Origin: Margaritifera margaritifera
Taxonomy: Eukaryota > Mollusca > Bivalvia > Unionida > Margaritiferidae
Assembly (NCBI GenBank): GCA_029931535.1
Contig: JAQPZY010001501.1
Span: 1,434,501 to 1,498,500, forward strand
DNA length: 64,000 bases
Direction of reading: 5' to 3'
Shown here piece by piece: positions 1 through 64,000 of this stretch; the first letter of the stretch is position 1, and every line of letters starts with the position of its first letter. Position numbers and translations under genes: made by a program. A model generated the notes under the pieces. It saw nothing but the letters and a program-made list of their open reading frames with translations, had not been told where the DNA came from and did no database searches.

Positions 1-1150
1 ATATTCTGCAAAGAAACAATAAACGTGGTATCTCTGGATTCACTGTCACAGCGGTCCTTGATATCAAATATGTTAAACGGTAATGCTGACCTTAATCCGT
101 CCCCTGATCAGTGTGTCCAAAAAGCGGGCGTTTTGGTAATCAAACTGTCCACTTTTAGCCATGTAGGACTAAACGAATTATGCAAGTTCAATCTATTTTC
201 ACGACAATGATAGACACGAATCATTAAAACGTATTGCCATGGTATCTTCACGGAATTTGATAATTTAGTTCTACTTCAGTCAAGCCTCGTTTCGTTACAC
301 GATCCATTTCCCACAATCACACAGTTCGTTTAGGAACCAAACTAATATTGCAAATGATAAACATGGATAATATGGATTTTCTTAATTTGACTTTGTTTAT
401 GAACGTTTAGAAAAATGTTTAATAATATAAGCATGGTTTTTTTTAAATTTTATTGTTGCTGTTGTTGTCCTGTTTTCAAATCTTGATCACACATGAAGAA
501 TTCGCTTTATTGCTTGTACATGAAAACGATCGGTATGATTCAGGCCTGTTATATCACTTTTCTTGAGAAGCATCAATCACTCTACACCGGCGCCATCTTC
601 GCCTAAATTTGCAGAGATAACAAATGAACCTTTCTCTTTCGCCTCATAATTTGTGTTAGGTACATTGCACCATAACTACAAATCTTTTTATCTGCAGCTA
701 TTAGCCTAATGAGGCCCAAAAATTCATTGGCATTTCTCCGTTAGAAAAAGTTAGCTTTGAACAATAAAGTCGTAAACTATAGAATCCTCAGAATTTAGGT
801 TTGATTAAATTGTTAATATTTCCTATACCAAGGAGCCAACACATAACTACAATTACAGGATTTTTATGAGAAAAGTTTGAATTAAAATCAAGTAGAAGAA
901 ATGCATTTGTTTTTATGCAAGAACTGAGTTAGAGCGACGTTATCTAAATACAAAAGTTGGGCTATGGAATGCAATTAAGGTCTCTACTTTAGCTAATATG
1001 CGTGCATTTGTGTAATTTTTATATCTTTTTTTATAATTTTAAAACTTAAAGTTGATTTTATATTTACTATTCAAAAACTGCGTTACTAAATTTTGTTTGA
1101 ATATGGGACAACAAGTTAAATTTAAAATAGTAAGGACTTTTTATTTGCGT
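1..1150. other. Intergenic DNA
   Basis: AT-rich; no coding frame, RNA gene or repeat that I can support. Confidence 0.5.
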
Positions 1151-1159
1151 GGGAACAGA

Positions 1160-1425
1160 ACACTTCAAGTACCTCTGCATGGCAGAAAACACTAGCCCAC
1201 TTCCCGTACTACTACATAAAATCAAATAAACAAAAACAAACAAACGAAAAAAAAAAAAAAAACCAAAGCAAAAAAAAAAAAAAAAAGGAAAACGAAACCA
1301 CGTACGTTACTACTGCAAAAGAAAAAAAAAAAAACAAGAAAAAATACGAAGTCACCTACCTTGCTACTGCGTAAAAACACAACAATACCCACAAGGCCAC
1401 TTCTGCGCTACCGCGTGAAAACACA

Positions 1426-1471
<46 letters not shown>

Positions 1472-1560
1472 AAAAAAAAAACAACACACGAACAAAACAA
1501 ACAGACAGCAACAAATACAACGAGGTCACTTCCGTACTACTGCGTGAAAACAAACAGACA
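1160..1560. repeat. Degenerate tandem array with simple-repeat spacers
   Basis: A core of about 25-30 bp, consensus near GTCACTTCCGTACTACTGCG, occurs about five times (1190, 1300, 1350, 1395, 1525), each followed by an A-rich or (CA)n spacer of different length. Confidence 0.6.
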
Positions 1561-2733
1561 AACAAACAAACAAAAAATATTTTAAAAAAATGCGATAACA
1601 AGATTTTCAAGATGGCCACCTTTTTGTGGAAGTTTTATTAATACTCATAAATGTCTGAATTAAAGTCATGTATTTAAAGTTGAAGTACGTTAAATAAAAG
1701 AGGGGAAATAAACAAAATAAATGAGTGTATAGCTGAATTGTTCGTCACTGTTGGCACATATGAGTTCGATGATCTCTTGGATATTGCTCCATTGGTGAAA
1801 TCACTTTGGTATTACGCACATGAAATCCCACAAATGGCATGCACACACTAACAAAATATCATCTGAAAGGACATCGGCATTCTTTACAACAACAGCCCCA
1901 ACCCCCCCCCCCCCCCCAAAAAAAAAAAAAAAAAAAAAAAAAAACAACAACAAAAAAACAATACAACAAACAACAAATAAACAGCCAGGACAAATTATTT
2001 TACGGACGGCATATGGGTCTAAATAGCAATGTGAAATTACTGTCCTTATTACAATATCTCTCTGGTGATATTGTTCGGAACCCTTGGTTGTCATGTCTAC
2101 TCTTATTTCTTTTAAAATAGCAGTTGTTTCCCTCTCAAACGCAGTATTCCCCTGAAGTGTTGGCTGTGTTCTATGTTGTTTGCCATGCACATTAATCTAT
2201 CATGCAACATTAGCCCAGATCGTCTAATTTGTGCCACTTTAAAATAGTAAAGTATGAGGAAGCAATAACTTTCATATTTTATATGGGTAAATACACAGAT
2301 TTGCATTCATCTAAATTTACAGTACAGGTTGAAGAACTCATAAACTGTACAAAGTCCATCAAGACTGATTTAACGAAAACAGAGACATAATATATGGAGA
2401 GGAAAGTTCGATATAAAACAGTATATGGTGAATCAGGATGTAAAGTAGCTGTTTTAGATTCAACCATAAGAATTACAAAATTTGACATAAATCTAAAATC
2501 ATTCATACATTTAAAAGGATTGCTGAAAATCAAAGTACATTTGTTTAGACGGTAGTCCTTGTGACTTTTTGACAGCATATGAAAACAATTTTTCCTGGAT
2601 AAAATTTTTACCACATACAATCTTAACACATCAAAAAAACTATATGTCACCAAAAAATCACCCCAAAATGAACCCAAATCATTAGATATAGAAGGAGTTT
2701 TTATACCTCATGAATAAAAATAATTCCAGACTG

Positions 2734-2764
<31 letters not shown>

Positions 2765-4490
2765 GAGCCCTGGCGTGTAGCGACAACATTGGAGGACGGT
2801 ACATCCAAAATAATAGACTTCTGTAATAAAGTAATAGACTCTGATTTTAATGTGATTGTGCCTTCGGCATCAAATTGTTTCTGAAACGATGGGCTTCAGA
2901 TTTGAAATGCACACAAATGCAGCAGCACCTTAGGATTGTTCTGCTAATTAATTTAGTGCAATAAATTGGTTAACTAACCATAACCAAGTTAACACACCAA
3001 CTATATTTAACGAGATAAAAAAATGTACTACACTGTAACTCAATTGTTTTATAACTGCATTTTAAAAATAGACAATAATGACAGTATGAACAGATACAAA
3101 GAACAGTTTGACATGAGATTCTGACAGATTTCTGTATCTTTATGTCTAGCGGTATGTGCGCCTAACTGAAAGACAGATTCCTGACAGTGACAGTTAGACT
3201 TTCTCTCCCCACCCCTCACATATAATCTGAATAGTATGGATGGTAACATCAGGTTGTACAATTTTCAACTGTCATTTAATAAGCAAAAGTGTTCCAGAAG
3301 TAGTCAAATCTGTTTACAGATTTTACGCTTACTTCCAGATTAGAAAATTACTAACTTAGTGTGAAATAAATTTGTCTGATAACAAAGCTTGAATTCTAAC
3401 AACAATAACATTGACTCAGACAATTTAATTTGATCTGGAGCTATATTAACATTCCACCACATTAAATTTGGTGATACATAAATGGAAAGAATGAAACAAA
3501 ATTTGGATGATCATATATATTGCTAGCAAAAGTGAGAAATAAACGACTATGAAAAAATCATTTTACTGCTAAAGAAGAAAGACGTTGACCTTTATGGTGC
3601 TAATTTCAGATTAAACTATCATATCATATGATTAATTCTCTAGCACACAAAGAAAAGCCAACAGGTTGGACTTACGTCGTTCTGCAAAATAGTAACGGCC
3701 TGACAGACGAGGGTATTGAAAGATTGAATCAAAGCATCAAAGAACATGTAATCTGTACCTTAGTTGCACAAGTTGAAATCAAAAACATCTATTACAGAGT
3801 ATGTTTCCACTGTCAAGACAATGCTAAAAAGATAATGTAATTATTAATTTTAAGGACAGTAAGATAGCGAATCAGATAATGACATTATGACAAAATTCCA
3901 GGTCTACATATCAGCATCTAATGTAAGATAAGGCTAAGCTTGGTGGATGTGATGGTATATTTCAATTACCGAGTAGAAAGATCGTGAAAATGTGTAGTTT
4001 CCTTGATACAACAACGATTTAAAGAGATACAAAGACTTGGATTAAACACTACTATTAATACCAATGAAGTGAAGAACTGTATTCCAAAGGCTGATAAACA
4101 ATCCGTGGCTGTAGAAGATACTGTGATGGATAAAGAAGAAGACAAAGTCAGCCAAATTATGTAGAAAAGAAGGATTATGATGACGATGTTCCCCACACAG
4201 TCCTTGTCTCCGGCAGGATTCGCTATTTGGATGTCCCAATAACACATGACGATATAGGAACGTTAAATATAATATTTATTATAAAACAATTAAATAGTTT
4301 ACGAACTGGTTATCCTCTTTGATGACGTGTCTACACATTTGATCAAAAATGGAAATAACAAGACTACTAATGCCAAAACAAGCAAACTAACATGTTTATC
4401 AAGGAAAAAAAACCAACTTGTCCTGTGATTTGAAAAGCCAGCGTATTACACTGCTAATAAGTCTAAGCAAATCCGCTGCTGCTTCCTTTC
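1561..4490. other. Intergenic DNA
   Basis: Poly-C/poly-A at 1903-1944 and poly-A at 2736-2760. The 70-codon frame at 3628-3840 (MINSLAHKEKPTGWTYVV) has fairly natural composition but no splice signals or known motif; I leave it uncalled. Confidence 0.4.
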
Positions 4491-4517
4491 TATGGCTAAA
4501 ATTTTTTTTATCAATAT

Positions 4518-4772
4518 TTATTTAGCCCTTCTCATTTTGTCAGCGAAAGAATCCGATATGCCCCCTGATAGAGCACAACCTACACTTGTTCCATCTCCAA
4601 ACCCTAATAAATCTATTACAACGCTCGCTATAGACAGAGCAAAAGTTGATATGATCATAACAATGTCAGTAGCTATTGTTACACCCTTTCCTTTGAACAT
4701 TTGTTTCACTCTTTCTCCTTGTGATAACTTCTTCCGCTTGGTTATATGAAGAAAAATAACAATGCTTCGCAT
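4518..4772 (-). CDS. Candidate small membrane protein frame, unassigned
   Basis: 84 codons on -. Basic N-terminal part ITKRKKLSQGERVKQMFKG, then a strongly hydrophobic segment IVMIISTFALSIASVVIDLL and a Gly/Ser-rich stretch GTSVGCALSGGISDSF with a basic end ADKMRRAK. Codon composition is more balanced than the surrounding AT-rich DNA. The layout (basic head, one membrane span, Gly-rich segment, basic tail) recalls the small hydrophobic proteins of Polintons, but no alignment can be claimed. The true start may lie inside the frame. Confidence 0.35.
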   Translation of the reverse strand: MRSIVIFLHITKRKKLSQGERVKQMFKGKGVTIATDIVMIISTFALSIASVVIDLLGFGDGTSVGCALSGGISDSFADKMRRAK

Positions 4773-5572
4773 TCAGTTTCCATTCTGTCTTGAATATATT
4801 TCAGAACCCTCAAAACAAGTAACAAATTGACCTGATTTTAATAACATTTTAAATATTGTCCATCTTTATCCCTTTGGATGTTGTCTGATCAAATAACATG
4901 TGTTGTTGCATCTGCTACAGCTGTTGCTGCTGCTGCATTTGTTTTCTATATATCAATGGCTAAAAAGAGAAATTTATATGAATATAATTTAATATAAACA
5001 AAATATAAGACAAAACTAACAGATGTAGCTAAAATAGTCCCGTACAATATATTTAATATATAAACGAACCTGTAGAACTAACTTAACGTTAGCTACGGTG
5101 GAATAATTGAGAATGTCAGTGGAGGAATTAAGTACGCTATCTCACTCTTTGCCATTGTCATGCTTTCTCTGTGTATTATGTTTATCAGATAGCTACTTTA
5201 TATGTATGACTGAAAGAATTACTGTTAATTTATTAAACTATGATGCAAACTGTGCGTATTTTAGTTGGTATCTTAAGCATAGTTTAATAAAAACTAAAAC
5301 CTTTATCCAAATCTTTGACTTCCGAAATATAAAATTGTCGTGAGTGACGATTGTTGTCTAACCACTATTTAAGTCGACACGACCTGATAATCCCGACTTG
5401 AGATTGCTTTAGAACGTTTCTCCTCATTTTTCATTTAGTGATTTTAAAATATTAAACACCCCTTAATCTTCCGAGACAGACAAATTTATGGTTGAATCTT
5501 ATACACACATTTTGTAACAGGGTATCAAGAACTCGTGTTCAGTGTAGCAGTGATATTTTTGTCCGCCGCCTC

Positions 5573-5887
5573 TTACACTTTTGATTTTGATTTCCAGTAT
5601 TTTTTTTCCCTCCAATTTGTGGAATGCGTCAAGTCTTTGGTTTCACACTCACCCTGACAAGTGGCAATTTCAACGGCTTTCGTGATCTTATGTGCAACGT
5701 TGCTGACAGTCTGAATATTCTGGAACAATGAAATCGACAAAACGTCAATTATTGCCCAAAACGGCAGGAAAACTATTAAGAACACTTCTTGTTTATATTC
5801 CTGTGCTTGTAGTGTTGGGAACAGTGCCGCTAGAACGACGGATATCTTGTTTGTGTGAAGAAAGAATCTTGTCTTGCATTTAAACAT
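5573..5887 (-). CDS. Candidate frame with two hydrophobic segments, or a short exon inside it
   Basis: 104-codon frame on -. It begins MFKCKTRFFLHTNK, a basic head, followed by ISVVLAALFPTLQA, which resembles a signal peptide, and a second hydrophobic stretch EVFLIVFLPFWAIIDVL. An exon-like interval, 5653-5719, lies within it: TTCATTGTTCCAG immediately precedes it and CAGG/GTGAGTG ends it on the minus strand, reading NIQTVSNVAHKITKAVEIA. So either the whole frame is coding, or only this 67-bp exon is. Not recognised. Confidence 0.35.
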   Translation of the reverse strand: MFKCKTRFFLHTNKISVVLAALFPTLQAQEYKQEVFLIVFLPFWAIIDVLSISLFQNIQTVSNVAHKITKAVEIATCQGECETKDLTHSTNWREKKYWKSKSKV

Positions 5888-5899
5888 GGAGTATATCTA

Positions 5900-7430
5900 T
5901 GCTTAAAATTCATTTGGAAAGGAAGAATTCATACTGCGTTATTTTTTGCATGTATATTTTCATGATGAAAAGGTTGATTCAAGGTAAGAAGGTAATCGTT
6001 GAAGAATGAGTTTATCTTCCGAGCTTTAACATTTTCCACCTGGCAATGTTTCAGATTGAGAACAATTATTGTTATTCCATCATGTAATAATAATGTTATG
6101 TTACACATATAATAAATATTTACCGTTTTAGGCAAAATTTAAACTATATAAATTGGGTATCGAATATTGAAATTTAGATTTATCCATTGTTTTATATGTT
6201 TTGGAAACCAATCATGTTTATGTAACTTCTTTCTTTTCCTTCTATCCATTTCCTTGACCATCTATTTAGAGTTTATTCTAAAAAAAATGCTCCTTTAATT
6301 CTCACTTTCTATCCAAGATCATGAGATGACAATGTTTGAAACTATTTATCAAACTTACACAATTTTAAGTAATTTCTTTTAAGTCATTTATTTTGTAAAA
6401 ATCATGTTTAGGAAAATCTAGTATTTGGGATGGTTAAAGTTATTTTGGTCTTGTTGACTAGACAGTGTTATATGTACGATGATACCTCTTCAGGTACGAT
6501 TTGAAAGACCACCAAAAGGACTGATTCCTGGGAAATTAGAATCGTAAAATTTCGCTGAAAACTTATCTTGAGTTCTCTCGGAATATAGAAGCTGGCTAGA
6601 TATTTTCTTATGCAAACTGATATCATAACACACTAAGGACCGAAAAACCTGAAAAATTAAATTAGTCTTTTCAAGCAATTACTTACGTTTTTCTGACATG
6701 ACAGTTAAGAAGTAGAAGTCTGGTTAAATGTAAATTATGTAAGTCTGAATTATATTTGCTACTCAGTGTGTGTTTCTACCTTGAACTTGTATGTCCTGTG
6801 CGTACACGTATTTGTACGGGATGTATATATCGTTTAATGGAGATTTGAAAATTTAAAATTCCTAATACAACACGTCCAATTATTTGAAAAGCTTGCTTAT
6901 TGCATCCGTATTTAAATTCTTGTTTATTTCAAATATTTTTGTGTTTTGGATCCTCAAATAAAATCAATCGAAGAAATACATTTTCAATACTGTGCATGAC
7001 ATGCTCAATTAGTCTTCATCTTTGACATACACACAGAAATAAACACACACATGCACTATAACGGCTTACACCAAACCACAAACATTCTTTATATATACAT
7101 ATTCTATATAAAACCTAAAAAGAAATGAGAAAACAAACATTTAAAGGGGAACGATATTACAAAATTTCATATCTATCTATCTATCTATTTATAGTATGTC
7201 TGTGCATCTCTTATTGTTTATAAGAACCATAAAATAACAAATATCACCAGTTTTTCAGCCACTATTAATCTCGCCTTATACAATTCAATTTTCATAACCG
7301 ATAATATGTTATTCACTATGACAAACAATCAATTAAATATGCAATCGTAAATACACTTATCGGACATTTGATTCCGATGATAGAGCTTTCTGTCTGTCTG
7401 TCTCTATATATACATACTAACATGCATATG

Positions 7431-7484
<54 letters not shown>

Positions 7485-10400
7485 TGTGTGTATGTGTGTG
7501 TTTTATGTGTGTGTGGAGAGAGAGAGAGACAGAGAGACAGAGAGAGAGAGAGAGAGATTTCAGCTGCTTCCGATAAATATATTTGAATATTTGATAATTA
7601 TGTCGACATTCTTGGGAAATATGAGCTCTTGCAACTAATGTTTTTGAAGATAGAGGAGGGACATATGTTAAAGTGTACGTTAAAAAGAAATATTTAAAAC
7701 GGCTCGGATTTTCTTTTTTTTTTTCACAGCGCAATCGACTTTGATGATTTTTATTTCAAACAGATTAATTTGGAGAAAGGATGGAAACGTTTCATATTTT
7801 TTTCGCTTGTAGATTTACAGTAGTTTACAAAAAATGTCCCTACTTTCATTCTCTTTAGAAAGGTCAGGGTCATATTAAAGAACTGGTCGGAGTTAAAATG
7901 CAGACTGATTCAGGTGCATAAGTAAATGTTTGCAAACGATTGAACCAGTCCAACTGGGAGAGATAAATTACTATAGAAAGTGAAAGTTTGTGTACATGAC
8001 AAATTGAAAATTTACCTTCTTTAAAGCTGTGTGGCATTAATGGAAACACTTTACATTATGTTTAAATTTTCTTCGTAGCTTAGATCCGCGTTAGTTTTCA
8101 TAAAAAAGAAGAAAATACCTGTTAGAAAACTTAAAACGTATTGAAAACTTAATTAATCTTTTATGCAATTTAGATTACGAATCATACTTCGAATTAAAAG
8201 ATCTAAAATGATAGGAAAGAATCGTATGCGCATTCAAACCATAAACTTATCAATGGAAGAACATAATGCAAAAGAAATCATATTTTCTTCCTTTTTTCAC
8301 TACAAAAGAACAGGGCTTATAGCCCAAGTCGATCTAGTAAATAATGTTTGTATATTCAGGCAAATTATACTATTTGTTTCAATGGCAAAGTATGTTTTCT
8401 ATATATTATCAATTTGGTATGTTTCTTGAGTACCAAAGAAACAATGTTTTTAAATCAATCTCTCTTACAAAATCTTTTTTTTTCGATGACTGCATTTCCT
8501 TTCAAAATAATGAAAGCGCAAGAAAACGGCAGAAACTTTAATAGTTTATCTTACATTATTTTGTGAAGAGTTCGAAAAAAAGTCAACCGATGTGGAGAAT
8601 TCTGTGGAGAATTCTGTTGGAGTAAAGATATATATAATAAGAAAAAGTTATATTCACATGAAAAGGCCAGGTTTTAAGAAATTAGAATGATAAATACAAG
8701 AAATGTATAGAGGTTATGACACATTATAATTGCGTCTTACTAAATTAAAAGTTGGCACATAGTTTTCCTTGCCCCACCCCACCCCCCAAAAATGCACAAA
8801 AACTTGGGAAATTTGCATGCATTTAGGTGTTGCAAGAGGAGAGTTTATGCTTCAAGGAAAAGGCACATTAAATGGACCCATTTTGGCATTCATCAAACTT
8901 GAACCTCCATTTCGGTTTTTATGAAAACAAATTGGTGCATAGATCCTTTTTAACTGAGTTTTCAAAATTTTTACAGAAAGGGAGCAATATTTTTTTTTAT
9001 TCTGAATAATTATCTAACGAATTATGAATTTTCAAGAATTAAATTTCAGTTGTTAGGGGATAATTTAATTATATGCTTCCACGCCATTATTTATTTCCGT
9101 TTAATTGCAGGTATGTTATTCTTTCATATATTCCTTTTTTTTTAGGAATATCTGCATCTTTTAAAAATAGTTCTGTCATGTAGAGTATGGTAAAACTGAG
9201 TCTTAAAATATGCGTCTGCAAATGTATTCACATAAACAACTCTGTCTGTATCTGGACAAAGCTGATCACGGATGACTTTTCTTTGGATATACAATTTAAA
9301 TTGCCCCCAGCCGCCATATTTTCTGCTTGCTACCTGCTGTAATTCAATAAGAATAAATGGAGAAAATGGAGTACAAATTTCATACTATAGTCTAAATTCT
9401 GATAATATTGTCTGAGAATAAATAGCAGATTTTTGTTTTAAAACTAATGCATTTCATACAATAAAGAAGTAGAAAAGCAAAATACGTTTGTCCTCTGCAC
9501 AATAGAGTTAAATCAGATAGTTAATGGTCAGACTTTTTCTATTTACAGCTCGTAATAAATTGTTAGAAAATGAAAGTCAAATCGAAGATAAAAAATGCTA
9601 AACGTTTGAAACAGTCGTTAAAAATATACATATTCAATTTGGTTTAAAATGAAGGGTCTTTTTTACGTCATAAAGTGTGTAAAGAAAGGTACAAAGAATC
9701 ATAGAATTAAAAAAAAAATTAAAAATTGTCAAAGTCCCTACAAAGAGTAGGTAATTTTCAACATCTTAAGTCACATTCTCTCTGATAATTGTGACCACTG
9801 ATAATACTGAATATTAGTATATTACAATATGGTTTAAATGGAAGATAATAAAACACATACCCTGGATAATTATGTTATACGCCATGGACAGATGAGAAAA
9901 GTGTTAAGCTCGTTCACAATAATTTTCCTTAAGGATATTACACCGTAGCATCCTTGAAGATAAAGCATGATGCTGCAAAAGAATCGAGACCAGTTTATTT
10001 TCGTACCATGAAGTCAATTAAGAGCTAAGTAGTTTTTTATAAAACAAGTTGCATATTTATTTTAAGGATGTTTGCTTTTGTAATATCAGCATTTATTGCG
10101 CAGCTTGAAATGATGTGATCATTACACTAACGTCATTGATATGATGTCACTTGTTACCTAAGCATATTATAGCACTATACACTCTCGGATATATTAAAAG
10201 TAAAATGACATAATTGCAACATCTCTTTTATTATTAAGGAAAGAAAAGAAAAATCCTTATACAATTATAATAATCGAAATAACAGTCCTGCGAAAGAAAA
10301 TGATAAAGTCAACGAGAAGTATACGAGACTGTTGATGAATGGTGTGCACCAAGCTGCTAACGCATCGTATTTTCATGTAAATACAATGAGTGGTGTTGCC

Positions 10401-11330
10401 AACTTTGCTATCATGTCGACAGCCTCACGCATTGTGTATGTTTTAGTTCTGTTGACTTAATATAGAACGTGTACAGCTTTACTCACTTATTTGACTGACT
10501 TATTATCCTTTCTGTCAGTAGTGGTTTCGAACTCACTCACCTTGCTTGAACTGCCTAGTTTACTGCATGTTTCTCATTAATGCTTAATGGCTTGAATGTT
10601 TCAAAAGTCAACACCCTGCCACCCACCATAATTTAAAAACAAAACAGTATGATTCCTGGCTCTATCACAAATCACATTATTTTTTAAAACCAACACCCTA
10701 CCACCATGAAAAAAAATAATAATATCAACCATTAACCCAGCTTGGAGGTTATAAACCCTACTACATAAATCGTTAGCCATAGCGTCGCCAGTCAATAAGA
10801 GCAAAGCGACTGTACAAACGCCCGTGGCTCATTAATTTAGTTACTCGTTAGGGTAATGAGCCTACGCTAAAACAATAGATGAATGTCTATCAACCATTAT
10901 TTTATATTTCATATTTATACAATTTAAGAGCGTATATAAAAGGCAATAAGGTATAGCTAGACTGATCGATGTATTATGTATATAACTATAATTACATTTA
11001 AACACAGTTGCAAAACTGTTTTCTTTAAAATTGTAACACATACAGGCTATAAGAATAAGCCTTGAGGTCAGTTTGCACTTCCTTGTGTGATTACAGCATT
11101 GATACCTGTTGACAGTACAAAAACAGGATCATTTGCTATACAGATTTCCTGCGGGATACTGACATTTGCCCACCACTTTGTAAAATGGATTACATATCTA
11201 GTGGATTTGATAATGTTTTTCAGAGGATGATCGAGTATGGATTGCAATTTAACCTTTCGCAAGATTCAACCTGGAATTAAAATAGGAGAGGAATTTTAAA
11301 TAAACAACTTTAAGTACTGTAAGGAGTCTT
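5900..11330. other. Intergenic DNA
   Basis: Apart from the microsatellite at 7.4 kb, nothing coding is supported. 10066-10160 resembles 37270-37370 (shared GCGCAGCT..GAAATGA and GACGTCAT-like blocks), a faint dispersed repeat. Confidence 0.45.
7435..7557. repeat. (AT)n-(GT)n-(GA)n microsatellite
   Basis: Three simple tracts in series; reading frames across them are artefacts. Confidence 0.96.
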
Positions 11331-11334
11331 CAAG

Positions 11335-11574
11335 ATGCCACGAGCTAAAAGAGGAAGAAAACTAAATGCAGAGGTAACACAGAAAACTATTATGGACACA
11401 TTGCGGGCTAGTTTGTCCTACAAAGCGAAGATTGAGTTTGTAGTGGATTTCTAAAATTTCGGCAGTTGTGTATCTAGTATTATAAAACTTCACGAATTAG
11501 TACATCGTGACTATCAAAACATTATATGCAATGCACCCCAGTTAGGTACAGGTATAATGAAAGATATTTATTAA
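11335..11574 (+). pseudogene. Small basic protein frame, one stop, upstream of integrase
   Basis: ATG at 11335: MPRAKRGRKLNAEVTQKT, then DTLRASLSYKAKIEFVVDF, a TAA at 11452, and in the same frame SIIKLHELVHRDYQNIICN, ending at 11572. An RGRK-rich start suggests DNA binding. It is 1.5 kb upstream of the integrase remnant on the same strand, so it could be another gene of that Polinton, but I do not recognise it. It could also be an independent small gene. Confidence 0.35.
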
Positions 11575-11599
11575 GCTGAAAATATTGTATTGAATGAAG

Positions 11600-13029
11600 T
11601 TTTAAAAGGATAAGGTATAACATACAGTTTGAGCCATTAAATTTTCTAGTACGACTTTATGAACTATCATTGAAGTTTCCTATTTTGTTACAATCCAGTC
11701 TTCTAGTTTCGTCTGTTATAAAAAATAAAAAAAACTTAAAAAAAACTATACAAAACTAGAGTATCATTCATAAAATATGTGAAGAAGAAATTGAAATCGG
11801 CACTGAAAAGCTGAGCTATTGTGTTTGTAACCATATAGGAACTAGGACGTTGCTTTTAGAATGGATTAAATCTAAGTCTGTCGTGTAACTGTGTTTTTAA
11901 CAACACAGCAACTGCAAATATAACAACGTGGCCTGCACTTATTGTGTGACTGTGTTTGTAGCAGCCATAACATAATAACGTGGAAGTTTCTTTCAACAGG
12001 GATTAGATCTGTGTGCTCAGTCATGTACTAGTATTTTGCTCAAAATTATACGCTCTGCTGGGCAATCAAATGAACTTACCTGTCTGTAAGAAGAGAACAG
12101 AACAGAACACAATTTTATTTATTTCTGAGGCCAATCGCAGGTGGAGTATGAGAAAAGATTGTAAAGATATTACATATAATTGTTGATGGATGAAATAAAA
12201 GATTTTGCGATTGTAACTCTTGCTAATAATATTTTTATTATCTTTTTGTCGTTCTATCTATCAATATGAGACTGCACAAATAAATGAGTTCATCTGTACT
12301 AACGAGCATTGGTCTATACTAGTGAGCATTTGTTTATACTAGCGAGCATTTGTTTATATTAACAGAATGGTACAAAATGAATTAACCACAAATATAATTC
12401 ATTATTACCGAGAAATTTAAAACTTTACATGGCCATTTCAACGCACTAAATAAAATAAAATGTTTTATCCAGCTAGCAAATGTTGTTTTCTTCTATTTAT
12501 GATTTTAATATAGAGGTTGTTTCAAACGTTGACTATTCATTGAAAATTGTAAGGTAGTTTCTGGAAATTCGATTGCCGTTTTTGTCGAGTCATTATAGAT
12601 AGATCTGGAAAAGTCAAAATGTCTGAAAGCTGTAATATGAAAACAGTTGAGAAAGAATTTGAAAACATTTGTGTCTCGAAAAATAAATTCCTGAAACATT
12701 ATAAAATTTATGACAATTTTTCTCGCACCAATTGAGGTTGAAATTAACTTTAAATGCATTTCTCATGTCTTTTTCAATGGGAAGATTAATATATTTATAT
12801 TAGTTTCAGAGACAACAATCTGACACCATTTGTTTACACAATCTGAATCTTAGAAAAGGAGAAAGAAAAAAAAATCAGTTATACTCATTGTTGCTCTACT
12901 ACGAAAATCGGAAAGTATGCATACTAGTTCTACAAAAAAATCTTAGGCTTGATTACAATGGCGCTTTTTGCTTATTTAAAATTTAGCAAATATTTAAAAT
13001 AAATAGCGAAAGAACAGTTTTTAAGACAT
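11600..13029. other. Intergenic DNA next to the Polinton remnant
   Basis: Three copies of a 22-bp unit (GAGCATTTGTTTATACTA) at 12301-12362. No coding frame supported; the left end of the remnant could lie here. Confidence 0.4.
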
Positions 13030-14061
13030 TTATGCTATGACCCGGAAAGTACAGTTTCTTATACAAATTTCAATCAAATATGGGAACAAAATGAAACACA
13101 ATAATAAAAACAGAAATAATAATCTTAATTCAAAATCTACTATAGAAAAATTACATAAGCAAGCAAAACACGATTTCCATAGAGGAGGGTCTGTATTAAA
13201 AACGTAGGTGACCAGTGCCAGGCATACATCGTTGATATGAAAGTGTATGAAAAATACAACTATGAATATAAATACATCTTGACAGTGATAGATGTTTTTG
13301 TCAAAATAGGCTTGGGCTAAAAAAGTGAAAACAAAAAGGGAACTTGACATATACAACGCTTTTAGAGATATTGTTAATGAGCGGAAACCAGAAAAATACA
13401 GTTCGATGAAAGGAAAAAAAAATTACAACCGAAATTTAAAAGGAATTAATGGAGAAAGAAAATATACAGTACTTTCTCACCAGTGCAGGATTAAGCTAGT
13501 GCAGGACCTCCTAAATTAAAAACAACCACATAAATATTAACACTTGAAAGTGCGGGGCCCGTAGCATATGCTACTTTTGCTACTAGGATAATCCGGCACT
13601 GTTTCTCACCTACTCAGGCAAAAAACGCGTATGATAGCAAAAGATATAATAGAACTTTTAAGATGAGAATGTGGAAATATTTTCACTCAAAATAAAAAAA
13701 GATTTGGATAAAGGTATTGACTAATCTTATTGAGGGATATACTAATACTTGTAACAGATCGGCAATTCATGTTATTGCCCCTAAAACTAGGTTTAAAGCA
13801 TGGATTAAACTTATTTTGGGTATCTGACAAATGATACATATGGGACATCTAAATACAAAATGGGCGAGAACTTTAGGATCTCAAAATATCAATCTATTTT
13901 CTTAAATTATACCTTTAATGAGGCAAGTAATTTTAGGTAACCCTACTGGGTATTAATTGGAAGACTTAAAGGGTAAAAATACTGAGTGAATATTTTGCGA
14001 GAAGGATTTATCTCTATACGACAAAGAAGTTGACGTGCTTCTGGTTGACAATTTTTGTTAA
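13030..14061 (+). pseudogene. Polinton integrase (retroviral-type DDE, RVE core), dead
   Basis: Inserts the element. N-terminal YDPESTVSYTNFNQIW (13036), then LHKQAKHDFHRGGSVL. The core shows VGDQCQAYIVDMKVYEKY with the first catalytic Asp (13234-13236), then YKYILTVIDVFVKIG, NAFRDIVNERKPEKY, and YDSKRYNRTFKMRMWKYFH (13633-13686), then NLIEGYTNTCNRSA. A C-terminal SH3/chromo-like part is visible as KYKMGENFRISKY and, at the end, DLSLYDKEVDVLLVD. The second Asp position reads Met (about 13406) and the Glu position reads Lys (13639-13641). Many stops and frameshifts are present, so it is certainly inactive. The family identity is strong from motif order. Confidence 0.85.
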
Positions 14062-15000
14062 AAAAACAAAAAGCAATGAACTTTAAAAATATTTTCGAGT
14101 AAAATGGAAAGAATATGATGAATTATTTAATAGTTTGAAGTCCAATTAAAATATTATAGCGCTAAAAACAAATGAAAGATATAAAATGTTGTGCTCCAAA
14201 ATTAAAAGAACCATCTCAGAATAAAATGGAAACAAATTATTCTGAAGGATAGTTATATTGACATGTTGTATACTGAACTAATACCATTTTAAAGTTTTCA
14301 AGATGTTTCCTGGTACTGTAAATAAATTTTATTAGACAATAATACAATTTCCATTATCTCCATTAATAATATTGAATATTTCAACTCTGATATTTGCAAG
14401 CAGATTATGAACATTATAAATATTTTTGAGGACAATAGGTTTATTATTATGCCAGTTTATTATTTTGATGAGTCTGAACGCGCAAGACTAAATAAAATAA
14501 TTGACGATCTAACAACTTTAAATGGTGTGTATGGTACAGTGATTTGGAGGAAAAATAACAATGTAAAATTCATATGTAAAAATATACATTAGTGTAAATG
14601 GATGAGAATTTTGCATGTTGCAATTTTGGCCAAAATAAGACTATTGACCAAATAAAATGTCGAAATACTCAATTCAAAAGGTGTAAAAATTGTGCAAATA
14701 ATACTAATCAAACTGGATTATACTAGAGGAATTACAAAATCAGAGAATACATCAAGTAAATAATTAGTTGCAAATAATTAGTTGTCTAAAATTAATGGGT
14801 AGTTTATATTTTGTTAACTGCAAATGATTTGAACAAAATTAGCGAACAACTTAAATTCATTCATAAGCAGGCTGAGATATTTTTCTATTTATTTTATTTC
14901 CCCATAACTTGTTCAGTAATACAATTACAAAAGTTACAAAAGAAAGCAATTCCATCTCTATACGTTTCGTTAACAGAATTAGTCATTGTATCAGAAGTAA
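14062..15000 (+). other. Possible further Polinton coding debris
   Basis: After the integrase, 14407-14592 is open on + (MNIINIFEDNRFIIMPVYYF; 61 codons), followed by a Cys-containing stretch NFACCNFGQNK and RCKNCANN at about 14600-14690. Neither is recognised. Both lie inside the remnant and keep its orientation; they may be decayed genes or chance frames in AT-rich DNA. Confidence 0.25.
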
Positions 15001-15639
15001 TTATATCGTTCTGTCGACAAATATTTTCTAATTGATAATTCTGGTTAGCACTTTCTATCACTCCAGCTGCTTTCTCCAGTGTAATTATAAATTAGTGTCA
15101 TTGTAGATCTAAATTCTTGAAGAAGAACAAAATGATGCAACTGGTCATCATCTGTTTGTATCTGGAAATCAAGTTGTAAATTTATTTTCGTAAACAACAA
15201 AACAGAACATCTTCTGTACCAGTTTTGTGTACGTCAGCCGCTCCTGATCACAACTTTCTAGGTTTTACATGACTGTTTCCCTGCTCTGGTTGGTTTATTC
15301 TCACAGATCATGGTAGCGATAATCTTTAAACGCCATGAAAATGTTGTAATCATGCCACTTAAAAATAGCATCAGTACCGCAAGAAATGGTTATGTATGCA
15401 ATAAGCACTCTTCCCAATTTGTTCATAACTGCATTATTAGCATCTCATTTAACCTTTACATGGAACAAGCAACAAAATACTACCAGGTACAATATTAGCC
15501 CTAACCTAGGTATTACCACTTGAATCATTTGTTCAGGTTTTATACGACTTGGTGTATGAATACAATGATGTGTTGAAATAATGTGTTAAACACCCTCTGG
15601 TGTTTTTTCCTGTTTGTGAAGAGTAATATATATTCCATA

Positions 15640-16103
15640 TGTTGCCATTGTTATTTATTTGCTTAGCTATATGTTGGAACTTGCGCACATATACTGATAC
15701 CACACATAGACACCAGGACCCATTGCAACTGAAAAAATATACTCGTAAGTGGTTATCAGAAGGCTTATTAAAAATCATAAGTTTAGGTTGTCTAGGTTTC
15801 TCTAAAACATCACCAGGACTTGTAGAAGAATAAATGGAAAAAGCTTCATATAAATTAATTAAATTCTGAGTAACAAAGCCTTGTTCTCTCAATCTTTCAT
15901 TCAGTAAATGGAGTGACTTTGCTTTGTTTTCGTTGGATTCTTTAGTTTTTTGATTTTTTCTGCGGTCATTCTCAGGCTGTATGATGTCGTATTTTCACTT
16001 TATTTGTACCATTTAGATCAAATTATTGAAACACACAATTACTTCCTGAAAATGCTAACGCATTAACAATTGCTCCTCCAATCACAATTGCTGCTGTTGC
16101 CAT
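15640..16103 (-). pseudogene. Polinton-associated small structural-type protein, broken
   Basis: Minus-strand ATG at 16101-16103 gives MATAAIVIGGAIVNALAFSG, a glycine/alanine-rich hydrophobic N-terminus that I know from Polinton-encoded proteins of cnidarians and other invertebrates. The frame stops after 26 codons. A later frame resumes with LNERLREQGFVTQNLINLYEAF (15830-15900) and DVLEKPRQPKLMIFNKPSDN, which matches the usual helical middle and 'PxxPxLxxFxxPSD' segment of the same protein. At least two breaks. The role in the virion is unknown; a membrane or minor capsid role is inferred. Confidence 0.55.
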
Positions 16104-16455
16104 ATTTAGTGCTTATGTTGTTTTTATAGGTAACAAAGTTTGATATTATTTCCTATACGAAATGTTAAATCCAATGATTTTTAACTATTGCCATCTTCTA
16201 AGAATTATGTCAGTAAATCATCTATCATATATTTTCAGTTAATTTATTTATATCTACTGAGTAAGCAAAATTATTATTATTTACCACTAATCTAACATAA
16301 ATATCAAAATTAACGTAATATATATGTTCAATTTGAAGAAAAAAATGAATATAATACTGATTTCTTTACTTCAGTGACATAATTCAGTGTGTTATCTATT
16401 GTGTATGACTTGTATTCAGTAAAACGTGATAAAGCATAATGAAATTCATAAGTAG

Positions 16456-16811
16456 TAGCTATTGTTTGTGGTATTGTGAAAGCAGAGAATAAGCCTTATA
16501 CAGCTGTTGTTTGTGGTATTGTGAAAGCAGACCATAATCCTAATAAAGATATTGTTTGTGGTATTGTGAAAGTAGAGAATAAACCTAATAAAGCTATTGT
16601 TTGTGGTATTGTGAAAGCAGAGAATATGGCTAATAAAGCTATTGCTTGTGGTAGAGTAAAAGCAGAGAATAAGGCTAAAAAAGCTATTGCTTGTGGTTGT
16701 GTGGAAGTAGAGAACAAGCCAAATAAAGCTATTGCTTGTGGTATTGTGATAGCAGAGAATAAGCCTAATAAAGCTATTGCTGTGAAAGCAGAGAATAAGC
16801 CTAATAATCCG
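16456..16811. repeat. 48-bp minisatellite with an open coding-like frame
   Basis: Seven to eight imperfect copies of a 48-base unit (16 codons). On + it reads KAENKPNKAIVCGIV repeatedly through a 112-codon frame with few gaps; the last unit is shortened. On - it reads as hydrophobic FSAFTIPQTIALLGL. Most differences between units are substitutions in multiples that keep the frame. It lies inside the Polinton remnant. Whether it is decayed repeat protein or plain minisatellite cannot be decided here. Confidence 0.75.
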
Positions 16812-16816
16812 TAATT

Positions 16817-16929
<113 letters not shown>

Positions 16930-17254
16930 TTATCTTCTATTTCTTATAACAACTAAAACAGCACAATTGTCTTATATATTGCGAAAATCATAAAATCATA
17001 ATACATAATCCTTTATAATTCCTTCTTACGAGATCAAACTCTTGCCTGCTTCGCTCTCTTAAAATGTGTGCATTTTATTAATTCTAGTACTTATTCCAAT
17101 ACTCTGTTCACCAATGTATGTATTCAATTTACTTTTAAATATGTCATTACCTCCTTCTATTTCTGATTTTACTCTGTAGATTTTTTCACTTAATGCTAAA
17201 GTTTGTTTGTTTTTTTAAGTTTTTTATGGGGGAGGGGGTAATCAAACAGGTGTT

Positions 17255-17960
17255 TATTGCAAGATATTGTTTTTCGTGATCTGTTTTTAAAGCATTTTTT
17301 GTTGGTGGTAAACCTTTCTTCTAGGACATTAAATCTTTTATTAATCGTTGTACTCTTTTATCTAATTCATCAATACTTGCTTGTGCTAGACCAATACTAT
17401 TTAATAGTTCTCGATCTGTATATTCTTTACTATCTGTTTTTTATTTTTCTATTCCATCAGTGTTTTTTTGTTTAGAGTTACAAGGTTTCAGTGTTTTAAT
17501 CTTGTCACCAAAGTCAGTAATAAAAAAAATCGTAGGTCGTTCTTATAGATATAATCATACTTTGACTTGCACTTATTGTGTTTCTTTTTGGTTATTTCAG
17601 CGATAGCAGTCAGTTTATCTTCCAACTTTATCAGACCAGCTTTAAAGTCATCAACTAACTTTTTAATCTCGTTGTCATTCTGCATTTTGTCGTCTTTTAG
17701 TTTTTTTGTAATTGTCGAAGATGAGATTGTAAAGTATTGTAATTTTCTAGAGACTATTTAATATCTTTCATGACAGTCTCTAAGGCATATATCTTGCTGT
17801 TTATTCTGTATTAAATGGGAGGTACGTATTCTTGTATGTCTGGTATTTCTCCAGGTCTGTCTCTAAACGTTTGTAACGCCTTATAGTACTTAATACAGTA
17901 ATTAATCTCTTGGTAAATACATATTGAGCATCTCAAATCTTCATCTTGTTGTCGTCTATT
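17255..17960 (-). pseudogene. Coiled-coil Polinton protein(s), degraded
   Basis: Reading 17960 down to 17255 on the minus strand: KIYALETVMKDIK and SLENYNTLQSHLRQLQKN, then an intact stretch MQNDNEIKKLVDDFKAGL with KLEDKLTAIAEITKKK (17488-17685), then after a break KEYTDRELLNSIGLAQAS and DELDKRVQRLIKDL. Heptad-like Leu/Ile/Lys/Glu order predicts long coiled coils. It occupies the same relative place next to the penton fragment as the coiled-coil gene of the newer element at 47.9 kb does to its penton, but the two are not visibly similar in sequence. Confidence 0.4.
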
Positions 17961-18057
17961 TGCTTCTGCAGTTCTGAGATTTGGGGGTTTTTTTTTCTTT
18001 TTTTACTTGAGATTGTTTAACAGTTGTCACTTTATTATCATTTTGTTCTCTCCATGT

Positions 18058-18300
18058 TTATATATCTTTCAAATTATTATCTCCCCAAAACTTACGTATT
18101 TCTGTGTCGATGTTTATGTACAAAAAATGTTTACTAGCTGCATCAGATGTTTGTGCATAATCTCCTAAATTTGCAATACAGTGGTTATTTTGGTTTAAAT
18201 AATGGTTTATTGACTGATCTAGTGCATCATGTTTCTCATTTGTTTTCTCAAGAGACTTAAAATTAAACTCACTAGAGCCTCCTAAAGATGTTTTCTCATC
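18058..18300 (-). pseudogene. Uninterrupted 80-codon fragment, unassigned Polinton protein
   Basis: Minus-strand frame reading DEKTSLGGSSEFNFKSLEK, then HDALDQSINHYLNQNNHC and IANLGDYAQTSDAASKHF, ending at a TAA at 18058. It lacks an ATG at its start, so it is an internal or truncated piece. Codon use looks natural (Asn, Ser, Lys, Asp rich). It lies directly downstream of the penton-like fragment. Not recognised. Confidence 0.4.
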
Positions 18301-18311
18301 TTGTTTGTAAT

Positions 18312-18705
18312 GAAGTTGACACTATTTACTTAACGTCAACTTCATACGTTGCAAACATACCGTGGATATGTATCACTTTCTCTTCTTCATCTTAAATGTT
18401 GGTATTCAACCTCTTTATGGTTCCTCGTTGCAATTGTTTGTATGGACTATTTGCAGCATATGAAATGAAATTACCGTGAAAAACATTTTCAAAAGGCAAC
18501 GATTTTATCAAATATAAGTAGCCGCCGTTGAAGTAATTCTTGGTGTTATTCATCTGGTCTAGAAAAATGTATTTTAAGTTTAAAAAACCCACAAACTGTA
18601 TTCAGTAGATGTCTGTGTAGATCTCTGTTTATTGAATCCTAGCAATTCAGAGTTGTTGTTAATCGTGTACACTGTGTAATTTATTGCTACGAGTTACTGA
18701 CACTT
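18312..18705 (-). pseudogene. Penton/minor capsid protein C-terminal fragment
   Basis: Minus strand: NNNSELLGFNKQRSTQTS, then FLNLKYIFLDQMNNTKNYFNG, LPFENVFHGNFISYAANSP, QLQRGTIKRLNTNI and, after one stop, DEEEKVIHIHGMFATYEV. Order and spacing match the C-terminal half of Polinton penton proteins: a 'LLGF' turn, a paragraph beginning with an 'I.CD..' strand and NYFNG, 'ISY....P.Y..L', then 'I.DE.G..I..HG' before the last strand. The N-terminal half further up (18705-19000) is too decayed to read. Similar in role, but not visibly in sequence, to the penton at 48.9-49.8 kb. Confidence 0.5.
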
Positions 18706-19149
18706 TTGAATTGTATTTTAACAAGCACAATCAATACTTTCTTCATTGTCTCTGTTAGCAGTTATTCCCTCTTTCACTTTGTTCATGTACATTTAAAGGT
18801 TATACAACCCATATGCAATAAAAACAGTTAGAATATATTGTTTTTAGATTATTTGAAATATTGTAATAGCGAAATATATATTTTCTACAATTAAATGGAT
18901 AATTCACTATCTATATTATCAACTGAATTGGTAAAATATATTTCTCTCCCAGGCTGTCCTTCTTTGATGATAAAACATTCTATTTAAGTTGTGAAAATTA
19001 AAACAGTTAACATTCAAACAAATAGATACATATTTTTCGCTTACTTTGTTACTTCCATTATTATAATAGATTTCCTGTTTGCTGTAAGGTTCTCCAAAAT
19101 CTCTTTTTCATTTGTTTTCTTTCCCTGTTCTACATTTTTTTTATCACTT

Positions 19150-19580
19150 CAGTATTTTGGCTTCCCGTATTATTAACTCTTTTCATGATTCCATTTTTAT
19201 TTCCTTGTATCTGTTATACTCTGTAACTATCATATTTCATTCCTCGTGACTTATTTTGTTATAATTTGCTTACTGTCCTACTCACCATATCGTCAGCACT
19301 ATTTAATTTACTTAGAGCAGAGGTTATAACCTTCATCGTATTGTAAACTTTTACTGTATACTCGCCTTTCTTTGAAAGCTTTAGCAACAAACCCCAGCCA
19401 AGTTGCACCAAACCTACTAAAATCTAGAGGGATAAAAAATCATGTTGTAATTCCTGCAATTCCTAAACTAGCAGCTGATATACGATCCCACACGAAGCTG
19501 TTGTCTTGCTAACCTGTACCAAGTTAAACACTTGTATGTATGTTTATACTTTCTTCTAGCATCTCTGTAACGCTCGATTC
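19150..19580 (-). pseudogene. Hydrophobic Polinton membrane protein remnant
   Basis: Minus strand: ERYRDARRKYKHTYKCLTW (from about 19575), RISAASLGIAGITT (about 19460-19500), WLGFVAKAFKER, then in another frame KKGEYTVKVYNTMKVITS and ALSKLNSADDMVSRTVSKL. Basic N-terminus, a Gly/Ala membrane core and a helical tail with 'SKLNS..D.VS..' are the layout of a recurrent small Polinton protein. The core 'SLGIAGI' parallels 'SLGVAGI' in the corresponding protein at 53.7-54.1 kb. Confidence 0.5.
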
Positions 19581-19639
19581 CTTTTATCAAATAATGTTTA
19601 CTTTGGTTGATTTGTTGCAACCAAAACTAATTATATTGT

Positions 19640-19870
19640 CTATAGGTCGTAATCGGGGCCGGAGTAAGACCTTTAGAGGCCCTAAGCACGGAAAAGATTA
19701 TGGTTCCCGCCCCCTCCCCCCCCCCCCCCCCGCTGTGTAATAAAAAAAAACCCTTAATTTTTTTTTTTTTTTTTTTTTGGGGGGGGTGCCCTGCTTTGTT
19801 GGTGCCCTAAGCACGTGCTTAGTCAGCCTATTGTGTAATCCAGCACTGGTCGTAATAACGAAAACAATGG
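19640..19870. repeat. Interspersed repeat with C/G homopolymers
   Basis: Bounded by GGTCGTAAT (19646, 19848); inside, AGGCCCTAAGCACGG and GTGCCCTAAGCACGTGC flank poly-C and poly-G runs. A decayed insertion; family not identified. Confidence 0.45.
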
Positions 19871-19924
19871 TGGTTCACTTGGTATTTTAAATCCCATTTA
19901 GATGTAAGAAAGAAATAGCTTAGT

Positions 19925-20026
19925 CTTGGGGATAGTGTTTCTAAAAATAGTAGCAGGCCTTAGGGATAGTGTTTCTAAAAATAGTAGCAGGGCTTGGGGA
20001 TAGTGTTTCTAAAAATAGTAGCAGGG
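19925..20026. repeat. 34-bp minisatellite, three copies
   Basis: Unit containing GGGATAGTGTTTCTAAAAAT, three near-identical copies. Confidence 0.9.
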
Positions 20027-21029
20027 CTAGCAATGTGTTGTGGACGTTTCGGTTAACAGGGCAAATAATTCTTGATAAACGGTGTCAAATCAGATTCTTC
20101 AAAGTGGCAAAAATATAAATATTTGTATCTAAATTATACAAAGGGTCAACATGATCTTTGATAAAGTATATGATAATACATTTATTCCTCGAGAGAGACA
20201 GATTCAAATCGTCTTATAAGGTTGTTAAGATGACTCCGCACACCCACCTAACATGATTTCTGCATCAAATAGTTGATCATTTGCGTACAAAATTTAAAAA
20301 AAATAACAAATTGAATAGAATAGGAAAGCTTACATGGAAAAATTGAAAGAGGAGAACATTTCTGATATTCTTTTTTAGCCATATGGACCAAGACTTGTAA
20401 ATGGTCCTCCAAAACATTCTCGCCTAAAAGTACCTAACCAATAACTCGATTAATGTAAAATAAATATTTTTAAAAATGTCATACAGCTAATAGGGGCAGA
20501 TGCATGACTTTTCCAAAGAGGTTTCGTGTACAAACGGGGTAGTTCTTTCCTTCGTAAAATAGCTAAAATTCTTTTATGCTGGTAAATGTTCTCATTTCAC
20601 TGGAAAATGATGTTCTGCTTTGAGTGACCTCCCCCCCCCCCCCGCCATTCAACTCCTTTCAAACTACCAATGGGCTAAGGAGACACCGTTTTGATTTTGG
20701 AATGTTAGGTGTGAGTGAGTGCATTGATAATTATCTGAAATGATTCTGTATTTGTCCCGTGTTAAAAAAATAATACTTATGTGCCCAATAGGCGCCCTTT
20801 CCAAAATATGACAACGAACAAACAAATTGTGTAGCGTTTAGAATTACGCAAAAAGTTGAGTTACTGAACTGTGACAGAGGCCAGAGACTTATATAGTTTG
20901 TCGCTTACTTCAATAAAGTGTAAGAAAACACAAGGGAATTTGAGAATCGTTGATTTAAACTTAAAGTTACTTTCTAGGAAATATAATTATACAGGACTAG
21001 GAACTTCGGAATCACTCTAACTTTAAACT

Positions 21030-21136
<107 letters not shown>

Positions 21137-22276
21137 GACTTGCATTATTTTTATATATGTACTTATATTTCGGTTTACAATTAGTTATTTATAGCATTTT
21201 CATAACTTAAGTCACTGTCCTTTTGTAATGCTCAGGTGTCGTTGGGATTATAATCCATGAAAAAGTTAAAGTGTGTAAGTATAAATTTTGTTATTTTGAA
21301 TAAATGTAGAAGGGCTCATGTATCTTGTATCAATACCAAATCTGATAACGGAAATTACGTAAAGTGTGCCTGGTCCACACAAAAAATATATAAATATGAC
21401 GTTTTCAATTGCGGGGTTTTTTTTACTTTAACTTTTCACATTTTTTCAATAAAATTATAGATTACTTCATGAAATTCTACTTCTTAATTGTGTAATCAGA
21501 AACTAGTGATATTGTATAATAATAAGAACTTTCATTATTATTATTAATATTATTGATGTTATTTTTATTATTATTATTATTATTGATGTTATTATTATTA
21601 TTATTATTATTATTGCAATTTCATTTTGTATCCATGTTAATGATGAACTAAAATTAATTAGCAGTTTTTAATCAATTCATCCAATGTTTTATTCTATTAA
21701 AACTTTTCCTATATGACTTAGAGAAAAGGATCCTAAATTAATGGAACTTAAATGTATGAGTATGCACGGTAAAATGTGATGAACAAAAACCGTCACAGGT
21801 TTGAATGTGTATATAAGCTAAACCCTCATCGTAATTATCGTTCGTTTTCTTTTCATTTTAACTTGGCCATATTTCTCACTACCTCAGTCAAGCCTATTTT
21901 CATCACATGATATTAATTATAAATAGTCTCGTAAATAAATAAGAACTGAATGAACTTATCGTTTGTATCCAAACTCGAGTAATAAAATTATAAAACATGA
22001 AACAAAAAAACACACCAAAAAACCCCCAAAACTATTAGAAAAATACAGTGGCATTATCAACAGCTTGAAAAAGTGTTATGTTTTTGAATAATAGGATCAC
22101 TTATAACTGTTTTCTTCCAGGCAATTCGACCTACAAATGGGTTTAGAGGTTTTAGTATTCGATGACATACTCTACAAAATATCGTTATTTTCTGGAAATA
22201 ACGACTTTAATGTTAATAGTTTTGCTATTCCAGAATTGTACTATATCACCTGGTGCATTGTATCTTTTTTAAAAAA

Positions 22277-22468
<192 letters not shown>

Positions 22469-24534
22469 CGAAAGAGAATTATCAAAGTAAGTGAGAAATG
22501 CATGCAAATGATTCTAAAAGTACTATGATGTTTTCAATTACTAAATACTCTTACCCTACATCAGTTTTGTATTTTCCATGTTGCAATTGCAGAGATATAA
22601 GCAACTTATAAATTAGGACGAAAAAAATAAAAATACACGGGTATTTTTGTACAGTTATATTTTCCAAATTTTGAACGGGTGTGTAGTTCAACCCTTATGA
22701 CCCGGTGGTGACGTTTAATTTTGCTTTATATTAAATTGAGAAATTTATTGGGAGTATATGATGCACATGCTTCTTATCCAGAAAACATGAACAACCGCCC
22801 TGGTTTATTTTTGTTTGAATGAGATTTCAATTTACATGAGTGATACATAAACATCTCTCAATATCTAAACCATTTTTCACACAAGTGCAACTATAATTTT
22901 TCCAAAAACATAACATGTATTTGTTTACTGGGTTGTTAAATGCAGGAGAGTTAAACAAATAGTGCTCCATTGATGACACGTCGCTGTACAATTCGCACAT
23001 ACGCCAAAGAGATAGTCATATAGTTTTATATTTATCTTGTTTATTTCTTTTTCTTTCTTTTTGTCAATATTTCTTGTATAATTTCTTTTTTTTATATCTT
23101 TATTTGGTTCGTTTTTATTATATCGTCCTAAGTGATTGATTGATTGGTTAATTGGTAAATTTATTTTGCATGGAATCATGTTTGCATCTCCTAATCCCCT
23201 CACAAGTATTCTTATTCTGCATTCTTAAACCTATTATTTTAACGCTCGAATCATTCAAAAAAATAAGATTAGCTCTCCTTGCAGACAAATAAATACAAAA
23301 TCACTCACGTATGCAAGGAGATAAGCGCTGGGGAACAAAAAATAACTTGATTTCCTGTTGATCTATTTTATATGCTTTCACAGATCTGCTAAATTCAGTC
23401 TCGTGGGAAATCAATTGTTCGTATAAAAAACATATAAAATAGGCACCATAAATATTTAAAGTTTTTGATAGCTGACACATTTTGTAAATAACCTCGTAAC
23501 ATATCTTATTAGAAAACCAACGCCTGCAACCATGATCCAATTGTACAATCAGAAGTGTAGAAGCGTTTATGTTTCAAGAATTGATGGAGGTTATTCTAAA
23601 TGGATTTATACAGCCGTTTACCTTATTTTTACTGCTTGTTGTTTTGGTTCTATGATTGTTTGCTAGCTTGTTCGAAACAAACTTTATATTTTTTGCAGAT
23701 GATCAACTGAAACAAATTATCCTGATACAATTATAGCATCAAAAAACCAGGAAATACACATTTCAAGTACCTTGCAATAACAGATTCAGTGAATACATCT
23801 TCAAAACTTTGCCGAAATCAAACAAAAGTCAATTAAAATTGTATCAATCCAAAGAAATTTATTCAGCTATCATAATGTGTTTTTGGATCTTTTGTTATAA
23901 ATCTTATTTTCTAATGCCAAATTTTTTTAAACAAATTTTGCATGATTCGTTTTATTTATAGATGTGACAGTCTGAATGTGTGAAGTTTCTTCGTAATCTT
24001 CCTGAAGCATATGTACATAAAAAATATAGTGAGGAAATGGTGTTTATCTACGACACTTCTGAGAGGATTTTGTTTTGAAAGCAATAGTTATGTTTTAAAT
24101 GATTCAAAGATGAAATTATTCATAATAAAATCGTCATTGACTGACGTAATCTCTCTCATAATGAGTGACGTAATCTCCCTCACAAATATTTTGAAATTTG
24201 TATTCTTTAGTCTATAAACTTACACACTAGAATCGTATAGCATTGAGTGGGTGAAAAACTCAGTAAATTAAATATATCCATTATTCACACAAAACAAGAA
24301 AATTTTCTTTTTATTGTATGCTCAACTGTATTGGCTGGCAATATGTATAACAGACTGAAGTAGATTTCTTACGGTATCCCGTGCGATAAGTTTAGCTGTT
24401 TACCGTTTATGTTCTGTTGTTTTGCGTATATTCGCACGGAAAATATCAGTAGCAACATAATTCACTTTCCTAATTCAAGGCAAAAAAGCATATAAACAAA
24501 AATAATTGAAGAAAAACAAAATAAGCATATTGTG

Positions 24535-24600
24535 GGATTCGAACCTGGTACTCCTGATTAATAGGTGCTCATTGTTACCACTAGACCAAGCAAGTGACAA
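24535..24600 (-). pseudogene. tRNA-like fragment
   Basis: On the minus strand TGGTCTAGTGGTAACAATG (D-arm style) and AGGTTCGAATCCCA (T-arm style) occur at the right spacing, with an anticodon-like arm between. The T-stem and acceptor stem do not pair well, so this is a tRNA pseudogene or SINE head rather than a functional tRNA. Confidence 0.45.
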
Positions 24601-24743
24601 AATGGCGAATCTCATTTCCTGATCATAATGTTATCGCTGTATACTGAGCGCAGTGAAAAAATATTTGTCGTAATTCACTCCAGTGAATTATTCAAAAATT
24701 TATACTGGAAAATCCACTAATTCACGGGGTAGCATAACATAAA

Positions 24744-24964
24744 TACCGTCTATACTCGCTTATATGTTGAGTCAAACTGCAATCAACATAGACCCTGATC
24801 TGCCGTTGCATAATGCGCCGGCAGATTAATGTCTATGTTGTTTGTTCAACTAATTATTCGTAACAAACTGCATAGACCCAGATCTGCCGGCGTATTATGC
24901 GACGGCAGATCTGGGTCTGTGCAGTTTGCAGTTGGATGCGATTTTTAGGCGAGTACATACGGTA
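24744..24964. mobile_element. Twin-hairpin MITE, copy 1
   Basis: 221 bp beginning TACCGTCTATACTCGC and ending GCGAGTACATACGGTA, inverted termini flanked by TA, as in Tc1/mariner-derived MITEs. Inside are two perfect-looking stem-loops: GACCCTGATCTGCCG with a partial partner, and CATAGACCCAGATCTGCCG pairing with CGGCAGATCTGGGTCTGTG. Copy 2 lies at 55140-55359. Confidence 0.75.
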
Positions 24965-25561
24965 GTGACACAAGTATGCCTGGAGGTAAGTGCTCGGATA
25001 TACTGATATCTCTATTTCGTATCCATCTACTTTATTCTTTCAGAGATCTGGTTACTAAATTTTTTGCGGAAAATCCATTATTCAGATCAATAATATATGT
25101 ATTAGTATGATATATATTTCCAGTATTTGATAATTGATACATTTCCAAAATAGCATTGTTCTATATTTCCTTTAAAAACTAAAGTCTACAATCATATTCA
25201 GATTTTGTATTTCACAGGGACACTATTTAGCGGATTTCCTTTCGAAAGTCATGGTATGTTCTGATTTGTTGATTGATATATTTATTAATGTATTTTGGAT
25301 TTAAAATATGTGATGCTTAAAAATCATATAAAATGAGTGTCGCGTAGGATTTTTATTTGTAAGGCTAAAACTTTCAATGATGCAGTTGTTTGTTTTCCGT
25401 ATTATAAAAAATATTTGCCTAAATAATGTACATGTGTTCATACAGATACTGCTACTATTCAGTTTAAATGTGATATATTTTCAGCCATTTTTCATGGTTA
25501 GCTTTAATTTACCTGTATATTTGCACTTTCACGCATAGACTGATATTGAAATGATTTCCAT

Positions 25562-25690
25562 ATTCCGTAACTGAGTGGGTAGAGCGTTGGGCTTGTAATC
25601 CAAGGGTCGTGGGGCGAAACCCGCCTAGGCCAGCCTGGGTTGGTTGCCTCGGTGTGTCCTTGGGAAAGACACTTAGCTCCCATTATAAAA
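25562..25690 (+). mobile_element. tRNA-derived SINE fragment (Thr-tRNA-like head)
   Basis: Box A-like CTGAGTGGGTAGAGCG, anticodon stem-loop TTGGGCTTGTAATCCAA with anticodon TGT, and box B-like GGGGCGAAACCCG give a mutated tRNA-Thr shape. It is followed by TGTCCTTGGGAAAGACACTT, a module that recurs in many invertebrate and fish SINEs, and a poly-A run. A true tRNA is excluded because the 3' half leads into the SINE body. Confidence 0.7.
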
Positions 25691-25843
25691 AAAAAATCGC
25701 GAATATGGCGAACCGTAAGTTTGATTCGCACCACAAGACACATGGTTAAAATAATTTCACACGTCAATGAGTGCATTTAAGATTGTGTGTCAGGAACATA
25801 CACTGAACTTACAGAAATTTACACAAGAATAATTGCATTCAAA

Positions 25844-25844
<1 letters not shown>

Positions 25845-25909
<65 letters not shown>

Positions 25910-26113
25910 CCAGATTCCGTGCGAGTTGTAAAATGTAAAAAAAATTGCAGAAAAAAACGCATTCTTTGCGATTGCGTCATCATTATTATTAATTATCATC
26001 ATCATCATCGTCTTCGTCGTCATCATCATCATCATAATCATCATCATCATCATCATCATTATCATCATCATCATTATTTTCATTATTATTATTAATCATC
26101 ATCATCATTATTA

Positions 26114-26178
<65 letters not shown>
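25845..26178. repeat. (ATT)n-(ATC)n compound microsatellite
   Basis: ATT to about 25910, then after a 75-bp spacer ATC/ATT mixtures to 26178. The sequence GTGCGAGT(T/G)GTAAAAT follows each ATT block, so the block plus spacer is itself duplicated. Confidence 0.92.
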
Positions 26179-26819
26179 GCGTGCGAGTGGTAAAATTTTA
26201 AAAAATTGGCAGAAAATCAACGCTACTACTATACAAAATGTACGTTTCTTTCCTCAGCCGATGCACTGCAATTTCAAACACATTTATTTTGATCTAGTAA
26301 TGAGATTACATTTTGACTTTCCATGATGTATAAAGGCATTCTAAAGATGGATATGTTAGTATTAATTATCCTACAGTGCTATGAAACCTTGTCCATTTTC
26401 CGATAGATCGCTGTGCGCTCTAAATTCACCAAACATGAATCACTTTCGTGATCGTGGACCCTTTAATATGACTGAATCTTAAATAGCATTTAATGTATGG
26501 GTATTGGACCCTGACATCAACCGCGAAAAGGTTGTAAAGGGAATGGGGATTGACGGTGTGGCGGAGAAGCGCATAAATAACTCAAAGCAAAGTTAAACAA
26601 TAAACTGTAAACCAAGGGAGATAGTAACTGTAGTAATGAAAAAATGCTAAATCTGTTACAAAAGACTCTGATAAAATCGGTATTAAAAGAGATACACCCT
26701 TGAATAGTAATTGTATTTGGTGACTGGGGTAGTTCTCAGTTTACAGATAAAAAAATCATGTCAGTTTCACCTAAACGAGCGCGGACAAATACGCCAATAT
26801 TCACACCAGTGTGAATCAT

Positions 26820-27000
26820 CTATTTTCGTGGATATCAATTTTCGTGGTTTGGCGACAAAATATATTTTCTTCGGTACTTCCATTGGTTGATTGTTGAAGG
26901 GATCCTATTGTTTCCACAGAAGGATCCTTGTTTGTTGGATCCTTAAATTTATGGTTTGTAACAGCCACAAAATCCACAAAAATTAGAGCTCTGCCAAAAA
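26820..27000. repeat. Inverted-repeat-like element
   Basis: TATTTTCGTGGATATCAATT at one end and CCACAAAATCCACAAAAATT at the other are partly inverse; three GGATCC-containing repeats lie between. A likely decayed MITE. Confidence 0.4.
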
Positions 27001-27794
27001 TAGTGAATATATAGTATTTTAATGAGAAACGATAACGTTTGTATTATGTGTTGAATACAACTGTAATTGTGTATTCTTATACGTGTGAATGATTACGTAA
27101 TGCCATGCACACTAAATGTTTGTAGATTATTCGCGGCTAATGCCCGGACACCTACCTGACGGTCTCAATATTTCATGGACAAATTTACATGGTCATAACT
27201 TGATATTTTCAAAACATTTGCCATGAAAGTGTCAGTATATAGTCAAAATTGAAACTAATTTATTTGAATTAATTGTATAAAAATAAAAATAAAATAAAAA
27301 AAATGCAATTGATTTTACATCTCCACTCTGGCGAGGCCATTTTTTTTTTTTTTTTTTTTTTATCCATCTAGTACTGTGCTTGGTATTATTTCAGTTATAA
27401 TGGAATGCCACAAGTATCTATTTGAATATCATAATTAGTTTTTGTATTTGCTGTTTTATTATAGTACACACGCAACTAAATATGGATCTTACACACCTTT
27501 ACCGAACGTAAAAGCAATGGTTTATGTTAATATTCTGTGCCGATATATCATGAATGCAACGACAGCAAAACGAGTATTGTTTGTGGTTTATTTTTGGTTG
27601 GAAGATTTTGAAAATAAAAGAATTTTTCGTTTTTGTAATATCAATCTTTCGTCCATAAAAGACAGCATTTTGTATTCAACAACTCTTTGGTTAAAGTGGA
27701 CAACATACAGAAGGTTCTATTTATGTGTTCATTTTATTTTAGTGGAAAACAAAATATGGTTATAATTTATCTAAAGAAATCACTCGAATAATTA

Positions 27795-27896
27795 CAGAAC
27801 AAAATGTTTGAAGCGACCTTGGCAAATTTCTTTTTAAAAAAATGTAACAATCGAAACATAAATAAAAGATGAGGTCGCCTTAAACATTCTGTTCTG
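27795..27896. repeat. Hairpin element, 25-bp arms
   Basis: CAGAACAAAATGTTTGAAGCGACCT pairs with its near-perfect inverse ending CATTCTGTTCTG; about 50 bp loop. MITE-like. Confidence 0.6.
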
Positions 27897-27984
27897 GAAT
27901 ATACCTGTATTCAATCGAAACATAGACAAAAGATAAAACCTTTTATATACCTTCTTTAATAATAGCCTTCCTCTTTCTAGACTC

Positions 27985-28041
<57 letters not shown>

Positions 28042-28723
28042 CTGATTGAAATTTAAGACGATCAAAATTTTGATGTGCGGTTGTCAAATCATAACTTTGT
28101 AAAGCATATTTAGTTGTAGATGCAGTGTATCTGTAGGATCTTATTTTACTTCGTAAACAATTATTTCAATGACGGTAGAATATTTTTTATTTTTAAAATG
28201 TACTCATCCAACCGAATATTGTCTTAAAAACCTAAGTATGCCCTAGGTCAAACATTAACAATTAAACTTTAATACAGTTAAGAGTTCTGAAGTTTGAGAG
28301 ATACTTTTTTTTAAAAAAGTCGCACATTTTTTTCATAGAAATTTTGTATTGAATTTAATGATTTATTGAAATACTTTTTTTAGTTAAATAAAAATTTAAG
28401 CCTTGAATTTGGTGTAACTTATTGATTGCACCTACTGACACTTGTACTCAGACGTCTAGTTTATATTTTAATGAGATACCTTAACTAGGGTCAAACAAAG
28501 GTATTTCTCAGTTTCTTGTATTCTGATGCACTTTAATAAAAGTTTAGCACCTCCGGGAAATATGAAGCATCAACGGCATTTGCCGTATTTATAGCCAAGT
28601 AAATTTACATGCTGCAAGCATTACGCAACCCTAGGAGATTGTCCCGCTAATGCATTTTGTAACTTTAGCTTGGAATTTATGATGATGGTATTTCAACTTT
28701 GTTGCCTTATATTTCCCTTCCAG

Positions 28724-28859
28724 CAGGTTCTTACCCCAAAACACTTAAAGAAGGAAAACGTACAACACTCTAGAGACCATGTTCTAGAGGCCTATGGCAA
28801 CAAGCCCGTAGATGAACGCCATAATTACATGTTTAAGAAACAAATATCTCATTACAACG
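28724..28859 (+). CDS. Candidate host exon, product unknown
   Basis: A 136-bp exon between a strong acceptor (pyrimidine-rich TATTTCCCTTCCAG) and a donor ACG/GTGCGT. It reads QVLTPKHLKKENVQHSRD, then VLEAYGNKPVDERHNYMFKK, with normal charged, non-repetitive composition. Neighbouring exons were not found, so the gene and its function are unknown. Confidence 0.45.
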
Positions 28860-29119
28860 GTGCGTCATCAATTAAAATCACACCTCAAGTTTTTTTTCTG
28901 GAATAATTTTGCATTTGAAATGTTTTGTATTAATAACTAGGAAATGATCATGTAATGAGAAAATTGGTTAAATATATCAATTTTAGGATGATATAGGAGA
29001 TGAACTAATAACACTTTAGCGAATTACGTCATTGAACATGAGTTATTGACGACAAATATGATCGAATTATGGAGCACAATGCATTAACTAAAATTATCGT
29101 GGACAGAAATTATGTATGA

Positions 29120-29290
29120 TATCGGTCAGGAGTGTACTGGGTAAGCAACTCGGCCCTGGACTTATCTGCCGGGAGAGGCCCGGGGTTTTGCTCACACCAG
29201 TAAAACACCGGTAAAAACGGATTTTTTTTTTGCGGCGGCCCACCGGGATTTGTCCCGGTATGCCCAATGGTCATTACACCACTGATATCG
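29120..29290. repeat. GC-rich interspersed repeat
   Basis: GC-rich block (GCCGGGAGAGGCCCGGGG; CCCACCGGGATTTGTCCCGG) flanked by ATATCGGT copies at both edges (29118 and 29284). It stands out from the AT-rich surroundings as a decayed transposable element. Family not recognised. Confidence 0.45.
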
Positions 29291-29664
29291 GTGAAATTTA
29301 GGTGTTGTGACAAATTTAAAGTTACCAAATTTTGTAAAATGTATTAGGACTAGACTTTTGGGTTTTGTAGAATTAATTAAGTTTAAATTGTTGTGCTTAA
29401 AAAAATATAGAGCCGAAAAATAAAGAATTTTTATAAAATAGGCCGTTTATCACAAAACATACCAATTTAGTCTGGTATTCAAGAGTCTATACCTGAAACA
29501 TAGTCACGAAATCAACCATTTAAAAAAGGAAACCAAATATGTGACCGTTGGAGTCACAGATTGGAATATTCATGTTTTTGAATATAATCTCACTTATAAG
29601 ACACAAGGTACTAAGACCGTTATTTATACTCTACAAAGTTATATCTCTCCATTTGCCTGCCTGC

Positions 29665-29802
29665 ATGTATGTATGTATGTATGTATGTATGTATGTATGT
29701 ATGTATGTATGTATGTATGTATGTATGTATGTATGTATGTATGTATGTATGTATGTATGTATGTATGTATGTATGTATGTATGTATGTATGCATGTATGT
29801 AT
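29665..29802. repeat. TATG tetranucleotide array
   Basis: Nearly uninterrupted (GTAT)n; open reading frames across it are artefacts of the repeat. Confidence 0.97.
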
Positions 29803-31707
29803 TAGAAATAATAGAGCACGAAAAAATTACGTTATTCGAAGCCTAATCTGTGATTGTTAGAATTGGATTGCCAAATACATTTTTATCAGGGCAAAGAAGA
29901 ATAAGAAGAAACTGGATGGAAAGTAGGGGGAGAATAAAAAAAAAAAGAATCAAAAAGGAGGGAAAAGAATAAGGAAAGAACTGAAATATCTAGAGTTGAA
30001 GGCATACATAATTGTACGTTCTGAAGAGCCACAGTGACAACCGAGAGATTCATACACAAAATCCATCGGACTTTATTTACTAAGTTAGCGATTAGGTAAA
30101 AATTTACACTTCCATGAATACCCAATCATCATTATTTAATCCTATAGTGAAAATAACAGAGTGCCCAAAAGATGCAAAATAAATGCAAAGAAATCCATCT
30201 ATATAAATTTTCCGACGGTTAGAAAATAGCATTAAAAACGAAATCAAACTTCCATGATTATGTGGTACGCATAACATTTCGAAACTATTGTAAAGACTTT
30301 CTTAATGTATGCTAATAAGAAAACCAAAGATGCACCAAGAATTAGGGTATGAACTAAACCTATACAGACCCTTGAGAATAAAATATACAAGTCATATCTG
30401 TAGACTTGTCCATATTTATGTGTTATATTAGCCGGATATTGTAAACCGATTACAAGAGCCGTCCCAAGCATAAAGGAGGGGGGATCAGGCTTATGACGCA
30501 GTGAAGTAAATTATGACGTAAAACATGATGTCATGACTTTAATTATGATTAACAGATGTTACAGAATGAAAAACTATGAAAGCAAAGAATGGAATAGAAG
30601 AAAATGGTCTTAAAACTCGTTCATATAGCAGATACTTTGTAAGGTGATAATATCATAATAAAAACGTCAACATTTGATATTTGAATGAATAAACACATTT
30701 ATACCTGAGACGGCTAAAAATATAATATTGCATTGATTTGATAAGTCAACTATGTTGCCACCAGAAAGATATATTGGCAAATAACAATAACGTCCACACA
30801 AATGGCACTCATGCTTTGAATGACATTGTCTTTCAAGAAACACAACCCCCTTCGTCCCCCCCCCCCCCCCGCTACGCCACTGCAGTGGAGTGAATTATCA
30901 AATTTATTTTTTCTCTCTAGTCAATAGACATCGATAAAATTATGAACAAAGAATTTAAACTGCCCTGTTGTCAATGAACATAATATTTTTTTCAATTTTT
31001 TTAATGTGCTTTTTAACTTTGAAATAAGAAAGAGGATTATGTTACTGCATATATTTTCTTCGCGAATATACACAAAACGCTGCATAACATAAACAGTAAA
31101 CAGCTGACATTACCGTAAGATATCTGCTACTTCAGTCTGTTACACACTTTAGCTAGCCAATACGTTTGATCGAATAAAAAGAAAATGTGCTTGTTCCAAG
31201 CCAATACGGATATATTTCATCTCGTGAATATAAAAAAACTCTAGTATTTTCACCCCTCGTGTAACAGTAAAAACTAATATTACTTATGCGAGACGTTCAA
31301 AGCTACGATTAGTCACCCTATTTTTCGATGTGTTAAAAATCGTTTTTTTTTTGTTTTTTTTGTTTTTTTTTCGTGGCATGCTTGTCAAACCAACTAGCAA
31401 TGAAAATTGTTTTGTAACTTGAGTTGGCGGACACAATTTTATAACCAACTGCAACTGCTGTGAGCCATGAATGTCAAAAGAAGACATTTAACTATTTTTT
31501 TTCTCGAACGGACGAATCTCATCGGCGTATCATGTTTAATGTGCTCCCGATGGATCTTTCCACACCCGCATTAGAGGAACACTGTCTTTTTAGTACCTTT
31601 GCCATACACTATAATGTAGCGCAATGGTCATATATGTCAGAAGAAATCAAAATATAATGACGGAGGGTAGAACTTTGCAGCACAAAATAGACAATCACAC
31701 TTCTTTA

Positions 31708-31710
<3 letters not shown>

Positions 31711-31800
<90 letters not shown>
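31711..31800. repeat. (AT)n microsatellite
   Basis: 90 bp of AT dinucleotide. Confidence 0.98.
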
Positions 31801-31804
<4 letters not shown>

Positions 31805-32236
31805 AAAAATTGGTAACAACTCAATTCCAAAACTGTTTCCGAACGTTTCGAGCGAAGCAAACTTTTCGTTAGGGAAAGAAACAACTGACATCAAAACGTC
31901 AACAAAATAAACACTATACACAAAAACCGAGAGAAGACCTGCATTATTGCATGTTTTAATGATGGAAAATCTCCAAAAACTAGAGTTAAATAAAGCAAAA
32001 AGAAGAAACAGTTGAAAACCGGTCTTGGATCGGATAATCTGTGTAATTACGTGCTTATCATACGGAGAATTAAATTGTTTTGTCCTAAATTCCAGGCTAA
32101 GGACTAAGGATGGAAACCACGTGTATCAAAAATCAAGGCCATCTAAAACCAGATACTACAATGTGTACTAAAAATATTATATCCCGGTAAAGTTATACTT
32201 GGACGAGGTAGTGAATGTTGTAGCGGGGTACTAAAT

Positions 32237-32296
32237 AATAACAATAATAATCATAATCATAATCATAATCATAATCATAATCATAATAATAACAAC

Positions 32297-32371
<75 letters not shown>

Positions 32372-32380
32372 GATAGATAC
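32237..32380. repeat. (AATCAT)n and (GATA)n microsatellites
   Basis: AATAAT/AATCAT units followed by GATA from about 32298 to 32377. Confidence 0.95.
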
Positions 32381-34397
32381 TAGGCTATGATTTACAAACA
32401 GAATGCCATACAAAAGCCACCTTGAAAATAAGATAGACTGAAGTGGCAGTCCTTTCACACTTTATTATATATACGAATTGGTCAGCAATGTAATATGTAA
32501 TTTTATGATACACAAAAATATGTGGAATATATACTTGTCCTATTTTACCTGAATGTGTGGTGGTCTTTCAATATCATTTGTACACCATGGAATGTATCTC
32601 CTGCCGTTTTTAAATGCAACTTCAATTGCCACTTACTTAAAGAGACCTTCCTTCAACTGTGATTAACTCTCTTTTTCTTTAAATTTTAGTATATGCATAT
32701 TTCAAAATATCCATTTCTTATTTCACTTCATTTGTAAACTTACTCCTGGATGGGGTACTAAACTCTGCTCAGATAGTTTCTGCGCATGTTTTCCCGCGAT
32801 AACTCTTTATTTGTAATCTGATACCAAAAAAAAAATGTCAGGGGTAAAGTTTATTCCGAACGACCACCGCTATCTTCTATTCGGGCCACCTTGGCTATTT
32901 CTATGAGACAAAAATATCCCTCGTATGAATGTGGGCGTAGTAATTTACAGACAAATGATATATTTTGTTCGCCGGAAATGTCTTCGCAAAAAAAAGAACC
33001 ACAATCTATTCAGACTACCTAGGTTATTTTACGATTGGACTGACCAAGAAGCTGCGAAAAAATATAGTTAAATTCATTCCCAACTTCTCAGTCAATCCTT
33101 GTTTCGTAAATAGCCGAGGTGGTCCGAATGGCAGCTATAGGCAATCATTCGAGGTATGATCCGTAGGATTGACCTCGAAGTTGTGAGTGCGCTAACCTCT
33201 TTAAAAGGTCCCGTCTTAACAGCACATAACCTAACGCCGTTCGTCAAATAAACAAAAATACTTTTGATAAATTCGCCGAAAAATTAAGTTCGTAAACAAA
33301 GTCCCTTACCTAGTGCAGTTTTGAATAAATTAATATGCATTACACGCGCTTCACCTTCATAAGTGATGTCCTAACTCGGTAAAATATTAAGATTTAAATT
33401 AATATGCGGTCTAAATGGCGTCGCAAAGATGTCTGGCTATAATGTTAACAACGTTCGAGACAACGCCTGTGCGGTTGGCGATTACATCATTTAAATAAAA
33501 TTTGTGTAATTCAACTAACATGCTTGATATTTATTGATGAAAACTCCAGAATCGTTTGCCATGTAAGCCACGTAAGAGACCCTAATTTTTATCTGTGCAA
33601 GAAATGGAGAGTTGTTCGTGTCATGCTCCAGATGCAGTTTGACAGGTTTCTAACAAAACGCATATTTGAAAACACACGGAACTTTATAAATCCGTATAAA
33701 ATCGGTAAAAAAACACTTTATACTTTTATTTCATTGATTTGTCAACTAGTGAAAATAAATTGCAACGATGGCTGGAAGTGCTTCTTTCCTAGATTTTTCG
33801 TTTTGTTCAAAAAGAAAGATTGAACAAACCCAAATCTATTTTGTTCCGGCCCAGCTTTTAAGCAATGAAAGTTATATACCTACGTTATTAGTACCGTTAC
33901 TTAATCTGGATTATTGTATCAAGCTGAGATTGCAGCGTCTGGGCAATCATCCGTTCAGTCTCGTTTGGACAGCATTCAGACGCCGTCAACGAAGCTTGAT
34001 GTAACAATACACATAAAATCACTTTTTTTGTTGATGTGTTAACTTTTTACCCAGTGATAATGAAAAGATTATAGACATTTATCTGCTATAAGTGTTACAA
34101 CAGCGCAGTGTTTTTGACGCTAAATCTTATTTTCTCTGGAACAAATAGGAATTATCAACGAGTAATCGTCAATAGATGTATAACAATGGTTTCTAGTCAG
34201 CCCATATGTATCTTTCTCACCCATGTGACAGAGAAATCTAGTTGATTTGCTAACCTTGCTTTTCTCATCTCAGTCCGGTTGTCTCAGTCATAATGTCCAA
34301 TCGCCAGCCGCAGCAATTGTAGGAACTACTTTTTCAAAAGTTAAAAGTTATTATTTCAATTTGGAAGGAAGATATTGGGTGAGAAAAATAATCAATG

Positions 34398-34500
34398 TTG
34401 GGGTTTGCACCGAGACAAAGATATCCGATTCGAGGGGTTGAATTGTTTGTCATAATGTGACCCCTCGACTGGAATTTCCTTGTCTCGATGCAAATCCCAA
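34398..34500. repeat. Hairpin element, about 41-bp arms
   Basis: Arms TTGGGGTTTGCACCGAGACA.. and ..TGTCTCGATGCAAATCCCAA are near-inverse over about 41 bases, around an AT-rich loop of about 20 bases. Confidence 0.65.
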
Positions 34501-34998
34501 CTTGCATTTTATTAGTCTGTGCAAATACAACCAAATATATCGTAAGTCACATGTCTGAGCACTTTCTATGAATATTACATTGGTCCCTTTCATTTAGTTC
34601 TTAGACTTAAAGATTTTTTAAGCCATTGACATCGATCTTTTCGTTTAATAGATGTTTCGTGATTTTTACAAGTGAAAATCCATGTCTGGATTTATATCGT
34701 GTTAGTTTTGTTATGCTGTTATATATGACTAATTGCGAAAGAGCATCTTGAAAGTTTAATATTTCTGTGTTTGTTTGTTTAGCTAGTAGGAATATTTTTG
34801 ACATTTTACGATTCGTCTATCCCTAATGATTGCTCTGAGAAATGTTTGACGTTGTAATATTTTTATTGGTAAATCATGGTGTTTCTCCTTTTAAAAAAAA
34901 TAATTTGAATTCCTTGTAAATGATTAAGTTTGCACCGCCCGGTGTTTAAATTAACATGGATTAATGAAATCAAGTCCAACTTTCCTGTTTAAAAAATC

Positions 34999-35152
<154 letters not shown>

Positions 35153-36372
35153 CTGCAACAACGATGTCTTCTGGATTTGATGAAGTTGGATTTCATTCGA
35201 ACAATGTTCATTATCAAGGCACATCTGTGATGTATCGTAAAGTTTCAAAGAGAAACATGATTTTCTCAGAAAATCTCAGTTTTGCATTTTGTGAAACAAA
35301 TAATCATCAGTGGATGTCGTAGGTTGCTGTTTATTTCCTTTACTTTTATTTCCCCTTTTTCATCTGTATATCTTTTTAGATATTTTAGAATGTACGCAAA
35401 TATGATGCATTTTATCGTCTCTTTGCTGTAATATCAATGATCCTGAGTGAAATGCGCATGCTTTATTTATAAACAAAAAACAGTGCCAATTCAGCCTTCA
35501 AGTATATTTATCTATTAATAAATATTTATCCTGTCCTATATTACGATGTTTCTCCATCACATAAGTGTACGAGTCCAGTCCCGATGTAGCAAATATTTTT
35601 GCTCTAAATTATTAATTAGTTTTGTCTTTAAATTGGTGTATTCCATTAATTTCTTTCTCTCCTTCTTTTTTAATATTTGTCAGAGTGTCTCTCTATTTAT
35701 CTATCTGTATATCTGTCCATCAAATGTGTTACATATCTGAATGACAGAGAGAAACAAACATACGAATAAGTTATATTGCTATGAAGCTGATAGTAAGATA
35801 GGAGGGGGATTTAAATGTTATTCTCGTTCATTATCCAGGTATATAACGGAATTAATGATTCAGATTTCATCTCCCTCCCACCCCCACCCCTTCCCCACCC
35901 ACCTATCTATCTTTGCCTTAATTCTGCAATCCAGCATTCCTTGGCACAAAAAAGACAAGTAGGCATTCAAAGGGCTGTAATTACGGCACAAATGGAAAAT
36001 AGAAACTGTTTCAGTACCAGGGGAATACATCTAATGCTTGCGTCCTTAAGTAAAAAAAAAAAAAAAAAAAAAAAATTAGGGTAGGCAGGTATTTTTTTTT
36101 TTTTTTTTTGTGTTTTTGTTTTTTGTGTAAACATTATATATAAATCAAATAATATTTCAAGCGCTTCAAAGTACTGGGCAGATCCGGCTCAGTTGGATGC
36201 ACGAGTCAATTTCGGCAATGTGATTTTATTTTGGGGGTGGGGGGAGTGGGATGGCGAAAAAGTGCTAGGGTCGGCAATGAGAAACAGGGACGGTCGGCCA
36301 ACCGGAAACACACACTATTATACTACAGGCAATCCACATACAGTCTGAATATTGTCGGATTTGAACTCACAA

Positions 36373-36574
36373 GCGGGTAAGTTTGAAATGTGTAGTGTGT
36401 TTCAGGATTATTGCCAGGGTATTGTGGCCCACAGGTCTTGGATAATACCTGAAAATGAGGATAGAGATTAATTTTGGAATCGCTTGTGTTTCATTAAATG
36501 TTGGTACAAGATAAAACAATGTTATCGAGAGTGGATAAAAGTGCACTGTGTGCGTGAAAGAGAAGTTGTTCATG

Positions 36575-36650
<76 letters not shown>

Positions 36651-36668
36651 AGCAGCAACTAGCGATCA
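36373..36668 (+). repeat. Dispersed repeat, copy A
   Basis: About 296 bp from GCGGGTAAGTTTGAAATGTG to AGCAGCAACTAGCGATCA. The reverse complement of 59502-59796 matches almost throughout, including GTATTATCCAAGAC and TTTTATCCACTCTC. A long (CT)n tract (36578-36648) occupies the same place as a (GA/GACA)n tract in copy B. Confidence 0.7.
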
Positions 36669-36669
36669 C

Positions 36670-37970
36670 TAGCAGTCCAGTTTAAATATTTTATAAATCA
36701 TATAAAAAAAATTTCTTTCTCCTTGCAATTTAAGTCTTTGGCTGTACATCCATTCGGAATTTTTATTTCATTTGGATGATATATATTTTTTATGGATAAT
36801 AGTTAGATCAATTGTATATAAAGAGCAATACCCAACATCATCATTCTCAGGCAGTCGATTCTCCGGCGCTTGTGTCACGTAGAAAGGGCTACTGTCACTG
36901 TTGGCCCCTGGTTGGCGTCAGATTTATTACGTAGTCAGCGTTCGACGTTTCTGTCTCCTTTTTTATTTCGCCGTAGCCAGAAGTAGTTGATCGAATGCGG
37001 GCACATGTTTACCAAATAATGAAGTGGTGAATATTTTAATTAACTACGGTCAACACCACTGGATATTGGCCGGTAGCGACAACGTTAAACTAATGGGACT
37101 GTTTATAAAGTATATAATAATCATTATTATAGAACAGGAAAGACCGATAAAGAACATAAAACGGACATCAGTGGAAAGTTGCACAAGTTTTAATGCCCCA
37201 TTGTACTGAAAATCAAATGGCACGTTGTTATCTATCTGAACAGACAGACAAATCCCGTATTTCTTATTAAGGTAGTCCACTTTTGTAAAAGTGAAGCTTA
37301 CCGCGCAGCTCGAAATGACGTGCTCATTAAGTTATGACGTCATTTATAACACGTCAATTTTTACCTATGTGTATCTTAATACTATGAACGAAGGGAAGGA
37401 TTGGACGTTTAACGACGTGGTTGCGACTTCTGTCTCTGCCGCTCTTAAGGATAATCGCTTGTGAAATGTTGAAGTATTTTCCGTTTTGACAAATTTATAT
37501 TTTTACATAGCTAAGGGTCCAAGCGATCAAAACCTTTTAAAACTTGTATAGGTTCGTGTGCATTTTCTTGCGCTACTGTTTGTTGAATATTTATCCCTAA
37601 GTGAGAATCATTACATAATAAATTGTGGGAAAAGTACCTTGTCACCAGTTGTCCATAAAATATTAACCGAATGAGTATTTAAAAATTCATCAAATTTGTA
37701 CAGGTCATATACTCGTGATCAAATGTGCAAAGAAAAGTGTATGTTGGTGAGTTAATTTGGTCAGTTTTAAACAATGATTGAGATCACATAGGTTTTCTGC
37801 ATCAGAAAGACTGCGCTGTCGATTTACGGCAGGTCGTAAATCGCTGACGATTTCCCAAAGTATCTTATACATTTCACTGACTCAAATATTTTCTTTCACA
37901 AGACTGTTATTGCAATTTAAAAATTATATAACCAATTATTTTTTTTTTGTGGTCATTATTTTAAAGGAGG
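36670..37970. other. Intergenic DNA
   Basis: No coding frame supported. 37270-37370 is the second copy of the faint repeat seen at 10.07 kb. Confidence 0.4.
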
Positions 37971-37971
37971 A

Positions 37972-38247
37972 TGTCGTCGCAAAAACGTAATTTACGTTCA
38001 CATGCACATCACAGTGGCTTACCTCCCCGTCGAAGGATAATTCCACTGCCAAAACACTGTAAATTTGATGGTAAAATACCACCTGGAGAAAACCTTAAGC
38101 ATCACACTCAGTTTATTCTGCATTTTCTGTGATCTGTTTTCTACAAGATTTTACCTAATAAATAGGAGGAAAAAGTCAGCAAAGGGCTGACAACGTTACA
38201 AGATCGCACGCGGCAGCACAATATACCGATAAGGTCACAAAAGGTAA
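37972..38247 (+). CDS. Possible 5' exons of a host gene
   Basis: ATG at 37972 (context GAGG-ATG) reads MSSQKRNLRSHAHHSG then PPRRRIIPLPKHCKFDG, with a possible donor GATG/GTAAAA. About 120 bp further, AAAAGTCAG precedes QRADNVTRSHAAAQYTDKV and a donor AAAG/GTAATA. A small basic N-terminus is plausible, but the link between the two is unproven. Confidence 0.25.
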
Positions 38248-39682
38248 TAAGCCAAATGTATTATTACTATCTTAAGATAGATTGAACGAGAGAACATTTT
38301 GTAACAAGGATGATGGATTATATGAAAAAGAATTTTAGCCAAGCATGTAGTCATTGAAAGGTAAGAAAGAAAGAACGAAAGAAAGAAAATAGAAGAAAGT
38401 GTGGTGCGTGAAAATGATGTATCATTATTCTTCTCTGTCATGAAAGAAAATATAGGAAAAGTGTGTGGAGGGGGGTGTTAAAGAAAAGTATCTCTAATAT
38501 TTGTCACTGTCAAACAGATTTTATTCAGCCGTACAAACCGTCAGGTCATATGTTTATTGTGGATCTTTTTATTCCCTGAACGAGAGTATTGTCCTGATAA
38601 AGTGATATGTTTATAATATGCGAAGTCTGTTTGAAGTGCTATAAAGTGATATGTTTATAATACACAAAGTCTCTTTGAAGTCTGCATAGACATTAAAGTA
38701 TACAATAAATCAAAACTGAAACCCACTTTACCTCCTTATAGTACTTTATCTAGTGCGAAATTTATGAATTATTTTTGTCTTTGAGCCGATGAATCTAGAA
38801 CCGTTTTCGGCATTTGTATACCATTGCACGTGCTTTTCTCCTTTTATAGTTATAAATATTTAATAAACACAATCAATATCAGTTTTCTACATAATGACGT
38901 GACGAACGGAGGATTCGCCCAGCTCTTGTTCGCGATAAAGTGAAAGTCTTCACGCCCAAATCTCCAAAATATGTTCAAATCAGAGGTAAACATTGGTTTT
39001 AATGCCGGTGTAATCAGAAATGTCCTAGCCAGATTTGGCATCTTTATCATTAGAAAATGTACTACAGGTCGTGGTGACGGCTTAGCAGTTTATATGCTAC
39101 TGTTTGTTTATGCATATTTCGCTAAAATTATAAATCCCTAAATTATTTGATAACCTTGATCTTGGTCGATGCCGGGATTGAGCATCCATGCATTAAGTGC
39201 TATTTAAGATCTAGTTACATTCACTTCTCTTCCATCACAATAATAAATTATGTACCATGAATATAAAGCCCGAAACGATCCCTTTCAATTTGGATGCAGT
39301 TTTAAAAGCGCATTATGTCCATAACATGACCAAGTTAAAACTTTGCAAGGTTTAGAAGCTTAGTCTGAGAATTAGGCACACTTGATACATTGTACACATT
39401 TTCTTCTCATTTATGATCAATGTTTTTTCCCGCGTGCAATGCACTTATGACGAAAAGAAGTGACATATAAAAAAAAGTGTTTTTTTTATTTTTTTTTTAT
39501 TTTTTTTATAGGTATATATATTGGTACCATTAGACACTCAGAAAAGGAACAAAATAATTAATTTAAACATCGGTAAACTAACTGTTAATACTAGATAACT
39601 GAGGCTTTATTTCAAGTACGTTGTTGTTATTTTTTATTTTTTTTTTTAAATTTTTTTAAATAGACCAAAGGTACGGACTCAC

Positions 39683-39775
39683 CATGTGTTTTAAGGTAGG
39701 TGTTATATTTTCACTCCTTTCTTTCTGTCTGTCCGTCAGCCTTTTCCAGTCCTTTGTAGCTTTCTTTTCCTGTAT
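39683..39775 (-). CDS. Candidate host exon, 31 codons, phase 0-0
   Basis: Minus strand: acceptor TTGTCTGTTCAG, exon of exactly 93 bp, donor ATG/GTGAGT. Only one frame is open; it reads IQEKKATKDWKRLTDRQKER then SENITPTLKHM, very charged, helix-like. A second minus-strand candidate lies upstream at about 39970-40033, after acceptor TATATTTTCAG, reading LVTYLTRLTEAMHLERRYK; its donor is weak. Both may belong to one minus-strand gene. Confidence 0.45.
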
Positions 39776-40439
39776 CTGAACAGACAATTCATATTAATGT
39801 ATCAATAAGAGAAAATATTCCTCTGAATCTTAAAAAAACAAATATTTCTATACTAGCCATTAGAAATAATCTGTTAAGAATTAAAAACTCAATTACATTT
39901 GATTAAGAATTTATTTTTATTTACAGGATGGAAAATGACGATAATAAGAGATACTCTATATACAAATCATACTACTTATATCTTCTTTCAAGATGCATTG
40001 CCTCTGTCAGCCGAGTTAGATAGGTCACCAATTCTGAAAATATAAAATTTAAGTTAATTGGTGAAAAAGACAAAGCAGCTCTCATTAAAAAGTAGATAAT
40101 ATATATTCCAAGATTACATTTTTGTACCCCATTTTTTTTTTTATTTTTTTTTTTTTGCGTCACTCGCAAATTTGGAAATTTCAAAAAGCAAAGACTCATA
40201 AGATTGGTTTTTGATACTGCTTTCAGATTTTAAGCATAATAACAAACCGTGTACAGTACTCATTCTTTCTACAAATCCTAGTACAGTTGAAAAGAGACAG
40301 AAAATAGAAAAGCCCTTGAAAATAGAATAGAATCAAATTGAACGTATCCATATAATGTATTAGTGATAGAGTGTATAGTAATAGATTCACATTCTGAAAG
40401 ATGACTTGTAATTATTTTAACTTTTCATTTCTCTTTCAG

Positions 40440-40595
40440 AGACTCTATGATGATACCATGGATACCATCAGATACTGCGTGACTTCTCAGACGGAAGTAG
40501 AATTCCGAGTTCAGAAAAAGCTCAGTCGGAAAAGCATCGGTCTTCTCCGTCTCATCATAGAAAAAGACATCGGATGTAAACAGTTTCCTGTTTGA
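40440..40595 (+). CDS. Candidate terminal exon, + strand
   Basis: Acceptor CATTTCTCTTTCAG, then RLYDDTMDTIRYCVTSQTEV, EFRVQKKLSRKSIGLLRLI and a TGA at 40593. The opposite strand is also open here (FYDETEKTDAFPTELF), so the strand choice rests on the acceptor. Product unknown. Confidence 0.35.
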   Translation, partial: RLYDDTMDTIRYCVTSQTEVEFRVQKKLSRKSIGLLRLIIEKDIGCKQFPV

Positions 40596-41439
40596 GCTCT
40601 CGTCAAGGTCGTGGTTGTTATTACTTAATAATAACTTCATTGACGTCATATCGACTTGATGACGTGTCATCACAAATCGCAACGGATGCAATTGTTTACG
40701 GCTATTGAAACCGAATGATTTCTTGCTTTGTTATGTTCTTTACAATGTTGAAGCAATAACATACAAAATTAAAAGTGCAGGTATTTTATTGATGGTTGAA
40801 ACGTCGTCTAGTCTTTTTTTCAACACCTTTTGTTTAGAAGGATATTTTCTTCGCACGCCTGGCCCGATGTTCGACCGTAAAAATCTTACTAGTTTGTGAA
40901 GGATCACTATATTTCCTCTGAGTCTCTTTTAGAGAGTTGATGTTATTTGACTCGCATCGGAAAGAGACGAGGATATTCCGATTGAAGTAATGCTGTCCCA
41001 TCAGAAACCGTGAAAAGCCTTCAACATTCATCGATTAAAGGCTTATGTATACCATCGGCATCCCGAAACCGTATTCAATACAATTTTTTCTTTTTTATGC
41101 TTAGGCTTACTAAAATAATAAGCAATTGCATTATCCTGTTCTTAACTTATCAGTATGCTTTGATTAGCAAGTTAGGCAGAAAGTTTATTCTATATTTTAT
41201 ATGTTTGCATTGTATTTACAATCCATGTCACAAATATTATTTTGCATAATGAAAGCACACTACTTGTAAACAATAATTAAATCTGAGAAGAGATTTTTGA
41301 GGGTTGAATTGATGCTTGTGTACACCCTGGTAAAATCCCTATGCTCGTGTACACCCTGGTAAAATCCCTATGCTTGTGAATGATCAATGTCTTATTTTCA
41401 AACGGATAAGTGTGAAGTATATGCGGCCGTGTTCTCTTC

Positions 41440-41441
<2 letters not shown>

Positions 41442-41501
<60 letters not shown>

Positions 41502-41517
41502 CATCATCATCATCATC
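41442..41517. repeat. (CT)n-(ATC)n microsatellite
   Basis: Lies 60 bp outside the left end of the Polinton element; an exact 35-bp tandem duplication (ACACCCTGGTAAAATCCCTA) precedes it at 41313-41378. Confidence 0.95.
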
Positions 41518-41575
41518 CTTATTATGTCCTCATTCCTGGTCCCTGACCAAACGCGCAATAAAAAATAAATAAATA

Positions 41576-41580
41576 CACGG
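41576..41580. repeat. Left target-site duplication (CACGG)
   Basis: Five bases CACGG directly precede the left inverted repeat and recur directly after the right one at 54301-54305. Polintons are usually reported with 6-bp duplications; the sixth base differs here (A before the left copy, T after the right copy). Confidence 0.82.
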
Positions 41581-41700
41581 AGTAGTATCATTATGGAAAT
41601 TTAGGACTGAGCTTACTGATCTGGTCCAAGATTTCAATACCCCATGACTCTACCCTGGAATCACACGCGATTGTATTTTTGCGCACGATCCCTTGGTGAG
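41581..41700 (+). repeat. Left terminal inverted repeat
   Basis: Begins AGTAGTATCATTATGG, identical to the first 16 bases of the reverse complement of the right end. Further identical blocks are TTCAATACCCCATGACT, a block running through CACACGCGATTGTATTTTT, and CCCTTGGTGAG at the inner edge. Similarity stops after position 41700. TIRs of this type are used for protein-primed replication and integration in Polintons. Confidence 0.92.
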
Positions 41701-41978
41701 ACTCGCGCGATTGTAATCCTCTGGCGCCTTCAAGCGAAGTTAAGAGGTGCCCCAAAACACTGCTGTAGCTACAGGTCACTGTTATTATTGATCGCAACTA
41801 TACTGTATAAAATATATTCTGCAGAGATTATTTTCTTTGTGTAAGAATATAGCTAGCAGCAGATATTTTTATTTTGATCGCGGTTATATTCTACGGGGAG
41901 TGTTTTCTTTGTGTGAGAACATTTTATATTTCCTTGTACGTGAAAATTTATTTTATTAAAGAATTATCAAGGTATATA

Positions 41979-42057
<79 letters not shown>

Positions 42058-42225
42058 GTTACAACTTCACCGATTGCTGCGTATAGTATTTTGAAGTGAT
42101 TTATGAGCGTAGCTAATACGGGAATCACACTGCCTGAGAAATGGCATGTTTGTAACGTCACAGAAAAGATTAAATATTTATTTCGTCTAAGTGCGTCATA
42201 CAGATAAGTTAAAGAGACTCAAAAG
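41701..42225. other. Left arm of element, non-coding, with (AT)n expansion
   Basis: No supportable reading frame. It contains a later-expanded AT dinucleotide tract at about 41973-42054. The region next to the left TIR is where a Polinton integrase often lies; none of its motifs is visible on either strand. Confidence 0.6.
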
Positions 42226-42940
42226 ATGCTGTATGATTATTCAAATACGTATCTGGAGCATTTTGATAAATTAATTGATTTCGGAATTATCTTGGAAAAA
42301 GAACGACCTAAACTTGGCGATGTTTATAATAAAAACCAGAAAAGTCGTTGTATGATATTGTTCAAGGAAACGTTAAGTCGCTGACTGTAACCGAGTCATT
42401 AGTCGAAGATAGTGAATGTAGTGAATACGTCACCAGTGATAGTGAATGTAGTAATGAGAAAATCAATTAAAAAGATACTTTTCAAAATTGAAAAATAATA
42501 CGAAAATTTTTAGAACGAGGTAGAAGCTACACAGCTGGCCCAATGTGATAAATGTACCAGTGATATATTTGAGAATCTAGGAATGCAACCTATCGTTTAT
42601 ATGTATAAGTGGCACAAAGCGTTTGACTTTATTGGATACAAAAGTAAAAATAAGGTTTAACGAGTTGGTGGAAAATAAATAAAAATGTAACGGAATATTA
42701 TGGGTGATTTGGCCTGATCTCAGCTTGAAGGAAATTGTATCTGAGTTGGGACCTTGCCTATTTGGTTTGGATCAGGAAGATGAACCTGTTTATTTAGCAA
42801 AGGCTGATGTGAGATTAAAAATCACCTTCTTAGGTGGAAAAATGTATCGTACAATTTATGGCCGTCAAGTTGAGTACTATCCTCTGTATTATGAAGTGTT
42901 TACATTTATACCACAGTATACAAAGCAGGAAATAATTTAA
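42226..42940 (+). pseudogene. Unassigned left-arm coding remnant(s)
   Basis: Three open stretches lie in series in this part of the element. The first, 42226-42384, is a 52-codon frame beginning MLYDYSNTYLEHF and rich in charged residues. The second, 42514-42660, carries a Cys-x-x-Cys pair (QCDKCTSD) followed by aromatic residues. The third, 42704-42940, is a 78-codon frame with many Leu, Tyr and Phe and a motif RTIYGRQVEYYPLYYEV. They may be one broken gene or two to three small genes. I do not recognise any of them. None shows the catalytic or chromodomain-like motifs of Polinton integrase. Orientation and spacing agree with the downstream genes. Confidence 0.4.
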
Positions 42941-42983
42941 AAAAACGACAGATCGAAGCAACCAAAAATTCAATTAAGGACTA

Positions 42984-42985
<2 letters not shown>

Positions 42986-43057
<72 letters not shown>
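42986..43057. repeat. (CA)n-(AT)n microsatellite inside the element
   Basis: CA dinucleotides to about 43040, then AT dinucleotides. It lies just upstream of the cysteine-rich gene and was probably expanded after insertion. Confidence 0.95.
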
Positions 43058-43064
43058 AAGTTCA

Positions 43065-43384
43065 ATGGCATTGACACGCAATCAATGTAAAGGCATATGC
43101 CTTGGAAAACGTGAACTCTGCGGCAAAATATGTCATTACGAATACTGTAAATCACATTTGCTCGCGTTACGTGTTGCCTCATTGCTCGGCCATGCCTTAA
43201 ATGTGGTATCGGAGTAAAGTTGCGAGTATTATCGCGCGCGCCGGCAACGATAACGGAACCTATCATCGTGCAAAACACGCGACGACGTCAATTCCATTGT
43301 GGAAAAGATACAAAACTCAATAAAATAATAACCAGGATTGAAGCGATTGCAGTTTCTGATCCTGGTAAAGTAAAAATATTTTAA
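43065..43384 (+). pseudogene. Small cysteine-rich zinc-binding-type protein, one frameshift
   Basis: From the ATG at 43065 the frame reads MALTRNQCKGIC and then LCGKICHYEYCKSH, and stops at 43217. A second frame open to 43384 continues with PCLKCGIGVK and later FHCGKD. Pairs of Cys/His at these spacings look like a treble-clef or zinc-ribbon fold, and a small cysteine-rich protein would suit nucleic-acid binding. One frameshift at about 43170-43190 separates the halves; taken together the protein would be about 105 residues. It sits immediately upstream of the SAP-repeat gene and PolB, so a role in replication or early regulation is an inference. The family is not identified with certainty. 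Confidence 0.55.
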
Positions 43385-43424
43385 AAAATGATTAATGGAA
43401 TAAATAATTAGACAATGAGTTTTA

Positions 43425-43853
43425 ATGTATATCAACATGCCCACCATGAATGAGCTCAAACAATTTGCGCGAAGAATACCAAACGGTATGAGAAAGGCAG
43501 GTATACTTGTATTATTAGGACTTGAAGACAAGCCACAGCAGGTTGTAAAAATACCGAGAGGCGCAGGAAAAGCTGACGTACTTGCGTTATTGGGACTCGC
43601 TGTCGAACTTTGTCTGACTGTGATACAGCTTCGTGAAATGGCAGCACAGTATCATATTAAGATTCCTCCACGGGCCATGCGGGCTGATATTGCACCTGTG
43701 GTCGCTGATGAACAAGAGCGTCGCAGTATAGCACATACCATTGCCGAAGAGGCTGTTGTGTATGGTCGTCAAATGACTCTAGTCCCCGAGTTAAAGTTTC
43801 ACAAGCGCTCTCGCGATCTTCAAGATTACCGGGTGATTATCCCAAGCGTATAA
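43425..43853 (+). CDS. SAP-like repeat protein, possibly the N-terminus of PolB
   Basis: A 142-codon intact frame. I see three helix-rich modules of the SAP/HeH (DNA-binding) style: around residues 7-32 (MNELKQFARRIPNGMRKAG), 40-58 (KIPRGAGKADVLALL) and 66-91 (VIQLREMAAQYHIKIPP). Each has the Leu-rich helix, a Gly or Pro turn, then basic residues and a second Leu or Ala helix. SAP modules bind AT-rich DNA. The last residues overlap the start of the open PolB frame, which is already open from about 43781 in another frame. The two may therefore be a single SAP-PolB polypeptide split by a frameshift, or two adjacent genes. The start is the ATG at 43425; ATGs at 43437 and 43446 are equally possible. 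Confidence 0.6.
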   Translation: MYINMPTMNELKQFARRIPNGMRKAGILVLLGLEDKPQQVVKIPRGAGKADVLALLGLAVELCLTVIQLREMAAQYHIKIPPRAMRADIAPVVADEQERRSIAHTIAEEAVVYGRQMTLVPELKFHKRSRDLQDYRVIIPSV

Positions 43854-46800
43854 AGCTAAGCAGAGACGCTGTGAAACTTCTCTTCAAGATGCGTCCGGGA
43901 ATTGTATCAACATTACAGCACGTGGGGGAGACAGCGCTGCCGTCCGGATTCAAGGTTGACATTGTTCTCAATGAGGAATTTACCATGCATGGCAATGTAA
44001 TTAAAGACGGCTTTGCATCATCTATAACATCACAGCCATGGTTTCATAATGGTGCCTGTGTAATCTTGAACCATAAAGATACCGAGGTCATCAACGATGA
44101 AATTGTTAAAAGTTACGCAAAGATTTGTGAGCAGTTTGAAAAATACTCCAGAGGCGGTTCAGGATGGATGTTTGGAATTTCAGCTTCATATTTCCCAGTA
44201 CAAACCTTTTCGCGGTTGAGTTACATTCCAACGCCAGCGTGTATTCCACCGCTGTCAGTAATCAATGTGAAAATGGTGACAACCAGTGTTTTGAATGGGG
44301 GCTCTTGTCAGTGCTGCATCCTGTAAGTGATCACACAAACCAACCTCGAAAATATAAACAATACATGGGCGAACTTAAGTTTGTTAACATTTAATTTCCT
44401 GTACAAGTTACTGACATCAGTAAGTTTGAGCGACTCAACTCTGACATCGCTGTTAATATGTTTGTTTGGAATAAAGGCCTGCAGCCGATTCGACTATCGA
44501 CGGTGAGAAGCGCGTGGTGCAACATTGATTTATTATTATTAAGCAACATGGACGAGTCAGTGGTGCGGTATCATTTTGTGTGGATAAAAGATCTTCCCTG
44601 CATGGTATATCGGCACAACAAGCACAAGGGTGACGCTGCATGTATGTATTTAGCACGCAACAGTTGCTCGCGGACCTTGACATTTACTGCAGTGGAATTA
44701 GCGAAAAGTCGCAGGGTATAATCACGCCAGAGCCTGGCAAAAACGTTTTGAAAGTCACCGCGGTACAACGAAAAATGAAAGTCTCGTATATTATCTACGC
44801 GGACTTGGAATGCTTGAACATTCCCGTGGATGTTCACTCAAATACAACACAAGTTGCTGAACAAGTCGCATGCGGATTTTGTTTCGTTGTTGTTAAGGAC
44901 TTGATTGAGATGTGTATTAAATCGCTCGAACTTACAGCGAAATGGATCCGACAACAGTTCTTCTCGCCCGCAGACATGATTATGACCAACGATAATATTC
45001 AAAATTTCTGCTGCCACTTATTGCTAGATCTGTGATGGCACTTTTAGTTCAACCAATAAAAAAGTTTATGACCACTGCCACATCCCGTGTGCTTACAGAG
45101 GAGCCACACACAGCGCATGCAATATACAGCTGCGAATATATCCAAACAAAATAAGAATTCCGGTTTTGCTTCATAACCTGCGCGGGTATGATGGTCACTT
45201 GATCATGCAAGCAATCGCAACAGCATCGAATGCACCAATAAGCATCATCCCGAACACGGTTGAAAAATATATGACGTTTAGGATAGGAAAACTGCAATTC
45301 ATCGATTCGATGCAGTTTCTCAATTCCAGCCTGGACATACTCATCAACTACCTTGCAGCAAATGGTGACTACCGTTTTAAAATCACTCGTCGATACAGTG
45401 AGTGTGAATCTGAAACGTTCAAGTTACTCACCCGCAAAGGAATCTATCCCTACTAGTACATGAGCGACTGGGAAAAGTTTACTGAAACTCAGTTACCGCC
45501 AATGGAGGCATTCCATTTGTCGTTGTCTCGCGAAGGTATTTCCGCCAGCGACTACACACATGCAAACAATGTTTGGTCTGTGTTTGGTTGTCAAAATCTC
45601 GGTGACTATCACGACATGTATTTGCCCACGGATGTGTCACTGCTCGCGGATAGTCATTTCAAGACGTTTAGTGATATAGCCATGCACGAGTACAAGCTCG
45701 ATCCCGCGCACTACTTTTTGTCACCAGGAATGACTTGGCATTGTTGTATAAAACCAAGGTCGAGTTAGAGTTGCTCCCAGACATTGACCAGCATCTGTTT
45801 GTTGAACGTGGAATCCGTGGCGGGATTTCCATGGCGAGTCATCGCTACGCTTGCGCGAACAATCCGCTCTTGGACAGATATGACCCTGCCCTCTCGAACA
45901 GTTACATCATGTACTTGTATGATGGGCGATGATGCAACCAATGCCCGAGGTGAGTTTCAGGGGATATGATCCCGCGCTCGTGGACATACACAGACATGTA
46001 CATGAGTACAGCAACAGCGAATATGGATACTTTTATGAAGTTGGTCAAGAATACCCGGACGAGCTGCACAACACACACAACGATTATCCACTGGTCCCGG
46101 AAGCGTTAGTGTTACCCCGCGAATGGTTGTCACCGTACCAGTGTGAAATCGTGGATGATTCCGGACGTAAGTTTACCGAATGTACTAAGCTTGTCTGAAA
46201 TATTCTGACTAAGAGCAACTATGTAGTCCACGTACGAAACCTGCAGTTGTTTCTGCGGCTGGGTATGCGTGTGTCACAGATCTATCTGGTGCTCGGGTTT
46301 CGCCAACGTGCGTGGATGGCTCCATACATCCAAATGAATACCAACCTGCGTACGGCCACCACAAATGAGTTTGAAAAGGATTTCCTTAAACTCATGAAAA
46401 ATCCATGGACAAAATATGAAAGCGAATCCGCGTGGACCTTGTGCGCGACAGTGAGCAAGACAAACTCAACCGATTGATTGCGGAACCGGCATTTGAGTCA
46501 CGCAAAATCTTTGATGGTGCGCTCGTTGCCGTACATGGCAAGAATGCTAAACTGAAGTTGGCAAAACCCATCCACGTTGACGCGTCTGTGCTGAACTTGT
46601 CAAAGCTGTTCATGTATAAATTCTTTTAAGATAAGATAAAGCCGCGATACGGTGATAATATTAAGATGTTATATACAGACATGGACTCGTTGTTAATGCA
46701 TATAACCACCAGCGATGTACATGCGGACATGGTTGAACCAAGTCTGAAAAATGAATTTGATACCAAGAATTTATCAGCGAGACCACGCTCTGTAAGCAAT

Positions 46801-47195
46801 GAAAATAAAACAAGTGGTTGCTAAGTTCAAAGATGAGTGCGCGGACAAGCCCATAAAAGAATATGTGGGCTTTGTAAAAAGATGTATTCGATTGTGGTTC
46901 CGGAAAGAACATCATAAAGGCTAAAGGAGTCCCACGTGTGGTTGTGCGTAAGGATATCAAACATAATATGTATGTGGAGTGCTTACTCGAGCGACGCGAA
47001 TTCGCACACATAGCCAATCTCATGCCGTCAAAGAAACATCACATAGGTGTGTATCGTTGCATCAATGTGAGTTTGTCTCCCTGGCTTTCACTGATAGAAC
47101 CAGAGGTGAGACGGCTTTGCCTTCCGCTCACGAACGTAAACTTCTTTGCTCCACATCGGACACAAGTTCCAGCGATTGCGGCTTTGTTGTGAGGT
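43802..47195 (+). pseudogene. polB: Protein-primed family B DNA polymerase (Polinton type), broken
   Basis: Replicates the linear element by protein priming. Similarity to DNA_pol_B_2 runs through all three frames. In order: an N-terminal region ending in SRGGSGWMFG and YIPTPACIP; CFEWGLLSVLHP; the exonuclease motif YADLECL (about 44794); HNLRGYDGHLI (about 45168) and FIDSMQFLNSSLD; KGIYPY followed by a premature TAG; LGDYHDMYLPTDV; VERGIRGGIS; SPYQCEIV; LGMRVSQIYLVLGF; EKDFLKLM; and the catalytic motif C, LYTDMDSLL (46669-46695). The C-terminal KGVPRVVVRKDIKHNMYVEC (from about 46920) matches the usual tail. Many frameshifts and stops are present. At about 45915-45930 the stretch that should carry the motif A aspartate is missing, and motif B near 46400 is scrambled. 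The gene is dead. The exact 3' end is uncertain (47100-47240). Confidence 0.92.
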
Positions 47196-47290
47196 GTTTC
47201 CACCCTCGTTGGATTTGCAGTACGAAATTTCACGCGACATAGCACACAATATGAAGGCATGATTGAGTTACACAACAATTGATATTTAAC

Positions 47291-47907
47291 ATGGCATCAC
47301 GAAAAAGGAAAAAAATCTTACTTTACCGTCATTAACTTTTCTGCCAGACAAAACCCAGACCACCCAAGCACGGTGACATGTCACCAAACTCAGTTCGCGC
47401 GTTGATTATTGGCCCGACTGGATCCGGGAAAACCCAACTGTTGTTAAATCTAATCATGCGATGGATACCATGGAATCGGCTGTACGCGATTGCACCATCC
47501 GCAGACGATCAACTGTGTTATGATATGCTCAAGGATTTTATAGAAGCGCTTGCGTCGTCGAGAAGAAAAGCTTCCACGTCCACCACTGAGTTCTTATCCA
47601 CAATCGATGAATCTCTCGCGATTCATGACCTTGACGATGACCTACGACGATGTTATGCTTGAACACCAAGACAACCCGGCGAAAATGTTTTCCCGTGGCC
47701 GACATAAAAACAGATTTGATTTATGTGACACAACGAAACGCGCACGTACCTAAAGTGATCCAGGACAATTGTAACATGTTGACGATATTTCTTGATGTGT
47801 TTCGGAATATATTTGCGGAGGTTACCCAGGACCCGTATGGTTTTCTCACAATTGATTTAAGTGGTGGGCCGCGCAAGTACCGCGCGGATCTGGACGAAAC
47901 GATTTAA
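47291..47907 (+). pseudogene. DNA-packaging ATPase, FtsK/HerA type, frameshifted
   Basis: Pumps the genome into the capsid in Polintons, adintoviruses and virophages. The likely start is the ATG at 47291 (MASRKRKK), with an early in-frame TAA at 47333. Walker A GPTGSGKTQLLLNL lies at 47411-47452. A Walker B-type TYDDVMLEHQD follows at about 47637-47669 in another frame, then FSRGRHKN. The third frame continues with VPKVIQDNCNML and DPYGFLTIDLSGG, typical of the family's C-terminal half. About 205 codons in total is close to the usual length. At least two frameshifts plus one stop inactivate it. It lies between PolB and the virion genes. Confidence 0.88.
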
Positions 47908-48365
47908 ACGACTATGATAAATATACATTGCCAAAACATGCCAGTGATATCATAGCAGAGTATGCTGACCGACGCCGTAAAGATGTCTGCAAACACCGGG
48001 AACTGATTCGTAATGTTATAGCCGTCCGCAAATATGTCAAAGATATGTTACAGTCGCGACAATCCGCACAGGAAGACCTCAGAGCAGGGGGTTTTGAACA
48101 AACGTTTGCACTGCTGATCAAACCAACAAAAGAGATTGTAGCCAAGACCGCGGATACCGCGGAAACGGTGAAGAAAGTCGCGGAAACCATCACAGCGATG
48201 ACTGGAACAGAAAGAGAACCTGGTCCGATCAGGCGTGCGCCATTACAATCAGCACAAATTCAAAAAAGGTTAGATGACATGCAAGAGGATATGGAAGAGG
48301 CACTTGAGAATCTTCCACAAGAACCGCCACCCGAGTACCAATCAAAGTTGGAAACAAAAGTTTAA
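47907..48365 (+). CDS. Coiled-coil, charged protein of unknown function
   Basis: A frame of about 145 codons open from just past the ATPase stop (ATGs at 47913 and 47938 in other frames; the first in-frame ATG is at 47928... reading from LPKHASDIIAEYADRRRK). It is very rich in Arg, Lys, Glu and Ala in heptad-like order (RRRKDVCKHRELIRNVI; DMQEDMEEALENL), implying long alpha-helical coiled coils. No catalytic motif. The frame closes at 48365, but helical text with the same character continues in frame for about 15 codons beyond the stop, so the native protein may have been longer. Its position between ATPase and penton suggests a virion or assembly role; that is inference only. Confidence 0.55.
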   Translation, partial: NDYDKYTLPKHASDIIAEYADRRRKDVCKHRELIRNVIAVRKYVKDMLQSRQSAQEDLRAGGFEQTFALLIKPTKEIVAKTADTAETVKKVAETITAMTGTEREPGPIRRAPLQSAQIQKRLDDMQEDMEEALENLPQEPPPEYQSKLETKV

Positions 48366-48396
48366 AAACTTAATCAACAAGCACGGCAGATGATCT

Positions 48397-48937
48397 TTGA
48401 CTCTCACTAATTCCAAAAACTTAAACAATTATATTTGGAGTCTGAACTATCCGCGGATTCTCGCCCGAGTTACCCCAACGATAATAGGCACGGATGGTAT
48501 TCAAGGAGTGAACTGGAGTTGGATTGAATTTGATAAGATTGTTACACTCTATAGAAACGGAGAAGAGATCACGTCATACTAGGATAAGTTTATTAATACA
48601 CACAAACAATTCTTTGAAAAAATATGTGGGGTTGGTTCTGTGGAGGAGTATCTATCTCGAAAAGTTGATCTGCCTTCCGCGGAAGAATATTACTCCCCAT
48701 CAGGCTCAAATGCGTGTCTGTAGACCAACAACAGATAAATGTTCTCGTGAATCGGTTGGAAACACTCGTGGAATCAGTTCGCGCGGCAACAACGCCCCAT
48801 AAGTCATCAATGAGGCCACGTCGATTTGACAGCGATTGCTTAAAAAACGACATCATGGACCCGGGACGTTTCGCTTATTAATACAAGAACTCATTGAAGA
48901 CATCGATGATGTATATAACACCGATGATGACTACTGA
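48397..48937 (+). pseudogene. Unassigned element protein upstream of penton
   Basis: Open segments follow one another in different frames: IIGTDGIQGVNWSWIEFDKI with LYRNGEEITSY (to 48582), VGSVEEYLSRKVDLPSAEEY (about 48628-48690), a segment RLETLVESVRAATTPHKSS (about 48755-48810), and the acidic tail LIEDIDDVYNTDDDY ending at the TGA at 48935-48937. A single protein of about 170 residues with at least three breaks is the simplest reading. I do not recognise the family. The acidic tail overlaps the start of the penton-like gene by 14 bases, a compact viral-style overlap. Confidence 0.5.
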
Positions 48938-49774
48938 GGAGACACTTCGTGTTAAGACGCTTCGCATTTTACGTGAAATCAATTCTCCGATGCAGCGTGT
49001 CATTGTAAATACAACCCCGAGCGTTACCTCGATGATCACGGTCTCGTCGACGAAGCCAGAATTTCATGTGGTTTTCTCTACACCAATTAATGCTGGGGAA
49101 GGTAGCGCACTCGAAATAGCACTAGCGTCGTTGAGGGTTTCTTACAGTTGGCCGAATATCCTATTGATACCGTTTGTGCGCTTTCCCGCAATAACTCGTT
49201 TGCGTTTTCGTCGGAAGGTGGTCAAAAAGGTGCCTGGAACGTTATTGGACTTCCCTCTGGCGCGTACGACATTGATTCAGTCAATGAAGAAATCTGACAG
49301 GATTTTCTTGGTAACTGGCAAAAACTCTAAAATCTATATACACGAACACGAGCATATACTCAGCTCTGCCATCTCGATCGAATTTCCACAGTACGCTGTT
49401 GACATCGCACAGTCATCGTTAAGAACAGTTCTCGGTTGACCAGAAGATATTAATGAGATTCCCGCAGATGAACAAATCTTACCCGCAGGTCCTGGAGGGT
49501 CTGGATACCATATCGTGCCAGACATTGTTAAAATCACTACCACGATGCACCTTAATCTGACTGGTGACACTATCAGTGCTTCCGCTAGAATAACCTCTCA
49601 GGATTTCATATTGATGGGTTCTACCCGAATTTGCCCCCAGGTACTTTGCTTTCGATTACTCCCCGGTTCACGCAGCTTTGTTTCACTGTTGTGGATCAAG
49701 ACGGGCACATGTCGGATCTTCGCGGGGAGAACTTGACTATACGATTGTACATTAGAGATCGACCTGATATTTAA
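48924..49774 (+). pseudogene. Penton-like minor capsid protein, frameshifted
   Basis: Forms the fivefold vertices of the icosahedral capsid in Polinton-type viruses. The start is the ATG pair at 48924/48927 (MMTTEETLRVKTLRI). The jelly-roll core begins with FHVVFSTPINAGEGSALEI and SYSWPNI. This pattern, VxFSxPI..G...EIALxS..xxYSWxNI, is typical of the family. The next frame reads NSFAFSSEGGQKGAW and LPSGAYDIDSVNEEI. SLRTVLG closes the middle at about 49437, and the C-terminal part reads GFYPNLPPGTLLSITP and DQDGHMSDLRGENLTIRLYI to the TAA at 49772. About 280 codons. At least three frameshifts and several stops show it is dead. Confidence 0.8.
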
Positions 49775-49829
49775 ATAAAATGACAGTCGTACGTGCACTT
49801 GTGTTGTCAAAGCGAGAAAACCCGTTTAC

Positions 49830-50045
49830 ATGACATCTTACGAAACTAGCCTTGGCAATGTTGTCCAGGGATTGTTTACAGGAGCTTCAAAGTTTGTAAC
49901 GGCCCTGAGCTCGCGCGCTGCACCGATCGCTAAACAAGTTGCAATCCGAGTCGTTGACAGCATCAAAAAAGTTGAAAACCTGGGCACCATCACAGGCGGT
50001 TGCGCTTCCACTTCCATCGACATCAACAATGCCAGACCAGGTTAG
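49830..50045 (+). CDS. Small hydrophobic/basic protein, minor virion protein candidate
   Basis: A 71-codon frame beginning MTSYETSLGNVVQGLF. An amphipathic stretch GASKFVTALSSRAAPIAK is followed by VVDSIKKVENLG. Size, position just upstream of the major capsid gene and composition are like the pVI-type minor proteins of adenoviruses and Polintons, but sequence similarity is not demonstrable by eye. A short frame at 49780 (MTVVRALVLSKRE) ends in the ATGA that starts this gene. Confidence 0.45.
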   Translation: MTSYETSLGNVVQGLFTGASKFVTALSSRAAPIAKQVAIRVVDSIKKVENLGTITGGCASTSIDINNARPG

Positions 50046-50129
50046 TAAAATCATCAATGAAGCCACCCAACAACGTATATCTGATTAGCGGACGGGACCT
50101 AGACGGCAAAAAAGGTATCAGACGAAACC

Positions 50130-51390
50130 GATAATGTATAAACGATGGCAAAAAATTCAAAGATACAGCCGATCCCGCGTTCGACATTGACGCGCCTATG
50201 ATAGTAGATCGAAGCAAAAGAGATTTTCAGTATTATTCGTACCCAGTTAGGGACTTCAAGCCATTAAAATTGAATTCCAGGTGCACGACATGTCTAGATT
50301 TTTTCTTCCGTATGAGGCTTTCTTGGAAATTGTGGGAAAACTTGTACTCACCAACAACGGTAACGATCACGCCGTTTATACCAATATTAGATTTGTCAAC
50401 AACGGCATCATGGCGTTGTTCGACGGAAAGGAGATGGAAGCAATTCTCGACAACGTTGATATTGCCACGACGATTATCGGACTTGCCATATACAGCTAAG
50501 ATTATGCGAAATCCTCCGGCCCGTCTATGTTGTTTTACAAGGATTCATCCAATAATGCAGAGGATAATATGCATATGCATAGGCGACCTAAACTACACAG
50601 CAACACTGCTATTGATGCAGATGTGGAAACTGTACTCATTAATACCAACCAAACGTTTGAACTTGGATTTTACAGTGTCGACAACAACTTCATTTAGGTT
50701 TTCGTGAGCGATTCCTCTCAATCACATATTCGGGTTTTGCAGAAATGTTCGCAGGTTATTTTGGAGCCAAACGCACAGCCAAATTAACCGTAAGGGCACC
50801 GTCAAACGATGCAATTTGGCGTGCTGGTGGTGTTACTAATGGCAAAGTTGAGTTTGTTGTTGTATATGGGGCCTGGAGACACGTCAACGCTGTCATTTCT
50901 CGCGGTCAACACAGGCTCAACGACAATTTATGTAAATGGACAATTTACATGGCAAATAAGTACCCAATATGGTCTCAGCGCACCAAAATACGTGTTCGTG
51001 GCGTTTCAAAAATTAAATCGGGCTGACAGTCAAGAGCATAGTGCGATGATATTTGACCTGGTAGAAGTGTCTGAAGTTTCCCTGCGGTTAAACCGCCACC
51101 TGGAACCCTCTGAAGAAATTTTGCTTGACTTCACAAACAATCATGTTGAACGTCTGCAGATTTCCTAGCGAGACTTGACTTATTTGTACCCGATTTATTA
51201 CTTTTCATTGGAACACCTGGAGCTGTTTATACCGTCCGTGGTCGACATGTACTTTCATGCACGTGTTAATACGGCTGTTGAACACGGTGTCCCCCTTACA
51301 AATGCATTGCAGCGATCCTCTCCGACAAGACTGTTGTTGGAGAGCGCAGATGGCCGAATAAGGGTCATTGACGCGCCTGTGGAAAACTAA
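50130..51390 (+). pseudogene. Major capsid protein, double jelly-roll (hexon-like), broken
   Basis: Main shell protein of Polinton-type virions. N-terminal part: DPAFDIDAPMIVDRSKRDF and QYYSYPVRDF (50165-50260). The first jelly roll continues in the next frame: FFLPYEAFLEIVGKLVL, VNNGIMALFDGKEMEAILDN and DIATTIIGLAIYS, then SSGPSMLFYKDSSNN. This order, LP..xLEI.GKL, then NNGIM.LF, then ATT..GL, then LFYKD, is the family signature. The second jelly roll is represented by YVFVAFQKLNR, FDLVEVSEVSLRLN and, after a stop at 51166, LYPIYYF and DAPVEN to 51390. About 415 codons, near the expected size. Several stops and at least three frameshifts are present; 50500-50810 is the most damaged part. Confidence 0.8.
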
Positions 51391-51420
51391 TAAGTTTTTT
51401 AAAACAAGTAATTAAACCTG

Positions 51421-51890
51421 TTGCATTTTCAAAAAATAATATCATATCACGAAGTTAAAGTTGGCCTTAGCCCAAAGCAGCTTGCAAAAAAAAAAAAAGA
51501 ACCCAATGCGAATGATTGCGGGTTCACATTGAAACTTTCTCTGGAAAGGTTAACTGGAATTATCCCAGTGTGGCTAATGCAAACACAGCTTGATCAGCTT
51601 AATGCAGCCAAACAAAAGAACACCTCGGTGACATTAAATTTATCCAAGTCAGAGGTGACGCAATTGCAAAAAACGGTGGAATATTTCCATTTCTCGCGGC
51701 CATTCCAGCGTTGTTAGCGGATGCGGCTCCCGCGGTTGCAAAAGCGGCTGCGTTCGGGGCCATCTGAACTGCACCTGGACTGGCTTTGAAAAAGGCGGTT
51801 GGAGGCGGAGCCTCTTGCAGACGAATAAAAAAACGAAAAGGCCTTCGACTACACGGGACGACACGCAGAATACCCTCAGGCAAAGGTTAA
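51421..51890 (+). pseudogene. pX-like basic/hydrophobic minor capsid protein, one frameshift, one stop
   Basis: Begins (TTG at 51421, or a lost upstream ATG) with a Lys-rich segment VGLSPKQLAKKKKE. The middle LERLTGIIPVW, then MQTQLDQLNAAKQKN and LSKSEVTQLQK, shows the paired 'LTxxQ(L/I)xxLxxAxxxxxxVxLxLSKxxV' repeat seen in Polinton proteins of this class. After a frameshift at about 51672 comes a glycine- and alanine-rich hydrophobic run, FPFLAAIPALLADAAPAVAK, an in-frame TGA at about 51766, and a basic tail KKAVGGGASCRRIKKRKG ending at the TAA at 51888. This layout (basic N-terminus, membrane-active helix, basic tail) fits an adenovirus pX/pVI-like virion protein. Confidence 0.72.
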
Positions 51891-51892
51891 CC

Positions 51893-52275
51893 AATCTTGA
51901 CTTACTCGCGATGACAAAGTCAGTTAAGCATTTCGGACGTGTTTGTATGTGAAATGAATTTCGTCAATGATCCACCGCACGCGGAAAACCGGCATTGTTA
52001 ACCTGGATTTTAGAACAGGAGCTGGAACTCATTAGGTAGCATACGTGGTAACGCCTCAACATCTTTTGTGTTTTGACTCGTACGGCTTGCACCAAGTGTT
52101 GTTGTTGATTATTTAACCCGGGGCGCTAGCTCTCGATGACTACAGTTGTGTTTTTTCGACGCTGTCGTTGCAAACTCGCTTGGACTGCCCCATATGTGGA
52201 CATTTTGTTGTTAAAGTACTGCATGCACTCGAGCGTTCACCAACACCACAAGCGCTTGTTAATTTTACATTGTGA
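51893..52275 (+). pseudogene. Adenain-like cysteine protease (peptidase C5/Ulp1 fold), broken
   Basis: Processes capsid proteins during maturation. Visible landmarks: HFGRVCM near 51930; MNFVNDPPHAENRH in a second frame; then GIVNLDFRTGAGTH, which contains the catalytic His in the family's GTH context; FDSYGLHQVL with the catalytic Asp region (about 52072); and DCPICGHFVVKVLHALE with the nucleophilic Cys in CGHF (about 52195). His, Asp and Cys codons are all still present. Defects: two early frameshifts, a TAG directly after GTH where adenain-type enzymes have Trp, and a TAA at about 52112. Length of about 125 codons is short to normal for Polinton proteases. Confidence 0.85.
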
Positions 52276-52304
52276 CTTAGAAAGTACACTTAATAGTATA
52301 CGAA

Positions 52305-52689
52305 ATGTCTATTGACATTTATTGACGCGAATTCGTGGCAACTCGACGCGGCGCTAATGTGGATCTGAGCAGGTTTACCACCTAAGTGGATTTGATTGAG
52401 TTTACCAGCCGGGTTGTTGTTTACATCGACCCAGGCGAGCTTGTGATTTTCCAAGATCAAACCGGAAAACTTAAAACGTCTAACGTAGACATCAACGACG
52501 TTGTTTTGAACCGCGTGGCGCCGTAGAAAAAAAAACCTGGCTAAAATCAATGAAATCGGGGGAATAAGAGTCGCCGGCGTGTCGGTCGCCTTTACCAAAG
52601 ACTATATCGATACTGCTAATGCTAATATGAAACAATACGTGGATGTAAAGGTCGCAGAGGTGCCCTCACCACCACGCATAGTAACTTAA
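52305..52689 (+). pseudogene. Unassigned element protein following the protease
   Basis: ATG at 52305 (MSIDIY), an early TGA, then a long open stretch including NVDLSRFTT, VDLIEFTSRVVVYIDPGEL and DINDVVLNRVAP. After a shift at the poly-A run at about 52527 a second frame continues with LAKINEIGGIRVAG, FTKDYIDTANANMKQYVDV and a stop at 52687. About 128 codons. Alternating beta-type hydrophobic pattern, no Cys, no catalytic motif. I do not recognise the family; a virion or fibre protein is possible from its position in the virion block. Confidence 0.5.
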
Positions 52690-52756
52690 TGTAGCCAAAT
52701 TCAAGAAATATTAATCTGCGAAGTAAAGAAAGAAACTGATGTCCTAACCTTAGCAA

Positions 52757-53017
52757 ATGTCTGAAAATGGCTTTGACAGACCTAAACGTCACATTTTAAA
52801 GGTGCGTGAGTCCGTATCATACTTGTTTATCATAACCGGAACTAAAGGTGAGTGGGCTAAAATAGGAATGTTGATAAATGACCAGCAGCATCTTGGTTTT
52901 TTCCACTAATATCAAATAGCAACAAAGGGCACTGTTGTTTATGAATTTTTCACATATGCAGTATCAACATCAGAAGTCGTCAGAGATGAAAAAGTTCGAA
53001 GGACTCAACATCTGTAG
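52757..53017 (+). pseudogene. Unassigned element protein, one in-frame stop
   Basis: ATG at 52757, 86 codons with a single TAA at 52907-52909. The frame reads MSENGFDRPKRHILKVRES, then SYLFIITGTKGEWAKIGM, and after the stop YQIATKGTVVYEF, YAVSTSEVVRDEKVRR. The 'YLFII ... KIG' pattern is faintly like the start of GIY-YIG/T5orf172 domains, but the catalytic Arg and Glu cannot be placed, so I leave it unassigned. All three codon positions behave as in a decaying coding frame rather than random AT-rich sequence. Confidence 0.4.
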
Positions 53018-53076
53018 AGAAGAGTATTTAACCGTCCTTGGCGTTTGTGTTTAAGATTTATCATTACATATACGCG

Positions 53077-53749
53077 ATGGATTCTGAACGTTGTGACGAT
53101 GTTGCGGAATTTGCGGACGGGGTGTTGGATAAGCTAACAAGGGATGCTAACATCGATGTCGATTTTGTTCCACTTATCTGCTTCAGAGTTGTATTGCCAG
53201 GCCCTCGTATACGTTGAAATACAATCTAGGGCAAGATAGAAATTGACCGTTCTGACCACCCTAAGTGCTACTACCAACTAGAGGCCAGCTTCGGGTCATA
53301 GCATTAGCACGTGAAAAGGTCCGGCAAAAAAAAAGACGTTATCGTCAGGCGTGAAATCAACCAAGACTGTTTCTACGACGATGAAGTGAACTTCACAGCC
53401 GAATCCACCCGAATCCACCCCGGTTACATTCCTTATCCATTATGTTAAACCAACATTGATTTAACTAAGAAAAGAAAGATCTCGACTGTTATTCAACAAG
53501 GACGCACCTGTCCGAGTAACAGTTCTTGGACGAAAACGATCGTTAGAAGCACAAAACAGAGGCGTAATCGCCGTGTTTCTACATGAACGTAGTGCCAAAC
53601 CACAGGAACGCACAATCACCGGAGACTTAAATATTCCCCCGGAAGATATTTTCTATGATTGCATGCTTGGTTGGAAGTGCGTGCACGTGTTGCGGCTAAA
53701 CGAGGCCAGCCTGTTAAGCAATGATGACAATATTAAGAGAAGACTATGA
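53077..53749 (+). pseudogene. Unassigned element protein, several stops and one frameshift
   Basis: ATG at 53077: MDSERCDDVAEFADGVLD, then DFVPLICFRVVLPGPRIR. After stops it continues in frame with KIEIDRSDHPKCYYQLEASF, KDVIVRREINQDCFYDDEV and RIHPGYIPYP. A shift at about 53460 leads into a second frame open for 95 codons (53465-53749) with RVTVLGRKRSLEAQNRG, VIAVFLHERSAKPQER and NIPPEDIFYDCMLGW. A single protein of about 220 residues is the simplest reading. It is not recognised. Its TGA overlaps the ATG of the next gene (ATGA at 53746-53749). Confidence 0.45.
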
Positions 53750-54143
53750 TAAACACTCAAAACTACCAACGCGAGAAAATAATCGAAGCGGAACAACAGC
53801 TGCGAGATGAAATCACAAAAAAACTTTTTACTCATGAAATACAAACGCGTGAGTCTGGTTGTAGATGCTGTTTATGGACTCGCCACGGCAACAACTACTA
53901 GCCTTGGTGTTGCTGGAATTGTGACCACGGCAACCATCATAGGTACACCAAACGGAATTGTTGTCGGAGCTATATCAGTGGCAACCGGTGCCTCGGGTGG
54001 TGTTGGAAAAATAATTTCGATACGATTACATTCGCGAATAACTTGAAACGGAAAACCACCGACGTCTCCTAGCACAGATACGAAACCGGGGAGTTAGCGA
54101 CCCAAAACAGGCAGTGGATTTAGAGGCAGTGAAAATCGAGTAA
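53746..54143 (+). pseudogene. Hydrophobic membrane protein of Polinton type, frameshifted
   Basis: Starts at the ATG at 53746 with a charged helix, YQREKIIEAEQQLRDEIT. A frameshift at the A/T run at about 53822 leads to KYKRVSLVVDAVYGLATA, then SLGVAGIVTTATIIGT and VVGAISVATGASGGVGKIIS, one or two glycine-rich transmembrane segments. A second shift near 54040 gives a charged tail, RRLLAQIRNRGVSDPKQAV, ending at 54143. Small proteins of this layout (KYKR, Gly/Ser/Ala-rich membrane segments, charged tail) recur in Polinton-like elements. A fragment of the same type is present on the minus strand at 19.2-19.6 kb, also with an 'ASLGIAGI' core. Confidence 0.6.
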
Positions 54144-54177
54144 ATGTTTATTGTAGCAGTGTACAGAGGGACCTCGG

Positions 54178-54300
54178 CTCACCAAGGGCTGGCGCGTAAA
54201 AAAAATACAATCGCGTGTGATTCGAGGGTAAAGTCATGGGGTATTGAAGTCTTTGACCCAGATCAGTAAGCTCGGTCTAAAATCCCATAATGATACTACT
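54178..54300 (-). repeat. Right terminal inverted repeat
   Basis: Reverse complement matches 41581-41700 with scattered substitutions and small indels. The outer 16 bases are identical. The inner edge, CTCACCAAGGG, is the mirror of CCCTTGGTGAG in the left repeat. Confidence 0.92.
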
Positions 54301-54305
54301 CACGG
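54301..54305. repeat. Right target-site duplication (CACGG)
   Basis: Identical to the five bases before the left end of the element. The match sits exactly at the outer edge of both inverted repeats, which supports a genuine integration event rather than a chance boundary. Confidence 0.82.
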
Positions 54306-55139
54306 TACAAGTTGTCTGCTTAATTTGAACTTGAAGACTTGGCTGGTGTATAAAACGGAACAAATTACTGTACTTAGATATCCGCGATGGCTTCTGAGTT
54401 AGCGCGTCGATGTTTGCTGAACTTTTGTCCTTCGATTGTAAGACGAATTTGTTTTCCTAAATTATTCTATACCTAAAAGAGATAATTGAACCAACAGCTA
54501 TGAATATTAAAAACCACGCCCACTACACACCATGCTTGTACATTCGATATGATGTACATTAAACGAAGCAACCATTGTGTACTTCGATATGATGTACATT
54601 AATCAAAGCAACAATTGTTTTGAAAGAAAAAAAAAATAGGACGTCTATGTAATAACGCTGATACCAGGAGGAAAAGATGGGATAAAATAACCAGAAATTT
54701 CCGTTGGAAAGGCCTTTTTTCATTGCCTTGTCGGGAATTTGCAGATAGAATGTAATTGCTGGTAAAATGTATGGTCAATAACAATGCGGATTTTACCCCC
54801 AAAAAATCATTTCTATGTGCCTGCCCATGGCTTTAAGTGTTTAAATAGCAAACAAAAATCAGACCGTTTACTTTCTGTATTGTATTTATTCATTCCCAAA
54901 AAACTTTAGAATAAATGTTAGCAGTGTTCCGCATCTTTTAGTAGGGCTTTTTAGTTCAATAAAAATGAAGTGATCTTCATTGTTAAGTACCTTGAACTTA
55001 AATTATTTTCCTAATTCCAAGTTTATGATACCGTCGTCAAGCGTATGATTTTAAATCTCTTGCAATAAGGCCAAGGAATGATTTCGTTGTAACAGAACAA
55101 AAGCTGAAAGATTCATAAGACTTAGCTATCAAAACCTGT
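54306..55139. other. Right flank of the Polinton element
   Basis: Host DNA resumes directly after the duplication. A tandem pair of 44 bp (TTCGATATGATGTACATTAA) lies at 54540-54605. Confidence 0.5.
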
Positions 55140-55359
55140 TACCGTATGTGCTCGCGTATAAACTTAATCCAAATGCAAACAGCATAGACCCTGATCTGCC
55201 GTCGCATAATGCGCCGGCAGATCAGGGTCGATGTTGTTTTTTCTACTGATTAGTCCTTACAAACTGCATAGACCCAGATCTGCTGGAGTAGTATGCGCCA
55301 TCAGATCTGGGTCTATGCAGTTTGCAGTTGGTATCGAGTTATACGCGAGTATAACGGTA
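55140..55359. mobile_element. Twin-hairpin MITE, copy 2
   Basis: 220 bp beginning TACCGTATGTGCTCGCGTAT and ending ATACGCGAGTATAACGGTA. Internal stem-loop 1: GACCCTGATCTGCCG / CGGCAGATCAGGGTC; stem-loop 2: CATAGACCCAGATCTG / CAGATCTGGGTCTATG. Collinear with copy 1 over its length. It lies 0.8 kb beyond the right end of the Polinton element. Confidence 0.75.
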
Positions 55360-55676
55360 GGTCCAACGACGAGGCAAAGTATCATTCAATATGAGCCAGC
55401 CGGAGTAAACCTATCTTCGTTTGTAACACAGCTGGTTGGGTTCCTTGTTATCCTTGTTGTGAATCTCGTTATTAATATGTTTTACGAGCCGGGTTCTCAT
55501 ATCACCAAGATTTTGACGGGTTTATGGCTGTATAGTTCTTCGAAAATCAAAATACCTATGCGATGTTATTATTTTTGTGTGCCATAACAGCATTTAATGT
55601 CAATCCGATGCTCGAGGTAACACCATTAAACACGCACAAGTAATCTTTATTTAATATATATTTTATGATGCTGTTG

Positions 55677-55680
<4 letters not shown>

Positions 55681-55738
<58 letters not shown>
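55681..55738. repeat. (AT)n microsatellite
   Basis: AT dinucleotide flanked by GTTCAT/ATGAAC, which form a short inverted repeat. Confidence 0.97.
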
Positions 55739-55740
<2 letters not shown>

Positions 55741-56657
55741 CATCTTAGTAAAAGGGTATATCTACATACATACATGGCTGAGTACGGCCCATAAACAAGA
55801 TAAAAAAGAACAACAAAGTAACAGAAACAAAAAATGATTCGCTTTGTGTAAAAATCAGGTTTCTAAAAGTTGTAGCTTCGTGTTATAAAAAATATATTTC
55901 TAAGCACGGACTTTTTACTTTATAAAAATTGTAAAACAATCTTCCATTTTTATATACAATGAGGTGACAATCATTTCAAAATATTAAAATGTAACATTAG
56001 CGAATTAAAAGTACTATCATTAATGGTACATAAAGAAATACAAATTTAAAAACAATTGCAGCATTGAGATTTGTTTCTAAGAAAAGTAGAATCCTATTAA
56101 ATCTTTTGTAGCCTAGTCTATTTCTACATATGGTATACTAGTTTATGACCTTTTAATGTATCATGGAAAAAAATCAAGTATACCATCCCAGTCTTGTTTA
56201 CAATATTGGATATATTTCCTTCAGATTATTTTTAGACCAAATACTGGGATTTAGGTGACCAGAAATACACACAAACAAGAAGCTTGTATTCACTTTTAAA
56301 AAATGAAACTCGTTCAATAAGATAGATTAAAGATAAAGAAACGGGAACTATCGAGCAACGTACATACAATTCGGAGATTATCGAAAATATCCTAAACGGA
56401 GGTTCGTTTTCGATATACATTTAAAGTTATGCAAATCTGTTTGATATTTATAATTTAACATTTAGGACATTTAGAAACAATTGATATCTTCTGCGATATC
56501 TCACATAGCACGACTTTAAACTAGTAAAGCTTAATCCGATCCACTGTCTGCACTAATCTCGTTACAGAAAATTACTGATTTTTTGGGTACAAGTTAACAT
56601 TATAATTATCATTAAACTAAAACTAAATACTATGACGACGATGAAAGCGACGACAAC

Positions 56658-56658
56658 G

Positions 56659-56745
<87 letters not shown>

Positions 56746-56792
56746 TTGTTGTTGTTAATTTGTTTATATTATTATTATTGTTGTTGTTGTTG

Positions 56793-56868
<76 letters not shown>

Positions 56869-56884
56869 TTCATTCATTCATTCA
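56658..56884. repeat. (ATT)n compound microsatellite with GTT and ATTC
   Basis: Two ATT blocks separated by GTT repeats, ending in ATTC tetranucleotides. Confidence 0.95.
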
Positions 56885-57149
56885 AAATGCTCCGCTGAGA
56901 GAGAGGAGAATTGATCATATACAGTGTCCTTTAGGACGAGAGATTCATTGTTACAGAAACTCAGCAATTCACAACAATGCTAACATGTTCGCCCATATCC
57001 TTTTTAAAAATAGTTTCTTCACCTACATCGAATTGTCAACCAAAATAAAAGTATCCCACAACTATGATTTATCATTTCTGACGTTTATGCCGTGCTGTTC
57101 AGGTATGACGTCACCAACTCATGAACCAATTAGTCGAAGGTTAGCATAA

Positions 57150-58030
57150 GCTGTTTTATTCTTCAGAGAGACAGTACTAAATCATCGCGCAAGGTCGTGC
57201 ACATGACTCTGAACGAAGCGGGTGTTTTTATCCACAACAAAAGTACATAAAGAGTTGTGACTGAGGTTCAGAATCTACAAGAAATACCAGAGGTTTGGGC
57301 GAAATTGAGAGAAGCCGAATTAATTTAGGATGGTGCGAAACGTTCACTGTATAAATTTCGGCTCACTTTTGGACAGGAACAAGTGCATTATAATGTTTTA
57401 TTCATCTGTCAAAATAAACATTTGTAAAGGGAAAAATAATTGAATATCGAATATGGGAAATAGACGACTAGCATTAATTATGTTTCAAACTAATTTATGG
57501 TGATAAACTAAGGAGTTCAGATTGCCTTGTACATATTAATAAAGGAGAATTCGGAAAAAAATGGGTTCATGACCCATACGCAATCCAAAGGAAGATAAAT
57601 TATACTTTTCACCTCAAATGTTATCAACTCTAATACAATAAAAAGCTTTATGCAAGTTAGCTGAAATGACACCGTTTCGTTGAGTTGTCGGATTCTTCTC
57701 TATGTCACACAAAATGATGGTTGATGTGAGAACATGCTCAACTTAAACAAAACATTATATCATTTTCTTCTTCTAATGTTACTATAAGCTGAGAAGTTAT
57801 GTCAAATCAATTATTTATTGTTAATTACAAGAATAATGATATTGTATTTTTACTCCTAGATAGGAAACGCCCAATAACATTCGGATCAAATGTCTACTTT
57901 TGTTGGGATGAAAATGATCTGGATGGTTCATGTTTGTCGTTACTGTTTTCTTGTATTACACCAGAATCCATATTTTGGCAATGGAAATCTGAAAAATAGC
58001 TTCAATAAATTGAGACATTCTTCGTGTCTA
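57150..58030. other. Intergenic DNA
   Basis: The 66-codon frame at 57799-57999 (MSNQLFIVNYKNND) lacks support. Nothing else seen. Confidence 0.4.
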
Positions 58031-58080
58031 CCTGTGCGTGTATACATACCTGCAATTGTATGTAAGTATTTATATAAGTA

Positions 58081-58218
58081 TGCATGCATGTATGCATGCA
58101 TGTATGTATGTATGTATGTATGTATGTATGTATGTATGTATGTATGTATGTATGTATGTATCTATGTATGTATGTATGTATGTATGTATGTATGTATGTA
58201 TGTATGTATGTATGTATG

Positions 58219-58249
<31 letters not shown>

Positions 58250-58280
58250 GTAAGTAAGTATTTATGTAAGTATGTATGCA

Positions 58281-58316
<36 letters not shown>

Positions 58317-58406
58317 TGTATGTATGTATGTATGTATGTATGTATGTATGTATCTATGTATGTATGTATGTATGTATGTATGTATGTATGTATGTATGTA
58401 TGTATG

Positions 58407-58437
<31 letters not shown>

Positions 58438-58482
58438 GTAAGTAAGTATTTATGTAAGTATGTATGCATATATATATGTATG

Positions 58483-58514
<32 letters not shown>

Positions 58515-58605
58515 TGTATGTATGTATGTATGTATGTATGTATGTATGTATGTATGTATGTATGTATGTATGTATGTATGTATGTATGTATGTATGTATG
58601 TATGT
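58081..58605. repeat. TATG tetranucleotide array with higher-order units
   Basis: About 520 bp of TATG. The interruption TAAGTAAGTAAGTATTTATG, followed by GCATATATATATG, occurs twice about 188 bp apart (58247 and 58435), and a TCTATG interruption occurs about 192 bp apart (58161 and 58353), so a unit of about 190 bp was duplicated. Confidence 0.9.
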
Positions 58606-59501
58606 ACATGAGAAAAGAGACAATATGTGGCAAAGAATAACGTATGAACGAAAACTTGTAGATGTTTAGCTAATATGAATGAGAGGTCAGACCGCATACA
58701 TCAAAAAGAAAACACACATCATTACCATTTTCCAAAATTATCAGTACAATCAATTGGTGTATTAGAGCACTTTTGATTTTATATCATAGTGTACCTTAGT
58801 TTCAAATTCGAATTGTTTTCAACCAAACCATAACACGTACGATATATAAACTATTATTAATTGATTCCAGGGAGAGATGATCTTTCATTGGATGGTACAA
58901 CGTAACGTGATATGCGATATTACATGACGTCATTGACTTTTATGTGATGCCATAACGTTAAGTCATAGAGTTTTGCAGTTGAAATGGCATTTGTACAATT
59001 CTAAAACAAATTAAATTGCAAGTTTATCTCTGAATCATATAATAAACAATAATAAGCTTTTGTTCATGAATATGAAGTTTCATGAACCAGAAAAATATTG
59101 TATACTTTATAAACAATCCCATTCGTTTAACGTTGTTACTACTCGTCAATATCCAGTGCTATTGACCAGAATTAAGTAAAAATGCTCACCGCTTCCTTAT
59201 ATGGTAAACACGTGCCCACATTCGATGAAACTTCTGGCTAGGGCTAAATAATAATGGTGACAGAAACGTGGAACGTTGACCACGTCATAAATCTGATGGC
59301 CAATGGAGACAATGAAGGTAACCTTTTCTGCCTGACACCAGTGCTGGAGATTCCGTTGATCTAGCTCTCATCCAAATAAATATATCTATCATCCAAATTA
59401 AATAAAGAAAATCTGAACACATCCAAAGACTTAAATTGCAAGGCGAAAAATAAATAAATAAATAAATTTGATGTATAAAAATATTGAAAATAGACGGTTA
59501 A

Positions 59502-59528
59502 TGATCGCTAGTTGCTGCTGTTGGTACA

Positions 59529-59565
<37 letters not shown>

Positions 59566-59796
59566 GAGAGTCAAACTGACCTTTGATACAATGTAGCAGT
59601 CAACAGCTTGTCTTTCACGTAAACAGTACACTTTTATCCACTCTCAATATCATTGTTTTGTCCTGTTCAAGGAATTTAATGAAACACAAGCGACTCCGAA
59701 ATGAATATATATTCTTTTTGAGGTATTATCCAAGACTGATTTACCACAATACCCTGGCAACAATCATGACGCACACTGCACTTTCAAATTTACCCG
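59502..59796 (-). repeat. Dispersed repeat, copy B (inverted)
   Basis: Inverted partner of 36373-36668. Both copies preserve a readable peptide with the core RYYPR..HNTLA, which may hint at a coding origin or may only reflect DNA similarity. Confidence 0.7.
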
Positions 59797-60195
59797 CCAC
59801 CATGACAGCAGCATTGAAACAATCACAACGATAACCTTAGACGGTATTTTCTGGCTCATCTTTTCTATAACGTATCTTCAATTTTCATTGATGTATTCCG
59901 TAATTTTTTCCTAATATCAATATTTCGTTGTGTTTCTTTGACTACATGACATTCCATTATTTTCAACAAACTTCGTTTCGTTCACTGCTGAATGAGAATC
60001 ACCCATGTACGTACTCGCATCCATAGCAGTAAAGTAGCGTGTATTACTGTGCTGTGCTCAGGTTTCATTCATTAAATGAACGACATATAAAATGTTTAAT
60101 AAAACGTTGAAATAATTTTTTTGTTTCAATTGTGCTCTTCTTATAACATAACAGAATGATTAATATGCTTGTTTTTAAGCAGATAATTAAAAAAA

Positions 60196-60289
60196 GTTAT
60201 TGACTGAGTGTTAAAAAATATTGAGCAAGCTCGGGCATTCAGCGCCACATGACCTCGGGCCGAATATTTTTCAATACTCAGTTAATAAC
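60196..60289. repeat. Hairpin element, 27-bp arms
   Basis: GTTATTGACTGAGTGTTAAA.. is the near-inverse of ..TTTCAATACTCAGTTAATAAC, with a loop of about 40 bp. Non-autonomous element style. Confidence 0.6.
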
Positions 60290-60984
60290 CTTAATAACCT
60301 ATACATATTGACCTCCGCTTTGCGTTTGTCAATATGGGTACACTGGTTCATAAAACTTTATATTCACCTCAACAAAAGTCTATAATCGTATATTAACGAA
60401 TGGCGTGAAATATAGTTAATAGCAACACGTTTAACAATTTTGCGAATTATTCAGGATAATTTTTTTTTAGATATTTAGTTTCAAGTAACCCTCAATTAAT
60501 TATGCTATTAGTAATAATATTATAAATGCCCCTAATCGTTTACTTAAAATTACCTGATTATTATACACATTTTGATCTTGCATGAAATGATTATGCGATT
60601 TTTTTTTACTGCATTTATTAACTCAAATTTACTTTTATGTTACGTAATAAAAACTAGATTTTTTTAAAAATCAAGCTCTATGCGGGAGTATCATTACGCA
60701 ACATTTTCATAATATGTAATTTTAGCAAATTAGGAATGCTTCTAATTTCATTTAAGATAATTTTCTTCGCAAAATCTTTCAGAAAATTTGTTTAAGTATG
60801 AAGCTTCGACAATCGATTTTCAAAAATACAGAACAATCAAAACACATGTAAAAGTTATTTCGATATTTTGAAGTAGTTTCACAGCACTCAGTTATAAGAG
60901 AAAGAATAGAAAAAATTCCAGCGTTTTGATATGCTGTAAACAAATTACTCGTACATTTCAGTTTAAATGTATTATTTATATTAG

Positions 60985-60986
<2 letters not shown>

Positions 60987-61072
<86 letters not shown>
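60987..61072. repeat. (AT)n-(GT)n microsatellite
   Basis: Directly precedes the 64-bp tandem repeats. Confidence 0.96.
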
Positions 61073-61075
<3 letters not shown>

Positions 61076-61315
61076 AACTTCTTCAAGAATATACATGTTG
61101 TGTGCTAAATGTATTGAAGTACATGCATGTAGAGTGTTAAAGTTCTTGAGGCATATGTCTGGTGTCAGTTAAATTTGTTAAAGTACATGCATGTAGAGTG
61201 TTAAAGTTCTTTAGGCATATGTATGGTGCCAGTTAAATTTGTCGAAGTACATGCATGTTGTGTGTTACAGTTTTTTAGGCATATGTCTGGTGTCAGTTAA
61301 ATTTGTTCAAGTATA
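61070..61315. repeat. 64-bp tandem repeat, about 3.8 copies
   Basis: Unit includes GGCATATGTCTGGTGTCAGT and AAGTACATGCATGTAGAG. First copy more diverged. Confidence 0.85.
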
Positions 61316-62103
61316 TGTTTGTTTGTTTCACTATTTTTGATAGGAATATCATGACATAACGAAAATAGAAAGATATAGAGTAAATGAAATCATACCGCGA
61401 ACACTTTTTATGATATTTCCACCTTGTAGTTTTTGTCTCGCTTTTCATTCGTCCATTTCAAGATATATTTATAACTAGTGGTTGAATGACATAAAAGTTT
61501 CGACTGGTGTTTTGTTTTTTTTTATTTTTTGTTTTTTGCGTTTCTATTTCTTTTACTTTTTGGGGGGTGTTCTTGTTTTTTATTTGTTTGTTGTCATTGT
61601 TGTTGTTGTTTCTACATGCACATGGATTTCTATCTAATGCTTTTACAAATCAAGACATATACAATATCGTCATAGATTTAGACATGTTTATTTCAATACC
61701 AGAATGCGTCTGCTCCTGTCTGAGTTGTTTTCATTCTGGATATACCTGCTGTCTATTTATATTTTAAGTTTCATTCAGTACATTTTTCTGAATTTTATCA
61801 TCAGCCAATACTATTATTAACATCTAATCACGTTCAGTCAACGCTAGCTGATCTTTAGCATTTTGTTTACAAAGTATAAATAAAATAAAGGTTAACAAAC
61901 TGAGGGAGAAGGGGATCTTTATTTCCTCCATGAAACGAAGAATGCATCAATTATACATTATAAAAAAGAAGGAAAATTGAAAAACTCTGATGTAATTAAA
62001 AACCAATATCAAACACGAAGCACAAGAGTTATAGTTAAAAACGATGCATGCACACTTCGATGTTAGTTCATTTTAAGCAATTAGTAAAAGAAGTAATAGC
62101 AGC

Positions 62104-62113
62104 AAGAGAGAGG

Positions 62114-62177
<64 letters not shown>
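62104..62177. repeat. (GA)n microsatellite
   Basis: GA dinucleotide; an (AAT)n tract follows at 62503-62570. Confidence 0.97.
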
Positions 62178-62180
<3 letters not shown>

Positions 62181-62502
62181 TTGATCACAATTGCTCTAGA
62201 CAAACCTTTATCTACAAACTTTACTGAGTTACTTAACAATGTTTTATTAGTTGTTGCATAATATTTTCAATCTCATAAACAGAACCAAATTCAGATCTTA
62301 TCAACCAACTACCAAAGCTAAAATAGGCAACAATACTGAGCCTTAAATCACGGGTCTTTCATAATGAACACTATCTAAATGATTAGGTATAAAATATTTC
62401 AGAATATATATGAATACCATTCATGGTCGTAAACGTACAAATAATAGACACAAAAGAGCAAAGCAAATCTATTTTGATATCACCACTTACTAGCACACGT
62501 AA

Positions 62503-62555
<53 letters not shown>

Positions 62556-62629
62556 TAATAATAATAATAACAATCATCACCATCATGCTAATTTCAATAG
62601 CTTTAATGTTTTCTAAAGATTTATAGTCA

Positions 62630-64000
62630 CTTGATACAATCAGAAATTAATTTTGAGCAATATTTATAAAAGAGTTAATATTTTAAGGGTTATGTACAGG
62701 TGATGGGTTAACCAGGAATATAGCTTGTAAAAACAAAAGACAAAGCAGGAGTTAATCATAAAATGGAAATGGCCATATCCTAGTCGATAAAAGCATGTGT
62801 GACTGCTATTGCGAAAATAACCTTCATGAATCTAACAAGAGATATACTACTCAATGAAATTAGTTTCTAACGTTGAGTATTGTTATTTATTAGGATACAA
62901 TATCAGCAGAAAAATATTTGTTGGTTAGCAAATATGTAGGAAAACAAGAAATGTATGAAAAAAACACACAAAAAAAAACAAGAAAAAACAAGAGCAACTA
63001 CAGAAAAATATCAAAAATCCTCTTCAAGACTGGTGGAGGAAAGAAATAACAAAATATAGATAATTAAAACTTTTCGTTCATTTAAAATTTCAGTCTTTGC
63101 AAATGATAAGTAATATTTAATATTCATAGGTTTCAAGTTTAATATTCATTACTCGCAATGAAGACCGAATACTTGTTTTCTGTGGAAAAGTTTTTAAAAC
63201 CCGAGAAAGAGAATCAATTTAACTCTATCACCGCATCATTTAAAAGGACAACGTTAGCACTACAACTAGATCATCATACAAATACAAAGTTTGATAAACA
63301 CAACAAAAAAACACACAAAAAACAGACACAAAAAACAGAAGACAAAAAACGCATGTTAAGGATTTTCTTTCAGGCATGAAATTTAAAGAGAAATTTACCT
63401 ATAAAGTCTAGTATTTGGTCTCCATTGTTAATAATTAATAATAAACTTAACATTTCAGGGCAACAACTGGGGGCATACCTAGATCGAGTTGCTTACATGG
63501 ACTTTTTAATCTGGTATGGAATATTTCTACAATGTTTGATAGGTTTTATGGACGTCCATGTTATATATTTTATTGAACGAAGACTTAAATTAGTAGCCTA
63601 GCAATATACTGAAATACTAATTATATCGATACAAATATTCAATAACGTTTCTCCATATGGTGTTCCTTTTCCTGTCCCCCCACCCCCCACCCCCCCCCCC
63701 CCGCCCCGTAAAAAAAGCTACGAATATATTTTTCAGACGAAGGGTAAAGTAACATACATGCAATTAAAATGAAATAGATTTTCATTTTTGCAACGAAATT
63801 GAAGATTTTATTTCAGTGATAACGTGTTCTAATCTATGTAAAAGAATGTAAGTGTTATCGAAAATAAATACTTGCTGGATATCGAAATATAATGCAAAAT
63901 GCATGGAAACTTATAACTAAGGATATCTTTCTCATAAATATATTATTCCCATTAACAAGGTTTTCGATAAGACGAAGGTCTTCATTCGGTACACCTCCCA
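62630..64000. other. Intergenic DNA
   Basis: Poly-A-rich stretch at 62960-62990 and a C-rich run at 63677-63707. No gene supported. Confidence 0.45.

What the first reader, a model, noticed from the sequence alone, without database searches (positions are those of the whole stretch)
41581..54300. Full-length, intact-ended 12.7-kb Polinton/adintovirus-like provirus
Seen directly: matching terminal inverted repeats, a flanking 5-bp duplication and, between them, PolB, packaging ATPase, penton-like, double-jelly-roll capsid, pX-like and adenain-like protease genes in one orientation. Known: this gene set defines virion-forming Polintons and adintoviruses. Inferred: it integrated as a unit and has since decayed by point changes. 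The gene order and the extra unassigned genes may define a distinct lineage.
Basis: partly seen in the sequence, partly recalled or inferred. Interest (0 to 1): 0.9.

Follow-up and report, generated by a model that had tools for sequence, protein, structure and literature searches.

The report
Decayed Polinton copy without its integrase
This is one worn-out copy of a large family of virus-like Polinton elements in an animal genome; its ends are intact, but its genes are broken and the gene that pastes such elements into DNA is missing.

Summary
The observation largely holds. Window 41581-54300 has ~120-bp inverted repeats (AGTAGT...ACTACT) and an exact 5-bp CACGG duplication. PolB and a double-jelly-roll capsid fragment are supported by searches; ATPase, penton, pX and protease rest on weak hits, motifs and conservation in relatives.

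The interpretation needs three corrections. (1) Not full length: 17 of 19 related loci hold a reverse-strand integrase here; this copy lacks it, with a sharp break at 47080/47089 that none of 40 other listed matches spans. (2) So decay is not by point changes alone. (3) Not rare: a PolB piece gave 8673 loose candidates and a capsid piece 3183; 150 scored in each, all matching.

The family has Maverick-type ends but 5-bp duplications (exact in 3 of 12 paired copies; 6-bp in 0 of 12; control 0 of 132), and a gene order unlike vertebrate Mavericks.

More interesting than this fossil: 31 of 150 scored capsid matches lie in uninterrupted frames of at least 400 codons; eight sampled are 86-99% identical, suggesting recent activity.

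The parts
41576..41580 (.). left 5-bp target duplication CACGG
41581..41700 (+). left terminal inverted repeat, begins AGTAGT
   Evidence: BLAST 87% to right TIR
42208..42937 (+). left-end ORF pieces of unknown function (42208-42381 and 42683-42937), both matched in sister copies
43419..47080 (+). broken PolB gene with SAP-like N-terminal repeats (by eye); open only in pieces separated by frameshifts and stops
   Evidence: Pfam DNA_pol_B_2 E 0.014 and Endonuclease_7 E 0.0029 on 45028-45456; PHROG DNA polymerase E 5.4e-4
47080..47089 (.). deletion junction: the reverse-strand integrase present in most sister copies is missing here (net 1.2-1.6 kb against four sisters)
47336..47904 (+). packaging-ATPase-like gene with P-loop GPTGSGKT, frameshifted
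47856..48362 (+). 169-codon uninterrupted ORF of unknown function, matched in sister copies
   Evidence: low-confidence helical model
48394..48878 (+). small ORFs of unknown function; only 48669-48878 is matched in sister copies
48882..49771 (+). penton (minor capsid)-like gene, frameshifted; assignment by eye
   Evidence: no Pfam or PHROG hit for the window pieces
49779..50042 (+). pX-like small gene (assignment by eye)
50251..51387 (+). double-jelly-roll major capsid protein gene, frameshifted
   Evidence: PF21738 E 1.9e-5 on 50794-51165
51412..51887 (+). conserved gene with Gly/Ala-rich basic C-terminal part, pX/pVI-like by eye
51890..52272 (+). adenain-like protease remnant; motif clearer in sister copies, by eye
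   Evidence: no Pfam hit
52386..52906 (+). fibre-like gene remnant (by eye; one sister copy has a chance-level T7 tail-fibre hit, E 0.13)
53032..53214 (+). ORF of unknown function, matched in sister copies
53465..53746 (+). ORF of unknown function, matched in sister copies
53783..54043 (+). ORF with hydrophobic Gly-rich stretch, unknown function, matched in sister copies
54178..54300 (-). right terminal inverted repeat, ends ACTACT
54301..54305 (.). right 5-bp target duplication CACGG

Best explanation
The stretch is an old insertion of a Polinton/Maverick-family element, the endogenous form of a protein-primed, capsid-encoding DNA virus. The family's elements encode PolB to copy linear DNA from the TIR ends, a reverse-strand rve integrase to insert it with a 5-bp duplication, and a packaging and capsid module (functions inferred from the known families). 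This copy was inserted as a unit (shown: matching ends plus exact duplication). Its genes then broke, and the integrase was lost at one sharp junction (shown: missing relative to sisters; inferred: one deletion, most likely after insertion, since none of the 40 other listed matches spans the junction). It can no longer make most of its proteins in one piece. Whether its ends can still be moved by enzymes of sister copies is untested.
For: TIR and duplication. PolB. Capsid family. Same gene order in the parts held of eight sampled copies. Below-cut-off integrase rve hits in two sisters, E 0.0017 and 0.0087. Integrase by tblastn in 17 of 19 sister loci at that place and none in the window: the only match under E 0.1 is an antisense stretch of PolB. 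Sharp breakpoint. None of the 40 other listed matches to the junction region spans it. Codon-position divergence of about 0.23/0.11/0.35 from seven sister loci suggests that the lineages diverged as working genes.
Against: ATPase and rve hits lie below Pfam cut-offs, the capsid hit slightly so. Penton, pX and protease have no profile hit. No tree against named Polintons and adintoviruses was made. The junction search scored 40 of 2014 candidates only. Two of 19 sister loci, and one of eight sampled copies, also lack a detected integrase, so its loss is not unusual in the family.
Confidence: 0.93

Rival explanations
1. A variant on timing only: the integrase was lost before insertion, and enzymes of a sister copy pasted the element in.
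For: Intact ends with target duplication and no integrase gene. TIR-bounded shorter copies exist (about 3.0, 5.2 and 7.5 kb), one of them with an exact 5-bp duplication.
Against: None of the 40 other listed matches shares the junction. A later deletion needs no extra step.
Confidence: 0.25
2. One reading: a full-length provirus with a complete gene set, decayed by point changes only.
For: Intact ends and several virion genes are recognisable.
Against: Integrase missing relative to sisters. The element spans 12.7 kb, against 15-20 kb given for Polintons (passage of PMC4028283).
Confidence: 0.03
3. A Polinton-like virus (PLV) integration, a group that mostly lacks the rve integrase by nature.
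For: No integrase here; several PLVs carry PolB (passages of PMC4642659).
Against: Sister copies with the same kind of ends and gene order carry the integrase. The TIR motif is that of vertebrate Mavericks (passages of PMC8097293).
Confidence: 0.03
4. A host-domesticated viral gene cluster, kept for one of its genes.
For: One 169-codon ORF is uninterrupted.
Against: PolB and capsid are broken by frameshifts and stops. Selection on this copy itself was not tested.
Confidence: 0.01

Closest known systems
Vertebrate Mavericks/Polintons (PMC8097293, passages read)
   Same: PolB, integrase (in sisters), ATPase-like gene, double-jelly-roll capsid; termini (AGT)2//(ACT)2; most copies are degraded fossils
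   Different: 5-bp instead of 6-bp duplications. The sisters' integrase lies alone on the reverse strand between PolB and ATPase, whereas vertebrate elements have two opposed modules. More PolB and capsid matches than the copy numbers shown for vertebrates. This copy lacks the integrase.
Adintoviruses (PMC11071296, passages read)
   Same: PolB, adenovirus-like virion gene set, rve integrase in sister copies
   Different: OTU domain of PolB and hexon similarity were not tested; no chromodomain was found in the sister integrase pieces scanned; this copy has no integrase
Polinton-like viruses (PMC4642659, passages read; IMG/VR contig L005)
   Same: PolB homologous to that of contig IMGVR_UViG_3300007522_001028 (E 7e-94)
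   Different: The ORFs of that contig that I take by eye for capsid and penton show no meaningful match to the window, its ATPase-like ORF only E 0.036; sister copies here have the rve integrase

Membership tests
Polinton/Maverick | protein-primed PolB | tested here: met
   tblastn E 7e-94 with a viral-contig PolB; pieces only, the gene is broken; the protein-primed type is inferred from the family
Polinton/Maverick | rve integrase (called universal in passages of PMC4642659) | tested here: not met
   absent from this copy; present in 17 of 19 sister loci. The copy is filed as a deletion derivative, its family as Polinton.
Polinton/Maverick | packaging ATPase | tested here: inconclusive
   P-loop and weak below-cut-off hits; matched in sisters
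Polinton/Maverick | double-jelly-roll major capsid protein | tested here: met
   PF21738 E 1.9e-5, slightly under the curated cut-off; sister piece E 5.9e-4, also under it
Polinton/Maverick | minor capsid (penton) protein | tested here: inconclusive
   no convincing Pfam or PHROG hit; by eye and position
Polinton/Maverick | adenain-type protease | tested here: inconclusive
   catalytic-like motifs in sisters by eye; no Pfam hit
Polinton/Maverick | TIRs with (AGT)2//(ACT)2 ends | tested here: met
   motif from passages of PMC8097293
Polinton/Maverick (vertebrate) | 6-bp target duplication | tested here: not met
   exact 5 bp in 3 of 12 pairs, exact 6 bp in 0 of 12; exact 5 bp in 0 of 132 mismatched pairs
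Adintovirus | integrase with chromodomain | tested here: not met
   no integrase in this copy; Pfam found no chromodomain in the three sister integrase pieces scanned
Adintovirus | PolB with N-terminal OTU domain, hexon found by BLASTp | not tested
   the one protein-database query tried was not sent by the tool, and no named reference proteins were compared

The most novel reading that the evidence does not exclude
This animal carries a very large Polinton population with 5-bp target duplications and its own gene order. It includes a recently mobile subfamily in which many copies keep an uninterrupted capsid gene under purifying selection, so virion-forming Polintons may still be active in this animal.
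Probability: 0.5. Interest if true: 0.65.

Novelty: new member of a known kind. Interest (0 to 1): 0.4.

Why it matters
The single copy is an ordinary genomic fossil. It led to a genome with thousands of candidate Polinton gene matches, a 5-bp duplication habit unlike that of vertebrate Mavericks, and a seemingly young subfamily with open capsid frames. If transcripts or packaged DNA were seen from that subfamily, it would bear on the open question of whether animal Polintons still form virions.

Tried and rejected
Viral-contig scans with single window pieces found no relative. A degenerate PolB-motif scan gave four contigs, of which one matched the window's PolB; two follow-up scans returned that same contig. 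PDB sequence searches gave nothing relevant. PHROGs gave only weak hits. Two single-sequence structure predictions were of low confidence (mean pLDDT 47.7 and 59.7) and were not searched further. No tRNA, and no Rfam match at gathering scores, in the window. Host identity: a haemocyanin-family search did not complete; a cephalopod-like host is inference from genome size and microsatellites only. Integrase copy number in the genome did not complete. The idea that the integrase was never part of this family was rejected. A 6-bp duplication was tested and not found; but 9 of the 12 pairs show no exact 5-bp duplication either, so older copies are uninformative. Dropped before that count: the C38 pair, whose right TIR lacks about 50 outer bases, and C121, whose other end was not in the stretch fetched. 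At some ends the outermost one or two TIR bases were placed by extrapolation. Pairs were taken as one copy because they are close and in opposite orientation. The empty allele was not sought. Papers PMC4028283, PMC4642659, PMC8097293, PMC2836005, PMC11071296, PMC11071308, PMC10294476, PMC12220107 and PMC8967140 were seen as passages only; other papers as listings only.
Full report
OBSERVATION. The element's ends are real. A gapped alignment pairs window 41581-41700 with the reverse complement of 54178-54300. The 119 aligned sites differ at 11, K2P 0.099. Outside both ends stands CACGG. G+C is 0.29-0.37 in the 2-kb blocks outside, 0.38 at 42-44 kb and 0.43-0.45 from 44 to 54 kb. The element holds two dinucleotide microsatellites, at 41973-42054 and 42986-43041.

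GENES. PolB: a 1313-aa PolB ORF on IMG/VR contig 3300007522_001028 (L005) matches 44027-46896 in seven pieces that change frame, the best group at E 7e-94. Major capsid: piece 50794-51165 hits the double-jelly-roll family PF21738, E 1.9e-5, slightly under the cut-off. ATPase: P-loop piece with only weak family hits. Penton-like, pX-like, protease-like and fibre-like genes are named by eye (recalled patterns). Pieces of each match sister copies by tblastn, so they are shared genes, but no library confirmed the names. PolB, ATPase, penton and capsid are open only in pieces.

COPIES. The window lies in a 2.45-Gb assembly of 1696 contigs. The left TIR gave 40 scored matches of 175 candidates, 38 of them outside this element; a sister TIR gave 40 scored of 720. 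A PolB piece gave 8673 candidates; 150 were scored, all with E at most 1e-48, the window's own among them. A capsid piece gave 3183 candidates; 150 were scored, all with E at most 1.6e-25, the window's own among them. Candidates are a loose first look, so true copy numbers are not known; the tool says that counts of scored matches are lower bounds.

THE MISSING INTEGRASE. Stretches of eight copies were fetched. Five carry a reverse-strand integrase between PolB and ATPase (C539, C802, C19, C1526, C542), one has a remnant (C60), one lacks it with different break points (C1301), and in one no PolB match continues to that place (C169). Two of three integrase pieces scanned hit Pfam rve, E 0.0017 and 0.0087, both under the cut-off. 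In the window the only match to these pieces under E 0.1 lies antisense in PolB, where the sister genes overlap. Sister DNA aligns up to window 47079-47084. The four sisters that align on both sides resume at 47089-47171 after a further 1.3-1.6 kb, a net 1.2-1.6 kb more than the window has; the break is sharp. A search with 46880-47340 listed 41 matches. Of the 40 that are not the window's own, two stop by query base 205 and 38 start at 210 or later, so none spans the junction (40 of 2014 candidates were scored). Of 19 sister loci from that search, 17 hold integrase by tblastn at 1e-4; two (L057, L066) do not within the 1.5-kb flanks held, and one of the 17 (L053, C19) had been sampled before.

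TARGET DUPLICATIONS. Twelve copies with both ends in hand were compared. Exact 5-bp duplications: 3 of 12 (window, C1567, C289); C542 matches 4 of 5. Exact 6-bp: 0 of 12. Exact 4-bp: 1 of 12, with 1 of 132 in mismatched pairs. Control for 5 bp: 0 of 132 mismatched pairs. One pair (C38) was dropped because one TIR is cut short. Vertebrate Mavericks have 6-bp duplications and (AGT)2//(ACT)2 ends (passages of PMC8097293); the window has the same end motif with a 5-bp duplication. From memory only, 5-6 bp has been given for Mavericks before, so the length may not be new.

HOW THE COPIES EVOLVED. At the PolB piece, seven of the nine sister loci compared differ from the window by 0.17-0.27, 0.09-0.12 and 0.29-0.42 at codon positions 1, 2 and 3. 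Two more loci (L016, L023) lie on the other strand, were aligned only in short stretches and are left out. The pattern suggests that most divergence arose while the genes worked. The window copy's own decay came on top.

A YOUNG SUBFAMILY. In one search, by my count of the listing, 31 of 150 scored capsid matches lie in an open frame of at least 400 residues with no stop inside, many near 484; they are 50-56% identical to the window's capsid piece. Of these, 240-base stretches of eight, picked among the longer frames, were compared: 28 pairs, identity 0.858-0.992, median 0.925; of 470 pairwise differences 153, 66 and 251 fall at codon positions 1, 2 and 3 (sums by hand; pairs are not independent). 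Intact frames of other genes were not examined, and flanks were not compared, so segmental duplication is not excluded. For comparison, the most intact Mavericks given for a vertebrate genome is 38 (passage of PMC8097293).

KNOWN OR NEW. Mavericks are reported across all analysed mollusc genomes (passage of PMC10294476). If the host is a mollusc, which is only inferred, the family as such is expected. Searches for Mavericks/Polintons with octopus, cephalopod or mollusc listed, by title and start of abstract, no paper on a large active population in cephalopods; PMC8967140, on cephalopod repeats, holds neither name in its main text. The library holds open-licence papers only, and two of my searches of this kind timed out.

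VERDICT. A good observation of an ordinary kind: a decayed, integrase-deleted Polinton copy. Its family may be worth a specialist's time for the duplication length, the gene order and the seemingly young subfamily.

Noticed in passing
own genome, capsid matches: 31 of 150 scored capsid matches lie in uninterrupted frames of 400 codons or more; eight sampled are 86-99% identical, with 251 of 470 pairwise differences at third codon positions.
   Followed up: partly
own genome C1158, C289, C257: TIR-bounded copies of about 3.0, 5.2 and 7.5 kb, apparently internally deleted; the one on C289 has an exact 5-bp duplication, the other two do not.
   Followed up: partly
L044 2845-5783: Retrotransposon-like gag/RT open frames (by eye) nested inside a sister Polinton copy on C542.
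   Followed up: no
own genome C1157 4022287-4043832: Four PolB matches spaced at multiples of about 5.3 kb, suggesting a tandemly duplicated Polinton fragment.
   Followed up: no
window 55151-55349: 89-base inverted repeat, 78% complementary with a 21-base loop, right of the element; perhaps a small foldback element.
   Followed up: no
window 16457-16779: Tandem array of a 45-base unit, 7.2 copies, open in one frame.
   Followed up: no
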